NCBI GenBank assembly: GCA_018238545.1
Contig: JABCTC010000015.1
Coordinates: forward strand, 1 to 64,000
DNA from: Candidatus Heimdallarchaeota archaeon
Lineage (GTDB): Archaea > Asgardarchaeota > Heimdallarchaeia > Heimdallarchaeales > Heimdallarchaeaceae
Reading direction: 5' to 3'
DNA: 64,000 nt
How positions within the stretch are numbered: the first letter of the stretch is position 1; every line of letters starts with the position of its first letter. Shown here in pieces: positions 1 to 64,000 of this stretch. A program made the translations under genes and the position numbers. The notes under the pieces were generated by a model. It was not told the origin of the DNA and ran no database searches. It was given only the letters and a program-made list of their open reading frames with translations.

Positions 1-1170
1 TGCAATTAGGGGGACTAAACTCGCATTTGGAAAATCTTTCCGTATAGCATTCCTCATTGCCGTAACAAAATCTGATTTCACTGGGCTAGCTGTGCCCATT
101 GACACTATGCCTTCTTTTGCTTCAATTCTTTCAATACTTGTTTCTTCCGCGAGTTCCTTTAACGCTTTCTTAACATGAAGAACAATATAGTCATAATCTT
201 GACCAGGTAGTGTCCTAATATCTAATTCTAAAATAGCTTCTGAAGCAATTATGTTGATTTTTTTTCCACCTTGTATAATATTTGGTGATATGGTCATCCT
301 GCTCAAGCTGTGCAAAACCTTTGACATTTCAGGATTTCCTTTATTGAGGTTTTTGAGAATAATTGGAAATAGCTTTCTATTTGTGATAAACGACCTTAGA
401 ATGAAATTCATTCCTAAACCTTTAACTAAATGACTAATGTAAGTAGTATCAATAGGTATTTTGTTATCACAATAATCTGTAAGATAAAGTGTTGCTTTAG
501 ATGCTTTATGTATAGCATTATCACTTGAGTAAGGAGCGCTACCATGTCCAGGAGTTCCTTGAAACTTCAATTTTAATCCTGTTGCGCCTTTTTCACCATT
601 GATTATGACGAATTTGTCTTTACTGATCTGAATACCACCAGCTTCCGTTACAGCATACATCTTACGGTTATTGAAACTCAATTCATTGGATTGATTTTTT
701 ATCATCCAATCAGCTCCCCACATCCCTCCTGTTTCCTCATCTGCAACAATAAATAGAACCAAATCTCCTTTTGGTTTGAATTTTTCTTGTGAGAGCAAAA
801 CAAAAGCTTGAACTTGTGAAACAACAATGAATAGCATATCTAATGTACCTCTACCCCAAATAAAACCGTCCTTCCTTACACCTTCAAATGGATTTTCTTT
901 CCAGTCGTCAGGTTTAGTAACTGGGACAACGTCTACATGACTTGGTCCAAAAATCAATCCAGGAGCTTCTTTATCTGTACCAGGAATTACAGCTACTAAG
1001 TTACCTCTGTTTTTTGTAGATTCAAATACTTTACAGCTAACGCCCTTATTTTTCAGAAATTTTTCAATTGTATTAATTGATCTCATTTCATCCCCTGGAG
1101 GATTAACACACTTGTTCTGAATCAATTCTATAAGAAGTTGATATGTCTCTTCGACGTATTTGTTATCCAT
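1..1170 (-). CDS. M20 family metallopeptidase / deacylase (partial, 3' end outside window)
   Basis: Two-zinc M20 amidohydrolase of the ArgE/DapE/CPG2 group, which cuts amide bonds in small acylated amino acids or dipeptides in the cytoplasm. The 390 visible codons show the first metal motif HVDVVP (H78, D80), the bridging Asp in GRGTLDM (D111), the catalytic pair in ADEETGG (E145/E146), and a later GHGSAP typical of the dimerisation domain. The usual Lys-Gly after the bridging Asp (DMKG) is Leu-Phe here. The start is ATG at 1168-1170; the stop lies beyond base 1, where a conserved Gly-x-Thr-Asp segment would be expected next. It is divergent from the SIR2 gene. The substrate cannot be read from the sequence. 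Family assignment is firm. Confidence 0.9.
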   Translation of the reverse strand, partial: MDNKYVEETYQLLIELIQNKCVNPPGDEMRSINTIEKFLKNKGVSCKVFESTKNRGNLVAVIPGTDKEAPGLIFGPSHVDVVPVTKPDDWKENPFEGVRKDGFIWGRGTLDMLFIVVSQVQAFVLLSQEKFKPKGDLVLFIVADEETGGMWGADWMIKNQSNELSFNNRKMYAVTEAGGIQISKDKFVIINGEKGATGLKLKFQGTPGHGSAPYSSDNAIHKASKATLYLTDYCDNKIPIDTTYISHLVKGLGMNFILRSFITNRKLFPIILKNLNKGNPEMSKVLHSLSRMTISPNIIQGGKKINIIASEAILELDIRTLPGQDYDYIVLHVKKALKELAEETSIERIEAKEGIVSMGTASPVKSDFVTAMRNAIRKDFPNASLVPLIA

Positions 1171-1234
1171 TCTAGTTCAACTCTAATACACTTGGATATC
1201 TATCTGCTTAAATCAATATTGGTATTTAGAACGA

Positions 1235-1245
1235 TTTTTAAAATA
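1235..1245 (+). promoter_or_regulatory. TATA box of the SIR2 gene
   Basis: The A/T element TTTTTAAAATA is centred about 26 bp before the ATG at 1266. This is the archaeal TATA-to-start distance and suggests a leaderless transcript. No Shine-Dalgarno-like sequence precedes the ATG. Confidence 0.45.
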
Positions 1246-1265
1246 CAAGTTAAGCTATAAATTAG

Positions 1266-2024
1266 ATGAGCAATATTCCCCAAATTGAAAGAGAAGTTGA
1301 TAAAATAGCTGAAATGATAAAAGATTCACAATATTTAGTTGTTTTTACAGGGGCGGGAATAAGCACAGAATCGGGCCTTTCAGATTTTAGGGGAAAAGAC
1401 GGGATATGGACACGGAAAGAGAAAGGACTTCCTCCAAAACATGGGAAACACTTTGATGATGTTAAACCAAACAAAGCTCATTATGCAATCAAAGAACTAC
1501 AAGATATGAAGTTAATGAAATATCTAATTTCACAAAACGTGGATAATCTGCATATAGAATCTGGAATTGATTCTTCCCTAATATCTGAACTACATGGGAA
1601 TTATAAATTAATGAAGTGCATGGATTGCGATACAAGATTTACTAGAGTTGAACTTAAATGGGATAGAGATATTCATGGTAGAGGTTTTAGAACTGAACCT
1701 CAACAAGCCAATCATCCTGTGTGTCTTGAATGTGGTGGAAGGATTATTTCAGCTGTAGTAAATTTCAATGATCCTATGCCTGAAAAGGAAATGAAAATGT
1801 CTAAGAAACATGCAGCTAAATGTGATTTAATGCTAGTTATAGGTTCTAGTTTATCTGTTCAACCTGCATCTAATTTTCCACGAAAGGCTAAAAAAAATGG
1901 AGCGAAATTAATAATAATTAACATTGATGCAACTCCACAAGATGATTTAGCTGACATCAGAGTTGCACACAAGGCAGGAAAGATCTTACCTTATATTATA
2001 GAAAAACTAAAGAAAATACTGTAA
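1266..2024 (+). CDS. SIR2 family NAD-dependent protein deacylase (sirtuin)
   Basis: Sirtuins remove acyl groups from lysine using NAD+, releasing nicotinamide and O-acyl-ADP-ribose. At 252 residues this is a complete minimal sirtuin. Visible motifs are GAGIS (29-33), DFRG (40-43), SQNVDNLH (89-96) and ELHG with the catalytic His at 110. Two Cys-x2-Cys pairs (CMDC near 118, CLEC near 160) form the structural zinc site, and GSSLSVQPAS is the C-terminal NAD-binding segment. The TESGLSDFRGKDGIW stretch resembles the SIRT6/7-type group more than bacterial CobB; this is a judgement by eye. The gene is monocistronic and divergent from the M20 peptidase. Confidence 0.93.
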   Translation: MSNIPQIEREVDKIAEMIKDSQYLVVFTGAGISTESGLSDFRGKDGIWTRKEKGLPPKHGKHFDDVKPNKAHYAIKELQDMKLMKYLISQNVDNLHIESGIDSSLISELHGNYKLMKCMDCDTRFTRVELKWDRDIHGRGFRTEPQQANHPVCLECGGRIISAVVNFNDPMPEKEMKMSKKHAAKCDLMLVIGSSLSVQPASNFPRKAKKNGAKLIIINIDATPQDDLADIRVAHKAGKILPYIIEKLKKIL

Positions 2025-2169
2025 AATAGGCTTGGTTTCTTTTATTGCTGTACAAATTCTTTTGTTAAATTCAATATGTTTTTAATCCAATAAAGCAACT
2101 AATTATACCTATGTAGCAAAACCTTTGGGTGTGTATTTTAGACTATAATAACTTTGGTAAGGGTTAAAA

Positions 2170-4347
2170 TTGGGGCAATCATTAGAAGAAAACTATTCTC
2201 AAATAGAAGAAATGATAATTAAAGGAAATTACATTTCAGCATTAGATAACCTTGAAAAAACTGAACAAATCTCTGACATTGTTCCAGGGCAAAAATTAAA
2301 ATTTCAAATTCTTAAAGCTCGTGTTTTACTAGATTTAGGTGAGTATCAAAAGTGTCTAGTATTGTCTATAAATACTTTTCAAGAAAGTGAAAATCTCTGT
2401 GAAAGGGTGATAATGATTGATTCTAAAATCTCAATGATAGCTTCAATGAGGTATTTGGGTAAATTCAAAGAAGCGAACAATATAATCAAGGAAGCTGAGA
2501 CCTTAATTAGCGAAACAGAAGAAGCATATGAAACAGATTTGAAACTACAAGAAGCAAGACTTCTCTTCAATAAAGGTATTTGTGGCAGAGCAACAGGAAA
2601 TCAAGATATTACAGATGAAAGCCTTCCAAAAAGCATAGAAATATTCGAAATATTGCAAAATAAAACAGAATATTGCGATTCTCTTGAAGCCAAAGCTATG
2701 CATATAGATGCAAGTAAGGATTACAAACTAGCTATTGAAACCTTAATGAAAAGTTTGAAAATAAGGGAGGAAATTGGTAATAAACAAAGATTAGCAAATA
2801 CTTACAATAGGCTTGGAGTACATACTGCGAATTTAGGGTTAAATAATGAAGCTCTAGATTACTATATTAAGGGACTGGAAATAGCTAAGGAATTGAAGAT
2901 TAAAGATTTGATAGCTATATTTACTATGAATATTGGAAATATAAGTGCTAAGAAGGGACAACTAGCTGAAGCTCTTAGTTCTTATCTTGAAGCACAACAA
3001 CATAGTAGGTCAATAGGAAACAAACATATGTCTGCTGCTATTATGATTAATGTTGCTGATATTTATCTAAGAAGAGGAGAAATAGAAAAAGCATTGGAAT
3101 ATAATAAGCTAGCATTAAAGGGCTTTGAAGAACTAAATTTTAGACAAGGAATTGCAGCAATATTGAGAAATATTGGAAAAGTGTATTATACAAAAGGAAA
3201 TCTGGAATTAGCCTCAACATTTTTCAATGAAAGTTTGTCAATCAGACAAGAGCTTAATGAAATATTCAGTGTTGCAGAGATTCTGTATAATTTAGTTACG
3301 ATCTATTTGGATGAAGGTCTTCTTGAGCAAGCAAAAGATTATCACAGCCAGCTAGAAAAAATAAAAGAACAAAATTCACTCCCAATCATCAATCATTTGT
3401 ACAGTATTTCAGAAGCCAAATTGCTAAAATCAACTCCTCGACTCAAAAACCGTGTTATGGCAGAAGAGCTTCTTCTATCAATTATTGAAGATGATATTCT
3501 TAGTCATACAATTACAATTGATGCATATCTGCTGCTATGTGAATTATTACTTGATGAACTGAAATTACTAGGTGACAAAACTGTTCTTAATGAATTAACA
3601 GAATACATAGAAAATCTATTTGATATTGCAAAGGTTCAACAATCGCACTCTCTACTGGCAAAAACCTATTTGTTAAAATCTCAATTAGCTCTTATTAACT
3701 TTGAAGTAGACAAAGCTAAAAATCTCCTGAGCCAAGCTCAGTTTATAGCTGAAGAAAAGGAATTGCACGGGCTAGCTTACAACATTTCACAAGAATATGA
3801 CAACCTTATCAATCACAAAGATGATTGGATATTATTAGCTCAGAGAAATGCTCCATTAGGTGAGAGACTGGCTTTAATCACAATGAATGATGCTCTTCAG
3901 ACAATGATAGGTAACAAGGGTATTGCTCTACCAGAGATAATAAAAGAAGAACCAGTATATCTTATAATTCAGAATAATTCTGGAAAAACTATTTTCACAG
4001 AAGAATTCCAATCTCTATCTAAACTTGATGGAGCTTTAATTGGTGGATTCATCGCAGCATTAAATTCTTTTGTCCAGGAACTGTTTCATACTCCAGGACA
4101 TATTGAGCGAATAAAACATCAAGACTATACCATGGTTTTGAAGATACATGAAGGTGTATTAGTTACATATATTTACAAAGGACAATCATACTCTTCCATA
4201 AAAAAATTAAGCAATTTTGTAGATTCGCTTGCTACAACTCCTAATGTATGGAAGGCACTACAACAAAGCTTTGCATCTCCTGAAGTGTTGAGTGTGGAAG
4301 AACTATCTTCCATAAAGAAAATATCTGAAAGCTGTTTTGTACTTTAA
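2170..4347 (+). CDS. TPR-repeat protein with a possible longin-like C-terminal domain
   Basis: A 725-residue soluble protein. Residues about 20-560 are helical pairs with the tetratricopeptide pattern (for example EALDYYIKGLEIAKEL and EIEKALEYNKLALKGFEEL), a scaffold for protein partners. Residues about 590-725 are different: a beta-rich segment (PVYLIIQNNSGKTIF) is followed by a helix (GALIGGFIAALNSFVQEL) and more strands (MVLKIHEGVLVTYIYKG). That order resembles longin/roadblock-type small-GTPase regulatory domains, which are abundant in Asgard archaea. The assignment is by eye and tentative. The listed start is TTG; the next in-frame ATG is at 2212. A TATA-like stretch lies near 2143. It is separated from its neighbours and convergent with the acyltransferase at 4356. 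Confidence 0.7.
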   Translation: MGQSLEENYSQIEEMIIKGNYISALDNLEKTEQISDIVPGQKLKFQILKARVLLDLGEYQKCLVLSINTFQESENLCERVIMIDSKISMIASMRYLGKFKEANNIIKEAETLISETEEAYETDLKLQEARLLFNKGICGRATGNQDITDESLPKSIEIFEILQNKTEYCDSLEAKAMHIDASKDYKLAIETLMKSLKIREEIGNKQRLANTYNRLGVHTANLGLNNEALDYYIKGLEIAKELKIKDLIAIFTMNIGNISAKKGQLAEALSSYLEAQQHSRSIGNKHMSAAIMINVADIYLRRGEIEKALEYNKLALKGFEELNFRQGIAAILRNIGKVYYTKGNLELASTFFNESLSIRQELNEIFSVAEILYNLVTIYLDEGLLEQAKDYHSQLEKIKEQNSLPIINHLYSISEAKLLKSTPRLKNRVMAEELLLSIIEDDILSHTITIDAYLLLCELLLDELKLLGDKTVLNELTEYIENLFDIAKVQQSHSLLAKTYLLKSQLALINFEVDKAKNLLSQAQFIAEEKELHGLAYNISQEYDNLINHKDDWILLAQRNAPLGERLALITMNDALQTMIGNKGIALPEIIKEEPVYLIIQNNSGKTIFTEEFQSLSKLDGALIGGFIAALNSFVQELFHTPGHIERIKHQDYTMVLKIHEGVLVTYIYKGQSYSSIKKLSNFVDSLATTPNVWKALQQSFASPEVLSVEELSSIKKISESCFVL

Positions 4348-4355
4348 GCTGTTTT

Positions 4356-5444
4356 CTATCTCCAATCAAAGTAGAAGGATTCAATTTTTTCTGGAAAATC
4401 TATATCTTCTAGTAACATCATATCTAGATGAAGCGTTTTTGGGTGAAAGATGAATTTTGCCTTCTTAAGAGGTTTAGGGTCAAAATATGGTATATATGGT
4501 GTCTGAAGTGCTATCCAACCTCTTCTCTTTGCAGAAAAACTAGCAAAATGTGCAAGTTCTTTTGCTTCTCTTGTAGTTAAACCATGTATGTGAACTATGT
4601 CCAACCATCCGCATGGGAAATGATATCCAAAACCTGCAAGATTAAACTCCCAAGCGAGGATAAAACCTTTTGCAACATCCTTTTGATTAGTATGAACTGC
4701 GCAAAGAACTACTGGTTGATCAAGTACCCACTCTAAATCCTCTTTCTTCGGTACAATAGACAGCTGATTTCTTTGAACATGCTCCATTAATAGTTCAAAT
4801 AATCTATCAGAATCTGATTTCTTGAAATTTCTAACATTATTACTTTTAACCTTGGAGACTCCTTGAATGAATTTGAATGCTTGTGCTTCATACCATTTAA
4901 CTTTGACAACTTTAGCTAATTTTTTTGCATCAAGAACCCTTATGACGAAATTCTTCATAGAAGTTACACGTTTGATAATAAGATTTCCTTTTTTTACTAC
5001 TATTCTAGATATATCATTACCATACTGTTCAGGTTCAAAAATGGAAAAACCACCAACATAACCTGCATCTTTGCATATATCATATATTTTTTCACCTAGA
5101 GCTGTTGCTATGCCTTTTCTTTGATGATCAGAATGAACACAAAGCCAAGATGGAATGACAAATTTGTAATTTTTGTCAACAATTTTCAACTCTCGGGGAA
5201 TTGCTCCTAAAAAGCCCACAACTTCATTAGTTTCTTTATGTATTGCTTTCACAAATAAATTTCTATCTCCAGAGGGTGCGCCATACATCATCCGAAATGT
5301 ATCTTCATTAAAGACTATAGAAGCTCCTTCCTCTTGGGCGGCTCCATCTTCAAGAAAAGACGAAGTTATTAATTTATTAAACTCATCGAAATCTTTGTCC
5401 TCCAAAGTGAACTGTTCTATAATATATTCTGATTTGTTTTTCAT
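4356..5444 (-). CDS. Tandem GNAT acyltransferase resembling N-myristoyltransferase
   Basis: A 362-residue protein with two GNAT-like halves. From memory of eukaryotic glycylpeptide N-tetradecanoyltransferase (NMT), it lines up collinearly. VGFLGAIP (76-83) matches VGFISAIP. WLCVH (100-104) followed by R109/K110 matches the FLCVH acyl-CoA segment. A paired second half begins with FKKSDSDRLFELL and QLSIVPKKEDLEWVL, where NMT has a Lys-Asp...LL stretch and HLTPVMSQEEVEHWF. The protein ends in DWR rather than the longer NMT tail whose terminal carboxylate is catalytic. NMT moves a C14 acyl chain from CoA to an N-terminal glycine; archaeal lipids make that substrate unlikely, so the acyl group is unknown. 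A generic tandem GNAT is the alternative. Confidence 0.6.
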   Translation of the reverse strand: MKNKSEYIIEQFTLEDKDFDEFNKLITSSFLEDGAAQEEGASIVFNEDTFRMMYGAPSGDRNLFVKAIHKETNEVVGFLGAIPRELKIVDKNYKFVIPSWLCVHSDHQRKGIATALGEKIYDICKDAGYVGGFSIFEPEQYGNDISRIVVKKGNLIIKRVTSMKNFVIRVLDAKKLAKVVKVKWYEAQAFKFIQGVSKVKSNNVRNFKKSDSDRLFELLMEHVQRNQLSIVPKKEDLEWVLDQPVVLCAVHTNQKDVAKGFILAWEFNLAGFGYHFPCGWLDIVHIHGLTTREAKELAHFASFSAKRRGWIALQTPYIPYFDPKPLKKAKFIFHPKTLHLDMMLLEDIDFPEKIESFYFDWR

Positions 5445-5571
5445 AATGACACCTGATAATATTAGAATCTAATGTGTTTGAACAGAACATGAATTATACT
5501 TCTCCTTTATAAGTTTTACAACTCTACTGGTATCAATGACGCTTATTTTCGTCTCTCAAGACTAATTATTT

Positions 5572-6420
5572 TTACTTCATGATAAATTCACGAATTAGAT
5601 CGACAATCGGCTTCGAATGAGTGTTTTTATTGGTCTTTAAATCAACCAGTTCTGCATTTGGTATTAGCGATGCAATCTCTCTAGTAATTTCCGTTTCATG
5701 CATCTTATCTTTACTCTCATCAACGACTAACACTTTTGTATCAATTTCAGGATAAATATTCTCATAAGTTACGGTTACAAAGTTTCTGAGACCTTTCTTC
5801 CATTTCTTTGGGTCTGCCTCGTTCCCCACACGTATGTATTTTGCAGCTTGTTCTGGGGATTCAGATTTTTTTCGTTTTATCCAGACGAAAGCCAGTTTTC
5901 TAATTATTCTAACAAAAAAAGCTGGAAGTATTAGAATCATCCAACGCATATATGCAGGAATTGGTATTTTCAATATTGGTCCTACAAAAACAGTCAATAT
6001 TGGCTGTAGATTATTATATGCAATGGTGTGCGCTATGATTGGTACGCTGGAAGATGATGCAAAAGCGATAAGTTTGTCTTCTTCTAATTCGAGTTGTCTA
6101 ATTGTTTCTTTTATGTCTTCTGAATATGCTTCCATGTCCATTTTGGCTTTCTTAATTAATTTACTTGATCCCTTTTCTCTAGATTCAAAATAAACTATGT
6201 CAAAATCTTTCATTGCATCAACCAATAATTCATCCCACCCTAAAATTATGGAACCAAAAGCAGGATTAACGAATAATGTAAAACCATTACTACTATCTTC
6301 TTTAGCATGGGTTCTCAAAATTTTAAGCTGTGATTCATCTGACATCTCAAGATAACTTTCTTCTGCATATCTCTCATATTCAGCTTGAGATAAAGTGTCA
6401 TATTTGTTTTTTTCAGACAT
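5572..6420 (-). CDS. Alpha/beta-hydrolase-like protein
   Basis: About 282 residues. The N-terminal part has the beta-strand/oxyanion pattern of an alpha/beta hydrolase (FTLFVNPAFGSIILGWDELL), a strand leading to a serine-rich elbow (AFASSSSVPI), a mid-protein hydrophobic segment that may be a lid or membrane-touching helix, a strand ending in Asp (KVLVVDESKD) and a late His (NTHSKP). This gives a plausible Ser-Asp-His triad, but the nucleophile elbow is SSSS instead of G-x-S-x-G. The reading frame continues upstream to a TTG at 6430-6432; the ATG at 6418-6420 is preferred. No substrate can be inferred. It stands alone between two intergenic promoters. Confidence 0.6.
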   Translation of the reverse strand: MSEKNKYDTLSQAEYERYAEESYLEMSDESQLKILRTHAKEDSSNGFTLFVNPAFGSIILGWDELLVDAMKDFDIVYFESREKGSSKLIKKAKMDMEAYSEDIKETIRQLELEEDKLIAFASSSSVPIIAHTIAYNNLQPILTVFVGPILKIPIPAYMRWMILILPAFFVRIIRKLAFVWIKRKKSESPEQAAKYIRVGNEADPKKWKKGLRNFVTVTYENIYPEIDTKVLVVDESKDKMHETEITREIASLIPNAELVDLKTNKNTHSKPIVDLIREFIMK

Positions 6421-6487
6421 TATATCAAGCAAAGCATATCTAATGTATTATTAAATTTTGCTTGAATTAGGATTGAATTAAGAATGG

Positions 6488-6497
6488 TTTATAAATA
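6488..6497 (+). promoter_or_regulatory. TATA box upstream of the nucleotidyltransferase gene
   Basis: TTTATAAATA is a near-consensus archaeal TATA box, 47 bp before the ATG at 6544. It implies a leader of roughly 20 nt containing AAAGTGATG, a weak ribosome-binding candidate. Confidence 0.5.
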
Positions 6498-6543
6498 GTG
6501 ACTAAAATATCGTGCACACATCAAATTTCAAAGTGATGAACCT

Positions 6544-7350
6544 ATGATTTTCGATTTAATACTTCTAGCGGGTTTCAGTGAAAACGATGCTTTACTGTGT
6601 GAGAAGGAAGGAGTTACAAAAAAACCATTTTTAAAATTAGGGGATAAAACATTCATTGAGCATCTTGTTGTAAATCTCCAACCACTGAAAGGCTTAAGAG
6701 ATATTTATCTCAGTGGAATGGCAGAGAAAGAATGGAAAACTGATCTCCCAGTAATTTTTGTTGAAGATGAAGGAGATATAATTTCCAAGCTTAGAAGGCA
6801 TCGCGTAACTTATTACTCTGATAAAGAAGAACCTGATTATGTTATAGTAGTATCAGGTGATACTCCTTTGGTTACAGCAGAATCCGTTGAAAGATTTATT
6901 GAAAGATGTAAAGCAACAACAGGTGGGAAATTAACTGGGCTTTACTATATGAGTTTGATAGATCAAAAAGATATGGTCGTAAAGTTTCCAGAATCAAATA
7001 GATCTTATGCGAAATTTAGAGATGTTACATTTGCAAGTGGTGATACTCTGTTAGCAAAACCTTCAATCATAGATTCTCACGGGGAAGTTCTAGATAGAAT
7101 GGTAAATAACAGAAAATCAGTTTTTAAATCCTTAGCAGTTGTAAGTCCAATATTCGCAATTAAAACGGTTCTAGGATTAGCTTCTCTCAATGACTTGAAT
7201 AATGCAATAAACAAGAAAATATTCAAAACTCCAAATGCTTGTCTAGGAGTAATTGTTGAAGACGCAGAGCTAGGTATGGATGTAGATAAACCATTTCAGC
7301 TTGATGTTGTTAGAGATTACTATCAAAAAAATATAGCTAACAAGAAGTAG
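6544..7350 (+). CDS. MobA-like NTP transferase domain protein
   Basis: A 268-residue single-domain protein with the GT-A nucleotidyltransferase layout. The N-terminal strand and loop FDLILLAGFSE stands where LAGGxGxRM is normal, so the nucleotide-binding loop is degenerate. KPFLKLGDKTFIEHLV is the typical lysine-containing segment. VIVVSGDTPLV carries the metal-binding Asp in the usual G-D-x-P setting, and LGMDVDKPFQLDVVRDYY is a C-terminal pattern common in MobA/CofC-like enzymes. These enzymes join a nucleotide to a sugar phosphate, cofactor precursor or similar acceptor. The acceptor is unknown and there is no cofactor or sugar gene next door to guide it. Confidence 0.75.
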   Translation: MIFDLILLAGFSENDALLCEKEGVTKKPFLKLGDKTFIEHLVVNLQPLKGLRDIYLSGMAEKEWKTDLPVIFVEDEGDIISKLRRHRVTYYSDKEEPDYVIVVSGDTPLVTAESVERFIERCKATTGGKLTGLYYMSLIDQKDMVVKFPESNRSYAKFRDVTFASGDTLLAKPSIIDSHGEVLDRMVNNRKSVFKSLAVVSPIFAIKTVLGLASLNDLNNAINKKIFKTPNACLGVIVEDAELGMDVDKPFQLDVVRDYYQKNIANKK

Positions 7351-7387
7351 GAACAATTTAAATAGATTATAGACCAAATAAATATCT

Positions 7388-9076
7388 GTGTTAATGATGT
7401 TTAATATGCGTTCTATTATAAAATTTAAAGTTGCTATTATAATTGCCATTCTATTCTCAACACCTTCTTTTTCATTTACTGAGGATAGTTTATCGTTGAA
7501 TGTTGATGAATTAAATATTGAAACGATATTAAATTCTATATCTCAACCAATAATCGAAGATAGTTCTTTGGTGAATTTAACCGTTCTCCATATAAATGAC
7601 ATACATGGATGGATAGAACCCCATGATGGTTATGGAGGCGCTGCAACATATATGGGTTATTTCAATCAAGAGGGTTATACTTATGATAATGATACATTCC
7701 TTCTGTTGTCTGGAGGTGACCAAAACACCGGTCCAGCAGTCGCGACTTTGAGTAAAGGGGAAGCAGTTATTGATGTTATGAACACAATGAATTTTTCAGC
7801 CGCGTGCATAGGAAATCACGAATTTGATTTTGGTGTAGAATGGTTAGAAAAGCGAAAAGAAATGGCAAATTTTCCAATTTTATCCTGTAACATCTATGAT
7901 AAAGGAACAATTGATCTAGCTAATTTTACAGTTCCTTATGTAGTTCAGAATCACGGAGGAATAAGCGTAGGGATAATAGGTTTAACTACAACTTCAACTT
8001 ATACTTCAGCGCATCCAAAAATAACCCAGTATTTCGATTTTTCGAATTTTGAAACATCAGTAAGAAAATACTATAATGATGTGATAACAGCAGGAGCTGA
8101 AATTGTAATTGTGCTAGCACATGATTCCCCAAATGTTTTGTCTTCTTTAGCTTCAGCTGTAGATGACCTAAATATATCGTTATTCTTAGGAGGTCATGGT
8201 GGGACTCCAACCATCAGTTATGTAGGCGATTCAATGGTGGCAATGGCAGGTCATTATGCTACTCAATATGCAAAAATAATCTTATCCTATGATACTGTTT
8301 CAGAGAGTATAGTGCATAAAGAAGGAATTCTCGTAAATAATGTAGAAGGAGGAGTAACCCCCGTATCAGAAGTACAACAAGTCGTAGATTATTGGGTTGA
8401 TACAATTAATGCTACAGAAATATTAACATATGCTTCAGAAGATGTTTACGATAGTTCTCCAGAAAGTGAGATCGGCAATCTAATCGCTGATGGGATGATG
8501 CATAATTTCTATTGGGATTTTAACTTTGCAGTTACAAATAGAGGAGGAGGGATAAGGGATTATTTCAGAGAAGGGGATATAACAATTGCAGATGTTGTTT
8601 CGGTTATTCCATTTGAGAATAATATACTTGAAATCACTGTTACTGGAGCAGAACTTAATGATATCATTAGATACAATCACGGATATAATGTTTATAGTGG
8701 AATTATCTACAGCTATAGTAATAATCCTTCATTTCACCTCACATCAATTAAGGTTTATGAGGCAGGAGTATTTGTGGATATTGACATGTCAAAGACTTAC
8801 ACTGGGTTGATGACTGATTATACATGGTGGGTTAATTATCAAGGTGAGTTTTCAGCTTATGACACAGGAGTTCATTATCGTGATGCCGTAATAGTTTATT
8901 TCAGGACTTTAGATGACATTTCACTCCATACTCTAGATAATAGAATTTTCTACTCTGATGACGGACCATTCGCATCAGAATTTTCAATGATGCCTCCCTT
9001 AATTTTCGGGGTTTTTATGCTATCAATAATCTTGATGAGTTATACTAAAAAACATAAAAAACGGAAACAAACATAG
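7388..9076 (+). CDS. Secreted, membrane-anchored 5'-nucleotidase / UshA-family phosphoesterase
   Basis: Members split nucleotide 5'-phosphates or related phosphoesters outside the cell with a two-metal centre. The protein has an N-terminal hydrophobic export segment (about 12-30). The calcineurin-like domain shows VLHINDIHGW (D71, H73), SGGDQ, GNHEFDFG and LGGHGG. The C-terminal 5'-nucleotidase domain includes NRGGGIRDYFREGDIT and IPFENNILEITVTG. It ends with one membrane helix (about 533-553) and a lysine-rich cytoplasmic tail, so the enzyme faces outward. The frame opens with GTG, with in-frame ATGs 6, 9 and 18 bases later. It may supply phosphate and nucleosides; the PiT transporter lies 9 kb away. 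Confidence 0.9.
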   Translation: MLMMFNMRSIIKFKVAIIIAILFSTPSFSFTEDSLSLNVDELNIETILNSISQPIIEDSSLVNLTVLHINDIHGWIEPHDGYGGAATYMGYFNQEGYTYDNDTFLLLSGGDQNTGPAVATLSKGEAVIDVMNTMNFSAACIGNHEFDFGVEWLEKRKEMANFPILSCNIYDKGTIDLANFTVPYVVQNHGGISVGIIGLTTTSTYTSAHPKITQYFDFSNFETSVRKYYNDVITAGAEIVIVLAHDSPNVLSSLASAVDDLNISLFLGGHGGTPTISYVGDSMVAMAGHYATQYAKIILSYDTVSESIVHKEGILVNNVEGGVTPVSEVQQVVDYWVDTINATEILTYASEDVYDSSPESEIGNLIADGMMHNFYWDFNFAVTNRGGGIRDYFREGDITIADVVSVIPFENNILEITVTGAELNDIIRYNHGYNVYSGIIYSYSNNPSFHLTSIKVYEAGVFVDIDMSKTYTGLMTDYTWWVNYQGEFSAYDTGVHYRDAVIVYFRTLDDISLHTLDNRIFYSDDGPFASEFSMMPPLIFGVFMLSIILMSYTKKHKKRKQT

Positions 9077-9154
9077 TTTGAAAAAACTAATTTTCCTCTT
9101 TTTTCTTATTTCTAATGATTCATAAAGGATATTAAGATATGATAACTATTTTCG

Positions 9155-9964
9155 ATGACAATAATGAATCTGCAGACATCAGAAGTGAATCTACCAGAAG
9201 CTCTAGTTGAACGATTGAAAAGTTATCATTGGCAGAAAGTTAACATTGGTTGGTCACGTTCTGAAATCCATAAGTTAACACAATCAAAAAAACCTACTCT
9301 CTTCCTTAAAATAAATGATTATTCTGGTGATCTGTTCTTCAATAAAGAATATGAAATGTTAAAATGGTTGAAAGATAAGATATCTGTTCCTGATGTTATT
9401 TATCACAGTACCAATTCTGAATATGAATTTCTTCTACTCACTGAAATTCTTGGAAAGGTTTCATATGAAGTATTTTCGAAATCTGATATTGAAACTAATC
9501 TTAAAATCCTAGCCGAAGGTTTACAAATATTTCATGCTCTACCTCTGGCTGGTTGTCCCAACGCGTTTGATATTGATAAGCTGATTCAGTATGCTAAAGA
9601 AAGACTAGAACAGGGTTTGATCAATGATGAAAACTTTGATGTCAGATGGAAACACAAAACTCCTGATGAACTATTTAAAGACGTGAAGCGACTGATGCCA
9701 AAAGAAATTGATGAAGTAGTGACTCATGGTGATTATTGCTTACCGAATGTGTTGATAAATACTAACGAGTTGAGCGGTTTCATTGATTTAGGAAGTGCGG
9801 GGATTAATGATCGTTACTATGATTTAGCAGCTGTTTCATGGAGCATTTCCTATAATTTCGGTCAAAAATGGGTGCCATATTTCTTTGAAAAGTATGGGAT
9901 TAATAACGATGAAATTGATAGAGAAAGAATGCTTTTCTATCAAATGTTAAATGAATTTTATTAA
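9155..9964 (+). CDS. Aminoglycoside phosphotransferase (APH(3')-like) family kinase
   Basis: A 269-residue kinase of the APH/choline kinase superfamily. The catalytic loop HGDYCLPN (191-198, Asp193) and metal-binding GFIDLGSAGINDRYYDLA (Asp211) match the APH(3') subgroup very closely; an N-terminal segment with FLKIN holds the ATP-contacting lysine (about 52). Length fits the family (about 265). APH(3') enzymes phosphorylate the 3' hydroxyl of kanamycin-type antibiotics, but archaeal homologues may act on other hydroxylated small molecules. There is no mobile element next to it and its base composition matches the surroundings. A second ATG lies nine bases inside the listed start. Confidence 0.88.
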   Translation: MTIMNLQTSEVNLPEALVERLKSYHWQKVNIGWSRSEIHKLTQSKKPTLFLKINDYSGDLFFNKEYEMLKWLKDKISVPDVIYHSTNSEYEFLLLTEILGKVSYEVFSKSDIETNLKILAEGLQIFHALPLAGCPNAFDIDKLIQYAKERLEQGLINDENFDVRWKHKTPDELFKDVKRLMPKEIDEVVTHGDYCLPNVLINTNELSGFIDLGSAGINDRYYDLAAVSWSISYNFGQKWVPYFFEKYGINNDEIDRERMLFYQMLNEFY

Positions 9965-10007
9965 ATTTGGAAAAAATATATATTCTGTAAATTATTTCTT
10001 CTAGCTG

Positions 10008-11138
10008 ATGACAAGATTTCTCAAGTATATTAACAAGGTTACAGCTGTTAGTATCCTCATTATGTTAGTGAACTTGAATATTTTAATTGTATATTCAACT
10101 AATACTTCTCCACATAAACAAAATTCAACCTTGAATTCAGAGCAAATTTTATTGTTCAATGAAACCAATGCATACGACTTCATTTCCTCACAGCTTGATA
10201 TAGGTTATCGAGTTCCAGGCACTGTAGAACATGATATTTGTGCTGATTGGATACGTGAGCAGATAGATCCAACTGTCGATTCGGTATTAACTCACAATTT
10301 TACTATTCAGAAAGAAGGTCAAGTAGCATATGAATGTCAAAATATCCTAGGTAAGTTAAACACTGATAAAGAAAAGATTGTCATTTTAGGTGCTCACTGG
10401 GATTCACGTAATGTTTCTGAAAAAGACTATATCGATAGAAACCTACCTATTCCTGGAGCTAATGATGGTGCTTCAGGGGTCGCTGTTTTAATCGAACTGG
10501 CACGAGCTCTTTCATTCTATAAAACTAACCTTACTTGCCAAATATGGTTTCTTTTTATCGATGCTGAAGACCAAGGATACACCAATGGTATGTATGGTAT
10601 ACAAGATTGGGACTATGTCGAAGGTTCACCCATTTTTGTTGAAAATATAGAAAATTTCTATGACCCTTCAGAGGAAAATTTAGAATGTTTTATCCTATTA
10701 GACATGGTGGGTGGAACTAATCTCACGTTTATAAAAGAATCAAGATCTGATGATAACTTGCACGATGGTATTTTCACAGAAGGTAGATTATTGGGTTATA
10801 ATGAATCATTTCCTGTTACTCCTATAATCATGTCGATTAATGATGATCACATACCCTTTACAGAACTAGACATTCCCGTAGTTGACTTAATCATTGATTT
10901 TCTATATGGTGACTGGACGCATCATCATACTCATTCAGATGATTTAAGCAATATCGATCCGGAAAGTCTGAAGATAACTGGACGTACCATTGAATCCTTC
11001 ATTAAAACCTATTATTCTATGGACTCTAATCAAACCTGGATAGAGAGTGATCCTGGATTTCCGTTATGGGGATATTCCTTAGTTGGACTAGTAATTATTG
11101 TGATAGCAACCGTAGTTTTTCTATATAGAAAAAAATAG
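10008..11138 (+). CDS. Membrane-anchored M28 peptidase / glutaminyl cyclase-like enzyme
   Basis: A 376-residue exported enzyme with an N-terminal signal or anchor (about 12-30) and a C-terminal membrane helix (about 348-370). The M28 zinc motifs are present: GAHWDSR (His and neighbouring Asp), PGANDGASGV (bridging Asp) and LFIDAEDQG. Further features match glutaminyl-peptide cyclotransferases more than aminopeptidases: EDQG instead of the aminopeptidase Glu-Glu, LLDMVGG followed by Asn and Phe, DDHIPF before a PVVDLI strand, and a late Trp with THSDD. QC-type enzymes cyclise N-terminal Gln to pyroglutamate on secreted proteins. M28 fold is certain; cyclase rather than peptidase activity is inferred. 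It starts soon after the APH-like gene. Confidence 0.85.
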   Translation: MTRFLKYINKVTAVSILIMLVNLNILIVYSTNTSPHKQNSTLNSEQILLFNETNAYDFISSQLDIGYRVPGTVEHDICADWIREQIDPTVDSVLTHNFTIQKEGQVAYECQNILGKLNTDKEKIVILGAHWDSRNVSEKDYIDRNLPIPGANDGASGVAVLIELARALSFYKTNLTCQIWFLFIDAEDQGYTNGMYGIQDWDYVEGSPIFVENIENFYDPSEENLECFILLDMVGGTNLTFIKESRSDDNLHDGIFTEGRLLGYNESFPVTPIIMSINDDHIPFTELDIPVVDLIIDFLYGDWTHHHTHSDDLSNIDPESLKITGRTIESFIKTYYSMDSNQTWIESDPGFPLWGYSLVGLVIIVIATVVFLYRKK

Positions 11139-11229
11139 TTATGTCAACCTCTAATTCACTTACTGCAAATATTAATAAAGTAGAGTGTACAAGAATGATA
11201 ACAGTAAGTTGAATTTAAGAGGTTATATC

Positions 11230-12522
11230 ATGAAGGTATCTAAAGACGATGTTAAATATCTAGTTTTTGAGGGTGGAGGAGGAAAAGGCTTGATTTATCT
11301 TAGCCCTCTTCAAGCGCTCGAAGAATTAGACATATTATCTTATAAAACTATTAATGTAAATGGAAAAGATGTGTGTCGTTTAGACAATAAAAAAATCCAT
11401 GGTATTGCTGGAACTTCTGTTGGTGGGCTTACAGCTTTGCTTGTTGCTGCTGGTTTTACATCAGAGGAAATACACACTGTTTTAATAAGTGACTTAGACG
11501 AGAAGATTCTCGATTCAGTGGAATTTGGAAAGATACCAACAGTTCATACGTTAGACAACCCCAGACACATAATTAGTGACCGACCAATCGATAAAGATCG
11601 AATGCTATTTGACAGATATTGGGAAACCTTCAAACACTCGAAAATAACTTTGAAAGGTTTGGTTAAACTCCCTGTTAAAGCTTTCAAAGAATTCAATATG
11701 GGTTTTTTCTCAGGATTAGTCAAATGGTATATAGATTACGAATCAAGAAAAGTAGTGACCAAAGAACCTAAACATGAGATATTAGGCGTTATTCATGATA
11801 TTGCAAAAACCAAAACAACAAAATCTGCTATAGACATTGTTTTAGAAAACTCAGCTGACAGTATGTACAGCTTGAAATATGATCTCGGACTTTTTTTGTC
11901 TGAATCTTTAAGAGATGCAGTTGATGGATTTATCGAGTTCAAATCTGGAATTAAGAATTGTACTTTTGAGCAATTCTATAATACTTTCAAAATTGATTTA
12001 GTTCTTACTGCATTTGATGTTTCAACCAATGAGGTCTACTACTTTAGAAACGATGAAAAATGGAAAAACCTCTGTGTTGCTGATGCCTTAAGAATGTCTG
12101 TCAGTATTCCTATGGTATTCAAACCTGTAGTTATGAAAATTGAAGGTGAAAAAATCGTAACTGTTACTGATGAAATATCTTCAGCAAATTACATAGTTGA
12201 TGGAGGATTGGGTAACAACTTTCCCATTCATGTATTCGATGAAGAAGATTCTAATGAGTTAAACCCTCATGTGCTAGGTTTCAGACTCATAGCAGCCAGA
12301 CCTTTCGTAGAAGGGGAAACAACATTCTTTGGTTACTTGGAAAATATTTTTCTTTCTTTGCTTAAATTAACTTCAGAATCTCAATTGAAAAGAGAATCTG
12401 AGAGAGATCAAACCATTGATTTAGACACTGAAGGTGTGAATTTCTTAGACTTTACATTTGAGACTATCCCTGAAAAAACACTAACAGAAGCAAGAAAATT
12501 AACATTTGAGTACTTTAAATAA
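11230..12522 (+). CDS. Patatin-like phospholipase / acyl hydrolase
   Basis: Patatins hydrolyse acyl esters with a Ser-Asp dyad. This protein has the oxyanion loop GGGGKG (15-20), the nucleophile elbow GTSVGG (Ser63) and the catalytic DGG (Asp324, in YIVDGGLGNN). The spacing between Ser and Asp (about 260 residues) is longer than in minimal patatins, because of an insertion rich in Lys and aromatic residues (about 100-230) that may meet a membrane surface. No signal peptide is seen, so it is cytoplasmic. The frame opens at a GTG (11185), but the ATG at 11230 follows AGAGGT, a good ribosome-binding site, and directly precedes the conserved domain; it is preferred. Confidence 0.88.
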   Translation: MKVSKDDVKYLVFEGGGGKGLIYLSPLQALEELDILSYKTINVNGKDVCRLDNKKIHGIAGTSVGGLTALLVAAGFTSEEIHTVLISDLDEKILDSVEFGKIPTVHTLDNPRHIISDRPIDKDRMLFDRYWETFKHSKITLKGLVKLPVKAFKEFNMGFFSGLVKWYIDYESRKVVTKEPKHEILGVIHDIAKTKTTKSAIDIVLENSADSMYSLKYDLGLFLSESLRDAVDGFIEFKSGIKNCTFEQFYNTFKIDLVLTAFDVSTNEVYYFRNDEKWKNLCVADALRMSVSIPMVFKPVVMKIEGEKIVTVTDEISSANYIVDGGLGNNFPIHVFDEEDSNELNPHVLGFRLIAARPFVEGETTFFGYLENIFLSLLKLTSESQLKRESERDQTIDLDTEGVNFLDFTFETIPEKTLTEARKLTFEYFK

Positions 12523-12671
12523 TGCTTCAGATTTTTTTCTTTTCTTCTTTTCCTCTTTTGCTTAAGTATATTCAGATTAATCATGAACCCCATAATGTCT
12601 CAAATAAGATTAAATTTGTTCAATACAAATTTTAAGTAAAAACTTAAGAAAGCCAGAAGCACCTAATACAT

Positions 12672-14120
12672 GTGAAGAGAATTTATGTGGGAGTTCTATT
12701 ATCAATTCCCCTTATTGTAGTTTTACCAATGTTTTATACTGCAGAGATAATCTACAGAGATTATTACCGTTATATGAAAACTGCATTTATGTTAGCTAAT
12801 ATGTTCATTTGTGCGTTTTTTGCTGCTCGATCTAAGGAACGCGATGAAAGAATTTTCTTCAGTCTTCTTAGCGCTTCCATGTTTTTTTATTTAGTAGATG
12901 GCATATTTGATATCATCTCGATTTATTCCAATTATCCAATTGACATTTATGATGCGCTTTCAGATTTAGCAGGAAATTTACCTATCCTTGCATTACTAAT
13001 TTATCGAATTATTGTGGATTTTAAACACATAAAAAAAGAAAATCGTACTACTTTACTTTTTGGATCAATAGTATCCTCTTCAGGTTTTATCTTGTTAGGT
13101 GTTGTAGTTTTAAGAGTGGCTTTATCTACATCAGATATTCCTCTAAGCGATATTTTGCTTTATCTTCCATTTCTAATTGTCAATATTTTAATAATGTCCT
13201 TACTTGTAACTCTCTATATTCTATATGTAGAAGTTAATTTTAGATACTATATATTGGTCTTGTTATCAGGCTACTTCTTTCTCTTTGTTGGAGATGTTTT
13301 TGAGTTCATGTATGCTCTTTATAAGGGGCTTAGTAATCGAATCATATCAAGGTCTATGACTCTGTTTGCATTTTCTTTGCTGTTTGTTGTACTTATTTGG
13401 ATTAATAGTAGTAATATCAGTATCTCAACACTAAGTCAAATTGAAGCAGAGAGAACGAAATACAAAAAACTATACCTCGATTTAGATGATAAATTGAAAG
13501 ATTTGCTTGTCTTAACCCAGTTCCTACGACACGATTTTGGTAATGATATTGTAGTAATTTCAAATGCTCTTGAAATCTACAAAGAAAAACCATCTATAGA
13601 TTTGATGATGATGGCTGAGAAACGTTTGAAATTAATGGAAGAAAGAATCAGTAATTTGCGAACAAGGGAAGAAATTTATTCCAGTCTTAAAACAGTTGCC
13701 ATCCCCATTACATTTATCGAAGATATTGCAAAATTATTCAAAAATGTCTCTGTTCGAATAAAGAATAGAAAAATAATAGTTAGGGGAAACCAGCTCCTCA
13801 ACTCTGTTCTATTCAATATAATTGACAATTCTTTTAAACATGGAGGAAAAAATGTCGTTGTCAAAATAGATGTTGATACTCGAGATAGTTTTGTCATTAT
13901 AAAAATTATAGATAATGGGATTGGCATGACAGATCAACAGAAAACAATCATCCGAAATCGCGTTGCAACTTTGGATGAAAATCTAGAAATTCCAGATAGT
14001 GTAGGGTTGATGTTAGCTAAAACTACAATAAATGGTATAAGTGGAGAGCTGTTCATTGAAGACAACAAACCTCAAGGGACAATAATAATTATTGAGTTAC
14101 CTCTGTTTAAGGAGAAATAA
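12672..14120 (+). CDS. Membrane-bound sensor histidine kinase
   Basis: A 482-residue kinase. Residues 1-245 hold seven or eight hydrophobic helices with very short loops, so sensing is likely within or close to the membrane. A coiled linker (about 252-275) leads to the dimerisation helix with LRHDFGND, whose His287 is the likely phosphorylation site, in the RHD form common among archaeal kinases. The HATPase domain has FNIIDNSFKHGG (N box) and IIDNGIGM (G1). The next lid region (VGLMLAK) and terminal IEDNKPQGTIIII complete it. No response regulator is encoded nearby, so its partner is elsewhere. Start is GTG; no in-frame ATG lies close by. The signal is unknown. Confidence 0.85.
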   Translation: MKRIYVGVLLSIPLIVVLPMFYTAEIIYRDYYRYMKTAFMLANMFICAFFAARSKERDERIFFSLLSASMFFYLVDGIFDIISIYSNYPIDIYDALSDLAGNLPILALLIYRIIVDFKHIKKENRTTLLFGSIVSSSGFILLGVVVLRVALSTSDIPLSDILLYLPFLIVNILIMSLLVTLYILYVEVNFRYYILVLLSGYFFLFVGDVFEFMYALYKGLSNRIISRSMTLFAFSLLFVVLIWINSSNISISTLSQIEAERTKYKKLYLDLDDKLKDLLVLTQFLRHDFGNDIVVISNALEIYKEKPSIDLMMMAEKRLKLMEERISNLRTREEIYSSLKTVAIPITFIEDIAKLFKNVSVRIKNRKIIVRGNQLLNSVLFNIIDNSFKHGGKNVVVKIDVDTRDSFVIIKIIDNGIGMTDQQKTIIRNRVATLDENLEIPDSVGLMLAKTTINGISGELFIEDNKPQGTIIIIELPLFKEK

Positions 14121-14219
14121 CGGTAGATTATTTTTTCTATTATTTAATTGAACACAGATTTAGAATATTGTTAGTAAGATATTTAAGTGCTTAAACTCCA
14201 TTTGAAACAGGTTTAGAAC

Positions 14220-15140
14220 ATGGAATTAAAGTTCAAATGTTATCACCATGAGTCCGATTTCAATCGTGTACGGAACTTTTACATTGATAACTATGAAACT
14301 GCTTATCCATCTATATGGACATTCGAGAGATGGAATTATATGATGTATTTCGTCCGTGATATGTTTGAATTCTCTATTGAAAAAATGGAAGATGAGATAG
14401 GTTTATGGGAGGATGAGAATGGAAATATCCTAGGAATAATCACTAATGAGGCAGTAGGAAGAGGAGAAGCATTTATTCATCTTCATCCAGACTTTTATGA
14501 AAAATCTGTTCTTAAAGAAATGTTTGAATTAATTGAGGAAAAATATACAGTTGAGATAGAAGGTAAAGAGATAATCAAACTAAGAATTTTAGATGGAAAC
14601 ACAGATTTAGAAAGACATGCTAGTGAGAGAGGATATGTCAAAAAACCCGATGCTGTAGAAACAACCAGTCTCCTTCTATTGGATAAAGAATTAAAATTGC
14701 CAGAAATTCCTAATGGTTATAGAACCCTAAGTATGGCTGATGAGAATAATCTAGAGAAAAGGACACTCACATTTGCTAAAGCTTTTGGTAATTATGGAAC
14801 AAAAGATCAAGTTCAACCACATAGTTACATCGAACTTCAGAAGTGTCCTGACTATGGAAAGGATTTAGATGTTTATGCAGTAGCTCCTGGTGGAGATATT
14901 GTTTCTTTCTGTTTAATATGGTTTGATGAAAAAAACAAGATAGCTATATTAGAGCCTGTTGGTACAAATCCTGATCACAGAAAAAAAGGATTAGCAAAAA
15001 TAGTTGTTTATGAGGCAATTAATCGTGTGAAGAAGGAAGGGGCAGAAAAAATTATTGTTGGTGATGGACAACAATTTTATCTTTCAATTGGCTTCAAACA
15101 TGATTATAGAAACATAGTATGGATTAAAGAAGTGAGTTAA
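14220..15140 (+). CDS. Tandem GNAT N-acetyltransferase
   Basis: A 306-residue protein of two GNAT halves. The first (1-150) has only weak acetyl-CoA signatures (ILGIITNEAVGRGEAFIHLH). The second (about 165-306) has the standard motif A: a strand AILEPVGTNPDHRKKGLAK with the R/Q-x-x-G-x-A type pyrophosphate loop, then a helix and GFKHDYRNIVW. Only the C-terminal half therefore looks catalytically complete. GNATs transfer acetyl from CoA to amines or N-termini; the acceptor is unknown. TATA-like AAGATATTTAAG lies at 14175-14186, about 35-45 bp before the ATG. Confidence 0.82.
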   Translation: MELKFKCYHHESDFNRVRNFYIDNYETAYPSIWTFERWNYMMYFVRDMFEFSIEKMEDEIGLWEDENGNILGIITNEAVGRGEAFIHLHPDFYEKSVLKEMFELIEEKYTVEIEGKEIIKLRILDGNTDLERHASERGYVKKPDAVETTSLLLLDKELKLPEIPNGYRTLSMADENNLEKRTLTFAKAFGNYGTKDQVQPHSYIELQKCPDYGKDLDVYAVAPGGDIVSFCLIWFDEKNKIAILEPVGTNPDHRKKGLAKIVVYEAINRVKKEGAEKIIVGDGQQFYLSIGFKHDYRNIVWIKEVS

Positions 15141-15168
15141 TATTACTCTCTTCCTTTTCAAATCTTCT

Positions 15169-16086
15169 CTAATAAGTTTTAAGAACTTGTTTGAATTGGT
15201 TTAGTGTTTTTGAATAATTAGCTGTCCCTTTCTCTCGATTATACGATTCTATATTTTCTTGCAGCTCTGCTACTGTTTTAACCCCAAATATAATTGAATC
15301 AGCTTGTTGTTCTAGACCATATTGAAAACATTGTGCAGGAGTTGAGGGTTCAATCAATTTCAATGAGAATTTATTTCTTCCAGTATAGTAAGCTGAATAA
15401 TTAGTCTTCTTAGTAGAGAAAGCTTTTCCTTTTAACAAGTTCTTTATTGCTATTATTGCTATCTCATTCTTTTTGCAGTATTTGATTAATCTTTGAGTTG
15501 AATCAAGAATCCCTGTAGAAAAATTTAGTGGAAACATGATGACATCAAACTGCTCTTTTTGTAAGATTTTCAAGAGAAGCTCAGGTTTGTGAGCACTGAA
15601 CCCGATAGCTTTTGCTCTTCCTTCTCTTTTCAACTCTTTTGCATAATCTAGAACTCCTCCCTTGACAATTTTTTCAAAATCTTCCATATGAGTAACAAAC
15701 TGATGCAAAGCTATGTCAGCATATTCTACATCTATTCTGTCAAGCATTCCTTCATAGGTGGATTTTATTGCTTTAAGTGATCGAGATTTTCTATGGTTTG
15801 GTCCTTTTGGACTAAAGATACTGCCTAGATGTGCTGTGAAAGTGATTTTTTCCCTTTTATCTTTGATGAAATCTTTAAACACATCATAGAAATATGGGAT
15901 GTTAAAGACTATATCATAGTGAGTTAGACCTAAATCATAAGCTGCTTCTAGTATGACCTTAGAATTCTGCTCTCGAGTCATATCATCTGGATTTTGTGTT
16001 CTAACTACAAAGTGTTCTATCCCTAAACCAAGAATACTTAATTTCACGCCATTCTTTTCTAATCTATTCATTGAAATGTGCTCCAT
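15169..16086 (-). CDS. Aldo/keto reductase family protein
   Basis: A 305-residue TIM-barrel oxidoreductase of the AKR superfamily, which reduces carbonyls with NAD(P)H. Visible family features are an N-terminal barrel entry with YDLGLTHYDIVFNIP (the catalytic Asp-Tyr region), HQFVTHMEDFE where the active-site His is expected, and KAIGFSAHKPELL, the KxIGxSxH strand. A C-terminal cofactor segment is QADSIIFGVKTVAELQENI. Many members read DTA..Y at the first site; here it is DIVFNIPYFYD, so the catalytic Tyr should be checked. The second His-Met-rich start (MEHISMN) allows two ATG choices. A second, broken member of the superfamily lies at 20464. Confidence 0.82.
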   Translation of the reverse strand: MEHISMNRLEKNGVKLSILGLGIEHFVVRTQNPDDMTREQNSKVILEAAYDLGLTHYDIVFNIPYFYDVFKDFIKDKREKITFTAHLGSIFSPKGPNHRKSRSLKAIKSTYEGMLDRIDVEYADIALHQFVTHMEDFEKIVKGGVLDYAKELKREGRAKAIGFSAHKPELLLKILQKEQFDVIMFPLNFSTGILDSTQRLIKYCKKNEIAIIAIKNLLKGKAFSTKKTNYSAYYTGRNKFSLKLIEPSTPAQCFQYGLEQQADSIIFGVKTVAELQENIESYNREKGTANYSKTLNQFKQVLKTY

Positions 16087-16180
16087 ATAGAACTAGATAC
16101 TTGAGATTTATGATTGTTTCTTTTCTGGTTTCTAAACAAAAAGAAAACTTAATATCTTTACATACGAGTGAACCGCTAAG

Positions 16181-16843
16181 GTGGTTGAGATTTTCTCAAG
16201 AAAAAAGAATGTTAAAAGCATGAGAGATTTGTTCATAGAGACTAGTAGTTTAACTAAATGTGCTTTTGAAACTATGAGAAATGCTGTTTTAGCGTATGTG
16301 GAAGGAAATTTTGATCTTGCGAAAAAAGAAGCTGATATTACAATAGCAACTGAGAAAAAACAGGACAGAGTAAAGGAAGAGGTTTTTGCAAGAATGTTTT
16401 CCAGAGAAACAATGGTTTTTTCAAGAGCAGACCGTATCCAAATAATTGAAAATATAGATAAAATCACAGATAAAATCGAAATTGTTGTTAGAAAATTACT
16501 TCTTTATCAAGTTGACATAAAAGCCCCTCTTAAGGAAGAAATTAAAGAGTTAGCTGAATTGAACAATCAAATTGGTAAAGAGGTGCATGAGATGGTAATA
16601 GCTGTTCTAGATGATTTTGAGAAAGCAAGAGTTCATATCACTGAGATTACAAATTTAAGAAGAAACGTTCGTGAGAAACAGTGGAAACTTCAAAAGATGA
16701 ACTATGATTATCACGATATTCAAGAAGATTTTCTAGCTTTTAGGTATACTGAGACTTTAATCAAATATTTAATGGAAACTGCTGATAGAGCAGAAATTTT
16801 TGCTGATCGTGTTTTCATACTCATTAACAAATATGCACCATAA
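16181..16843 (+). CDS. DUF47 (PhoU-like) protein, partner of the phosphate permease
   Basis: A 220-residue all-helical PhoU-like protein of the DUF47/TIGR00153 type. The N-terminus VVEIFSRKKN is characteristic. Conserved acidic and basic helices follow, including KKEADITIATEKKQDRVKEEVF and RADRIQIIENIDKITDKIE, which carry the metal-binding acidic residues of the family. It ends 26 bp before the PiT gene, the standard arrangement, and is thought to regulate phosphate uptake through that permease. Start is GTG, chosen because the family N-terminus begins there; no nearby upstream ATG is in frame. Confidence 0.9.
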   Translation: MVEIFSRKKNVKSMRDLFIETSSLTKCAFETMRNAVLAYVEGNFDLAKKEADITIATEKKQDRVKEEVFARMFSRETMVFSRADRIQIIENIDKITDKIEIVVRKLLLYQVDIKAPLKEEIKELAELNNQIGKEVHEMVIAVLDDFEKARVHITEITNLRRNVREKQWKLQKMNYDYHDIQEDFLAFRYTETLIKYLMETADRAEIFADRVFILINKYAP

Positions 16844-16868
16844 TCTAACAATTAATGGAGTAGCGAAA

Positions 16869-17882
16869 ATGGAACCCATAGTTATAATTATTTTAATTTT
16901 AATGGTAATTCTATCATTTGGGATAGGTGCCAATGATGAAACTATGGCTACATTGGTGGGGAGTCGTGTTCTTAAAACAAAATATGTAATTGTTTTAGCT
17001 GCTATCTTATCCTTTGTTGGAGTTTATTTTCTATCTGATAAAGTAGGTAAAACCATAGGTGAGAATCTTCTAGGAGCAAATGTGGAATATAGTGTAAGCA
17101 TGCTAATTGCAATTATCATAAGCACAACAATATGGCTGATAGTTGCCTCCCTTACAGGAGCACCTATCTCTACAACTCATTCAGTTGTAGGAGCTGTTTT
17201 TGGGGTAGCTATTGTTTGGAGTTTCCAGCCTGGTCAAAGTTTTTTGACTTCACTGGATTGGTCGACCTTAAGACAGGTTGCATTAGGTTGGATTATCTCT
17301 CCATTGATGGGATTCTTCGGAGCAATTTTGTTTAAATTTATACTGGATAAGTTTTTAGCATCCCAGATGAAAGGTCTAGAACGCTTAGAAAATTTTGAAA
17401 GAATCTTCGGATATGTATTGATTTTAATTGTAGGATGGACACAAATAAGCAGAGGGGGTAATGATTCAGCAAATGCTTTGGGTATAATGTATGGTTTAAT
17501 TGATTCTGGACAATTAATTGGCGATCCACTAACCATAATGTTACTGACTCTTGCAACAGGAGTTGTTTTGGCTCTAGGGATTGTAATCATTGGTAGGAAT
17601 GTCATAAAAAATGTTGGAAACAATCTTATAGCGATGAGACCTTCTGATGCGATTAGTATAGAATTGGCAACAAGCATTACCCTATTCTTAGCTACGATTT
17701 TCGGTTTTCCAATTTCTGGAAGTCATGTGCTAATTTTTGCTGTAGTGGGTGCAGGAATGATAAAAGGCGAACGCCCAAATAAAAAAGCTTTCAGGCAGAT
17801 GGTTATAAGCTGGGTGGTAACCTTCCCGGTAGCAGCTGTTTTGTCAGCTCTGATATACAGTATTTCACTCGTTATTTTCTGA
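16869..17882 (+). CDS. pit: PiT-family inorganic phosphate transporter
   Basis: A 337-residue integral membrane protein that carries phosphate with a co-transported cation. It has the duplicated PiT signatures: GANDETMATLVGSR near the N-terminus (GANDxxN form, with Met in place of one Asn) and GGNDSANALG in the second half. About ten hydrophobic helices alternate with short loops. TGAPISTTHSVVGA and FGFPISGSHVLIFAVVGAG are the paired re-entrant segments. The reading frame runs 23 codons further upstream into the DUF47 gene, but homology begins at the ATG at 16869, preceded by GGAG ten bases upstream. It is co-transcribed with the DUF47 gene. Confidence 0.94.
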   Translation: MEPIVIIILILMVILSFGIGANDETMATLVGSRVLKTKYVIVLAAILSFVGVYFLSDKVGKTIGENLLGANVEYSVSMLIAIIISTTIWLIVASLTGAPISTTHSVVGAVFGVAIVWSFQPGQSFLTSLDWSTLRQVALGWIISPLMGFFGAILFKFILDKFLASQMKGLERLENFERIFGYVLILIVGWTQISRGGNDSANALGIMYGLIDSGQLIGDPLTIMLLTLATGVVLALGIVIIGRNVIKNVGNNLIAMRPSDAISIELATSITLFLATIFGFPISGSHVLIFAVVGAGMIKGERPNKKAFRQMVISWVVTFPVAAVLSALIYSISLVIF

Positions 17883-17898
17883 AGTTGATTTTCAAAAT

Positions 17899-18237
17899 TT
17901 ATTTAATCAAACGATCTAGCAAAAACTCTTTCTTAATTTTAATAGCTCTGATAAGTTTCTTAAGCTCTTTTTCTCCTTTATCATTTAAACAATATAAGTA
18001 AGCCACTCTTTTTCCTGTTATTTGTTCTTCTTGAAATAAAATATTTTCTTCTACCATTCTTTTCAATTCTGGGTAAAGAGTACCTGTTTTGAGCTCAATC
18101 CGTCCATCAGTAAATTCTTTAACTAAATTTATTAGTTTATACCCTGAAGATTTAGGATTGTCTCTTAAGAGAAAAAGTATCAGAGTTCTAACTATGGGTA
18201 CTGATTCTAAGATGTTTCCTTTACTTGTATTACTCAT
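17899..18237 (-). CDS. PadR family transcriptional regulator
   Basis: A 112-residue winged-helix DNA-binding protein. The order is typical: helix 1 (VRTLILFLLRDNPKSSGYKLINLV), recognition helix with GRIELKTGTLYPELKRMVEENIL, and a wing strand (RVAYLYCLNDKGEKELKKLI). The GTLYPxLxRM motif is the PadR hallmark. PadR proteins usually repress a neighbouring transporter or detoxification operon as dimers. It is convergent with the PiT gene and sits 61 bp after the divergent-facing membrane gene at 18299, which is on the same strand and upstream; they may form one unit. Confidence 0.88.
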   Translation of the reverse strand: MSNTSKGNILESVPIVRTLILFLLRDNPKSSGYKLINLVKEFTDGRIELKTGTLYPELKRMVEENILFQEEQITGKRVAYLYCLNDKGEKELKKLIRAIKIKKEFLLDRLIK

Positions 18238-18298
18238 TATATCACGCTCAAATCGGTTAAATAGAAAGAAGAATGGGTATTATTATTTTACCCTTTAA

Positions 18299-18781
18299 TT
18301 ACAGAAGTGCTATTACTCCAAGGTACGAACTTAGGAATAATACAACAATTGCAAAAATAACATTTGATAACAGAAGTATTTTTGATATTTTGTTGCTTAC
18401 TTTCTTTTCTATCCCTTTAATCCTATCCAATATTGCACTCCTAAAAATAGCAATTAGTGCCATTAGAATGAATAGAATGTGCTTGATTGATAATAATGTA
18501 GCAAATGTACTTTCAAAGGATATGAAATAACTAGTCCCAGATGGGTCTGTAAGTTTTGTCAATAATAATCCTGTTGCCATAAGAACTACAATTGAGACAT
18601 AAGTAAATATGCTCAGTCTGTTTTGAATCTTCTTGTTGATTTGCTGAAGTTTCTCTCCTTCAAATTGTTTCTTTAGTATGGGCATTATAACAAATACTAA
18701 GAGAAGCATTCCTCCTACCCAAATTACAGTAAATAATTCATGTAGAAAGTTGATCAATGTTAACGCTATTGGAATTGCCAT
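18299..18781 (-). CDS. Four-helix membrane protein (CopD/DUF2269-like)
   Basis: A 160-residue protein with four predicted membrane helices (about 5-32, 54-76, 94-115, 134-158). The first helix contains LHELFTVIWVGGMLLLVFVIMP, close to the HxxxxxxWxGG pattern of CopD-like and DUF2269-like proteins, in which the His and Trp-Gly-Gly are conserved. Function is unproven in that group; copper or haem contacts have been suggested. It lies just upstream of the PadR regulator on the same strand, so the regulator may control it. A T-rich region and weak TATA-like AATATATTTA at 18826-18834 lie upstream of its start. Confidence 0.65.
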   Translation of the reverse strand: MAIPIALTLINFLHELFTVIWVGGMLLLVFVIMPILKKQFEGEKLQQINKKIQNRLSIFTYVSIVVLMATGLLLTKLTDPSGTSYFISFESTFATLLSIKHILFILMALIAIFRSAILDRIKGIEKKVSNKISKILLLSNVIFAIVVLFLSSYLGVIALL

Positions 18782-18916
18782 TTTATTTCACCATTTACGA
18801 TAGGTAGGTAACCTACATGTTGTTAATAAATATATTGCTTTACCAAAAATAATAATTAAGAATCATGAGACGTGAAGCTCAAATTAAAACGAATTTGTCT
18901 TGTAGTAATATTATTA

Positions 18917-19819
18917 TTACAGTCGATATGGTGATTCCCTCATGTGTTTGGAAAGCTCGACTAAGGAAACTATCCTATCTACTGCATCCTTTCCATAAAG
19001 ATTGTAAAACTCAGATAAATCATTATTATTTTCAAGGCTGAAAAGTATTTGATCAACAACAGCTGTTTCTCCAACCAATTCTTCCTTATCTGGTATACCT
19101 GGCAACACATCTGGGTCCGGAGGTTTATTTTGTATAACTTCTGGTATTTCAAGATGTTTAGCTATTTCTTCTAATTGACTTCGATAGATATGAATTATAG
19201 GCATAACATCCGCACAATGATCAACTCCCCATTTACAAAACGTTCCTGTCAACAATTCTGTTTTATTAGCAGCTCCAACTACCATAAGGTTATGACGATC
19301 AGCATATTGATAGATCATAATCATTCGCATTCTATGCTTGGTAACTGCATAAGCATTTCCTTTTGCAATCCAAGAATTTCCTTCTGGTTTCAGCCTAGCT
19401 TCTAAGATTTTATCGCTTGTATTCTCAAAAAATCTAGCTTTCGCATATTCAATTATTTTTCCACGTAATTTTCTAAAAGGTATTAAATGAATGGGAAGTA
19501 ATCTATACGTTTTAGATGCTCTTAGAATCGGTGTAATAGACTTTGTTTTCAACTTCACTCCAAGTTTTTTCGCTAGTAACTTAGCATGATGTTGATGAAT
19601 AGGTTTACTATCTCTCTCAGGCAAATTTAGTAGATGCACCTTATTTGCGCCTATACTACGAACCGTCAATGTTGCTGTTACTGCTGAATCCAAGCCTCCA
19701 CTCAATCCCATAACTGCTCCCTCTCGATTTAATTTTGACATTGTTTCATCAATGAATGTTTCAATATTACTGCATATCTCTGGAATATTGTGTTGAAGTT
19801 TATGTATTGTCTTTGTCAT
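18917..19819 (-). CDS. nadE: NAD+ synthase
   Basis: A 300-residue N-type ATP pyrophosphatase that amidates deamido-NAD+ to NAD+. The PP-loop GLSGGLDSAV (38-47) binds ATP pyrophosphate. KHRMRMIMIYQYADRH and VVGAANKTELLTGTFCKWGVDHCADVMPI form the conserved substrate and dimer region, and KPPDPDVLPGIPDKEELVG matches the family P2 loop. There is no N-terminal glutaminase domain, so it would use free ammonia or a separate amidotransferase, as usual in archaea. An extra basic stretch (about 100-145) makes it slightly longer than typical stand-alone enzymes. It is monocistronic. Confidence 0.9.
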   Translation of the reverse strand: MTKTIHKLQHNIPEICSNIETFIDETMSKLNREGAVMGLSGGLDSAVTATLTVRSIGANKVHLLNLPERDSKPIHQHHAKLLAKKLGVKLKTKSITPILRASKTYRLLPIHLIPFRKLRGKIIEYAKARFFENTSDKILEARLKPEGNSWIAKGNAYAVTKHRMRMIMIYQYADRHNLMVVGAANKTELLTGTFCKWGVDHCADVMPIIHIYRSQLEEIAKHLEIPEVIQNKPPDPDVLPGIPDKEELVGETAVVDQILFSLENNNDLSEFYNLYGKDAVDRIVSLVELSKHMRESPYRL

Positions 19820-19987
19820 GATATAGGCACCAAATGAGTGTAACTAAATATCTCGTTAAACTCTTTTGTTTTAATGAATTAATGAGTTGCTTAAAAATTC
19901 TTAATAGATTTTTGCATTCTCTTATTTAGATGAGCTCGTCATTGCAATTCTATTTCTTTTAGTGTCGAAAAAGAAGAAAAACTGAAA

Positions 19988-20383
19988 CTAATTTTTTTTG
20001 GATGATTTTGTTTCTTTAATTCCTCCTATAATGAAGAGTATGCCTCCAATCAGAACTAAAATACCAGCAATTCCCCCTGAAATTAAACCAAATACTATTA
20101 AAATTATCCCAAGCAATACTCTATTTTTAATTGGAGTACCCATCCTTAATCTCAATTGGAGCCAATACCAAACAAAAAGTAGCACAACAAAACCTAAAAC
20201 AATCATGATAAGTCCATTTAACCATGACATTCCTGAAAAGGATAATAGTGAGAGATCACCTACAATACTAGTTATTTCAGATGCAATGGTAAGAATACCT
20301 TGAATAATTAACAAAAACCCTCCAATCAAGGAATCTATGTATCCTGCACCTGTCCAATTGATTTTGTATACAACAACAGTCAT
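19988..20383 (-). CDS. Small four-helix membrane protein, unknown function
   Basis: A 131-residue hydrophobic protein with about four membrane helices (16-38, 55-72, 89-105, 108-125) and a short Lys/Ser-rich tail (KETKSSKKN). Glycine-rich helices such as GGIAGILVLIGGILFIIGGI recall small DUF4064-like membrane proteins, but no family is claimed. The opposite strand also stays open for part of this region; the hydrophobic pattern supports the minus-strand reading. The neighbours are not functionally related. Confidence 0.6.
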   Translation of the reverse strand: MTVVVYKINWTGAGYIDSLIGGFLLIIQGILTIASEITSIVGDLSLLSFSGMSWLNGLIMIVLGFVVLLFVWYWLQLRLRMGTPIKNRVLLGIILIVFGLISGGIAGILVLIGGILFIIGGIKETKSSKKN

Positions 20384-20463
20384 GAATGATTTATTGTAGT
20401 AATTAATAAAAATTCTACCATTGTGTTAAATTGTATACTTTATTTTACTTTGGATCATTGATT

Positions 20464-21314
20464 TTAGTTTCCAGACCATTCTTTAGGTGATATAAATGGT
20501 GGATGAACATATCTTTTAGAAATAGTAATTTTGTCAATCTGTTGATGTTCTTCATTGGTGAGCTGAGCATCAATTGCTAAATAATTATCTTTCAAATGTT
20601 CAAGACTTGTAGCTTTAGGTATAGGTATTACATTCTTGCTGATTAACCAGGACAAGCAAACCTGAGCTGGGCTTATTTTATTACTTTCTGCAATTTGTTT
20701 AATGATATTATCGCTTAACGCATCTCCGCGTCCAAGTGGAGAATAAGAGATTAGCGCAATTTTGTTAATTTCCAGATACTTTTGCATTTCTAGTTGTTGT
20801 AAGTAAGGATGGTGTTCTATCTGGTTTGCGAAAATTGGCTTACTAATTGATTCAATTGCGTCTTCCATCATTTTAATTGTAAAATTCGAAACGCCAATAT
20901 GATTGATAACTCCTTCATCAACAAGTTCACTAAATACTCCTAATGTTTTTTGTGTGAGTAACCTAAAACAAAGGCAGGGTAATGAACATACATGAGATCA
21001 ATGTAGTCTAATTTGAGTTTTTTCAAAGATTTGTAAATAGCTCTCTTAGCAGCTTTTGGTCAAAGACTTAAGGGGAAGACCTTTGTTGCTACAAATAGTT
21101 CTTCACGTTTTACAATTCCAGAGTCTAAAACCTCAGCTAATCCTTCACCTACACCTTTCTCGTTCTTATAAGCTTGAGCTGTGTCAATAAAACGATATCC
21201 CATTTTAATTCCTTCAACAGTAGAGAATTTTGCTGCTTTTGGCTTTAACATCCATGTACCTAATCCAATTGTAGGTAGTTTCAATTCAATCACAGAAAAT
21301 TTACTTAGAATCAT
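20464..21314 (-). pseudogene. Aldo/keto reductase, broken by a stop codon and a frameshift
   Basis: Read on the minus strand, the pieces join into one AKR of about 280 residues. 21314-21060 encodes the N-terminus with FIDTAQAYKNEKGVGEGL (catalytic Asp and Tyr) up to FPLSL, then an in-frame TGA. The same frame continues as PKAAKRAIYKSLKKLKLDYIDLMYVHYP with the active-site His. After YSHKK a one-base shift at an A6 run (plus-strand T6 near 20945-20952) is needed to rejoin KTLGVFSELVDEG and HIGVSNF, which then runs open to 20464 with the cofactor region (IPIPKATS). Adding one A to the run restores the frame. The homopolymer lesion could be an assembly error; the TGA is harder to explain that way. 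Confidence 0.85.
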
Positions 21315-21403
21315 TAATAAAAGTAATTACCCATTGGAATCTCACATAGTCTATTGAACCTAGGTGTTTTCTTGACTGAAATCTCTCTAGAGTTACAATA
21401 TAG

Positions 21404-23278
21404 ATGGAAACTATGAGTAATAAAAAATTAACAATCCTCTTTATTTTGGTTCTTTTTCTCAATTCTTTTTTAATAATCGAACCAAATATTGGTTATGATT
21501 TCAATTCTGCTTTGCAGATTGAAAAAATAGAGAATATCGATATCAACGTTGTATTCATTGGTTTTGATTCCGAATACACAATAGAACAAGGTTATGATGG
21601 AATATTAGATTCTGAAGTTGATACATTTGCCTTAATAAATTATCGATTTCCAAATGAAAAATTCCCGCATTCGATTTACAATGTCAATTATAATTTCTCT
21701 TCTTTCAGTTCTTTGGAAGAAACACAGTTTAATGCTTACATTCAAAGTCTAGCCTCAACGACATCATTAGTTGATTGGGAAGTAAATGTAACAGCTGTGG
21801 AAGAATATAGTGTAACAGGTGAATATGACGATCCGCATGATTTGTATGTACCTTGTGAGGGAAAATATATTCCAGTTGAACAAGTTGATTCTTATTTGTT
21901 TGAAAATCATTATCAAAATGTAGATCCTAATTCTGGTTATACTCTCTATTTGATGAATATGTTTCATCTAGATGATCCAGAAACCAACAGTGAACATGCT
22001 TACATCTACAATTTAGTAGATTATGACGCTGTAACATTAGACACTAATCATTTTACTGGTGATTTCGATCGAGCTACAATAGGTTGGGGAGGTGATCAGA
22101 GATATTGTTTTGTTGATATTTCTGCAATCTCTTCGAATATGCTTTTATATTCAATGCTGTTTGAAGCGAATTTAAGCAAAGTACCATCTTATACTCTTTA
22201 TGATTTAGATAACTATGCATCAACCTTAAACCTCAGTTCTAATGATGGAAAAGAAGATATGTTAAATTATATCTCACAGTGGATAAATAGCTATACAAAG
22301 AATGTGTTTCTCAGTCAAGCAATATTTGTTCCCCCGGTGAAGAGCACTTTCGATTTACCAATAGCAGTTATAAGTAATATAACAGATAAAGGCTATCCCC
22401 ATTCAAGTTTATCTTGGGGCATCTCCTCAGACCGGATATATTCCTTTATGAAGGATGGTTTTCCTTGGTTTGACTGGAACATCCCTATTGACTATTATGA
22501 ATTAGATGATTATCCAGACATCTCAGAATACTTCAGTTCAAATATACAACATGAAGAAAGAGGTTATTTTCTTGATATTGTTGATGTGATAGCTGCAATC
22601 GATGATAAACGAGATACATTCTTTGAGAAAAATGAAGAAAATACACCCCTTCCCACTTTTATCTTCTTAACAGATTATGTAGATTTTAGACTTGAAGATA
22701 CAACTTTAGGTGGTATAGCTTTAGGTGAATATCAGATTTTGGTTCGAAATCCCTCTCAAATTTTCTTCGGTGGTGATATTGATCAACCTCTAACTGGGTT
22801 AACACACACACTAGTTCATGAAATAGGTCATAATCTAGCATTAGATCATCCTCATAATACTGAATACGGCTATGGAGCAATGTTCATTGAAGACGTTATG
22901 AGCTATCAGTACACATCACATGGTTTTAGTATATTTTCACAAGACACTGTTGGTAGATTCCAGTTTAATTATCATTACCTAATAGCTAAGGACAATCTAA
23001 CAAATGTTGAAAATCAAAACCTAATAGGTTTAAACAAAGCCAATGAACTTGTTGTATCGAGTTATGAGAAGTATCTCGAAATGGATTACAATAGTGCTAT
23101 TAGATTGATGAAAGAAGCTTTGGAGATAATTAACGATCAAGATAATCCGATGAGAAATCCTGTGATTTTATCAGTAGTAATAATAGGTTGTACAGTAACA
23201 CTTTCGGTTGGAATAGTTCTAACTATCAAATATAAGTTAATTGCAAAAATTAAGCGTTTAGTTACAAAACGAACATGA
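21404..23278 (+). CDS. Membrane-anchored secreted metzincin-type metalloprotease
   Basis: A 624-residue exported protein with an N-terminal signal peptide (about 6-25) and a C-terminal membrane helix (about 586-607) followed by a lysine/arginine-rich tail. The zinc site is HEIGHNLALDH: His472, Glu473, His476 and His482. The downstream VMSYQ supplies the Met-turn, so it fits the metzincin pattern HExxHxxxxxH...M. The preceding 440 residues are beta-rich and unlike named protease pro-domains; they may be a propeptide or substrate-binding domain. It would act on extracellular or cell-surface proteins. Start is ATG, preceded closely by an A/T-rich stretch. Substrates are unknown. Confidence 0.82.
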   Translation: METMSNKKLTILFILVLFLNSFLIIEPNIGYDFNSALQIEKIENIDINVVFIGFDSEYTIEQGYDGILDSEVDTFALINYRFPNEKFPHSIYNVNYNFSSFSSLEETQFNAYIQSLASTTSLVDWEVNVTAVEEYSVTGEYDDPHDLYVPCEGKYIPVEQVDSYLFENHYQNVDPNSGYTLYLMNMFHLDDPETNSEHAYIYNLVDYDAVTLDTNHFTGDFDRATIGWGGDQRYCFVDISAISSNMLLYSMLFEANLSKVPSYTLYDLDNYASTLNLSSNDGKEDMLNYISQWINSYTKNVFLSQAIFVPPVKSTFDLPIAVISNITDKGYPHSSLSWGISSDRIYSFMKDGFPWFDWNIPIDYYELDDYPDISEYFSSNIQHEERGYFLDIVDVIAAIDDKRDTFFEKNEENTPLPTFIFLTDYVDFRLEDTTLGGIALGEYQILVRNPSQIFFGGDIDQPLTGLTHTLVHEIGHNLALDHPHNTEYGYGAMFIEDVMSYQYTSHGFSIFSQDTVGRFQFNYHYLIAKDNLTNVENQNLIGLNKANELVVSSYEKYLEMDYNSAIRLMKEALEIINDQDNPMRNPVILSVVIIGCTVTLSVGIVLTIKYKLIAKIKRLVTKRT

Positions 23279-23300
23279 GCTACAGATTAATCTTCTGAAG

Positions 23301-24161
23301 TTATATACCTGCTTTAGCTTTGAGGAACAACTCAGAGCTATTCCAAGTACTATGATAATTATTGAAGAATTTCTTCAATATTTTTTTTCCAAAAAATCTA
23401 ACTTGAGATTCATAACATTCTAATGCTTCAATTTTGAGATTTTCATATCCTTTAATAGAGTTAGTCTTTAGCTCCCACTCGATATCTAGATATTTTGCAG
23501 GAAGTAATTTCTCAATTGAACCTCCGGAAATCATTGAATTCATAACTGATGTAATCATGAAGAGTTTAAAGCTAGATTTCTCTGGTTTTTTTGTTCCTAT
23601 AGTGATTAATTTGTTACCCAAGTAATGTTTTCTTCGAATTTTTGTACTAATCATTCCATAGAAATCAACATAGAATTGGAATTTCTCGAATATTGCATAA
23701 TCAACCATATACATTAAGGAAGCTAAAAACACTTCAACATGATCAAAATGATTGCCTATTGCTAAGGGGGCATAAAATATTGCTTTTGGATATTTTTCGA
23801 TAAGCTCATCTAATACTGTTTGAATCTCAATTAAGTTAGAGAACTGTTTTAAACCTTCTGAGAGATTAATTTTGAAAACATCTGTTGGTTTCTTAAGTAA
23901 AGGTTGTCTATAGGCTCTTTCTTCTATTTCCAACCATTTGTAGTCAACACTGAGTCTGTTGAGAGCTTTTTGATCTTCCTTCTTTCTTTGATCATAAATA
24001 GCGAATTTATGAAACTTCTTAGGGATTTTTTTGATGTCAGGATTTTTTGTGAAAATTGATACAACAAGAACCTCTTCTCTCTGATATACGAGTTTAGCAA
24101 TTGTGCCTCCGCAGCTAGCTACTGCATCATCTAGGTGAGGTGAGAGAAAGATATGCTGCAT
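23301..24161 (-). CDS. PIG-L / LmbE family N-deacetylase
   Basis: A 286-residue zinc-dependent deacetylase of the PIG-L superfamily, which removes acetyl from N-acetylglucosamine conjugates and similar sugars. The N-terminus has the signature SPHLDDAVASCGG (His and Asp as zinc ligand and base), and GNHFDHVEVFLA supplies the H-x2-H-like third ligand segment. Between them is an unusual charged insertion. No signal peptide or membrane segment is visible, so it is cytoplasmic. It is convergent with the metzincin gene and divergent from the complex I-like cluster. The sugar substrate cannot be identified from its neighbours. Confidence 0.87.
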   Translation of the reverse strand: MQHIFLSPHLDDAVASCGGTIAKLVYQREEVLVVSIFTKNPDIKKIPKKFHKFAIYDQRKKEDQKALNRLSVDYKWLEIEERAYRQPLLKKPTDVFKINLSEGLKQFSNLIEIQTVLDELIEKYPKAIFYAPLAIGNHFDHVEVFLASLMYMVDYAIFEKFQFYVDFYGMISTKIRRKHYLGNKLITIGTKKPEKSSFKLFMITSVMNSMISGGSIEKLLPAKYLDIEWELKTNSIKGYENLKIEALECYESQVRFFGKKILKKFFNNYHSTWNSSELFLKAKAGI

Positions 24162-24434
24162 AGTGATTAATTATTCATTAAAATTAATAAGATTATTCCT
24201 CTTTAACTTTTATTCCAATATCTTCTGAGTTTTCTTTGTTAGTTGGTGTTTATCTTTATAGCAGAATGTCTATAACACTTAAGTTCTATCTATAACTATC
24301 TGCGGGTATTTTTAATTATAATCTATTCATTAAGCTCACCCCAACTGTTATATGTATGACTTTAAACTTTCGATAATTAAGGATAATGTGTTATTACGCA
24401 TAATAATTGTCGGACAAATTTTATTGTGATTGCT

Positions 24435-24866
24435 ATGATTACAAAGAAAAAAGTTATGAAAAAAATCGTTAAGTCTGTTTGGGTTTTTAACTGGTTTAAT
24501 TCATGTGGTTTCATTGAGATAATTCCCGTTGTAGGTTCTAGGTGGGATATGGAACGTTTTGGTTTAGTTGCTGTGAATTCTCCAAGGAAAGCAGATGCCC
24601 TGTTCATAGCGGGATATCAAACACCCAAATCAATGAAAAGAGCTCAACAAATATATGAGCAAATGCCAAGTCCGAAATTTGTTTTTGCGCTTGGATGCTG
24701 TACCATGACTGGAGGAATGTATTGGGATTCTTATAACACAGTTAAACGAATAGATGATTATCTTCCCGTTTTTATGTATATTCCTGGTTGTCCCCCAAGA
24801 CCTGAAGCAATATTCGATGCAGTACACAAAGTTGTCGTGCATGTTGATGAGTTGCCAGATGAGTGA
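24435..24866 (+). CDS. NuoB-like / [NiFe]-hydrogenase small-subunit-like Fe-S protein
   Basis: About 143 residues, first gene of a four-gene cluster. NuoB-type subunits bind the cluster that passes electrons to the quinone or NiFe site. The family C-terminus is clear: GCCTMTGGMYWDSYN and YIPGCPPRPEAIFDA. The N-terminal ligand pair, CC in NuoB and CxxC in hydrogenases, reads NSCGFIEI; the second Cys is Gly, so only three of four classical ligands remain (an extra Cys sits beside the third). The frame opens with GTG at 24426; the ATG at 24435 is used here. It overlaps the next gene by four bases (ATGA). No membrane-arm genes accompany it. Confidence 0.85.
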   Translation: MITKKKVMKKIVKSVWVFNWFNSCGFIEIIPVVGSRWDMERFGLVAVNSPRKADALFIAGYQTPKSMKRAQQIYEQMPSPKFVFALGCCTMTGGMYWDSYNTVKRIDDYLPVFMYIPGCPPRPEAIFDAVHKVVVHVDELPDE

Positions 24867-25411
24867 TGAAGATGAGTAGAAAAGATAAACAAAATAAGAA
24901 TAAATCTATTGAAGAAAAACTAATTAAAGATTTAAGCTTAAAATTAGATACCACAGTTCATTATCAAAAGGAACGAAGGTTATGGATATCAATTAATCCT
25001 GATCAAATCGTAGAAACATGTTCTAAAGCGTATGAATTGGGCTTTGAACACCTTTCAACAATATCTGTTACAGATTGGTTAGATGAAGGTAAGCATGAAG
25101 TGACGTACCATCTTTGGTCTTATTCTCATAATCATCTACTAACAATAAAAACAAAAATAGATAGAAAGAAACCTATAATTTCCTCAATTAGCTCAATTTG
25201 GGGTGGCAATGCTGAAACCTGTGAACGTGAGTGTCATGAACTATTTGGCGTAAAATTTGAAGGTAATCCTAATCTTACTCCATTGTTTCTTGAAGATTGG
25301 GAAGGTCCCCCTCCATTTTTGAAAGATTTCAATTGGCGAGAATTTGTCAAGAAGGATATGTATGACCAAAATAATCCGAGAGAAAAAGTATACTTTGAGG
25401 TGAAAAAATGA
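24863..25411 (+). CDS. NuoC-like 30 kDa subunit
   Basis: A 182-residue protein of the respiratory-chain NADH dehydrogenase 30 kDa family. The C-terminal signature ERECHELFGVKFEGNP followed by LTPLFLEDWEGPPP is unmistakable. NuoC packs against NuoD and has no cofactor. The N-terminal 25 residues are lysine-rich and variable; several ATGs compete, and the one overlapping the preceding stop is listed, with another nine bases downstream. It overlaps both neighbours through ATGA, implying translational coupling and equal stoichiometry. Confidence 0.92.
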   Translation: MMKMSRKDKQNKNKSIEEKLIKDLSLKLDTTVHYQKERRLWISINPDQIVETCSKAYELGFEHLSTISVTDWLDEGKHEVTYHLWSYSHNHLLTIKTKIDRKKPIISSISSIWGGNAETCERECHELFGVKFEGNPNLTPLFLEDWEGPPPFLKDFNWREFVKKDMYDQNNPREKVYFEVKK

Positions 25412-26526
25412 CAAAAATAAAAGAACATAATGTGAACAGCGACTTCGCAATGAACTTCGGTCCAGCTCATCCAGGATCAGGAAATTTTGCAATAAAAGTT
25501 GAGATGCGTGGGGAACGAGTACTTAAAGCAACTGCTGATCCAGGATACCTTCACCGTGGGTTTGAAAAAATGATGGAATACCGGGAACCAATGCAAAATG
25601 CAGTTATGTCGGATCGAGTATGTGTTTTGGAACCATTACAATGGAATTTGGTTCATGCTGAAGCAGTTGATTATCTTATGGGTTATGAAATACCTGATAG
25701 AGCTAAACATATCCGTGTAATTCTTGCAGAGCTTTCGAGAATTCAGTCCCATTTCATTTGGTATGCTGTATTATCCTTAGGAACAGGTTTCATGACTGGT
25801 TTTAATGTCGCTATAGGATATAGAGATTATATCTTAGATGTTCTCAACCTAATCACTGGTGGGAGAGTCTATCCTGCAGGTTACATTTGTCCTGGAGGAG
25901 TTAGAAAAGATTTTCCAGAGAAAGCTGAAAATAAAATATTGGAACTACTTCCAAAAATTGACTACATGAGAAAATTCATGCTAAAAGAAAATCCAGCGTG
26001 GTTAGCACGTTTCAAGGATGTTGGCATATTAACAAAAAGGGAGGCTATTAAGTTTGGGGCAACTGGTCCAGTATTACGTGGAAGTGGAGTTGCATCAGAT
26101 GTGAGGCGTGATGATCCATATGAAATATATGATGAACTAGAATTCGAAATTCCAGTTATGGATGAAGGAGATGCTTATGCTCGTTTCAATGTTGGTATGC
26201 AGGAAATAGAAGAGAGTATGAAAATAATTACTCAAGCTATTGACCGAATACCAAAAGGGGAAGTTAAAACACCAAACCTCAAACCTACAGTAAAATTTCA
26301 ACAAGCTAAAGGAGAGATCTACATACGTAATGAACTATCTCGAGGAGAAGGTGCTTTTTATATGGTTGCAACAGGTCAGAAAACACCTTATAGGGTGAAA
26401 ATACGTGGACCCTCTTTTACCCATATGATTCCAATAGTTGAACATCTATTAACAGATGTAGATTATGCAGATGTACCTGCAATTTATTGGAGCTTATATC
26501 AGTGTCCCGCAGATGTAGATAGGTGA
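25408..26526 (+). CDS. NuoD-like / hydrogenase large-subunit-like protein lacking a full NiFe site
   Basis: A 372-residue member of the NuoD/hydrogenase large-subunit superfamily. MNFGPAHPGSGNF and DPGYLHRGFEKMMEYR are family N-terminal motifs. In [NiFe] hydrogenases two CxxC pairs hold the metals. Here the first pair reads CVLE (C72, E75) and the last reads CPAD just before the terminal DVDR (C366, D369). So two cysteines remain and two are acidic, between true hydrogenases (four Cys) and NuoD (none). A canonical H2-activating centre is therefore unlikely. ATGA overlap with the NuoC-like gene and a GGTG ribosome-binding site precede it. The substrate could be a quinone, another electron carrier or a different metal site. 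Confidence 0.88.
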   Translation: MTKIKEHNVNSDFAMNFGPAHPGSGNFAIKVEMRGERVLKATADPGYLHRGFEKMMEYREPMQNAVMSDRVCVLEPLQWNLVHAEAVDYLMGYEIPDRAKHIRVILAELSRIQSHFIWYAVLSLGTGFMTGFNVAIGYRDYILDVLNLITGGRVYPAGYICPGGVRKDFPEKAENKILELLPKIDYMRKFMLKENPAWLARFKDVGILTKREAIKFGATGPVLRGSGVASDVRRDDPYEIYDELEFEIPVMDEGDAYARFNVGMQEIEESMKIITQAIDRIPKGEVKTPNLKPTVKFQQAKGEIYIRNELSRGEGAFYMVATGQKTPYRVKIRGPSFTHMIPIVEHLLTDVDYADVPAIYWSLYQCPADVDR

Positions 26527-26527
26527 G

Positions 26528-26911
26528 ATGATAAAAATGAAATTAGGTATAATTAAAGAAGTATTCAAAAATGTCTTCACAAAACCAATGACAGTACTTT
26601 TTCCTTTTGAAAAAATTGAGATTCCAGAGCGGAATAGAGGCGAACATAGTTTTGACATTGATACATGCATTTCATGTGGAGCTTGCGCTAGAATCTGCCC
26701 GAATCTAGCAATAGAAATGATAGACGCGCCCCAGGAATTAAAAAAGAAGTATCCCAAAACCTATCCTCAGATAGATATAGGTAAATGTTGTTTTTGCGCA
26801 TTATGTCAAGATGTCTGTCCAAAAGGGTCAATTAAACTTACAACTAATGTTTTCTTAGCGACCTTTGATAAAGATGACACAGTAAGAAGTCCTATGTCAT
26901 GGAATAAGTGA
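26528..26911 (+). CDS. NuoI-like 2x[4Fe-4S] ferredoxin subunit
   Basis: A 127-residue protein with two tetra-cysteine motifs, CISCGACARICP and CCFCALCQDVCP, each suited to one [4Fe-4S] cluster. This is the NuoI/EchF pattern: an electron wire between soluble ferredoxin and the NuoB-like subunit. It starts one base after the NuoD-like stop and ends the cluster before a pyrimidine-rich terminator-like stretch. The second motif opens with adjacent cysteines (CCFC). Confidence 0.93.
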   Translation: MIKMKLGIIKEVFKNVFTKPMTVLFPFEKIEIPERNRGEHSFDIDTCISCGACARICPNLAIEMIDAPQELKKKYPKTYPQIDIGKCCFCALCQDVCPKGSIKLTTNVFLATFDKDDTVRSPMSWNK

Positions 26912-26916
26912 AGTTG

Positions 26917-26948
26917 TCCTCCTTCCTTATTCCTTCTCTTTTTTTTAC
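26917..26948 (+). terminator. Pyrimidine-rich terminator after the NuoBCDI-like cluster
   Basis: A C/T-rich run ending in eight or more T residues starts a few bases after the NuoI-like stop. Archaeal transcription usually ends at such oligo-T tracts; there is no strong hairpin. Confidence 0.5.
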
Positions 26949-27088
26949 AAAGCTCGAAATGATATGTATATTGTTTCTCATATTTAATGAGCTATTTTTC
27001 AATAGATAACTTTTAATTGAGTAATAATTCACAATTCTTGTTTATCTTATAGACACGTTTTCAAGTTACATAAATACAGGTGACAAAA

Positions 27089-27544
27089 ATGAGTTATGGT
27101 ATAGATAGAAGACCAAGTGGCGGTCGAGGGAAAGGTGGAGGTCGAAGACCAGGTGGAGGTCGAGGACAAGGTGGGAAAATTGGTATGGGATCAGGAGGTT
27201 GGTGTGTCTGCACAGCTTGTGGGCAAAGAGCTGCTCACCAGCGAGGTGAAACCTGTAATCAGAAGCAATGTTCATCTTGTGGGGAGAGGATGATAAGAGA
27301 TATAGGAACTCAAGGTTTCCCTCAACAAGTAAACTCTAGAACTTCAAATCCTATGCAGAGTAGTTTTCAAAGATTCAAAATCCCGATTGTTGATGAAGGT
27401 AAATGCGTTGGATGTTCTTTGTGTTTAAGTAGTTGCAGATATAATGCAATACACATGGTAAATGGTAAAGCACATATTCAAGAAAACCTGTGCCAGGGGT
27501 GTAAGGCTTGTATTCCCTCATGTCCTCATGGAGCTATATCCTAA
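27089..27544 (+). CDS. Ferredoxin-domain protein with Gly/Arg-rich leader and zinc-ribbon-like segment
   Basis: About 151 residues in three parts. Residues 5-38 are Gly/Arg/Lys-rich repeats (GGRGKGGGRRPGGGRG). Residues about 40-70 hold four cysteines in two pairs (CVCTACG and later QCSSCGERM), a ribbon-like module. Residues about 98-150 carry two [4Fe-4S] motifs, CVGCSLCLSSC and CQGCKACIPSC. The reading frame also opens with a GTG nine bases earlier, but that GTG is part of a GGTGA ribosome-binding site correctly spaced for the ATG used here. It lies 180 bp after the NuoI-like gene and may serve the same redox module or be an independent regulator or assembly factor. Confidence 0.8.
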   Translation: MSYGIDRRPSGGRGKGGGRRPGGGRGQGGKIGMGSGGWCVCTACGQRAAHQRGETCNQKQCSSCGERMIRDIGTQGFPQQVNSRTSNPMQSSFQRFKIPIVDEGKCVGCSLCLSSCRYNAIHMVNGKAHIQENLCQGCKACIPSCPHGAIS

Positions 27545-27628
27545 ACGTAAATTTTTACAAAGTAATAATGATGCTTATTTGTCTTCTTGTCTTATTAGAC
27601 AAAGCTAGGTAAATGTCGTGCTTAGAGG

Positions 27629-28888
27629 TCATGATATAGGGCGAAGACACTCTATACTCACTCTGAGTGGATACATCACGTATCCTCCTACCCCGTTCAC
27701 CTTGCGTTTAGGCAAGGCTTTCGGATCGCTTTTTATCAGAATATTATATGCAGCATTAACATCAGCATTGATCAAGTGGCCTTGAGCTGAACGAAACAGC
27801 CCTCGGTGGATTCTTTTCCCTTTGTAATTTTTCCGCTTTTTAGGGAACTCATTATCCAGGAAACTGCTTTTAGAGGTGTATTGTTCAGGAATCGTCTCAA
27901 CTTTTATCCCTCGTTCTGTTCCTTTGTATTTTAGCAAATCGATGATTTTCAAGAATGGGATGGTGACGAACATCTGGGTGGTTTTTTTCCAAAAATGCAT
28001 TCCTTGTTTCCATAGCTCATTATACCCTATCACCACTTCATGTAGCCCTCGTTCCACCCACAAGTCAACCAGATACTTGGTTAATTTGTGGATAGCATCG
28101 TTTAGCTTTTTTCTCCACTTTTCTTTGAGCTTATAGTAAGCTGGACCATATTTTAGACGATTATTCGATTGCAATTGTTTTCTCTGTTGCTGACTATACT
28201 GTAGTTGTAGTTTCTTCTGTTCTTTCAGATAATACTGTGTAATTGATTTTATCCCTTTCCCTGCGTCTTTGATAACAATCGGTCTTCCTCCGAGGTTATC
28301 CACGAAAGCGGCAAGGTTGTCCATCCCTAAATCCACAGCTCCTTTTCTGGTCAACTTTTTCCTGAGATTGGGTATACTCTTGAGATAAACAAGTTCAAGG
28401 GTATAGTGAGTTCTTCGGGGAATGATTCTTACTTCTCTTAACTCTGCTTGAGCTGTTAGCCTTGTCTTGTAAGTGTACTTCACTTTCTTAGGTAACACTA
28501 ACCATCCATTGACAATACGTGCTTGTTGATTGGTGAAGATAGCTACTACTTCCCCATCCTTCTTTTTGTAGTTAGGTGGATTAGGCATGGCAAAAAACAA
28601 TGTTGGGTTCTTCTTCCACTCTTGTTTCGCTCGGAAAAAGCTCTTCCAGGTTCTAGAAAGGAGTTTGAGAGTTTGTTGGGCAACATGAGCAGGAAGGACT
28701 CTGTAGCATTCTTCCTGTTTCAACTGTCTGTCAAGATCATAGTAAAAGAGAAGTTTACTTGTTTGCTTCAAGGAGGTTTTTATCAGAAAATTTGCCCAAT
28801 TATAGAGATTTTTTGCTTGATGACAGATTCTGCTCAGTGCTGGATGATACTCCACTTCTATACGCTCTGCTCGCAGTACCTTTGCCAT
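27629..28888 (-). mobile_element. tnpB: IS200/IS605-type TnpB (copy 1), stand-alone
   Basis: A 419-residue RNA-guided nuclease/OrfB protein. RuvC-I is GAVDLGMDNL and RuvC-III is INADVNAAYNI. The usual Glu of RuvC-II (hIE) is replaced by Gly-Tyr in VIGYNELWKQ; a Glu conserved between both copies lies in IPEQYTSK and may take its place. The four-cysteine zinc finger is absent; a KGKRIHRGLFRSAQG loop is found instead, as in a known Cys-less subgroup. No TnpA transposase is next to it. The gene is visibly richer in G/C than its surroundings, suggesting recent arrival. A guide (omega) RNA would be expected overlapping or following the 3' end, below 27629. Confidence 0.88.
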
Positions 28889-29124
28889 CTTTCGTTGACC
28901 CAGAGTTCATTATAAAAACTCCCGTAATATGCGCTTTAAACACTCCATTTAAACTGATACAATTGTAGCGAATATGACTACAAGACAAAAATTTATTATA
29001 AACAAAATACGTGGAATTTTGTAGTTTTATGTGTCTGTAATAAAGATTTACAAATTCTAAATTTCTGGAGTGTATCATTCTTGTAATACTTGTTTTTAAG
29101 AAGCATAAAACGGACTTATTTTTT

Positions 29125-29328
29125 ATGAAATTCTTCAACTATTTCGATGTTCCTGAAGAAGAACTCGAAACAGAAGGTGTTCTAAATTATCTTAAATCAG
29201 TTTTTAAAGAGATTGATGCACCAGAAGGTAGAATTCTTGCTTGGTATAAACTTTCCCACGAGGATAAAGGGATGAGTAGAATCTGTGCTATCTATGAAGT
29301 TAAAGACAAAATAAGAAGCGCAAGATGA
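29125..29328 (+). CDS. Small hypothetical protein (67 aa)
   Basis: A 67-residue acidic/basic mixed protein, predicted as one helix-rich domain (VPEEELETEGVLNYLKSVFKEI) followed by two strands (GRILAWYKLSHED and ICAIYEVKD). No family is recognised. Codon composition resembles genuine genes nearby, and a run of T/A with weak TATA character lies just upstream. It sits between the TnpB copy and another small gene, so it could be cargo or an ordinary chromosomal gene. Confidence 0.45.
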   Translation: MKFFNYFDVPEEELETEGVLNYLKSVFKEIDAPEGRILAWYKLSHEDKGMSRICAIYEVKDKIRSAR

Positions 29329-29420
29329 TGTGAAACTTAGCAAAAAATGGTTTTTCTTTATTTCATCTACAGTTTGTTTATTGTTTTTATATGAAAAACA
29401 CGCAATATTAAAGGGAGAAC

Positions 29421-29684
29421 ATGATTAGCATAAGGGAAGAAAAGAAAAGAAATCCAATAAAATTACAGAATAGATACCCTCATCTTGGAAGAGCACTAGA
29501 TCTTTTAGATTCTCAAACAATTCGCGATAGAATGATGGGTTATGCTCTCGTTACAACTTGTTTTCATCTTTGCCCAGAAGAAATGAGAGAATTTATACAC
29601 GAAAAGTGGAAGAATGAAGAGCTAGTAAAGGGGAGGATAAAAAAAGAATTTATTGAATATTGTATCAAAAAATTTGATGTTTAA
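29421..29684 (+). CDS. Small hypothetical protein (87 aa)
   Basis: An 87-residue, mostly helical, basic protein with two cysteines (CFHLC). The ATG follows AAGGGAGA, a good ribosome-binding site, which supports translation. No family is recognised. It faces the HEAT-repeat gene at its 3' side: the two stop codons are almost adjacent (convergent). Confidence 0.55.
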   Translation: MISIREEKKRNPIKLQNRYPHLGRALDLLDSQTIRDRMMGYALVTTCFHLCPEEMREFIHEKWKNEELVKGRIKKEFIEYCIKKFDV

Positions 29685-29685
29685 T

Positions 29686-30465
29686 TTAATTTTTACTTAC
29701 ATTTTCTGCGACAGGAAAGTATGTGGGATAGATTAACTTGGCGAAATTTTGATATATTTCTACACTATAATCTTTTGTTTCAATAAGAGATTCTAGTTTT
29801 ACTATTTCTGATTCAGTATATCCTTTCATATCTGGAAATGATTCAGGATCACCATAATCTAATATCTTGACTACAAATTCATCTAGTTTAGTCAGCTCAA
29901 GATAGGATTCAATTATCAGATGAATATGTGGAGTTAGTTTCTCAATAATCTCTTCTTCCTTCACAGAATTTGTAATTCTAATTACTGAAAGAATAGCAGC
30001 TCTCTTTGTTATGTAATCTCGAGCATATGCTACATTTTTGAGCGGATATAAAACATCTACATCATCTAAGTATCCAATAGCTCTTATGGCGGCATATTGT
30101 AAATCATAACCACTTTCTTCGAGCATTTTGATGAGATAAGGTTTAGAATCATAATGTTTTAGTTTACCTAATACCTCTAAGATCGTTAGTTTAGTAGATA
30201 AAGAACTTCTTTCAACGAGATCATGTAGATGAGTTAAAACCTCTTTCTTTGATTCTGGGTATTTGGAAGTAAGAAATAGTATAGAAGAAGCTGCAGCATT
30301 TCTCACATTCCATTCCGAATCTTCTAACAGCGGTAGTAGTTTTTTTACTGTTTTTGCTTTACCCTTAATCTGTTGAAATAATGCAAAGTGAACTCTGTCT
30401 AATGGAATCTCACTTTGTAATTTTTTACCCATGCCTAATCCTTTAAGGAAATTCTCAACACTCAT
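29686..30465 (-). CDS. HEAT-repeat protein, last gene of the MoxR-VWA operon
   Basis: A 259-residue protein of repeated helix pairs. Repeats of 30-35 residues are visible, for example VKKLLPLLEDSEWNVRNAAA, THLHDLVERSSLSTKLTILE and PYLIKMLEESGYDLQYAAIR, with the Asp-Val-Arg type turn of PBS/HEAT scaffolds. It would hold partner proteins and has no catalytic motif. The start overlaps the preceding gene's stop by four bases (ATGA), so it is translationally coupled to the zincin-like protein and belongs to the five-gene operon running down from 35616. Confidence 0.85.
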   Translation of the reverse strand: MSVENFLKGLGMGKKLQSEIPLDRVHFALFQQIKGKAKTVKKLLPLLEDSEWNVRNAAASSILFLTSKYPESKKEVLTHLHDLVERSSLSTKLTILEVLGKLKHYDSKPYLIKMLEESGYDLQYAAIRAIGYLDDVDVLYPLKNVAYARDYITKRAAILSVIRITNSVKEEEIIEKLTPHIHLIIESYLELTKLDEFVVKILDYGDPESFPDMKGYTESEIVKLESLIETKDYSVEIYQNFAKLIYPTYFPVAENVSKN

Positions 30466-32042
30466 AATTCAAACAGTCCTTCTTTTATTAGATACGCAAT
30501 TGCACCTCTTTGTGGTTGGGTCAATTTGCGTAAATAAGTATAATCAACATTGCTCACATCAACCTTATCTTCAGATTCTTCATCTAAATCAAATTTGTAA
30601 GCGTCTTTTCTTTTAGTTACTTGAACAGCTCTTGTTACAACCGGTAAATTATACGGAGACAGAGGTTGATGTTTTGTTTTATGAACAGCGAATAGTGTTG
30701 AAACGTGAATTCCACCAATCTTCTTGAATACAATTACATCAGCAAATGCAGGAAGAATCGTCTTGAAATCATCCCTGTACAGTGCCATATGGTTATGAAG
30801 TATAACAAGTTGATCTATTCCTATTCCATAATCATTAACTTCAAAAACATATACTTTCTTTTGATCAACTTTGACATAGCCTTTGGATTCTATTCTTGGT
30901 TTTTCATCTTGTAGCTGACCGAAAGTTGAAAATTTCTTTCTATATACCTTTCTAGTATATTCATCAATGATTTTCCAACCATATGCATAAACAGACCAGA
31001 TATCTGTCCATCTACTTCGTGTAGAGTGCCATTTCTCAACAACACCTTCAGAATGCAGATTTTTATTTACCGCAAGCAAATCCTTTACTTCGTCCCAAGT
31101 GAATTCTTCCAACAGATTAATATCTGATTTATAATTGAATAGTTTGCTGAAAAGCTCTTTTTCATTTTCAACTTTGGTTTCAAGCCTTCTTATTACAGCT
31201 AAACTAAATTCACCAATGGGAGGAGCTAAAAATGATTTCAACTCATTTGGTAATTTTGGTTCTTTATCCTCAACACTTTTCTTGAACTCATAATCGCCTG
31301 ATTTTATAAGATATTCAATGCCTTTTGCTTGAACATAATGTGCAAAACCTTCATCAATTAGCTCATGCAGATGCTTTTTCCTTGATACTTTTGCTCTTTC
31401 AGATAGATAGTTTATAGCTTCAATTGAAAAATTATTGAATAGAGTATATTTTCGTGCAATTTCAGGAGGGATGTAAAAATCTTCTACACCAGCTTCGGTG
31501 AACAATCTAATTACACCAATTAAATCTTGGAAATATTGCCATGCCCAAGCATGTCCATCAGATGATTCTTTGTTTAATTGAAAAACATTGTTTGTCATTA
31601 ATTCCTTCAGAACAGTGTCTATCTGATAAAGTCTTGAGAGTATTTGTGGTGAGTTTGACTCAGTTTTTTCATTCATGTAAGCATGAGCAAAGGCATGAAT
31701 TAGCATTACTCTAAGAGTGAATTCCTGTTCTTTGTTAAGTTCATAAGAAGGAGCTGAAAGATAAATCAAAGTAGGTAGAGAATTATAGATTGTTTCTTTT
31801 CCAACTGGCAAGAAATCGTTTATACGAGCAGACTTAAGATGAGTTATTTGTTCAGCCGTCAAAATAGCTTGTGGGGTACCAGTTATTTCAATAACTCTAT
31901 TTACCGAAACATGCAAATCTGGGTTAACAAAAAGCAATGCACGATAGTTTTCAGGAGTTTCGCCTACGAGAGCTTTGAAATCGTCTCTTGCCAAATTATA
32001 AACTCGGACTATCTCATCAAATTCAGTTTCTGTTTTAAGCAT
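30462..32042 (-). CDS. Zincin-like protein with altered active site (HxxxH, no catalytic Glu)
   Basis: A 526-residue cytoplasmic protein of no recognised family. LIHAFAHAYMNE (H116, H120) sits in a helix as HExxH does in zincins, and a later HELIDEGFAHYV (Glu231) resembles the gluzincin third-ligand helix. If this is right, zinc ligands H, H and E are kept but the catalytic Glu of HExxH is Ala, giving a metal-binding pseudo-peptidase. A beta-rich C-terminal part (about 380-526) follows. Its start overlaps the VWA stop by eight bases and its stop overlaps the HEAT start, so it is a fixed member of the operon. The zincin reading is inference from motif spacing. Confidence 0.6.
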   Translation of the reverse strand: MLKTETEFDEIVRVYNLARDDFKALVGETPENYRALLFVNPDLHVSVNRVIEITGTPQAILTAEQITHLKSARINDFLPVGKETIYNSLPTLIYLSAPSYELNKEQEFTLRVMLIHAFAHAYMNEKTESNSPQILSRLYQIDTVLKELMTNNVFQLNKESSDGHAWAWQYFQDLIGVIRLFTEAGVEDFYIPPEIARKYTLFNNFSIEAINYLSERAKVSRKKHLHELIDEGFAHYVQAKGIEYLIKSGDYEFKKSVEDKEPKLPNELKSFLAPPIGEFSLAVIRRLETKVENEKELFSKLFNYKSDINLLEEFTWDEVKDLLAVNKNLHSEGVVEKWHSTRSRWTDIWSVYAYGWKIIDEYTRKVYRKKFSTFGQLQDEKPRIESKGYVKVDQKKVYVFEVNDYGIGIDQLVILHNHMALYRDDFKTILPAFADVIVFKKIGGIHVSTLFAVHKTKHQPLSPYNLPVVTRAVQVTKRKDAYKFDLDEESEDKVDVSNVDYTYLRKLTQPQRGAIAYLIKEGLFEL

Positions 32043-33420
32043 GCATCATACTCTCCCTTAAAATTTGTTCTCCCAGCTTCTTTATTTGAGCAGGATCGAT
32101 GAGAATGGGTCGTGTTATACCCTTCAACATCTGTTTTGTGTGAATGAACAACTCCTTATTACGTAGAGATTCAGTTCCCATAAGGAAATAAGAAATGTTC
32201 CAATTTCTTGTTCTATCATTTTTAAGATGTTTGAAAATCCCATTGAGTTGAATCAAACAATCTATTGTTTCTGGTTTCGTTTTGGTTTGAATTTCAGAGA
32301 AGTATTTCTGCAACTCCTCATTTTTCCGATAATTATATGGAAAAGTAGGAACATTGGGCATACCGTCTGTAACTATTGTGAAGTATACATCAATATCTTT
32401 ATCCACACGTTGTTTTTTTGCGTGATCAATAGCAGTCTGAACGGCTTGAACCATGTAAGTCTTACCCTTTGCGTCAGCTGTTAGAAGGTAATTTTCCATT
32501 TTACTGTCATCATCAACGACAGTTGGGTTCTTTCTAACAGGAACTACGGCAAGTTTGAACATGTCAAATCTTTTCCTTTTTCGACGATTCAGTATTTTAA
32601 AGTAATAGTATAGACTTAAACTAGTTAAGAGGGCCCCATCTAGCCTTGACATTTTACCTTCAAAAACAGCCTTCTTCATAGATTGACTCATATCTACAAT
32701 AAGATACACAAGTGATCGTCTATCTTTTTTCACACGAATTATATCTTCCTGTTTAACAGAAGTTGGTGGTATATTTTGAGAACTCAAAATTGCGCTTTTA
32801 TAAGTCTCTCTAAGTCTTATTGTGCCCCTAGGTCTCTTTTGTACTTCATCGATAGGTGCTACTGATATTTGTTTTAAAAGAAAACGACCAAGAATCTTTC
32901 CAAGCAAATCCATAACACTTTCTCTAGAAATACGCTTCTTCCTACCAAAGGCATCGGTTATTTCAATGTCTATTATCTCTTGTAATTGGTTGAGTTTTTC
33001 TGCTAACTGATCTAAATCAACAGATCCTTCATATTTAAGATTACGAAGCAGATCTTGTATATACTTGAGAATTTCTTCTAGAGTTTGTAGCTCATTACGA
33101 TTTACTCTTTCCAATACATCTGGTAGAATCCTATCACCCATAAACCGTAGAATTTTGAGTTCGTTTAGCAAGCGTTCTTCTTCTGGAGCTGTCAAATATG
33201 TTGTCATTATCTTCTGAACAATATTCTCCATCGCCACAGCATTTTTTGCAGCAAGAGAAAGAACTGCTCCTTCACGAGAACTTCTTCCTAAATGAGGATT
33301 ACGCCATAACCTAAGTACTTGAGCAGCATCTTCAAAATCTAAGATGAATTCAACGTCTCCATATGCTTGAATAGGATCAGTGAATTCTTCTGCTGTTATG
33401 AAATTTATTCTATGGGGCAT
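32035..33420 (-). CDS. VWA domain protein, partner of the MoxR ATPase
   Basis: About 461 residues. A long helical N-terminal half (about 20-200) precedes a von Willebrand A domain with a complete MIDAS: IVDMSQSM (Asp-x-Ser-x-Ser, near residue 243) and a later TIVTDGMPN Asp. In MoxR-VWA pairs the VWA protein binds Mg2+ and presents substrates to the AAA+ ring for remodelling. The reading frame extends seven codons upstream to an ATG at 33441, but the ATG at 33420 has GGAG eight bases before it and is preferred. It follows the MoxR gene closely and overlaps the zincin-like gene. Confidence 0.88.
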   Translation of the reverse strand: MPHRINFITAEEFTDPIQAYGDVEFILDFEDAAQVLRLWRNPHLGRSSREGAVLSLAAKNAVAMENIVQKIMTTYLTAPEEERLLNELKILRFMGDRILPDVLERVNRNELQTLEEILKYIQDLLRNLKYEGSVDLDQLAEKLNQLQEIIDIEITDAFGRKKRISRESVMDLLGKILGRFLLKQISVAPIDEVQKRPRGTIRLRETYKSAILSSQNIPPTSVKQEDIIRVKKDRRSLVYLIVDMSQSMKKAVFEGKMSRLDGALLTSLSLYYYFKILNRRKRKRFDMFKLAVVPVRKNPTVVDDDSKMENYLLTADAKGKTYMVQAVQTAIDHAKKQRVDKDIDVYFTIVTDGMPNVPTFPYNYRKNEELQKYFSEIQTKTKPETIDCLIQLNGIFKHLKNDRTRNWNISYFLMGTESLRNKELFIHTKQMLKGITRPILIDPAQIKKLGEQILRESMMHA

Positions 33421-33454
33421 GTTATTATCTCCAATGGGCACTAGAAATGCCTGT

Positions 33455-35002
33455 TTAGATGTAATCTACTCTCAACAATTGCTCGTAAGATGGTCTAAGA
33501 CTCTCAATAATTGTTGCTCGAATTTTGTCTTTGTATTTATCTAAACCTTCAAACTTTACAATCAAATCTGCTAATTCATTATCACTTAATGCCTTCATCT
33601 TTGAAATATCTTCAGAGATATCTTGTACACTTATAGAAACTTCCGATTCTTTTATAGATGTTCTTAGTAGAATCTTGATTTGTTGAAGAGCATCATTGAG
33701 CATCGAAACTGGTATATCATAAGCATTCATTGTACTACGCAGCTTCTCTAAAGTTATGACATTGACATCTGTAGCTGTTTCTCTAGCTTGCAAAAGCACT
33801 GTTTCACCGATGATATTGTTCATAGTACGTAAATCGATGTGAGGATTTCTTTGTGGATCATGAATTTCATCAAGACCAGAATAGAAATCGGTACGTGCCA
33901 TACGACTTTCTGAACGAATGTCCTTTGATTTTAGGTTGCTAGGTAAAGAATTATTTCCAAGATACGCAAGAAAATCTACTGCAAGTCTGCTAACAAAATC
34001 TGTAGTGTCTTTTTCCAATTCATGTAATTGAATAATGGAAGGATTTGCTGTGATTTTTTTACTTGAAAGAACAATCTGCTCTTCAAACATATCGCGTATA
34101 ATTTGTTCTCTACTTTCAACAGAACGTGCGGGCCACAGTACTTCAGGAATACGATTGATAATAGGTTGACTTTCTTCTCCAAAGACGGTTAATGGCGCGT
34201 TAGATGTGAAGATTACAGCTCCATCAATGTAAACTGGTTCTCCTTGGATATTGTATTTAATACCCATTGGTTCTTCGAGAAAACCCATCAATGATTCTAA
34301 TAGTGTTAAGGGGAGCCTCTGAATTTCATTTACAACTAATATACCATGGGAAAGAACGCCTACCTTATGCGAAGTAGCGGCATAAGTAGTCTGAGTTTCT
34401 TTGCCAAACAACTCTTCTAAGTTTTCGACACCAGCAAGTAACATATAGAGACTTTCAGGGTCATTTCTTGGATCAAGTTGCGCTCTTCGGACTAGTGTTT
34501 TTGTTGCTTCAAGTTTTCCTAGCCTACTTACTACTTCTTTTGGAGAAATTTCAAGTATACTATTTGTATTATCTAATTGTACAGGACTACCTTCATCAGA
34601 CAAAATACCTTCGATTTTTTGTCTGCAGTAAGGACATAGAGATTGCATAACTCTAATTCCAGCAAAAGGATTTGATGGGAAGTTATTGATAATATCTACA
34701 ATGTATCCAGCGTCTTCTAGGAATGGACAACCACCGATGTGATATTTGTTGTTGTTGATTTCTCTAACGATATGGTCAAGCAACACCCTTGCAAAAAGAG
34801 TTTTGGCTTCACCTGTTGGACCTGTGATTAAGACTTTACCACCAACAGCTAATTTATCCATAACAAGTTTTTTTCCAATTTCATTACCACGAACAGTAAC
34901 GTCTTTAGAAACTCTATCACGGAACTCTGGATTCATCAATATTGAACGGACAGAATAACCAGAATAACCATCCTTCATTATATTTCCAATTGAAATTGTC
35001 AT
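33455..35002 (-). CDS. MoxR/ChlI-type AAA+ ATPase
   Basis: A 515-residue AAA+ protein. Walker A is GPTGEAKT (61-68), the GxxGxAKT form of MoxR proteins. Walker B reads ILVVNE (221-226) with Asn for the first Asp, a form I recall from a chelatase-like branch with INELPDL. Sensor 1 is FTSNAPL and an arginine-bearing segment IINRIPEVLWP follows. Between Walker A and B is an insert with cysteines (C92, and the pair CPYC at 123-126) that may bind zinc. MoxR ATPases with VWA partners act as chaperones for metal insertion or complex assembly. It starts 17 bp after the Arf-like gene. Confidence 0.88.
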   Translation of the reverse strand: MTISIGNIMKDGYSGYSVRSILMNPEFRDRVSKDVTVRGNEIGKKLVMDKLAVGGKVLITGPTGEAKTLFARVLLDHIVREINNNKYHIGGCPFLEDAGYIVDIINNFPSNPFAGIRVMQSLCPYCRQKIEGILSDEGSPVQLDNTNSILEISPKEVVSRLGKLEATKTLVRRAQLDPRNDPESLYMLLAGVENLEELFGKETQTTYAATSHKVGVLSHGILVVNEIQRLPLTLLESLMGFLEEPMGIKYNIQGEPVYIDGAVIFTSNAPLTVFGEESQPIINRIPEVLWPARSVESREQIIRDMFEEQIVLSSKKITANPSIIQLHELEKDTTDFVSRLAVDFLAYLGNNSLPSNLKSKDIRSESRMARTDFYSGLDEIHDPQRNPHIDLRTMNNIIGETVLLQARETATDVNVITLEKLRSTMNAYDIPVSMLNDALQQIKILLRTSIKESEVSISVQDISEDISKMKALSDNELADLIVKFEGLDKYKDKIRATIIESLRPSYEQLLRVDYI

Positions 35003-35019
35003 TGTATTTTCCTCTTATT

Positions 35020-35616
35020 TTATTGATTATTTTCTTCTTCTGAAGGAAATTGAACTTTAATAGGTTGTATTTTTTCTAATAATGCTTCTTTTTCTTCCCA
35101 AGGTTTAATGTAACCCATATGGATTACTTTTTTCATCCATTTCAGAGATTCAATTAATGAATCTACGTCTGGAACCTCAAAAAGGTTCCATATACGATCT
35201 GTTAAACGTATGAGAGACATATTTTCTATTAATTCTCCTCTAGTCAAAGCTCCTTGTAAGTCAGTATTGTAAGCACAGACTGCTATAGGAAGATCGTCTA
35301 CTTCCTCGTCCCAAATAATTTTTTCCCAGAAATAATTACGCTCATGTTTAATCATTTCTTCTTTCGTTGCATCAATAAGATAGAGAATTCCTTCAAAAGG
35401 GATAAATTGTTTAGGTGCGAATTTTAGCTTTTCAGCATATGGAAGTTCATTCAAACAGCTATCAATGATAAATTCATTTAAAGAAGTATTAGAACGCATT
35501 AGCAAAACACGGTTGCGAGTTGCTGGAAGGTTGTTTCCCATAACCAATACCGATGTTTCAGGATAGCCAAGCTTTCTACGAATAGTTTGAAATGTTCGTT
35601 GGATGAAGTTAGTCAT
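35020..35616 (-). CDS. Arf-like pseudo-GTPase, first gene of the MoxR-VWA operon
   Basis: A 198-residue protein. The second half follows Arf/Sar small GTPases: a strand FEGILYLIDATKEEM (Arf: GLIFVVDS), a helix with NYFWEKIIWDEEVDDLPIAV, the G4 region AYNTDL where Arf has ANKQDL, then ALTRGELIENMSLIRL and a closing helix SLIESLKWMKKVI (Arf: LYEGLDWLSN). The first half lacks the P-loop (GNNLPATR stands in its place) and the WDxGGQ switch II. G4 has lost Asn and Lys but keeps Asp. It should therefore not bind or hydrolyse GTP normally and may be an adaptor. It shares an A/T-rich promoter region with the divergent Nudix gene. Confidence 0.72.
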   Translation of the reverse strand: MTNFIQRTFQTIRRKLGYPETSVLVMGNNLPATRNRVLLMRSNTSLNEFIIDSCLNELPYAEKLKFAPKQFIPFEGILYLIDATKEEMIKHERNYFWEKIIWDEEVDDLPIAVCAYNTDLQGALTRGELIENMSLIRLTDRIWNLFEVPDVDSLIESLKWMKKVIHMGYIKPWEEKEALLEKIQPIKVQFPSEEENNQ

Positions 35617-35638
35617 TGGGCTTCGCTAAAGAATTTGG

Positions 35639-35656
35639 AATATAAATCTTTAAATG
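35639..35656. promoter_or_regulatory. Divergent promoter region, pseudo-GTPase operon / Nudix gene
   Basis: The 70 bp between the two divergent starts contains AATATAAATCTTTAAATG. Read on the plus strand TATAAATC lies about 40 bp before the Nudix ATG (35686). On the minus strand ATTTAAAGA lies about 30 bp before the pseudo-GTPase ATG (35616). Either or both could serve as TATA boxes. Confidence 0.4.
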
Positions 35657-35685
35657 TTTTATGAATCCGAAGGAAAAAGTTTTTG

Positions 35686-36204
35686 ATGTTATTTTCTCAT
35701 CTCATCAAGATGAAAACAGATATCCTAAATATTGTTGTAGCAGGAATCAGATGGGGAGAAAAGTGGTTATTAATTAATCGTAGTAAAGGAGATTATCAAA
35801 AGAAGTGGGCTTTAGTTGGAGGAAAATTAGAGAAGAATGAAGAATTAAAAGAAGCCATTTTGAGAGAAATTTCTGAGGAAACAGGATTAAAGGTTAAGTG
35901 GGAAGGGATTAAAGGAACGTTGAATGAAAGATTGATAGAAGTAGAGAAAGAAAACAACGTCAGGCATTTCATAATCATATTATGTCAAGTAAGTACAAAA
36001 GAAGGGAAGTTGTCTCCAATGGATGAGGGAGAGTTGAAATGGTTCACTTTGAAGGAAATTAATTCAAGTAAGAATCAGATTATTCCTTCCGACTATTACA
36101 TGATATCAGAACTCTTACTTAAGGAAAAGAAAACCAAAGCAGTTGAAATAGAGATGGTGCAGAATAAAGAAGAACTAAAGCTAACTAAAATTCATGAATA
36201 CTAA
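35686..36204 (+). CDS. Nudix hydrolase
   Basis: About 172 residues. The Nudix box is complete: GGKLEKNEELKEAILREISEETGL fits GX5EX7REUXEEXGU, with the REISEE core that binds Mg2+. Nudix enzymes cleave nucleoside diphosphates linked to another group, such as oxidised dNTPs, ADP-ribose or caps. The strand RHFIIILCQVS is typical. A lysine/glutamate-rich C-terminal helix (about 145-170) extends beyond the domain. The frame opens with TTG directly before the ATG used here; a further ATG at 35710 begins closer to the conserved domain. The substrate is not predictable. Confidence 0.9.
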   Translation: MLFSHLIKMKTDILNIVVAGIRWGEKWLLINRSKGDYQKKWALVGGKLEKNEELKEAILREISEETGLKVKWEGIKGTLNERLIEVEKENNVRHFIIILCQVSTKEGKLSPMDEGELKWFTLKEINSSKNQIIPSDYYMISELLLKEKKTKAVEIEMVQNKEELKLTKIHEY

Positions 36205-36213
36205 TACTTTAGA

Positions 36214-37167
36214 TCAGCATAGTATTTCTTTCAGTTTCTCTAAACTAATTTTCGCACCACTAATAACTAAAACTACATTTTTCCCTTCAAATTTACTCTT
36301 ATTATTGAGGTAGGAAGAAACAGTTAGAGCAGCTGCTCCTTCTATTAACATATGATGGTGCTGAAGCATCAATCTGATTGATTCTTTAATCTCTGATTCT
36401 GAAACAAGGATGAAATCATCTACATACTTCTGACAAAAATCAAATGTGATGGAGTTCTCTTCAATTCCTCCAGCTGTTCCATCAGATATTGTATCTAAAG
36501 AGTCTAAAGTAACAATTTTCCCTTGTTTTATAGATTCAAACATAATGGCAGAATTAACGGGCTGACAACCGATCACTTCAATATTTTTGTTAATGGATTT
36601 TAAATAACCGCCAATTCCGGATATCAAGCCTCCTCCACCAACAGGTACAAGGACAACATCTATATCCGCTAATTGCTCAAGAAGTTCTATTCCAATTGTA
36701 GCTTGACCAGCGATAATCTCAGAATCATTATAAGGAGAAACAAAAACTACTCCTTGTTTTAAAGAGAAATTTCGTGCATAGGTTTCAGTTTGAACACAAT
36801 CATAGCCATAAAATTCTAGATTTGTTCCATAGTTTCTGAGAAAAGTAATTTTTGCTTTTGAAGCATTTTTAGGTAGATAGATTGTTCCATCAATATCAAG
36901 TTTATCAGTAATATAGGCAAAAGCTGCTCCATGGTTACCGGAAGAAGAAGTAATAACTCCTCTTTCTCTATCTTCCATTGTGAGAGATAGTATCTTGTTT
37001 ACAGCTCCACGAATTTTAAATGAACCAGTAAGTTGCAAATTTTCTAACTTCAAATAGACCTTATTCTTGCCTTCTTTACTTAGAAATGGAGAATATTCTA
37101 AGGGTGTTTTCCTAACATAACCTCGAATCCTTATTTCTGCTTTTTTAGCCTCCTTTATGAAATCCAT
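36214..37167 (-). CDS. ilvA: Threonine/serine dehydratase (PLP-dependent)
   Basis: A 317-residue fold-type II PLP enzyme that deaminates threonine to 2-oxobutanoate, or serine to pyruvate. The PLP lysine is in GSFKIRGAVNKI, SSGNHGAAFAY binds the substrate carboxylate, and VGGGGLISGIGGYLKS is the phosphate-binding glycine loop. There is no C-terminal ACT regulatory domain, so it resembles the catabolic/short form, or a serine racemase-like enzyme. The symbol is given for the catalytic family only. It is convergent with the Nudix gene and divergent from the MBL-fold gene. Confidence 0.9.
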   Translation of the reverse strand: MDFIKEAKKAEIRIRGYVRKTPLEYSPFLSKEGKNKVYLKLENLQLTGSFKIRGAVNKILSLTMEDRERGVITSSSGNHGAAFAYITDKLDIDGTIYLPKNASKAKITFLRNYGTNLEFYGYDCVQTETYARNFSLKQGVVFVSPYNDSEIIAGQATIGIELLEQLADIDVVLVPVGGGGLISGIGGYLKSINKNIEVIGCQPVNSAIMFESIKQGKIVTLDSLDTISDGTAGGIEENSITFDFCQKYVDDFILVSESEIKESIRLMLQHHHMLIEGAAALTVSSYLNNKSKFEGKNVVLVISGAKISLEKLKEILC

Positions 37168-37258
37168 TGCCTCACCATTACTTTCTCAAATATTAAATTC
37201 TTTAGGATGATGAAATATAGACGATAAAATTAAGAAGTCTGTTTTACTAAAATCAACA

Positions 37259-38095
37259 ATGAAAACTAAGTCCAAAGATAAGAGTAGAACAAAAATCATT
37301 TTGCTCGGAACAGGAACACCTAATGCCGAACCCAGTCGATCTGGGTCTGCAATTGCTATTATCGTCAACGACGTTCCATATCTTATCGACTTTGGACCTG
37401 GAGTTATCCGTAGAGCAAAGGCAGCAGGAATTGCAGTCAAAGACTTAGAAACAGCTTTTCTTACTCACCTACATTCTGATCACACTGCTGGTTATCCTGA
37501 TCTCATCTTTACACCTTGGGTTTTAGGAAGAGATAAGCCACTGAGTGTTTTTGGTCCTCCAGGTATTGAAATGATGACTAAAAGCATTCTAGAAGCTTAT
37601 CAAGAAGACATAAATGAAAGGATAAATGGGTTAGAACCAATAAATCAAGTTGGTTATGAAGTTGAAGTGAAGGAGATAGAACCGGGATTAATTCATCAAG
37701 ATGGCAATATCAAAGTTGAGGCTTTTAATGTTAAACATGGTTCATGGAAGGCAGTTGGTTACAAATTTTATACACCAGATAGAACGATTGTAATTTCAGG
37801 TGATACTGCTCCTTTCGAGGAAATGATAGAAGTTTACAAGAATTGTGATGTTTTGATTCATGAAGTTTATTCTATAGAGGGTCTCAAAAACCAATCAAAG
37901 GAATGGCGAGAATATCATGTAAATGTTCATACTTCTTCACATGAACTTGCTGAGATAGCATCAATTGTAAAACCGAAATTGCTTATCCTATATCATCAAC
38001 TTCTTTGGGGGGTAAAAGAAAAAGAACTTCTAACTGAGATAAAGAAAGGTTATAATGGGAAGGTCGTTTCAGGAAAGGATTTAGAAAATTACTAG
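37259..38095 (+). CDS. Metallo-beta-lactamase fold hydrolase (RNase Z / arylsulfatase-like)
   Basis: A 278-residue MBL-fold protein. The opening LLGTGTPNAEPSRSGSA and metal motif THLHSDHTAGYPDL (HxHxDH) match the AtsA/ElaC-like branch. A further His (VKHGSW), an Asp in VISGDTAPF and a His in LILYHQLLW complete the two-zinc set. It lacks a long RNase Z exosite arm, so tRNA 3'-processing is not certain. Proteins of this branch cleave phosphodiesters or aryl sulfates. It lies nine bases upstream of the cysteine synthase-like gene on the same strand, probably in one transcript. Confidence 0.87.
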   Translation: MKTKSKDKSRTKIILLGTGTPNAEPSRSGSAIAIIVNDVPYLIDFGPGVIRRAKAAGIAVKDLETAFLTHLHSDHTAGYPDLIFTPWVLGRDKPLSVFGPPGIEMMTKSILEAYQEDINERINGLEPINQVGYEVEVKEIEPGLIHQDGNIKVEAFNVKHGSWKAVGYKFYTPDRTIVISGDTAPFEEMIEVYKNCDVLIHEVYSIEGLKNQSKEWREYHVNVHTSSHELAEIASIVKPKLLILYHQLLWGVKEKELLTEIKKGYNGKVVSGKDLENY

Positions 38096-38104
38096 TGAGT
38101 TAGT

Positions 38105-39019
38105 ATGAAATACGCAGAAGATCTAACTGAGCTGATTGGGAATACACCTCTGCTTAGACTCAAACGATTATTCCCTAATTTTGATATTTTTGGAAAATGT
38201 GAGTTTATGAACCCCTTAAGCATCAAAGATCGTCCTGTGCTTCAAATAATTGAAAACGCTGAAAGAGAAGGTAAGTTAAAGCATGGCGATGTAGTAATAG
38301 AATGTACAAGTGGAAACACTGGTATGGCTGTTGCATTTATATCTGCAATAAAGGGTTATGAAGCTGTTTTAGTTATGTCAGAAATTCAAAGTTTAGAAAG
38401 AAGACAGATACTCAAAGCTCTTGGAGCAGATTTAATTCTAACGCCGGCAGAACTAGGAACAGAAGGAGCAAGACAAAAACTAAAAGAGATTTTACATGAG
38501 AACCCAGACTATTTCTATATTGGTCAACATGTAAATCCATCAAACCCGCAAGCCCATTATTCAACCACTGGTCCAGAGATTTGGGCAGATACTGAAGGAA
38601 AAATCGATATCCTAATTGCAGGTTTAGGAACAGGTGGGACAATCTGTGGTGCGGGGAAGTTCTTGAAGGAGAAAAAGTCGAGTATTAAACTGATAGCAGT
38701 TGAACCATTTGAATCTCCTTACATCTCGAAAGGGATTTTCCAACCTCATAAGCTGATGGGGACAGCACCAGGGTTTGTTCCAAAAACATTGAACAAAGAG
38801 ATTATTGATGAAATTATTCTTGTTAAGGAAACTGAAGCTTTTGCTATGTGTCGTCAAATAGCTGAAAAAGAGGGTCTCATGGTCGGTATATCTTCTGGTG
38901 CAACATGTAAAGCTGTAGAAGAGATAACCAAAAGGGAGGAAAACAGAGACAAAGTAATTGTGGTAATATTAGCTGATACAGGACAAAGATATCTCAGTGT
39001 AGAAGAATTATTTGAATAA
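38105..39019 (+). CDS. Cysteine synthase family PLP enzyme
   Basis: A 304-residue beta-replacing PLP enzyme of the CysK/CysM/CBS family. Motifs are ELIGNTPLLRL, the PLP lysine in NPLSIKDRP (K in the S-x-KDR setting), TSGNTGMAVAF binding the carboxylate, GLGTGGTICGAG holding the PLP phosphate, and VGISSGATCKA supplying the serine near the ring nitrogen. It would make cysteine from an activated serine (O-acetyl or O-phosphoserine) and sulfide, or a related beta-substituted product. There are no C-terminal CBS domains. It is closely linked to the MBL hydrolase upstream. Confidence 0.92.
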   Translation: MKYAEDLTELIGNTPLLRLKRLFPNFDIFGKCEFMNPLSIKDRPVLQIIENAEREGKLKHGDVVIECTSGNTGMAVAFISAIKGYEAVLVMSEIQSLERRQILKALGADLILTPAELGTEGARQKLKEILHENPDYFYIGQHVNPSNPQAHYSTTGPEIWADTEGKIDILIAGLGTGGTICGAGKFLKEKKSSIKLIAVEPFESPYISKGIFQPHKLMGTAPGFVPKTLNKEIIDEIILVKETEAFAMCRQIAEKEGLMVGISSGATCKAVEEITKREENRDKVIVVILADTGQRYLSVEELFE

Positions 39020-39344
39020 AGAAATATGGTGGGTGGATAAACATTGTTGAGGATAATGAATCCTATCACAAAGCTAGGACTGATTCGATAATTTCAATGA
39101 TACTTTCCATGTTAATTGTAGCTAGAAAGAAGAATCTAACATGATGAATACAACTTCTTTGGTGCTTTCACTTAAAGGTGTGGTAATACTGCTGCATTCT
39201 TAGTATTTGTCTGCATTTTACACCCGTAAGTCTAGGAATCAATATCTAGTACTCTTTTTCTTTTACTCAAGAAAGAGAGTTAATATCTTTCCCCCAATAG
39301 ATTAGTGGAAGAATTTAAAAAGTGTCTATGGTATATTTTACGGA
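39020..39344. other. Intergenic region without a recognised gene
   Basis: This 325 bp stretch holds no convincing reading frame or tRNA. Near 39248-39280 ACTCTTTTTC and AAGAAAGAGAGT could pair into a weak hairpin. The last 35 bp form the promoter of the beta-helix gene. Nothing else is clear. Confidence 0.5.
39313..39322 (+). promoter_or_regulatory. TATA box of the beta-helix gene
   Basis: ATTTAAAAAG lies 23-32 bp before the ATG at 39345, the archaeal TATA distance for a nearly leaderless mRNA. Confidence 0.45.
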
Positions 39345-41291
39345 ATGAAAGTAAGAAGAATTTTAGGATTTATTCTAATATTATATCTTACTTTAAATGT
39401 AAATGTAATAAAAACCAATAGAACAAATCTCGTTCTTCTAAAAATTGATAATCTCCAAACTCAGAGCAATGAACTAACAATATCACTTCAAACTAGTTCA
39501 CTAATTTTAGATGATGACTCAGATTTCATCGCTCTTAACTTACCCGGAAGTGGAACAGAGGGAGATCCTTATGTAATAGAAAACTATCAAATATCCACCA
39601 CCGATAGAGTACCAGGCATTGATATTCGAAAAACAACAAAGCATTTCATTATTCGAAATTGCAAAATTGAAACCGATAGCTGGGGTATTATTGTTAGTGA
39701 AATAGCACCAAATACAGCTTCAATCATGAACAATGAATTGCTAAATAATGATTACACGGCGATTAGTGTCTACAAATCCCCTGGAATTACAATCTCTAAT
39801 AATAATTTTAAAAATAATGATGAAGCCATATTGTTAAAAAAATCAAGCTATTCAGTTATTAGCAATAACTCATTTGAAGGAAATTGGGCTGCATTAACCA
39901 TATCTGGCACAGATTCATGTAATATAGAAAAGAACTTCTTTACTTCAAACGTAAACTCAATGAGTATTACAGCAGTTACAGATTTTATTATCAAGGATAA
40001 TGTACTTTTGAATAATACAAGAAATGGAATAAACCTATATTCTTCAGATAATACTTTGGTTTTGAATAATACATGTAGTGATAGTGGATGGCAAGGAATC
40101 CTAGTACGACAGTCACTATTTGTTACATTAAACGACAATTCTCTTACTAATGACGGTATTTTGATAGATAATTATTCAGCAGAATATGGTAGTCTCTCAA
40201 ATAATCAAGTCAACTCTAAAATTCTTGGTTTTTTCAACAATAAGGATGATTTAGAAATAACGGATCCTATTTATGGTCAGTTAATTCTTTTAGATTGTAA
40301 AAGGGGATATATTACTAATCAAATTCTATCAAATGCAAGTGTAGGCATCACACTCTACAATAGTGAGAAAACTATCATTATCAATAATACTTGTAATAAT
40401 AATGATGGTGATGGAATCAAAATTTATGATTCAGATGAATGCTTAGTTAGTAACAACACTTGTATTAATAATGAAAGAGGAATTAGTATTGCCAACTCCA
40501 ATTATTGTAATGTTTCGAAAAATGCCTTGGTTGGAAATTGGCAGAGCATAGAATTTCAACATTCAAATTCAGGCGAGATTAACTTTAACAAGTGTTTACT
40601 AAACAAAAACCATGGAATAACGGTGATGTATTCAGAATCTTTTTTTGTGAACAATAACAATTGTTCAGATAACCATAATATAGGCATTCAAATAATAGAT
40701 TCAAGATATTTTGTTGTGGCTAATAATTCATGTATAAACAATAATAATGACGGAATTTACGTCCCAATAGCAAGCTATTGCATTATCTACAACAATTTCT
40801 GCAAAAATAACACAAATGGCATATATGTTGGTCATTCTGGAGAAAGCTGGATACCTGAATATGTGCCTCCACCCCCAGCTGCATATTTTGAAATAGTTGC
40901 AAATCAGCTTCAAGAGAATAGAGAATACGGAGTTTATCTTGATCGAATGACAGAGGATAACAATATTCACCACAATTCATTTGTCAATAATAGTGAGGAA
41001 GGAATAGCACAAGGGTATGATAGTGGAGAGGGGAATATATGGTTTGATAAAAAGACAAATGAAGGCAATTATTGGTCTAATCATAATGGAGTTGGAACGT
41101 ATAAAATTGCAGGAGAAGCTAATTCAATTGACCAATACCCATTAATAGAGCCAAAAAATATAGAAATGCCAGAGATTCCATCAAATTGGACAACTTACCG
41201 TACTAAATTAAATCCGCAAATAATATGCATAGGAATAGTAGCATTAGTATTATTACGGCGCAGAAAATCAAAGATTAGCAAAGAAATATAA
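39345..41291 (+). CDS. Secreted right-handed beta-helix (NosD-like) surface protein
   Basis: A 648-residue protein with a signal peptide (about 5-22), a long parallel beta-helix body and a C-terminal membrane segment (about 625-640) ending in RRRKSK. The body shows repeated 22-25 residue coils with Asn ladders: NSFEGNWAALTISGTDSCN, NTCSDSGWQGILVRQS, NTCNNNDGDGIKIYDSD and more, the PbH1 pattern of NosD and archaeal surface proteins. GSGTEGDPYVIENYQIS is a typical start of such domains. Such proteins bind or process polysaccharides, or build the cell surface. No catalytic site is evident. It precedes TnpB copy 2. Confidence 0.85.
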   Translation: MKVRRILGFILILYLTLNVNVIKTNRTNLVLLKIDNLQTQSNELTISLQTSSLILDDDSDFIALNLPGSGTEGDPYVIENYQISTTDRVPGIDIRKTTKHFIIRNCKIETDSWGIIVSEIAPNTASIMNNELLNNDYTAISVYKSPGITISNNNFKNNDEAILLKKSSYSVISNNSFEGNWAALTISGTDSCNIEKNFFTSNVNSMSITAVTDFIIKDNVLLNNTRNGINLYSSDNTLVLNNTCSDSGWQGILVRQSLFVTLNDNSLTNDGILIDNYSAEYGSLSNNQVNSKILGFFNNKDDLEITDPIYGQLILLDCKRGYITNQILSNASVGITLYNSEKTIIINNTCNNNDGDGIKIYDSDECLVSNNTCINNERGISIANSNYCNVSKNALVGNWQSIEFQHSNSGEINFNKCLLNKNHGITVMYSESFFVNNNNCSDNHNIGIQIIDSRYFVVANNSCINNNNDGIYVPIASYCIIYNNFCKNNTNGIYVGHSGESWIPEYVPPPPAAYFEIVANQLQENREYGVYLDRMTEDNNIHHNSFVNNSEEGIAQGYDSGEGNIWFDKKTNEGNYWSNHNGVGTYKIAGEANSIDQYPLIEPKNIEMPEIPSNWTTYRTKLNPQIICIGIVALVLLRRRKSKISKEI

Positions 41292-41392
41292 GTGTAGCCG
41301 ATACATCAATCCTAATTTTGCAAACTGTTAGAATGCCTTTGCCATTTGAGAAGCGAGGAGATTGTTACTATAATACGTCAAGGAGGTATGGT

Positions 41393-41410
41393 GAGATTTG
41401 AATCTCAAAT
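41393..41410. repeat. Short inverted repeat beyond TnpB copy 2
   Basis: GATTTGA and TCAAATC flank a three-base loop about 20 bp past the tnpB stop. It could be an IS605-type end hairpin or part of a terminator or guide RNA. No matching repeat was found beside copy 1. Confidence 0.35.
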
Positions 41411-41431
41411 CTATATTTATCAGTTTTAAAC

Positions 41432-42649
41432 CTAATTTGGTTTATAACAGAAAGGATACACCACATATCCTCCTACCCCACCCACACTCCGCATAGGAAG
41501 TGCTTGTGGATCGCTTTTCAACAAAATATTATAGGCAACGTTTACATCAGCATTTATTCGTACCCCATTTGCTGATTGAAATACACCTCTTTTGATTCTC
41601 TTTCCTTTATAGATAGTGTGTTTCTTTATTGGTTCATTATCTAAGAAACTGCATTTGGAAGTATAATTCTCTTCGATAAGTACTACTTTGATTCCTTTTT
41701 CTTCTGCTTTGTAAGTTATTTTTTCAATTAGCTCTAGAAAAGGAATCTGAACAAAAAGTTGATTGAATTTTCTTCCAAAATTTATTCTTTGCTTCCAGTT
41801 CTTATTATATCCAATTACCAATGTCCCAATACTTTTTTTGCTGCATTCTTGGATTATGAAACTACTTAGTTTATGAAGTTGATTCAACTTCTTAAGCTCA
41901 AACTTTCTCTTTAGTTGATGAAATTTCTTTCCATTCGTGCTTAGGTTAGAACTATAGCAGCGTGAAAGTTCAGATGATTTCTTATTGAAATACTGTACAA
42001 TTGATTTTATTCCTTTACCATTATCTTTGACAATAATTGGTCTAGATCCAATATTGTCTACTAAAGTTATAATGTTAAGGTATCCTAAATCGATTGCAGC
42101 TTTTCTGCTGCTTGGAAGGCTAATAATTGTTAGTTTCTTCTGATAAATAATTTCAATAGTATAACCCACACCTTTTGGAACGACTCTAACTTGCTTTAAT
42201 TGTACATCTTCATTAAATCTAGTTTTAACTGTAAAATTGACTTTTTTTGGTAACTTTAAGGTACCATCTTTGCGTATGCGGGCTTGATTTGCAGTAAATG
42301 TTGCAGTAAACTGTCCATTTGCTGATTTGTATTTAGGTATTTTTGGTTTTGTTTGACCTCTTGAAGGATTATGAGTGTATTTTTTGTTAAGTTTAAAGAA
42401 CGATGTCCAGTTTTCTCTTAATCTTCTCAATGTTTGTTGAGCTGTGTGTCCTGGCAAATTCGTATATTCCTTACTGTTTTTCATCAAATCCCAAAGATCA
42501 ATATAACTTGAAACAAAGCCTTTTTTTGTAAACTCTTGTCTTAGTAGATAATTGGCTTTATTGTACAAATCCTTGACTGAACGACATAAATTACTTAGTT
42601 CGACACTTTGTTTAACTTCAATACGTTCTGTTCGATAACAGTATGTCAT
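41432..42649 (-). mobile_element. tnpB: IS200/IS605-type TnpB (copy 2), stand-alone
   Basis: A 405-residue paralogue of the TnpB at 27629. RuvC-I is AAIDLGYLNI, RuvC-III is INADVNVAYNI, and the Cys-less loop KGKRIKRGVFQSANG replaces the zinc finger. The RuvC-II strand reads VIGYNKNWKQ; the Glu found after Tyr-Asn in copy 1 is Lys here, while the Glu in IEENYTSK is shared. Its base composition matches the AT-rich host, unlike copy 1, so it has probably resided here longer. No TnpA is adjacent. Just beyond its 3' end, near 41392-41410, GATTTGAATCTCAAATC forms a small inverted repeat that could be an element end. Confidence 0.87.
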
Positions 42650-42699
42650 TCAATAACCATATAGCAGTTCGATATATAATATCAAAAATAAGTGTGGTG

Positions 42700-42777
42700 T
42701 GGTGGGGTGGGGCGGATTCGAACCGCCGACTTTCTCCACGTCAAGGAGATATCATAACCGAGCTAGATCACCACCCC
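42700..42777 (-). tRNA. tRNA-Val (GAC)
   Basis: Read on the minus strand it folds into a full cloverleaf. The acceptor is GGGGTGG/CCACCCC with A73 and an encoded CCA. The anticodon stem TCTCC/GGAGA holds loop TTGACGT (anticodon GAC), and the T-arm is GGCGG-TTCGAAT-CCGCC. No intron. An A/T-rich box (about 42815-42830) lies upstream on its strand. It sits between TnpB copy 2 and the ABC transporter operon. Confidence 0.93.
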
Positions 42778-43067
42778 TTTTGGTAATGTTTTCGCTCGTT
42801 CTTTTCAGTTTTACTTTCTTTAAATATTTTTTGTTATCAATCTACTTAAGATAATTAACTAAAATTTCACCCTTTTTTGGAAGATGAATCAAAAACAAAT
42901 GTGTCTTGTTAAAAATGATTTCAATTAAAGACAAACATTTAACTTTTCAGTTCCATAGAGTTATGGCTTAAAACAAGAGTGTTCAAGGATGTTCAGAAAA
43001 AATTCATTTCATTCTTCTACAAAATTTATTCCAATGATTGTATTGATTCATCTAAATCGAGACAACA

Positions 43068-43077
43068 TTTATAAAAA
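43068..43077 (+). promoter_or_regulatory. TATA box of the peptide transporter operon
   Basis: TTTATAAAAA is a strong archaeal TATA box 61 bp before the ATG at 43138, giving an expected leader of about 35-40 nt. Confidence 0.55.
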
Positions 43078-43120
43078 CTTCAACGAGAGTTAAACAACGA
43101 ATAGATAATCTGTTCATACA

Positions 43121-43130
43121 CACTCGAGTG
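43121..43130. promoter_or_regulatory. Perfect palindrome in the transporter leader, possible operator
   Basis: CACTCGAGTG is a ten-base perfect palindrome lying seven bases before the operon's first ATG and downstream of the expected transcription start. A repressor bound there would block transcription; as RNA it is too short to form a stable hairpin. No second copy was noticed. Confidence 0.3.
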
Positions 43131-43137
43131 ATTTATT

Positions 43138-45744
43138 ATGGATAAAAGTGTAGCACTTTCACTTAAAATTATCGGAGCAATCCTATTATTCTCAGCAGCA
43201 TTTATACCGTTATACAGCATTGCATTTGATTCTACAACAAATGAACCAGAGCCAATAGTTGCATCAGCTACCTTCAGTATTGCAGGTGGAGCAAATGATG
43301 TCTTCTACAAGGATGGTATGATTTATATTGCTGATGCGAATGCAGGTATGCTCATTTTTAATGCATCCAACCCAACTTCCCCTAGTTTATCAGGGACTTA
43401 TACTACTGCTGGAGACAGTAAAGGAATATATGTTGAAGACGGGTACGCATATGTAACAGACACACTTACAGGATTATTGATTGTTAATGTTACGATTGCA
43501 TCAAGTCCAATATTGGCAGGATATTATAATCTCACAGGAGGAGGTAATGAAGTATACGTAAAAGATGGATACGCATACGTAACAGCTGATACAGGACTAA
43601 CAATTTTAAATGTAACAGATGTAACAAATCCAACGTTTGAAGGAAGTTACGAAACAACAGGCATAGCACAAGATGTTTTCATTTATGGGGGTTGTGCGTT
43701 TATTCTAGATGAGACAAGTCTAGTAATATTGAATGTAACAGATGTAACAAATCCAACATTTGAAGGAAATTACAATACAAATGGTGTTGCTAATGATTTC
43801 GTCATACAAGGAGGGGTTGCTTTCATTGTCGGCGAAAGTTTTGGTTTATCAATACTAAATGTAACAGATGTAACTGCACCAGTTTTGATGGGTAGTCATG
43901 ATTTAGCTGGAGATGGAGAGGGTATATTTATTGAAAATGGATATGCATTTGTCACCGATGCTGAAACAGGATTACAGATTATTTCTGTAGAGGATCCAAC
44001 AAGCCCTGAACTGAAAGCATCGTATGATATAGCAGGAGTACCCAATAGCATTTACATTGTTAATGAATACGCTTACATTGTAGACGACAGTACAGGATTG
44101 TTAATATTCCACGTTAGACCAAGGGTAAACACCGATACCGCAGGGAATCTTGTTCAAGTTATGGGTTTCAGTATTCAATATAGAACCCTCACTTACAATT
44201 CTACAGGATACTCAGCAGATGCTCAACTTCTTAGTGGAGAAGTTCCTGCTAGTGTTGTGATTCTATCTGCAATTATCTGGTTCTTATTGGTATTTGCATT
44301 ATTATTTACAGTCTTAGGTCAAGTTTTCCAAAGTGGGGGCTTTAAGTCAAGAGGTCTAACTGCAGACATTGTTGCAGTAATATTATTGCTTAGTGGATTA
44401 ATTGCGGCGATAATTGCGATGAATCGCTCGCTGTACATTTCTGCAGATACCTACGTAGCAATAGTAGATGGTCAAACAGCATTATCATCTGCACCATTAA
44501 CATTTAATCCAAATGACAGTTCTCCTTCCTTCTTTAATATTGAGTTAAACGGATCTATTGGTGCTGGTTTCTATCTATTTACTATCGGAATAATAGTGCT
44601 TGTAACAGGAATATTTTTACCTGTTAACTGGCAAAAACCAATTAGTTCTGAAAAAGTAAGAAAAATGGGAGAAACAGGCATTGTCAAATGGATAAAGAAT
44701 GTTGCTAACTTGCGTTTAACAACATATGTTGCCCGTCGTCTAATAACTCTTATTCCGCTATTTATTGCAGTTTGTGTTCTGACGTTTGTAATGGTAAGCG
44801 GTTTAGGTGACCCAGTAGCTTTACTGTTACTTGGAAAACAAAGAACTACAGAACAGGATCGAATAAATCTAACGCGAAAATTAGGGTTAGATCAACCAAT
44901 CTATGTACAGTTCATTATGTGGTTCTACAACCTCTTACATGGAGACATGGGGGACAGTTTCCAATCAGGTCAAGCAATAAACAACATGATTGGTGGTTTA
45001 GTCTGGGAAACACTAAAATTACAATTATTAGCATTTGTACTATCATTGGTTGTCTCCATCCCATTAGGAGTTTTAGCAGCTAATAATCATAACACATGGA
45101 TTGACTCAATGTCAAGCTCACTTGCATTGTTAGGACAATCAATGCCCATATTTGTCTTTGGGTTAATCCTAATCTACATCTTCAGTGGTTATGGATTAGG
45201 ATGGTTCCCAGCAGCAAAAGCTCATAGAGTACCAACACCAACACCAGTATTCAGTGGCACGAATTGGGACTTATTCTGGGGCGGAGAATGGGCAACGTGG
45301 TGGGGCAATCTCACCTTGAGACTAGGTGACTCTCTCATGCATATGGCTCTTCCAACAGTTACATTGTTGTTCAACTTCATGGCAATATATACAAGATTAG
45401 TAAGATCAACTATGTTAGAAGTATTGAGACAAGACTTTATCTTAGCCGCAAGAGCTAATGGTATATCTGAGAGAATCATTACATGGAAACATGCTTTCAG
45501 AAACACATTGGTTCCAGTCGTTACCTATGTAGGGTTGTTTTTGGCTACAGCATTAGCTGGAGCTCCTATTACAGAAACACTCTTCACATGGCCAGGACTA
45601 GGATTCAAATATGTATCAGCTATCAGTCTTCTCGACTTCCCGATGATACTCGGCACGGTAGCAATACTGACGATACTAATTCTGTTAGGGAATCTAATAA
45701 CTGATATAATCTACGTGGCGGTAGATCCAAGAATCGAATTGTAG
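43138..45744 (+). CDS. LVIVD beta-propeller fused to DppB/OppB-type ABC permease
   Basis: An 868-residue fusion. One membrane helix (about 8-30) is followed by an external domain (about 40-325) of six to seven LVIVD repeats, each about 41 residues and ending like LTILNVTDVTNPTFEG. Extra membrane helices (about 375-400, 415-435, 480-500) follow. A complete OppB/DppB permease fills residues about 525-868: YVARRLITLIPLFIAVCVLTF, GLDQPIYVQFIMW and the coupling segment AARANGISERIITWKHAFRN. The permease alone would be about 330 residues. It heads an operon with a second permease and two ATPases; no separate binding protein is encoded, so the propeller may take that role. The ligand is unknown. Confidence 0.88.
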   Translation: MDKSVALSLKIIGAILLFSAAFIPLYSIAFDSTTNEPEPIVASATFSIAGGANDVFYKDGMIYIADANAGMLIFNASNPTSPSLSGTYTTAGDSKGIYVEDGYAYVTDTLTGLLIVNVTIASSPILAGYYNLTGGGNEVYVKDGYAYVTADTGLTILNVTDVTNPTFEGSYETTGIAQDVFIYGGCAFILDETSLVILNVTDVTNPTFEGNYNTNGVANDFVIQGGVAFIVGESFGLSILNVTDVTAPVLMGSHDLAGDGEGIFIENGYAFVTDAETGLQIISVEDPTSPELKASYDIAGVPNSIYIVNEYAYIVDDSTGLLIFHVRPRVNTDTAGNLVQVMGFSIQYRTLTYNSTGYSADAQLLSGEVPASVVILSAIIWFLLVFALLFTVLGQVFQSGGFKSRGLTADIVAVILLLSGLIAAIIAMNRSLYISADTYVAIVDGQTALSSAPLTFNPNDSSPSFFNIELNGSIGAGFYLFTIGIIVLVTGIFLPVNWQKPISSEKVRKMGETGIVKWIKNVANLRLTTYVARRLITLIPLFIAVCVLTFVMVSGLGDPVALLLLGKQRTTEQDRINLTRKLGLDQPIYVQFIMWFYNLLHGDMGDSFQSGQAINNMIGGLVWETLKLQLLAFVLSLVVSIPLGVLAANNHNTWIDSMSSSLALLGQSMPIFVFGLILIYIFSGYGLGWFPAAKAHRVPTPTPVFSGTNWDLFWGGEWATWWGNLTLRLGDSLMHMALPTVTLLFNFMAIYTRLVRSTMLEVLRQDFILAARANGISERIITWKHAFRNTLVPVVTYVGLFLATALAGAPITETLFTWPGLGFKYVSAISLLDFPMILGTVAILTILILLGNLITDIIYVAVDPRIEL
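43609..43773 (+). repeat. Direct repeat within the LVIVD domain (42 bp, 123-bp period)
   Basis: Bases 43609-43650 and 43732-43773 are identical at 40 of 42 positions. The 123-base period equals 41 codons, one propeller blade, so blades have been copied or homogenised recently. Confidence 0.8.
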
Positions 45745-45760
45745 ATAAGGTGGTCAAAAA

Positions 45761-46858
45761 ATGCAGAAAGTAGAAATAAAAAGACAAAAGTTCGGAGAAA
45801 CTTTGGACACTTATATGAGAGAAAAGAGACTACCAAAATCTATGGTTTGGGCTGGTTTTATTGCCTGTATATTCATTGCTATCATTGGCTTCTTTAAAAA
45901 GCTAAGACAGCTAGTTAGAGGAAAAGACACAGTAATCATATCTAAGGACGGAACATTGAGAGAGAGAAGTCCATCTCAATGGTCACTAGTATGGGGAAGA
46001 TATAAGAAAAATAGAATTGCTACACTATCAGCTATTTTAGTGATTGGTGTAATTACAATGGCTATTTTCTACCCTATCTTAATGCCATTTAGTCCAATAG
46101 GAACAACACCATTGTTCGATGCATGGAATGGAGGAGGATCTCTTTCCAACCCCAATCTTAAGTACCCGGGTGGAACAGATATTTTAGGAAGAGATGAATT
46201 CTCAAGACTATTAGCAGGCAGTGAAGTATCTCTAACTGTCGGTCTGTTTTCAAGTGTCCTATCAGTAGCCATAGGAGTTACCTTGGGAGCATTAGCTGGA
46301 TACTATAGAGGATGGACAGAAGAAGTCATCATGAGAATCACAGACATGTTCCTCGCACTACCCTTTTTAGTTATAGCAATCCTTGCTGTTTCTTTCATCA
46401 GAAGAGGAAGATTAGTATTCCTTCGTCAAATACCACAATCAATTGTTATTATTCTTGTACTAGGAATATTTGGATGGGCGGGTCTAACGAGACTTGTAAA
46501 TGCAAATACGAAGCAGATTTATAATCTAGATTATGTAAATGCTGCAAGAGTACTTGGTGCAAGTAACCGGAGAATAATTATGGTACACATTATACCAAAT
46601 ATCTTAGCTCCAATAATTGTAATTGCAACACTAAACATTGCAGGGGGAATCTTGGCAGAGGCAGGATTAACATTTCTTGGTTTAGGAAGTCCGACGACAA
46701 TATCGTGGGGGCAGATGGTAAATGATGCACAAACAGTGCTGAAAACGAATCCAGAATTAGCATTACTACCAGGTTTTGCGATATTCTTTGTAGTATTAGC
46801 GTTCAACCTACTAGGCGATGCATTAAGGGACGCACTAGACCCAAGATTGAGAGAGTAG
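45761..46858 (+). CDS. dppC: ABC peptide transporter permease, DppC/OppC type
   Basis: A 365-residue inner membrane permease. The lysine/arginine-rich cytoplasmic N-terminus (1-30) is longer than usual and includes one hydrophobic helix (about 28-44). The OppC-N segment is WGRYKKNRIATLSAILVIGV. The external loop has GTDILGRDEFSRLLAGSEVS, and the coupling helix is AARVLGASNRRIIMVHIIPN. It pairs with the DppB-like fusion to form the channel. It starts 16 bp after that gene, and the ATPase gene starts directly after its stop codon. Confidence 0.93.
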   Translation: MQKVEIKRQKFGETLDTYMREKRLPKSMVWAGFIACIFIAIIGFFKKLRQLVRGKDTVIISKDGTLRERSPSQWSLVWGRYKKNRIATLSAILVIGVITMAIFYPILMPFSPIGTTPLFDAWNGGGSLSNPNLKYPGGTDILGRDEFSRLLAGSEVSLTVGLFSSVLSVAIGVTLGALAGYYRGWTEEVIMRITDMFLALPFLVIAILAVSFIRRGRLVFLRQIPQSIVIILVLGIFGWAGLTRLVNANTKQIYNLDYVNAARVLGASNRRIIMVHIIPNILAPIIVIATLNIAGGILAEAGLTFLGLGSPTTISWGQMVNDAQTVLKTNPELALLPGFAIFFVVLAFNLLGDALRDALDPRLRE

Positions 46859-47899
46859 ATGAAAATGGTAAAGCCAATACTAGACGCGCAGGATATTTAC
46901 ACTTATTTTTATACAGAATCTGGAGTGGTAGAAGCACTAGATGGGGTATCTTTTGATGTTCATCAAGGAGAACCGGTAGGAATTGTAGGAGAATCAGGCT
47001 GTGGAAAAACAGTAACAGCGAAATCAACTCTGAGAATTCTTGACAAAAACGGTAAAACAGTAGCAGGTAAAATTCTCTACAAAGGAGTAGATCTGCTAGC
47101 TCTTCCAGATTTGCAAATGAGAAAAATAAGGGGAAAGGAAATAGCAATGATATTCCAAGACCCAATGACAAGTCTAAATCCAATATTCAAAATAGATGAC
47201 CAGATGACAGAGGTAATAGCGCTACATAGAAACTGTAGTAAAAAGGAAGCGTTGGAATATGCAATAGAAGCATTGGAACAAGTAGGAATAGCAGACGCAG
47301 CAGCAAGAGTGAAAGATTATCCACATCAATTCTCGGGTGGACAAAGACAAAGGGTGCTGATAGCAAGAGCTCTAGCACTCCAACCAAGCCTTCTGATCGC
47401 CGACGAACCAACGACGGCCTTAGACGTTACCATTCAGGCTCAAATCCTCGAACTTATCAAGGATATGCAAAAGAAGCACGGTCTCGCTATGATGCTTATC
47501 ACTCACAATCTCGGTGTCGTCGCTGAAACCACCAAACGTGTTCACATCTTCTACGGCGGTCGAGTCGTCGAGTCAGGTCCAACTGAAGACATCTTCATTG
47601 ACCCAAAACACCCTTACACTCGTGCTCTTTTCGACTCTATCCCAAGTCTCGAAAAAGATAAGCATCGTTTAGCCACCATTCCTGGACTCGTACCAAGACT
47701 GATCAATCCTCCCAAGGGTTGTCGGTTTCATCCTCGTTGTAAGTTCGCTACTGAAATCTGTATGCGTGAACGTCCTCCTGATGTTATTATCGATAAACAA
47801 AAAGCTCGCCGTGTTCAATGTCACCACTTTGATGAATTAGATTTACATGTTGATGAATTGACTATGAACGAAAGAACACACATTAAAGAGGAGGCCTAA
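46859..47899 (+). CDS. dppD: ABC peptide transporter ATPase, DppD/OppD type
   Basis: A 346-residue ATPase that drives import with DppF. Walker A is GESGCGKT, the signature is FSGGQRQR and Walker B is [12 protein letters not shown]. The C-terminal oligopeptide-transporter domain has [11 protein letters not shown] and later cysteines that may bind a [4Fe-4S] cluster. The DNA changes character inside the gene near 47400. Before it nearly every Arg codon is AGA/AGG; after it most are CGT/CGA/CGC, and C-ending codons rise, although the protein stays well conserved. A recombination mosaic is the simplest reading. ATG follows the dppC stop directly. Confidence 0.94.
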
Positions 47900-47904
47900 T
47901 TACG

Positions 47905-48945
47905 ATGGTAAGTACTTTAAAAGAATATGAAACAGTAGATATGTTTTCTGAATGGAATCCTAAAACCGAACCGATTATCGATCTCATCAATTTGAAGAAA
48001 TGGTTCCCCATTAGCGAGCAATCTATTCTCTTTTCCAGAGTTGTTGCTCAAATTAAAGCTGTTGATGGAGTTAATCTCTTCTTGAACAAAGGAGAAACTC
48101 TTGGACTTGTAGGTGAATCTGGTTGTGGAAAAAGCACCACCGCTAGAGTTACTGTTAAACTTGAAGAACCCACAGAGGGATCTATTTACTTCAAAGGAAT
48201 AGATATTTTCCAACCTATGACAAGGGAAGAAGAATTATCGATTAAACGACAATTACAAATGGTTTTTCAAGATCCTTATTCCAGCTTGAATCCAAGAAGA
48301 ATGGTTCTTGATCTTATCAAAGAACCTTTTGACATTCATTTTCCTGATATGACCTATGAGGAAAAAGAAACCAGAGTTCTTGAAATTCTTGCAAAAGTAG
48401 GATTAGAAGATTACCATGCTTTGCGTTATCCTCACGAATTTAGCGGAGGTCAAAGGCAGAGGATAGGCATTGCAAGAGCTTTAGCTATCCATCCTGAAGT
48501 AGTTTTACTAGATGAACCAGTAAGTGCACTCGACGTCTCAGTTCAAGCTCAGATACTCAACCTTCTCCATGATTTGCAGATAGAATTTAATCTGACTTAC
48601 ATGTTTATTGCACATGATTTGAGTGTTATCAAACACGTTTCTGACCGTGTAGCTGTCATGTATCTAGGTAAAATCATGGAAATGTCACCAACTGGAGAAC
48701 TGTTCAGAAAAACAGCTCATCCATATGCAGTATCACTTCTATCAGCAATTCCAAGACCTGACCCACGTATAAAAATGGATAGAATCATCTTAGAAGGAGA
48801 TGTTCCAAGTCCAATTAATCCTCCATCAGGATGTCCATTCCACCCAAGATGTTACAAAGCACAAGAAATATGTTCGAAGGTAACACCAGTTTTGGAAGAA
48901 TTGGACCCAAATCATTTCGTGGCATGCCACTTTCCAGAAATATAA
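47905..48945 (+). CDS. dppF: ABC peptide transporter ATPase, DppF/OppF type
   Basis: A 346-residue second ATPase of the transporter. Walker A is GESGCGKST, the signature is FSGGQRQR, Walker B is VVLLDEPVSALD, and the C-terminal domain has PPSGCPFHPRC with further cysteines. An N-terminal extension of about 20 residues (TLKEYETVDMFSEWNPK) precedes the domain. The ATG has GAGG about 15 bases before it and starts five bases after dppD. It ends the operon, followed by a long T-rich tract. Confidence 0.94.
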   Translation: MVSTLKEYETVDMFSEWNPKTEPIIDLINLKKWFPISEQSILFSRVVAQIKAVDGVNLFLNKGETLGLVGESGCGKSTTARVTVKLEEPTEGSIYFKGIDIFQPMTREEELSIKRQLQMVFQDPYSSLNPRRMVLDLIKEPFDIHFPDMTYEEKETRVLEILAKVGLEDYHALRYPHEFSGGQRQRIGIARALAIHPEVVLLDEPVSALDVSVQAQILNLLHDLQIEFNLTYMFIAHDLSVIKHVSDRVAVMYLGKIMEMSPTGELFRKTAHPYAVSLLSAIPRPDPRIKMDRIILEGDVPSPINPPSGCPFHPRCYKAQEICSKVTPVLEELDPNHFVACHFPEI

Positions 48946-48979
48946 TTTCTCTTTTTTCTTTCTTTTTATTCTTATTTTG
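48946..48979 (+). terminator. T-rich terminator of the peptide transporter operon
   Basis: Immediately after the dppF stop there is a 34-base tract of T with a few C and A residues, including runs of six and five T. This is the archaeal oligo-T terminator form. Confidence 0.6.
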
Positions 48980-49006
48980 TAAAATACTCTAATGGTGCTA
49001 CAAGGT

Positions 49007-49016
49007 AAAATATTTA
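49007..49016 (+). promoter_or_regulatory. TATA box of the AhpD-like gene
   Basis: AAAATATTTA lies 27-36 bp before the ATG at 49043. This distance favours that ATG over the earlier one at 48992, which would lie upstream of transcription start. Confidence 0.5.
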
Positions 49017-49042
49017 TCTTCTATATCTTCTGTGAACAAATC

Positions 49043-49627
49043 ATGCTAGCAAGTCAGTATTTTAAGAAACGGACCTATGGATTCAGAAGTTTTTTCCATG
49101 ATGCATTCAAAGTAATGAAAAGCTCCTCCCAAATTCGAGAAGTAATGAGATCCAGTAGAATAAGCGAACAATTCAGAGAGAGGATTATGCTGGCTGTTAC
49201 TGCTGTCTATGGTTGCATATATTGCGAATGGACACATACTAAAGCTGCATTAAGTTCTGGATGTGCAGAAGAAGAAATTGTCGATATTATGGAAAATGAT
49301 TTTGGTTCATGTGATCCAGAAGAAATTATAGCTCTAGCTTTCGCACAACACTATGCAGAAACAAATGGAAATCCAACTGATGAAGCATGGAATAAACTTG
49401 TTGAACAATATAGTAATCAAAAAGCAAATGACATTGTTTTGTTTATCAAAATGGTTACCGTGGGTAATTTGTTGGGTAACACGGTTGAAGCATTTAGAAG
49501 TAGATTCAAAGGAAAACCACCAGAAAATGGATCATTATTATTTGAATTATTTATCTATGTGTTTGGTTGGCCATTCATCCTAATTTTGAATAGGAAAATA
49601 AAGAAGAAAATAAAACGAATTGATTGA
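49043..49627 (+). CDS. AhpD / carboxymuconolactone decarboxylase-like protein
   Basis: About 194 residues. The AhpD-like core has the redox motif CIYCEWTHTKAALSSG (CxxC with downstream His), then EEEIVDIMEND and a helix-rich tail. AhpD proteins reduce peroxiredoxin or lipoyl partners, or act as peroxidases. A hydrophobic C-terminal helix (FELFIYVFGWPFILIL) followed by a lysine-rich end suggests membrane attachment, which is unusual for the family. An ATG at 48992 is also in frame, but the TATA box lies between the two, so the later ATG is used. Confidence 0.85.
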   Translation: MLASQYFKKRTYGFRSFFHDAFKVMKSSSQIREVMRSSRISEQFRERIMLAVTAVYGCIYCEWTHTKAALSSGCAEEEIVDIMENDFGSCDPEEIIALAFAQHYAETNGNPTDEAWNKLVEQYSNQKANDIVLFIKMVTVGNLLGNTVEAFRSRFKGKPPENGSLLFELFIYVFGWPFILILNRKIKKKIKRID

Positions 49628-49628
49628 A

Positions 49629-50657
49629 TTAATAGCCTTCATCTATATTTACTTCATTTAGAAACTCTTTTTCTCCTCTAGCAAATCTACTTATGTTTTC
49701 TATTTGTTCATCCCATCGTGTCAAAACACTGAATGGTGAGGCGGCTCTATGGGGGGAGAGAATAACATTATCTAACTCATGAAAAGGATAGCTGGAAGGA
49801 TGCTTTTCCCCTTTTTCATCGGGTTCTGGTCTATAGTCATACCAGACATCAATAGCTGCGCCTAGGATTTTCCTTTCTTTTAATACGTGATAAAATGATT
49901 CTTCATCAATCACTTCTCCCCTAGCCATATTAACAATTAACCCTTCACTACCTAACAACTCTAGCTCTTGTTTTCCTATCATATCTTTCGTCTTTGCTGT
50001 AAGTGGAACAGCTACAATAAGTGTATCAATTGCTTTCAGAAACAAAGGAAACTCTTCAGGTTTATATTGTTTAACAAGCGTAGGGAGAGGATAAGATTGT
50101 TTTTTCCAATCTCTTCTCAGGACAGAAAACTCTACATCAAATCCTGATAATAATCTATGTACCTTTCTATTAACTGCTCCATAACCTAGAAAGCCTATTT
50201 TTCTTCCTCGCAAAGGAAGGGAAACTGCTTCAGTATCTCCTTTTCGCCAATGTCCTTCTTTCATCCAATTATGATGTAAAACAACTTTGTTCGTTAAAGC
50301 TAATAAGAGAGCAACAGCATGTTGAGCAGTATTGTCAGCATTACCATGGCCATTAACTAAAGTCATAGATCGTTCTTTGGTAACTTCTTGGAACAAAGAG
50401 ATAAGATGTTGCACACCAGCACCAGGATTGATAAAAAGTTTAACTTTCTTTGCCGTTTGAAGCAACTCTTTGGTTGGTCTCCAACCCATTATTATGTCTG
50501 CATCTGGAGCTAATTTTAAAAAAGTCTCTTCCTCTGTATCAGGAGGGAAGATCAAATTAACCTGGGGATAGTCTTTCAAACCTAGAGTAAGATACTGTTT
50601 TAGTTCGTCATTTGGCTGCCAAATACAAAGAACATTAACACTCTTTTCTTTTTGCAT
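49629..50657 (-). CDS. D-isomer specific 2-hydroxyacid dehydrogenase
   Basis: About 342 residues. The family reduces 2-oxoacids or oxidises D-2-hydroxyacids with NAD(P). The dinucleotide-binding motif GFLGYGAVNRKVHRLL is GxGxxN/G-like with Tyr/Ala substitutions. The substrate and catalytic parts are VNMARGEVIDEESF (Arg), AAIDVW and a C-terminal LSPHRAA carrying the catalytic His. An upstream TTG gives four more codons; the ATG at 50657 is preferred. It faces the AhpD-like gene with one base between stop codons. Confidence 0.9.
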   Translation of the reverse strand: MQKEKSVNVLCIWQPNDELKQYLTLGLKDYPQVNLIFPPDTEEETFLKLAPDADIIMGWRPTKELLQTAKKVKLFINPGAGVQHLISLFQEVTKERSMTLVNGHGNADNTAQHAVALLLALTNKVVLHHNWMKEGHWRKGDTEAVSLPLRGRKIGFLGYGAVNRKVHRLLSGFDVEFSVLRRDWKKQSYPLPTLVKQYKPEEFPLFLKAIDTLIVAVPLTAKTKDMIGKQELELLGSEGLIVNMARGEVIDEESFYHVLKERKILGAAIDVWYDYRPEPDEKGEKHPSSYPFHELDNVILSPHRAASPFSVLTRWDEQIENISRFARGEKEFLNEVNIDEGY

Positions 50658-50750
50658 GGTCAAATTCAAAAGAAAGTAAAGAAATAAAAACTTTTACAAC
50701 AAATGACAGGAGATTAAACGACTTGATTAAAGAAGAGAGTTAAAAGAGAA

Positions 50751-50827
50751 TGGCGCCGCTGACAGGATTCGAACCTGTGACCGATTGATTAACAGTCAAT
50801 TGCTCCACCGGACTGAGCTACAGCGGC
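50751..50827 (-). tRNA. tRNA-Asn (GTT)
   Basis: On the minus strand the acceptor GCCGCTG pairs with CAGCGGC, followed by G73 and an encoded CCA. The anticodon stem ATTGA/TCAAT holds loop CTGTTAA, giving GTT. The T-arm is ACAGG-TTCGAAT-CCTGT. No intron. Upstream AGGTTTAAAA (50861-50870) is a likely TATA box. Confidence 0.95.
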
Positions 50828-50895
50828 AACTTTCTTTCGCGCTTTTTACATTTCTTGTGTTTTTAAACCTTTTTTTCTTTGTATACTAAAAATCA

Positions 50896-51588
50896 CTAAA
50901 ATTTTCTGTGTTCTTTTGAACAATGTAATCTATATTTTTTTCTAATTAGGGTAAAGACTAATATCCCAAACATTGTCGATGCTACAAAGAAGTAGGTTTG
51001 GGTTGGTGTTGGAGTAGGTTCTTCTGGAAAAGTAAATGTTTCATTATCACCATTATGGGTTATTTGAATGTCTGAACCATTAACCGCTATTTCAGATGTA
51101 AAATTAATGTAATTATGTCGTTCTTCAGAGTCATCAAGATACATCCAAACGGTGTAGTTACCATCAGGAAGAGCTTCCAAAGTATCATTCACAGAGAGGT
51201 TAATAATTAATATTCCTTCAGTTATTCCAGGATCAATAGTGTGATTGGTAAAAGCATCTCCACATGCACTTGGTCCCCATACTTGTCCAATATACTGCTT
51301 ATTCTCAAAAGATAGATTGGCATTCACAAAAACAAGACAAGTGGTATGGCTTATTATATACAAAATTCTATTTGAGGGATTAATTATCTCAAAACTGTAT
51401 TCGAACTCAAAGAAAGTCCAATTAGGGTACGGTTCTCTATAAACCAATTCTGGAGGAAGAACTATTTCTGTCATACGAGTATATATTGTATGTTCAGAAA
51501 CATCTGCGTAAGGATAAAACAAGGGAGAATGGAAAATAACTAAGATGATAAAACAGACAGATTGAAGATATTTGTACAGTTTTTTCAT
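50896..51588 (-). CDS. Secreted, membrane-anchored hypothetical protein
   Basis: A 230-residue protein with a signal peptide (about 5-22), an external beta-rich domain with several N-glycosylation-type Asn-x-Ser/Thr sites and four cysteines, a Thr/Pro linker (EEPTPTPTQ) and a membrane helix (about 198-216) with a basic tail. Patterns such as GNYTVWMYLDDSEERHNY suggest an immunoglobulin-like fold. No family is recognised. The architecture fits an archaeal cell-surface protein. It lies just upstream of the tRNA-Asn on the same strand. Confidence 0.7.
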   Translation of the reverse strand: MKKLYKYLQSVCFIILVIFHSPLFYPYADVSEHTIYTRMTEIVLPPELVYREPYPNWTFFEFEYSFEIINPSNRILYIISHTTCLVFVNANLSFENKQYIGQVWGPSACGDAFTNHTIDPGITEGILIINLSVNDTLEALPDGNYTVWMYLDDSEERHNYINFTSEIAVNGSDIQITHNGDNETFTFPEEPTPTPTQTYFFVASTMFGILVFTLIRKKYRLHCSKEHRKF

Positions 51589-51707
51589 CTACAAAACTAA
51601 GTATTATTCATTATTAAATCTAATCACAAAAAAAATATTCTTTTCTCTGGCAACATTCTTAAGAAGAGTTATGTTAATTTAATCTCAATCGGTCAAGGTA
51701 ATTCCAT

Positions 51708-52376
51708 ATGGACCAAGCTGAAGTGTATAAGAGGAATTGGAACAAATATAGCCGAATTATTAGAGACGGTTTAATCTCTCATCTGGATGATAACTATGTT
51801 CGGTTAGGTAAGAAGGTGCATGATAGGACTAATCCACCTTTCCTTGCTAGTATTGTTAAGGTTGATTCTAGTCTTTGGAAGAAAATTCAGCAAATACAGT
51901 CAGATATTGATAGAATTGATTCAAGACAAGAATTTTTTCACCCAACCTATTTTCACATTACTCTAAGTGAATTTGGTTGGAAAGATCAAGTTGATTACAA
52001 CAAAATTAAACAAAAAATGGAAGATGTTCTTCTAGATTTTTCGCCTTTCAAATTGGAGATTAAGGGGTTAAATTGTTTTGAAAGGATAATTTATGCTCAG
52101 GTTTTTGATAAAAAACAAGTTTTGAGGAGTATTTACTATAGGATGTTAGAAGAGTTTCCTTTTCTAGAAAAACGTTTTCCTGAATATATTCCCCATATTT
52201 CTATAGTCAAAATTAACTCAGAAGAAGCAAAAGATGTAATAGATCAGGTTGAACATAAGTATAGAGAAGTGAGTATAGGTGAAATGTCAGTAGATAATAT
52301 CCAAATTGTTTCAGTAAGACCATACTTAAGCGTTGGAAGGATTAAGATGGAAGATAAGATAGTTCTAAGTGATTAA
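51708..52376 (+). CDS. 2H phosphoesterase (LigT / 2'-5' RNA ligase-like)
   Basis: A 222-residue 2H-family protein. The two catalytic HxT/S motifs are FHITLSEF and PHISIVKIN, about 85 residues apart, as the family requires. Members open 2',3'-cyclic phosphates, join 2'-5' RNA ends or hydrolyse related cyclic nucleotides. The N-terminal 45 residues (EVYKRNWNKYSRIIRDGLI) are an extra helical segment. It sits next to tRNA-Thr, which may be chance. Start is ATG after GGTAATTCCAT. Confidence 0.85.
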   Translation: MDQAEVYKRNWNKYSRIIRDGLISHLDDNYVRLGKKVHDRTNPPFLASIVKVDSSLWKKIQQIQSDIDRIDSRQEFFHPTYFHITLSEFGWKDQVDYNKIKQKMEDVLLDFSPFKLEIKGLNCFERIIYAQVFDKKQVLRSIYYRMLEEFPFLEKRFPEYIPHISIVKINSEEAKDVIDQVEHKYREVSIGEMSVDNIQIVSVRPYLSVGRIKMEDKIVLSD

Positions 52377-52410
52377 TACTCATACAAAACAAATTAGTTA
52401 CAATCAAAAT

Positions 52411-52422
52411 ATTTTTTATATG
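52411..52422 (+). promoter_or_regulatory. TATA box of tRNA-Thr
   Basis: ATTTTTTATATG lies about 30-40 bp before the tRNA start at 52450, the normal spacing for archaeal tRNA promoters. Confidence 0.5.
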
Positions 52423-52449
52423 CTTACGCTCAAAACTCTTTGCAGAATA

Positions 52450-52524
52450 GCCTCGGTAACTCAGCGGCAGAGTGATTGACTTGTAATCAATTAGTCGGGG
52501 GTTCAATTCCCCTCCGAGGCTCCA
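52450..52524 (+). tRNA. tRNA-Thr (TGT)
   Basis: The acceptor GCCTCGG pairs with CCGAGGC, with discriminator T73 and an encoded CCA. The D-stem is ACTC/GAGT. The anticodon stem ATTGA/TCAAT carries loop CTTGTAA (TGT), and the T-arm is GGGGG-TTCAATT-CCCCT with one wobble pair. No intron. An oligo-T tract follows at about 52530. Confidence 0.95.
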
Positions 52525-52549
52525 TAAACATTTTTTCTATTATTTCAGT

Positions 52550-53632
52550 TTAATAAATTGGTTTTTTTCTCATCCGTTTGATATTAAATAACACTACGAA
52601 AGCTGATATAAAAATAATGAAACTATATCCTGATGTTTCTCTCAATCTATCTAAACCGCTTATTTCTAGTATTTCTAGTCCTTCAGATGAATCTGTAACG
52701 TAAATTAGATTATCGATAACTTCTAGATCTTGAGGGCTACCAACATCAACAAACTCTCCAACTTTTTTTATTGCTGTGGGGTTAATTACGTCATAAACTT
52801 GTACTCCAGCTATTTTGTTAGCCAGATAAACTAAACTATCTTCAACATATAGATTCTCGATTTTTCCTTCCAAATCCTCTGAACTTAATAACTCTATATT
52901 AGAAGGATCAGTAACGTTCAGAAGCATTATTCCATCTTCTTTGTTTGCAATATAAGCTACTCCTTCCTCCACAGCTATGTCGTGAGCGAGCAGGTTTACA
53001 TCGTAGCTTCCTAAGACCACCATGTTTTCAATATCACTTATGTCCATTATATTCAACCAAGATCTTCCATCAACTCTGAAAATAATTGTATAAAGTATCT
53101 CCTCTTGAATGAGAACATCACTAACTCCACCTTCTTCATCATATTGTGCGATTTCAATAGGATTGGTGATATTGCTCACATCTATTATTTCTAGGCCATC
53201 ATCTACATCCGCAACATAAACAAGATTATCAACAATAAAGAGGTCGCCAACTGTTCCCCCATCATTGATTTGAGAGATTAGGGTAGGATTTGTGGGGTCG
53301 CTGATATTTAGAAGTTTCAATCCTAAATTCTCATCGGTAATATAGGCAATATCATCTTTTATCCAAAACTGATGACCACGATACAAAGGAAAACTGGAAA
53401 TTTCAGTTATATCACTTGGATCACTAATGTTAAGCAAATAGAAATCACCGCATGTTACGTATGCTATATCGTCTACAACCTTTACAGCGTAGGTATACCC
53501 TAAAAAATCAAATTGACCAATCTCCGTTATTTCTAAAACATACTCATCCGAAGCATCAATAGATAACGGATTGAGTACAAGAATTGCTAATGAGATAAAG
53601 AGTAAACAAGATTTTTTTCGGTTTAATTTCAT
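52550..53632 (-). CDS. Secreted LVIVD-repeat protein with C-terminal membrane anchor
   Basis: A 360-residue exported protein with a signal peptide (about 8-27), seven or so LVIVD repeats of about 42-44 residues (for example YVADVDDGLEIIDVSNITNP and YIANKEDGIMLLNVTDPSN) forming a beta-propeller, and a membrane helix (about 335-352) ending in RMRKKP. The repeats are of the same type as the external domain of the transporter fusion at 43138, so one may have donated blades to the other. LVIVD propellers are cell-surface ligand or adhesion domains; the ligand is unknown. Transcribed towards tRNA-Thr. Confidence 0.88.
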   Translation of the reverse strand: MKLNRKKSCLLFISLAILVLNPLSIDASDEYVLEITEIGQFDFLGYTYAVKVVDDIAYVTCGDFYLLNISDPSDITEISSFPLYRGHQFWIKDDIAYITDENLGLKLLNISDPTNPTLISQINDGGTVGDLFIVDNLVYVADVDDGLEIIDVSNITNPIEIAQYDEEGGVSDVLIQEEILYTIIFRVDGRSWLNIMDISDIENMVVLGSYDVNLLAHDIAVEEGVAYIANKEDGIMLLNVTDPSNIELLSSEDLEGKIENLYVEDSLVYLANKIAGVQVYDVINPTAIKKVGEFVDVGSPQDLEVIDNLIYVTDSSEGLEILEISGLDRLRETSGYSFIIFISAFVVLFNIKRMRKKPIY

Positions 53633-53745
53633 TTTATTTCCCCATTACAAGTATTTTGATAACTATTAAATGAACAGAACTTGGAACACTTATTAATCGA
53701 ACTAACAAATCAATTTTTATAATTATTCCATTTTTTGAGGCTATA

Positions 53746-54078
53746 ATGATAAGTTTTCATGATTTTGAGAAAGTTGACATACGAGTTGGGAAAGTTACTC
53801 AAGTTGAAGATTTTCCTGAAGCAAGAAAACCATCCTACAAATTACAAATAGATTTTGGTGAGAAGATAGGTGCAAAGAAATCTAGTGCGCAGCTTGTTTC
53901 TAATTATACCAAAGAGGAGCTTCTAGACAGATATGTCCTTTGTGTTATTAATTTCCCCCCAAGACAGATAGGTCCCGTTATGTCTGAAGTTTTAGTAGTA
54001 GGTGTCCCAGACGAATCAGGTGAATGTATTTTGATCAAGCCCGACAACGATGTTCCGTTAGGTGGAAAGCTATATTGA
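53746..54078 (+). CDS. csaA: CsaA-like tRNA-binding (OB-fold) protein
   Basis: A 110-residue single OB-fold domain. FEKVDIRVGKV at the N-terminus, CVINFPPRQIGPVMSEVLVVG and the closing VPLGGKLY match CsaA and the tRNA-binding domain of methionyl-tRNA synthetase. CsaA is a homodimeric chaperone-like protein that binds tRNA; the Asn-Phe-Pro-Pro-Arg segment is the conserved binding loop. Length is exactly typical. It converges on the GrpB-like gene with a nine-base overlap of coding ends. Confidence 0.94.
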   Translation: MISFHDFEKVDIRVGKVTQVEDFPEARKPSYKLQIDFGEKIGAKKSSAQLVSNYTKEELLDRYVLCVINFPPRQIGPVMSEVLVVGVPDESGECILIKPDNDVPLGGKLY

Positions 54079-54600
54079 AAGATCTTGTCTAGCTTTTTCG
54101 AGTATTCTTCTAATGAAATCAGATTTACTTTCAGTGTACTTTTCCCTATCAAGTTCATACTTCTTTAGCAGGGTTTGCTTCAACTTAGAATACTCTTGTG
54201 CATCTTTAGGGTGTTTTCTGAGATAATCTCTAAATAGAATATGTTTGGGCCATTCTGAATGTTCTTTTTCTACTACATGAAGATGGTGAGTTCTATAATC
54301 CTCTCCCCCTTTAACAAAAAGATATCTGTCAGGAATTCCTTGCTCACCACGATAAATATAACCGAGAGTTTTCAATGGAACGATTATTTTTACTATGTTA
54401 GACAAAGAGTTTATAGCTGCGAGAATATCAATAATTGGTTTCGAAACAATATCAGGTATTGCTGTGCTCCCTATGTGTTCAACATCAACAATAAAATCTT
54501 CAGCTGCAGAAAAAATAAGCGCAGATTCTTCTTCAAAAAGAGTTTTCCACTTGGGATTATACTTGCTTAACTTCACAACACCACGTTTTAAACCAATCAT
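54070..54600 (-). CDS. GrpB / UPF0157 nucleotidyltransferase-like protein
   Basis: A 176-residue member of UPF0157, a branch of the nucleotidyltransferase beta superfamily. Typical motifs are KYNPKWKTLFEEE, VEHIGSTAIPDIVSKPIIDI (His-Ile-Gly-Ser-Thr and the paired Asp-x-Leu segment) and HHLHVVEKEHSEWPKHILFRDYLRKH near the C-terminus. The biochemical role is unknown; CoA kinase-like fusions exist elsewhere. The ATG begins at 54600 and the end overlaps csaA by nine bases on the opposite strand. Confidence 0.92.
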   Translation of the reverse strand: MIGLKRGVVKLSKYNPKWKTLFEEESALIFSAAEDFIVDVEHIGSTAIPDIVSKPIIDILAAINSLSNIVKIIVPLKTLGYIYRGEQGIPDRYLFVKGGEDYRTHHLHVVEKEHSEWPKHILFRDYLRKHPKDAQEYSKLKQTLLKKYELDREKYTESKSDFIRRILEKARQDLSI

Positions 54601-54704
54601 AGTATCGAAACAAAGAAACCTATTTTTGTTTATATTTTTATCTTTTAGCTAGAAAAAAATGTATCATTGCAAAACCATAATTATCTGATGCAGCGATATT
54701 CCCT

Positions 54705-55250
54705 ATGGAAACCTCAAACATGAGAACTAAAAAGTTGAAAATTTATGATGAGCTAACCTCTAGAGTTTCCTATTATTATTCTATGCTGCAAGAAGTTAGA
54801 GAAAGATTACTAATTATTATAGACGATTTAGATGAAGAAATGCTTGATTTCACTCCAGATGAAAGAAACTTTGAAACAATCGGAACGCTTCTGTTTCATA
54901 TTGCAGCTATAGAATGGAGTTGGGTGTTCGAAGATATTGATGGGCTAGAGATGGATTATGAGAAGTTTAAACATGCATTTGCTTTGAGATCTGATGTAGA
55001 CATTCCCCAACTGAAAGGTAAGAAAAAGTTATTTTATCTAAATCAATTGAAGGAAGTAAGAGAAGAGGTATTCATAAGATTAACCAAGTTTTCAGATGAA
55101 GATTTGGATAAAATCGTTGAATCTGATACAGAAAAATTTAGTATAGAATGGATTCTATTTCATATTCTTGAACATGAAACCATGCACATAGGTCAAATAC
55201 TACTACTAAAGAGACTTTATGAAAAACAAAGTTTAGGAAGGTTTACTTAA
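54705..55250 (+). CDS. DinB-family four-helix metalloprotein
   Basis: A 181-residue four-helix bundle. LLFHIAAIEWSWVFEDIDG carries the first His, and LFHILEHETMHIGQILLLKRL carries the two others of the metal-binding triad usual in DinB/YfiT proteins. Members act as thiol S-transferases or metal-dependent hydrolases; many are uncharacterised. ATG is preceded by TATTCCCT; a second ATG in frame is five codons later. It is followed 26 bp later by a methyltransferase gene on the same strand. Confidence 0.85.
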   Translation: METSNMRTKKLKIYDELTSRVSYYYSMLQEVRERLLIIIDDLDEEMLDFTPDERNFETIGTLLFHIAAIEWSWVFEDIDGLEMDYEKFKHAFALRSDVDIPQLKGKKKLFYLNQLKEVREEVFIRLTKFSDEDLDKIVESDTEKFSIEWILFHILEHETMHIGQILLLKRLYEKQSLGRFT

Positions 55251-55276
55251 TATATTATCATAATAATTGAAACTAT

Positions 55277-56149
55277 ATGAATCCAAAGGAAGAAATCGAA
55301 TCTGAAGTACAAAAACTGCATAATTTTGGATTATTACTAAAAAATGAATCAATTTCAGATATAAGAAACGATTTACATTCTTCAGAGATGTGGGCATATG
55401 TTTTCTGGAGAAGAAGAAAAAACCATGCTAAAAGAAATGATCCTGAGATTCAATTCCTATTTGAAAATAATCCAAAAACAATACTAGAAATTGGTACAGC
55501 CTATGGACGCGTTCTAAACAAGATTGCAATAGAAAACGAAAAACAAACTAACAAAGCAAAATTATTTGGGATTGAGATTTGTAAACACTGTGAGAAATAC
55601 TTCCAAACTTATTCAAAAAAACACCCTTTGTTAGAGAATAACACTATTCTTTTTGATGATTTCTTAAAAAACAACAATGTGTTTCAAAAACAATTTGATG
55701 TAATAGTTTTACCAATGAATACCTTCCCCAGTTTTCCTATTTCAATGTTGGATGATCTATTCTCAGCTGTTAGAAAACACTTGAATCCTAATGGTTTATG
55801 GTTTTTTTCAACCTACAAACCAAAAGCAACTGATAACAAGTTCAATTCAGAAAGTTCAACATGGAATCACAGTGGGGAGTTATTAGTAGACCTAGGCAAA
55901 GACATTATTGCTGGTGAACATTATCAATTTCCAGCAGTTAAGAAGGACTATGGAATGCGAGCAATCACTTATTTCTCATATACCAGACTAACACGAGATT
56001 ACAAATTAAAAGAAAGGATAGTTTATAGAAACACGAGGGAGTTTATTAATCCTGATGATTTGAAGAAAATAATAAGTGACTATGACTTTCATATTAAATT
56101 CATAGACACCTCAAGCCATTCAGCAGTATATTGCTTGTCAATAACTTAG
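55277..56149 (+). CDS. Class I SAM-dependent methyltransferase
   Basis: A 290-residue protein. Motif I is ILEIGTAYGRVLNKIA (E-x-G-x-x-x-G), a motif II acidic strand KLFGIEICKHCEKYF follows, and FDVIVLPMNTFPSF is motif IV with substitution of the usual proline-rich core. The C-terminal half has strands typical of the fold. It should methylate a small molecule or protein with SAM; the acceptor is unknown. It probably shares a transcript with the DinB-like gene. Confidence 0.85.
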   Translation: MNPKEEIESEVQKLHNFGLLLKNESISDIRNDLHSSEMWAYVFWRRRKNHAKRNDPEIQFLFENNPKTILEIGTAYGRVLNKIAIENEKQTNKAKLFGIEICKHCEKYFQTYSKKHPLLENNTILFDDFLKNNNVFQKQFDVIVLPMNTFPSFPISMLDDLFSAVRKHLNPNGLWFFSTYKPKATDNKFNSESSTWNHSGELLVDLGKDIIAGEHYQFPAVKKDYGMRAITYFSYTRLTRDYKLKERIVYRNTREFINPDDLKKIISDYDFHIKFIDTSSHSAVYCLSIT

Positions 56150-56255
56150 ACTTGTATAGTAGTAGTGGTTAGTCTATCAGTTTAACATGTATAAATTAGA
56201 ATTCCCTTCCCTTTTAACTAACCTCAAAATGAAGTTAGGAAAAACAGGTAAGTGA

Positions 56256-56576
56256 TTAGGAGCATTCAGCAGTAACTATTTCCATTAATCCCAAGATTTC
56301 TAGAAGTTTTTTTTCTAGATCTATACCGACAATGCCCGCGAGGGCTAAAGTGCTCAAAAGACTTTCGACTAGCTCATCTTCAATTGTTGGATCACATTCT
56401 AATCCTTCACAGTCATCTAAGATTTGACTGGCAAAAGCATTAAGCATTTTTTCTCCCATAATCCTACTTGGAGTTTTTGGAACGTTCATTACATCTAGTT
56501 GTTTCACACTGTTTCTGCTGTTAATGAGTTCAAGCAGTTTTCTTTGTGCTTCGTTTATTGTTACCATTTTCGTCAC
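56256..56576 (-). CDS. Small helical hypothetical protein (106 aa)
   Basis: A 106-residue acidic, helix-rich protein. Three cysteines are scattered (CEGLEC and a terminal CS). Sequence such as LVESLLSTLALAGIVGIDLEKKLLEILG suggests a compact helical domain. No family is recognised. A nearby ATG lies three codons inside the first. On its strand the upstream region has A/T-rich TATA-like sequence (about 56610-56625). Confidence 0.55.
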   Translation of the reverse strand: MTKMVTINEAQRKLLELINSRNSVKQLDVMNVPKTPSRIMGEKMLNAFASQILDDCEGLECDPTIEDELVESLLSTLALAGIVGIDLEKKLLEILGLMEIVTAECS

Positions 56577-57005
56577 TTACCTTACGAGTTTTTCCTATTT
56601 ATACAGAGATAATATTTACTTATAAAGAAATCTAATATATTCAGCATTTACTACATTGTTCCAGTAGAAATTTGATTAATGTGACATGAGTCTGATGATG
56701 TCGTGATTCGTGGGAACTGGGGGGTCTAGCTTGAGAAAACGCCAATTTCCATTGGAAACCATGGGGAGGGGCTTTTAGACGCCCTAAAGAAAAATATCGT
56801 GAGAAATGGGCTTATTGTCGGGACTCTGTGAAGGGGTTTTTGTCGGAGAATGTAATACCAGAACAATATTTGTGAATCAGAAATTTTCCGATTTTCCAAA
56901 TAAAAGACGTATATTTGGGAGAAATACAAGATACTGCAGGATTTTTCTTTTTGTATAGAAACTTTAAAAAACTCAAGATTAGAACTCATCCTAATCGTTT
57001 ACAAA
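56577..57005. other. Intergenic region with a G/C-richer core, possible structured RNA
   Basis: This 429 bp region lacks a convincing gene. Bases about 56690-56860 are clearly richer in G than their surroundings and contain small inverted repeats: CCAAT-TTCC-ATTGG at 56742-56755, and GGGC with GCCC at 56768-56784. An unlisted RNA gene is possible, but it does not fit RNase P or SRP RNA motifs that I can recognise. The last 50 bp hold the tRNA-Ala promoter (ACTTTAAAAA at 56961-56970). Confidence 0.3.
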
Positions 57006-57134
57006 GGGCCGATAGTTCAGCTGGAAGAACGCTTCGCTTGCAAGAACTAAACTAGTTCCAAGTTCCGAAGAGGCCTCGGGTTCAAGATTCAGTTTCTTGT
57101 GGGAAATTGAGTGAATATCCCGATCGGTCCACCA
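57006..57134 (+). tRNA. tRNA-Ala (TGC) with two introns
   Basis: The acceptor GGGCCGA pairs with TCGGTCC, including the G3-U70 alanine identity pair, then A73 and an encoded CCA. Intron 1 (57043-57064, 22 nt) lies at the classic 37/38 site. Anticodon stem CTTCG/CGAAG, a four-pair helix CTTG/CAAG and bulges CAA and TTC form a perfect bulge-helix-bulge. Intron 2 (57087-57117, 31 nt) lies in the T-loop after position 59. T-stem TCGGG/CCCGA, helix TTCA/TGAA and bulges AGA and TAT form a second one. Splicing in both leaves anticodon TGC and T-loop TTCAAGT. Transcription ends in an eight-T tract at about 57138. Confidence 0.95.
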
Positions 57135-57206
57135 TCCTTTTTTTTATGACTTTATATTCTGACTTATATTATATTCAATAATGAGAAAAACGTAGTTTGA
57201 TAATAA

Positions 57207-59711
57207 ATGATGAATGATGGTAAATCAATAAGTATAGCACCAAGAGATCAACAAGTTAGTTTAGCATCATATTCAAAGATTATCTCACAACAAAATCAGA
57301 TGGCTAGTATCTTTACAGATAAATTAGTCAAACAACTAAGTTTGTCATCTAAAAGCTCACTAGATGACTTTGTAAAAAACTTGAAAAAACTAGTTGAAGG
57401 CAAGAATTTTGGTAAAAATAAACTAAAAAACATAATTCCAAAAAGGAAAGCTAAAGAAGTTATTGACAAAATATTAATGCTTAGAAAACAAGATGGTGCA
57501 ACAAAAGAACTCTTCATAACTTTTATACTCATGATTTTGGGAGATATTGAAAAGAAAACTAAGAATCGTACAATAAAATACTTAGTAGATTATGTTGACA
57601 GGTCTAACATTGTAGCGGGTTTTGGTAAAACGCATGGAAGAAGGCAGGGGTTTGATATTCTCATTATTAAGATGAACAAAGAGAAAAATATGGTTTCAAG
57701 TATTAGTTTTGGAGAACTAAAATACAGATACAATTTAGAAACAATATTAAGCCGAAGTCAATTACCATTCTCTAAAAGTAGAAAGAAGAAAATAAAAGAG
57801 TTAAAAGAGAATAAGCTAGGTCCATATCTAACCTTTGATAACTCATTAGAATATCTACCAGACACAGGCTTCTCTTTCAATTCCACTTACAACAGAGGGA
57901 ACGATCTAATAATCAAAATGACGAGTTGGGATAAACATATTCATGAAATTATTGCAAGTGATAACACACTCACGTTAAATAATAAAATACTTACAAAAAA
58001 ACTTCCAAATGGAAAACTATTCTATCAAGCACTTAAGGAGGCTATCCTAGAACAAGCATACTTAGAAGCATTGTGTGAAAATGGATTAATCTTTGATGAA
58101 GAAGGAAAAATCAAGACTGAACACATATTTAGCTTTATAGAAAAAGGTTTCAAAATTAATATAACTTCAGAAGATTTTGAAACACGCAAATTATACCAAA
58201 AAGATGAAACCGGGAGATATGTCACATTTAATCTTGTTAATAGAATTAATGACGAGTTTCCAAGTATTCTAAAAGAACATAAAGATAGATATAAGGTATA
58301 CATATCTGAAGGATCTGTAAATGCATTTAGTATTTGCAAAGAAAGTCACAAAATTGTTACATCAGAAGATTATTACAAACAAAACAAACAGAAGTTAATT
58401 GCAGAGATTAAAACTCGCTTCATTAATGATTTTAGGGATTTTAAGCTTCTTTCACAATGGAAAAATATAATTGAAGTTGAAGCTGAGATTAGAAGTGATC
58501 TCTTATTTGTTACAAGTTCTCCAAAAGAAACACCAAATAGAAATGGATGGAGCATCTGGGAAAATATGAAAAGAGGAAAAGAAGAAAATTTACTTTTTGG
58601 ACCAGATAGAGTTTATCAATATGCTCTGAAACCACCAATAAGCAATAAATTAGCTTTGAAGAGCAAATGGTTTTTAGAATTAAATGAAGTATTTGAAGGT
58701 AAAAAAACAGATGTAAGAAAACAGGGGAAAAAACACAAATTATCAAGACTAAATAAGAAAAAAGAGGGGGATGTTTGTAGAAGTTATAGGGAATTGCGTA
58801 AAAGATGGCACAAATCAGGTTATCCAAATATATGTAATTATGGTAAAATAAATCCCGAAAGCCTCTTTGGATCAGGTATTAGCAACAAAGTAAGCATTGC
58901 TACTGAATGGTCGAAGCTTAAAATAGGGAAGGAGTATAGAGAAGAAAATCGGATTGTAAAAATTAAATCAATATTTGTAGAACCTGACAGTTTCCATGAC
59001 AGTTATTTAGATTTCCAGGTTGTATTGATCCAAAAAAATGGTTCAAATCAAAAATTGATTTTAGAAGAACTAGAATCGAAGCCTCTAATTATCCATGATA
59101 TTACAATACCAAAACAACACACTAGTTTATTTCCTTATCCAACAGAGAAAGTGAGAAATAGTAAACTAAATACTTATTTTAGAAGAGGTTTTGTGGATAG
59201 AAACGTCTTAGAAAAAACCTATCAAGTTCTGAATAGAAGTGAATTTGTTTGCGACAGTGATAGATTAGTCTTAGATGACCTTTACGGGATATGGGATTCT
59301 AATCTATCAAAAAAGGGAAAAGTAGAAGTATTATTCAATTCAATTGAAGCTACAATTCTTCTGATAGAAACATTAAAAATAATGGAAAACCTAACTAAAC
59401 ATTCTTTTAAACGTTTGAAATCAAATAAAAAACTTCTAAAACATTTCAGAATTTCTTCAAGATTTCCGTTTTATATTACTTCATGGAAATCTTTCAAAAA
59501 ACATTATGGGTTTGGTTTAATATCAAAAAGCACGTCTAACCACAAGAAACTTGTTGTTTATGAACTTCTAGGTGATGATTTACTTAATTTCCTTGTATTG
59601 ATAAGAACAAGGTTAGATATGATGTTAAAATATTACAAGGAGTATAGATGGACAAAATCAGTTAAGAAAATAACAAGGGAACTTAAACAGTTTTTAAGAA
59701 AACACGATTGA
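57207..59711 (+). CDS. Large orphan protein with PD-(D/E)xK-like nuclease motif
   Basis: An 834-residue, very basic protein of no family known to me. An N-terminal helical region (about 30-130) is followed by RRQGFDILIIKM and ISFGELKYR: Asp150 then Glu170-x-Lys172, with a strand before each. This is the core signature of PD-(D/E)xK nucleases. The remaining 660 residues are Lys/Tyr-rich with no recognised domain; several Cys and Trp (for example RKRWHKSGYPNICNYGK) could form nucleic acid contacts. It starts 73 bp after the double-intron tRNA-Ala and is monocistronic. Two adjacent ATGs compete for the start. It could be a mobile-element or defence nuclease; this is inference. Confidence 0.65.
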   Translation: MMNDGKSISIAPRDQQVSLASYSKIISQQNQMASIFTDKLVKQLSLSSKSSLDDFVKNLKKLVEGKNFGKNKLKNIIPKRKAKEVIDKILMLRKQDGATKELFITFILMILGDIEKKTKNRTIKYLVDYVDRSNIVAGFGKTHGRRQGFDILIIKMNKEKNMVSSISFGELKYRYNLETILSRSQLPFSKSRKKKIKELKENKLGPYLTFDNSLEYLPDTGFSFNSTYNRGNDLIIKMTSWDKHIHEIIASDNTLTLNNKILTKKLPNGKLFYQALKEAILEQAYLEALCENGLIFDEEGKIKTEHIFSFIEKGFKINITSEDFETRKLYQKDETGRYVTFNLVNRINDEFPSILKEHKDRYKVYISEGSVNAFSICKESHKIVTSEDYYKQNKQKLIAEIKTRFINDFRDFKLLSQWKNIIEVEAEIRSDLLFVTSSPKETPNRNGWSIWENMKRGKEENLLFGPDRVYQYALKPPISNKLALKSKWFLELNEVFEGKKTDVRKQGKKHKLSRLNKKKEGDVCRSYRELRKRWHKSGYPNICNYGKINPESLFGSGISNKVSIATEWSKLKIGKEYREENRIVKIKSIFVEPDSFHDSYLDFQVVLIQKNGSNQKLILEELESKPLIIHDITIPKQHTSLFPYPTEKVRNSKLNTYFRRGFVDRNVLEKTYQVLNRSEFVCDSDRLVLDDLYGIWDSNLSKKGKVEVLFNSIEATILLIETLKIMENLTKHSFKRLKSNKKLLKHFRISSRFPFYITSWKSFKKHYGFGLISKSTSNHKKLVVYELLGDDLLNFLVLIRTRLDMMLKYYKEYRWTKSVKKITRELKQFLRKHD

Positions 59712-59849
59712 TAAATATAACAGAAATTATTTCCTGCTTAGTCCTCAATTTTCGTTTTTTATTTAATTGATTTTTCCTGCGTTCTTGATTACGTTGTTAA
59801 TGTATAGGAAAAGATTTTTGATTTAGAGATATTAAAATACTTTACCCAT

Positions 59850-60788
59850 ATGATTTCCGTAGTTATCCCTGTTTACAATGAAGAAGGAAATGTCATTCCG
59901 CTACATACTGAATTAAAAGAAGTTCTCTCTTCTCTTTCACAAAAGTATGAAATAATCTTCATTGACGATGGATCAACTGACAACACACTAGCAAATCTCT
60001 GTTCATTGTTGGAAGAAGGAGAGAGGAATTTGAAAATTATACAGTTACGGAAACGATTTGAAAAAAGTGCAGCACTTGTCGCAGGTTTCAGATTAACAGT
60101 GGGAGACATTATCATAACACTTGACGGAGACGGACAAGATGACCCACATAACATACCACAGCTCCTTGAGAAGCTAACAGAAGACATAGATGTTGTATGT
60201 GGGTGGAGGTATAATAGAAAAGATTCTTTTCTTTTCAAAAAACTACCTTCCTGGATTTATAACAAACTTAACCGTGCATTCAATAAAGTCAATCTGCATG
60301 ACAACGATTGCATGCTTCGTGTTTATCGAAAAGAAGCTATATCAGAAATTGTTCTCCTTGGAGGAGATCACAGATATATTCCAGCTATCCTTCTTAATAG
60401 AGGTTTCAAGTTTGCTGAAGTAAAAGTTAATCATCGTAAAAGGTATAGCGGGAAATCAAAATATGGTGTTAAGAGAATATTCACAGGATTCTCAGATCTT
60501 ATTACTTTTCGGTTTCTTTTCAGATATGGGCATCGTCCCATGCACTTATTCTCAAGCATGGGTATTTTATCAATACTTCTCGCCCTTGCTTCTGGAATAT
60601 ATTTGTTAGTCGTAAAATATGCTTATGGTGAGGATATAGGCACAAGACCACTGCTTCTTCTAACAATTCTCCTTGGTGTTGCAGGTTTTCAGTTTCTCTT
60701 TACGGGTTTTCTCGCTGAACTCATTGTAAGACAAAAAACAACCGCTTCTTCACTTTATAGCATAAAAAAAGTGCATGAAAATAAGTGA
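59850..60788 (+). CDS. Family 2 glycosyltransferase (DPM1/GtrB-like) with two membrane helices
   Basis: A 312-residue glycosyltransferase. The GT-A domain has VVIPVYNEEGN, FIDDGSTDNT (nucleotide-sugar Asp) and TLDGDGQDDP (metal-binding DxD region). Two C-terminal helices (about 230-255 and 268-292) anchor it in the membrane, as in polyprenyl-phosphate sugar transferases. Members move a sugar from UDP or GDP to a dolichol-type lipid carrier for N-glycans or surface glycans. It is convergent with the UPF0104 gene; with that protein and the epimerase it suggests a lipid-linked glycan theme. A T-rich stretch precedes the ATG. Confidence 0.9.
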   Translation: MISVVIPVYNEEGNVIPLHTELKEVLSSLSQKYEIIFIDDGSTDNTLANLCSLLEEGERNLKIIQLRKRFEKSAALVAGFRLTVGDIIITLDGDGQDDPHNIPQLLEKLTEDIDVVCGWRYNRKDSFLFKKLPSWIYNKLNRAFNKVNLHDNDCMLRVYRKEAISEIVLLGGDHRYIPAILLNRGFKFAEVKVNHRKRYSGKSKYGVKRIFTGFSDLITFRFLFRYGHRPMHLFSSMGILSILLALASGIYLLVVKYAYGEDIGTRPLLLLTILLGVAGFQFLFTGFLAELIVRQKTTASSLYSIKKVHENK

Positions 60789-60808
60789 AAGAAGATTGAA
60801 CAAAAGAG

Positions 60809-61858
60809 CTATAATTCATAGTTTTGTTTCTTTTTCCTTCTTATAATAAGCACAAATATTCCCCCGACCAGTGCGGGTATCAGCATATTGAATACAGTTT
60901 GGATGATTGAAGCGCTAAAAGCATATTCCGATTGTATCAACAAACTATAGTAGACTAAGAAAGTAATAGTAAAATCTCTGATTCCAATGCCACTCAAGCT
61001 AATTGGTAGCAAAGAAACAATAGCTGCTATAGCCATAATACCAATTATTGCTAGAGTGTTCTGAAAACTCATTACTGTTGAACTCAAAGAAAAGATAAGC
61101 AAACTCACTTGAGTGCCTAACAGAATCCAGAAACTGAAAGAAAGAAATGAAAGGATGGAATAGCTTCGCAAATTAAAGGAACTAAGATGGGAGTAATAAC
61201 CCTCAATGTACTTTATTGCTTTTGGTTCATTCTCTTCTCCTTCAATGTTTTTCTTTCTCCTTAATCTCACAAGCAGAAAAACAATTTTCTTGATTATTTG
61301 TTTATTAAACGTAAAAAAGACGATAATAGCAACAATAGCCAACCCTCCTGCAATTCCCCATTTGATAATGTTCCCTAATCCAGCAAAATAGAAAGGTAAA
61401 GCAATGATACTGAAAACACCTATACTTATCAAGTCCATTACACGATCAAGGATTACACTGAAAACGCTAGATGATTCTTTTGTATCTGTCCATTTTGAAA
61501 GATAAAGGGCTCTAAGAACATCACCAATTTTTGCTGGAGTCACTGAAGCACCAAAAGAACCTATGAAAATAAGCTGAAGAGTCTTCCAAAAACTGATGTT
61601 AATGTCAAGTTTCCTGAGAATATACTTCCAGCGAATAACCTTGATGAGGATCATTAGGATAGAGATAAAAAATGCTACAAGTAATATCCAAGGATCGATT
61701 TGTATAATCGTTTCTACAAATGTTTTAGGGTTTACATAATATATGAGATAAGCTAGAAGGCATAGGGTAACCAATATTGCGGCGACATTCCTTATAACCC
61801 GAAAAGATTTGCTTGCTATTATCTGGCTAATTAAACCATTTTTTCCTCTTTCATCCAA
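60809..61858 (-). CDS. UPF0104 / lysylphosphatidylglycerol synthase-like membrane protein
   Basis: A 349-residue polytopic membrane protein with about eight helices. The family motif is ITPAKIGDVLRALYLSK-like (here VTPAKIGDVLRALYLSK) and LPISLSGIGIRDFTITFLVYY near the C-terminus, both typical of the UPF0104/AglD-related group. Such proteins are suspected flippases or glycosyl-carrier proteins. A cytoplasmic loop with RKKNIEGEENEPKAIKYIEG is hydrophilic. Its start overlaps the end of the epimerase gene by 28 bases on the same strand, so they are coupled. Confidence 0.88.
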   Translation of the reverse strand: MDERGKNGLISQIIASKSFRVIRNVAAILVTLCLLAYLIYYVNPKTFVETIIQIDPWILLVAFFISILMILIKVIRWKYILRKLDINISFWKTLQLIFIGSFGASVTPAKIGDVLRALYLSKWTDTKESSSVFSVILDRVMDLISIGVFSIIALPFYFAGLGNIIKWGIAGGLAIVAIIVFFTFNKQIIKKIVFLLVRLRRKKNIEGEENEPKAIKYIEGYYSHLSSFNLRSYSILSFLSFSFWILLGTQVSLLIFSLSSTVMSFQNTLAIIGIMAIAAIVSLLPISLSGIGIRDFTITFLVYYSLLIQSEYAFSASIIQTVFNMLIPALVGGIFVLIIRRKKKQNYEL

Positions 61859-62820
61859 CTGTAAGCATCCTCAAACATTTCTTTGAGTCCAAACTTGGGC
61901 TTAAAACCTACAATTTTCTCTAGTTTTGAGATATCGTATGTTCTGGTTGTTGAAAATTGATGGACTCTTCTTCTTGTAATTTTGGGTTTGGATTTGGTTA
62001 TCTTAGCTACAAACTCACTTAGTATTGCTAAAACATATGCTGTACCAAAACCTATTTTGAGAAAGCTGGGTTCTTTGTTACAAACCTTTCCAAGCATTTC
62101 GAAAATCTCTTTCACTGAAGAAGAAGAACCTGCAATGTTAAATGCCTCTCCGTTTGCTTTCTCCTCTTTACTACAAGCAATAAGAGCTTGAGCTACATCG
62201 CGGTGATGGACGAAAGAGAGAAGAGCTTTCCCACCCTTGATTAAAGGTATTTTCTTATCATTTAGAAGGAAATAGAAAAGCTTGGGAGTCATTTGCCTAT
62301 CTCTTGGACCAACAATATAGGGAGGACGAACAGCACTAGCAAAGAAATCGTGCTCTTTTGCTTGTTTGAAAACCTCTTGTTCAGCATACCATTTGCTAAG
62401 ATGATAGGGGTTAGAACCTTTTTTAGGATAATCTTCCTTGATAGGTTCTTTATAGGTTTGATAACCAAAAATACCAACAGTACTGACATGTAAAAACTTC
62501 TTACCGCCATTTTTCACAAATGCCTCAAGTAGATTTTTTGTGCCTAGTTGGTTCACAGTATAATATAGATCATCGGGTACATTTTCTCTTGCCTCACCTG
62601 CAGCATGGTAAACAATATCCACACCCTCAAGAGCTGTCTCAAGCGAGAGTTTGTCTGTCAAATCTCCTTTAACAAAAGAAAAACCCATCTTCTTAAGATG
62701 TTCAGGTGGTTCATCAGAACGAATGAGGATTTTGATATTTGCTTTCTTGTTTTCCAAAGCTACTTCTTCAGCAATAAAATACCCAACGGCACTAGTTGCA
62801 CCAGTAACTAATATAGTCAT
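61831..62820 (-). CDS. NAD-dependent epimerase/dehydratase (extended SDR, 3-beta-HSD-like)
   Basis: A 329-residue extended short-chain dehydrogenase. The nucleotide-binding motif is LVTGATSAVGYFIAEE (TGxxxxxG), the next acidic segment is VKGDLTD, the catalytic serine is in HVSTVGIFGY, and the Tyr-x3-Lys pair reads PYHLSKWYAE. The substrate-binding C-terminal part includes PPYIVGPRDRQMTPKLFYFL. Members act on UDP-sugars, sterols or similar. Nearby glycosyltransferase and membrane transport-like genes favour a nucleotide sugar or lipid-linked substrate, without proof. The ATG at 62820 is followed closely by the cofactor motif. Confidence 0.9.
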   Translation of the reverse strand: MTILVTGATSAVGYFIAEEVALENKKANIKILIRSDEPPEHLKKMGFSFVKGDLTDKLSLETALEGVDIVYHAAGEARENVPDDLYYTVNQLGTKNLLEAFVKNGGKKFLHVSTVGIFGYQTYKEPIKEDYPKKGSNPYHLSKWYAEQEVFKQAKEHDFFASAVRPPYIVGPRDRQMTPKLFYFLLNDKKIPLIKGGKALLSFVHHRDVAQALIACSKEEKANGEAFNIAGSSSSVKEIFEMLGKVCNKEPSFLKIGFGTAYVLAILSEFVAKITKSKPKITRRRVHQFSTTRTYDISKLEKIVGFKPKFGLKEMFEDAYSWMKEEKMV

Positions 62821-62906
62821 TATTGTCGTTTGCAGATAAGTAAGGTAGTATATATTTTTTTAGACGTACAATTTTGCATGAAGTCAAAAAAAATTAACTT
62901 CTGAGG

Positions 62907-62926
62907 AAGCGAAACGCTTTTTTAAG
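62907..62926 (+). promoter_or_regulatory. Hairpin and T-rich/TATA element before cysS
   Basis: AAGCG-AAA-CGCTT (62907-62919) is a five-pair stem running into T6 and AAG (62918-62926). The T/A part is 20-28 bp before the cysS ATG, so it may be its TATA box. The hairpin with T-tail also looks like a terminator. Both roles cannot be separated by eye. Confidence 0.35.
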
Positions 62927-62945
62927 CAAGTTTTGATGTTGACTT

Positions 62946-64000
62946 ATGATTAAGGTTTACAATACACTCTCGAGACAATTGGAAGAATTTGAGACAATTG
63001 AACCGGGTGTTGTACGCTGGTACAACTGTGGTCCTACAGTAAATGGGTTGATGCACCTAGGTCACGCAAGATCAGCGGTAGCTTTCGATATAATCCGCCG
63101 TTACCTTGAATACCGAGGATACAAGGTCCGCTATATCATGAACTTCACAGATATTGAAGATAGAATGATAGAAGTAGCAACAAATGAGAAAAGGTCTGTG
63201 TTAGAGGTTGCGGAAGAGTATTTACGAGGATTCCGAAGAGATATGAGTGCGTTGAATCTAAAAGAGGCTACAATAAATCCAAGAGCTATGTTGCACATCA
63301 ATCAAGTGATAGAATTTATCCAAAAATTAGAAAAGAAAAATTATGCTTACGAAAGCAATGGTGATGTATACTTTGATGTGAAAAAATTCGAAGAGTATGG
63401 AAAACTATCAAACCAGAAACTGGATAATATTCTGCAAGAAGGAACAGAAGATGCGAAAAACCCCAACAAGAGGTTTGCAGCAGATTTTGCCTTATGGAAA
63501 AAGAAGAAGCCAGGGGAACCATATTGGCCATCACCATGGGGAGAAGGAAGGCCAGGTTGGCACAGTGAATGTGTACTTATGTCTAGTTTATACCTTGGGG
63601 AAGTAATTGATATCCACAGCGGTGGTCAAGATCTTATTTTTCCTCATCATGAAAATGAAATCGCTCAAGCTGAAGCTCTTAACAACAAACCATTTGTCAA
63701 TTATTGGCTCCATAATGGTTATATCAACATCGATAAAGAAAAGATGAGCAAATCGCTTGGTAATTTTACTAATATTATTGATTTACTAAAACAATATTCT
63801 GCAGATGCTGTTAGAATATTCATTGCACAAACCCATTATCGTAGTCCTATTGATTTTACAGAGGATATTATTGATCAAGCACAAGCTACTGCAAACAGAC
63901 TGTTTGAGATATTTCTTTTAGTAAAATGGTTTTCAAAGAAAGAAGATACTGATAGTTCATTAGTAGAAATTGATAATGAAATGCTAAAAACTGTTGAACA
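62946..64000 (+). CDS. cysS: Cysteinyl-tRNA synthetase (partial, 3' end outside window)
   Basis: The first 351 codons of a class I aminoacyl-tRNA synthetase that charges tRNA-Cys. The zinc ligand and HIGH-like region read WYNCGPTVNGLMHLGHARS (Cys, then HLGH). A further Cys and two His (WHSECVLMSS, FPHHENEIAQAEA) complete the zinc site, and KMSKSLGN is the second signature. The N-terminus VYNTLSRQLEEFETIEPG is typical. The full enzyme would be about 460-480 residues; the anticodon-binding part is cut off by the window edge. It is monocistronic as far as can be seen. Confidence 0.97.
   Translation, partial: MIKVYNTLSRQLEEFETIEPGVVRWYNCGPTVNGLMHLGHARSAVAFDIIRRYLEYRGYKVRYIMNFTDIEDRMIEVATNEKRSVLEVAEEYLRGFRRDMSALNLKEATINPRAMLHINQVIEFIQKLEKKNYAYESNGDVYFDVKKFEEYGKLSNQKLDNILQEGTEDAKNPNKRFAADFALWKKKKPGEPYWPSPWGEGRPGWHSECVLMSSLYLGEVIDIHSGGQDLIFPHHENEIAQAEALNNKPFVNYWLHNGYINIDKEKMSKSLGNFTNIIDLLKQYSADAVRIFIAQTHYRSPIDFTEDIIDQAQATANRLFEIFLLVKWFSKKEDTDSSLVEIDNEMLKTVE

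Follow-up and report, generated by a model that had tools for sequence, protein, structure and literature searches.

An operon of Heimdallarchaeia in which an Arf-like protein without nucleotide-binding motifs accompanies a MoxR-like AAA+ ATPase and a VWA protein

Work on Asgard archaea that addresses the origin of the eukaryotic GTPase and membrane systems usually proceeds via their active GTPases; described here is an operon in which an Arf-like protein without nucleotide-binding motifs stands next to an AAA+ ATPase and a VWA protein. The operon lies in a 64,000-nucleotide stretch of DNA, which was analysed as a whole and is called the window, and consists of five open reading frames, all on the minus strand between 29686 and 35616; the small gaps and stop/start overlaps which a preliminary description had attributed to it are all seen at these coordinates.

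35020-35616, minus strand: gene 1, pseudo-Arf, 198 amino acids (Pfam Arf, 7e-7)
33455-35002, minus strand: gene 2, MoxR-like AAA+ ATPase, 515 amino acids (weak AAA+ matches and motifs)
32035-33441 by the first GTG, 32035-33420 by ATG, minus strand: gene 3, VWA protein, 468 amino acids from the GTG
30462-32042, minus strand: gene 4, zincin-like protein, 526 amino acids (no family; His-His-Glu triad)
29686-30465, minus strand: gene 5, HEAT-repeat protein, 259 amino acids (Pfam HEAT_2, 4e-13)

Genes 1 and 2 are 17 bp apart and genes 2 and 3 13 bp (34 bp with the ATG start), and genes 3 and 4 overlap by 8 bp and genes 4 and 5 by 4 bp. As most orthologues start with MPHRI, the VWA gene probably begins at the ATG at 33420. 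Several of the domain assignments have weak scores, backed by motif conservation. Scans with sigma-70-type promoter and terminator models, which are unsuited to archaea, gave nothing above chance. The window further contains the following genes, together with a second protein of the TnpB's cluster further along.

25408-26911, plus strand: complex I 49 kDa-like (1e-68) and ferredoxin-type subunits, approximately 3 kb downstream of the operon and convergent with it
27629-28888, minus strand: IS605-type TnpB (OrfB_IS605, 3e-12; Cas12f1-like TNB, 8e-11)
39345-41291, plus strand: beta-helix/NosD-like protein, 648 amino acids

Whether the five genes belong together can be judged from their distribution. 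Of 228 Asgard genomes, 40 gave a profile match to the AAA+, all from a single class, Heimdallarchaeia, and the gene 4 and VWA profiles retrieved the same 40; an extra VWA match in a 41st genome (G072) belongs to a chelatase in which AAA and VWA are fused, and not to an orthologue. The AAA+ was not found in families f5 and f7 of the class (f and g labels are anonymous GTDB family and genus groupings), in the other Asgard classes sampled, or in G008, G033, G047, G048 and G050, several of which are incomplete. A scan of 84,980 species genomes, which used short exact peptide patterns and is thus informative for close relatives only, as remote ones would be missed, yielded 40 loci, all Asgard or titled 'archaeon', including Ca. 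Heimdallarchaeum endolithica, RS678 and a Kariarchaeota genome; for Ca. Heimdallarchaeum endolithica the genome is complete, under CP084167.

In every locus on a long enough contig the order AAA+, VWA, gene 4 and HEAT is intact, and it is conserved over five GTDB families of the class while the flanking genes change between families: f1 loci are bordered by NUDIX, threonine-dehydratase-like and cysteine-synthase-like genes, those of f3 by FKBP, ParB-like and RNA polymerase genes, those of f6 by an actin-like and a Roadblock-like gene, and those of f4 by nuoC/D-like, PPDK-like, S10-like and membrane protein genes (several of these names come from sequence reading only). It is chiefly this linkage, persisting against changing neighbours, that speaks for a functional unit. 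The operon genes have dN/dS values of approximately 0.02-0.21, with dS saturated for distant pairs, and the evolutionary distances between them correlate at 0.97-0.99, a value obtained without a control and mainly due to shared species history. Genomes with the operon have one copy of it, and the 1.4 Mb genome G035 keeps all five genes. Because AAA+, VWA and gene 4 recur in the same 40 genomes and in the same order under purifying selection, the arrangement is far beyond chance; distribution and selection together show a system of housekeeping type which is inherited vertically and present as a single copy in Heimdallarchaeia. The dedicated module with conserved gene order that the preliminary description proposed thus recurs across the class in five families. 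Of the opposite outcomes which it had considered, a MoxR-VWA pair that is always alone was not encountered, the pair never being alone and the other genes being present where contigs permit checking; separation of the five genes in relatives applies to the pseudo-Arf, which has moved away in three lineages, but not to AAA+, VWA, gene 4 and HEAT, which stay together wherever the contigs are long enough.

Some neighbours recur more locally. In f2 and f3, an FKBP-type isomerase with a membrane segment and a Cys-rich tail is encoded beside the operon or close to it (L079, L082, L083, L084, L086, L087, L097), and uvrB-like and uvrC-like genes, named by sequence reading, follow downstream at most loci of the window's genus (L059:15983-19833 and syntenic loci). 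NuoC/D-like genes related to the complex I-like genes of the window occur near the f4 operons and not at other g1 loci. At five f6 loci, a Roadblock/LC7-like gene lies 150-400 bp after the HEAT gene on the same strand.

L089:15507-15908, same strand as the HEAT gene: Roadblock/LC7-like (Pfam, 7e-6)
L090:15517-15927, same strand: Roadblock/LC7-like (Pfam, sub-threshold)
L093:15751-16161, L094:15512-15913 and L095:6550-6960, same strand: putative Roadblock/LC7-like (the Pfam scan covered L089 and L090)

The AAA+ protein had been introduced as a MoxR ATPase, an assignment which its Walker A, catalytic Glu and sensor 1 sustain, but which does not extend to the Pfam family or to a canonical Walker B DE. 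Its Pfam matches are weak (Sigma54_activat, 2e-5; AAA_5, 0.045); AAA_3/MoxR (PF07726) was matched by none of 14 orthologues, and a PF07726 search of the window's genome returned seven other copies, the operon AAA+ not being among them. Canonical MoxR genes of PF07726 are numerous in this genome and its relatives, with 3-14 matches per genome. In an alignment of 43 rows, Walker A (GPTGEAKT at 61-68, with minor variation among orthologues on a GxxGxAKT pattern), the catalytic Glu and the sensor-1 Asn are invariant or nearly so (41-42 rows), and sensor-1 N268 and the candidate arginine finger R284 are conserved in every complete row. Walker B reads VVNE, with the catalytic E226 preceded by Asn225 instead of Asp in 42 of the 42 rows with letters; as this replacement is found in every orthologue, ATP hydrolysis may be weak or absent. 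The Walker A of Asgard MoxR, GxPGxAKT, is similar, and hhalign aligned the AAA+ moderately with Asgard MoxR, at a probability of 74% (E 2.7e-5), once the insert had been removed, the full-length protein aligning over the Walker A stretch alone (62%) and one chelatase being matched more weakly (0.02). The assignment can thus be taken no further than a MoxR-like, divergent AAA+ outside the Pfam MoxR family. Weak MCM-like Foldseek matches were discarded and not used for classification, because the structure model (pLDDT approximately 30 over the core) is too poor. The insert, at approximately 84-180, carries Cys92, Cys123 and Cys126, a triad which is all-or-none among orthologues (CCC in 38, SSA or SSS in three, of genus g5). 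In two g5 genomes with the Cys-triad-less AAA+ (L088:9353-9934 and L091), the gene directly preceding that of the AAA+ codes for a small protein with CxxC pairs.

The VWA protein consists of a helical N-terminus followed by the C-terminal VWA domain. VWA_2 matches the window protein at 0.0017 and 10 of 14 orthologues, at best at 6e-5, and VWA_CoxE matches two, at best at 2e-4. All complete rows have an invariant MIDAS, DxSxS (250-254), T273 and D359, numbered from the GTG at 33441, which together with the VWA_2 matches upholds the original naming; domain scans of the orthologues found no effector domains on this protein.

In known MoxR/VWA pairs, ATP hydrolysis is coupled to binding of a target by the VWA protein via its MIDAS (PMC13036017, PMC9976466, PMC7159879), and in NorQD a finger of the VWA protein enters the AAA+ pore, with the MIDAS required for target activity and not for NorQ binding (PMC13036017, PMC9976466). 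The operon has in common with NorQ/NorD, RavA/ViaA, CbbQ/CbbO and CoxD/CoxE the adjacent AAA+ and VWA genes, the intact MIDAS, an N-terminal region ahead of the C-terminal VWA and a GxxGxAKT-type Walker A, which is also that of Asgard MoxR; unlike these pairs, it has an AAA+ outside PF07726 with the Walker B Asn and a long insert that bears Cys residues, it adds three further constant subunits, and no target enzyme is linked to it. By analogy, we lean towards reading the operon as the genes of a dedicated MoxR/VWA-type machine which remodels proteins at the expense of ATP and has constant accessory subunits. The AAA+, in which Walker A, catalytic Glu, sensor 1 and arginine are intact, would form a ring and hydrolyse ATP, and, following NorQD and RavA-ViaA, would pull or twist its VWA partner, the MIDAS of which would grip an acidic residue of the substrate, while the pseudo-Arf, zincin-like and HEAT proteins would choose, hold or position this substrate. 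The latter would most likely be a lineage-specific protein complex; neither a substrate gene nor a metalloenzyme gene is consistently linked to the operon across the loci.

Among the accessory subunits, gene 4 has no Pfam, NCBIfam or PDB relative, and searches of phages and plasmids gave nothing real; TusC-like NCBIfam matches in four to five members were not reproduced in the members that were rescanned, and no assignment is drawn from them. Its AF2 model (pTM 0.82) finds no PDB match at E < 0.001 with Foldseek and one viral model at 1.2e-4 (TM 0.34). Gene 4 shares with gluzincin-type metalloproteases an HxxxH and a distant Glu (H116-AFA-H120 and E231) which co-vary as a triad, and is unlike them in that Ala replaces the catalytic Glu, the triad is gone in two families, and family and fold matches are missing. 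All three residues are found jointly in 28 orthologues, which belong to f1, f4 and f6, and every full-length f2 or f3 sequence is without at least two of them. No orthologue has HExxH, the motif being HAxxH, HSxxH, HVxxH or HTxxH at best, and f2 and f3 no longer have the His pair. As the triad is common to f1/f4 and f6, which are of different orders, its distribution suggests that it is ancestral. An initial rejection of the zincin assignment, due to the His loss in some families, was revised because the triad co-varies; a metal site is likely from this pattern and the zincin fold is a candidate only. Zincin-type ligands minus the catalytic Glu would make gene 4 a putative pseudo-protease, so that of the altered zincin first described the metal-ligand triad is supported and the fold, with no Foldseek match, stays a candidate. 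The HEAT gene is directly downstream of gene 4 and always last, a conserved position.

The two triads could alternatively belong to a metal-cofactor insertase or activase like NorQD, CoxDE or Mg-chelatase, in which the Cys triad and the His-His-Glu protein would relay metal to a target opened by the AAA+/VWA pair. Although the all-or-none Cys92/123/126, the co-varying gene-4 residues, the insertion of metals by known MoxR/VWA pairs (PMC13036017), and the complex-I 49 kDa-like gene approximately 3 kb downstream in the window and nuoC/D-like genes upstream in f4 speak for such a function, we regard it as unlikely: each triad has disappeared from some lineages which keep the whole operon, making neither metal site indispensable, nuo-like neighbours are absent at other loci of the window's genus, and no metalloenzyme is consistently linked. 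A general link to complex I-like genes was rejected, as these are in the window and near f4 loci and absent elsewhere in the genus.

The Arf ancestry of gene 1 is clear. The Pfam match, which is above cut-off, covers the C-terminal half only, where the profile also matches Arl1/Arf1 structures at 1e-9; with Arf/Arl GTPases of eukaryotes and Asgard archaea the protein thus shares the sequence of this half, and, unlike them, it is set in an AAA+/VWA operon and is without P-loop or positional NKxD. The P-loop GxxxxGK[S/T], which canonical Arfs of the same class do carry, is in none of approximately 45 orthologues, and NKxD is missing at the G4 position in the orthologues, regex matches in three being at other positions, in agreement with the pseudo-GTPase originally named. 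A conserved patch, SLIRLTDRxW...FE, aligns with the Arf alpha4/beta6 region outside the nucleotide pocket, and dN/dS of 0.06-0.21 (dS saturated for distant pairs) indicates purifying selection and not a decaying pseudogene. On sequence grounds, this Arf lost nucleotide binding early in the history of Heimdallarchaeia and has been maintained by selection, and it is probably a fixed-state protein-binding module and not a switch; the pseudoGTPases of p190RhoGAP (PMC5593906) are named among its closest known comparisons. Docking at membranes, as initially suggested, was not borne out as a conserved trait: the amphipathic N-terminus is seen only in the window's own genus, and a tether via such a helix was rejected as weak.

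In f1, f6 and most of f3, the pseudo-Arf gene precedes that of the AAA+. It is detached yet present in f2 (G023), detached in g5 of f3 (G024, G030; in G026 inverted with two genes between), and approximately 5-6 kb beyond the HEAT gene in f4 (G025, G027, G029). Of the 40 genomes with the AAA+, 39 contain it, and in the 40th (G005) the contig is cut inside the AAA+ gene; it is also present in three genomes without a detected AAA+, in two of which (G048, G050) the contig ends at the pseudo-Arf, and in the third (G033, 63% complete) a short contig has no AAA+ gene after it. In view of the detachment in three lineages, the pseudo-Arf could also act outside the machine.

Arf ancestry, conserved residues in the alpha4/beta6 region instead of the nucleotide pocket, and the Roadblock/LC7-like gene near the HEAT gene in all five f6 loci reaching that far are consistent with a small-GTPase regulatory module, in which the pseudo-Arf would mimic one Arf state and recruit GTPase regulators or effectors for remodelling or recycling by the AAA+/VWA pair. 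This appears improbable, however, with the Roadblock linkage confined to one genus, no active GTPase gene linked and the amphipathic N-terminus not conserved.

The nearest published design found is that of the bacterial MoxR-vWA ternary systems, especially iSTAND (Kaur et al. 2020, PMC7159879), which share with the operon the AAA+/VWA pair and an inactive NTPase subunit. In the ternary systems, the VWA protein is fused to variable effector domains and one genome often holds several systems, and Asgard archaea are absent from the main text of that study (PMC7159879). Unlike iSTAND, the operon has a pseudo-Arf instead of an inactive STAND and no effector domains, and unlike the bacterial ternary systems it is neither variable nor multi-copy and is vertically inherited in archaea. 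A conflict or defence system of their kind, for which the addition of an inactive NTPase to the MoxR-vWA pair in iSTAND speaks (PMC7159879), is disfavoured and very improbable, given the missing variable effectors, single copy, vertical inheritance and strong purifying selection, PADLOC matches restricted to weak HEAT and TRIP13 ones, and relatives not found in viral contigs.

Going beyond the remodelling machine that we favour, we tentatively raise the possibility that the dead Arf and the dead zincin are the dedicated substrate receptor of a Heimdallarchaeia-specific AAA+/VWA machine that consists largely of pseudoenzymes, a small-GTPase fold having become a structural part of a MoxR-type chaperone. 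A literature search, which covered mainly openly accessible papers, found no paper which joins Asgard with MoxR and VWA, or Heimdallarchaeota with von Willebrand factor and AAA+, and within the literature searched the operon appears undescribed. As a defined, expressible and single-copy set of five proteins, it makes complex formation and target directly testable. The operon shows that an Arf without nucleotide-binding motifs has been retained under selection beside an AAA+/VWA pair, and Arf counts in Asgard genomes include such non-switch proteins.
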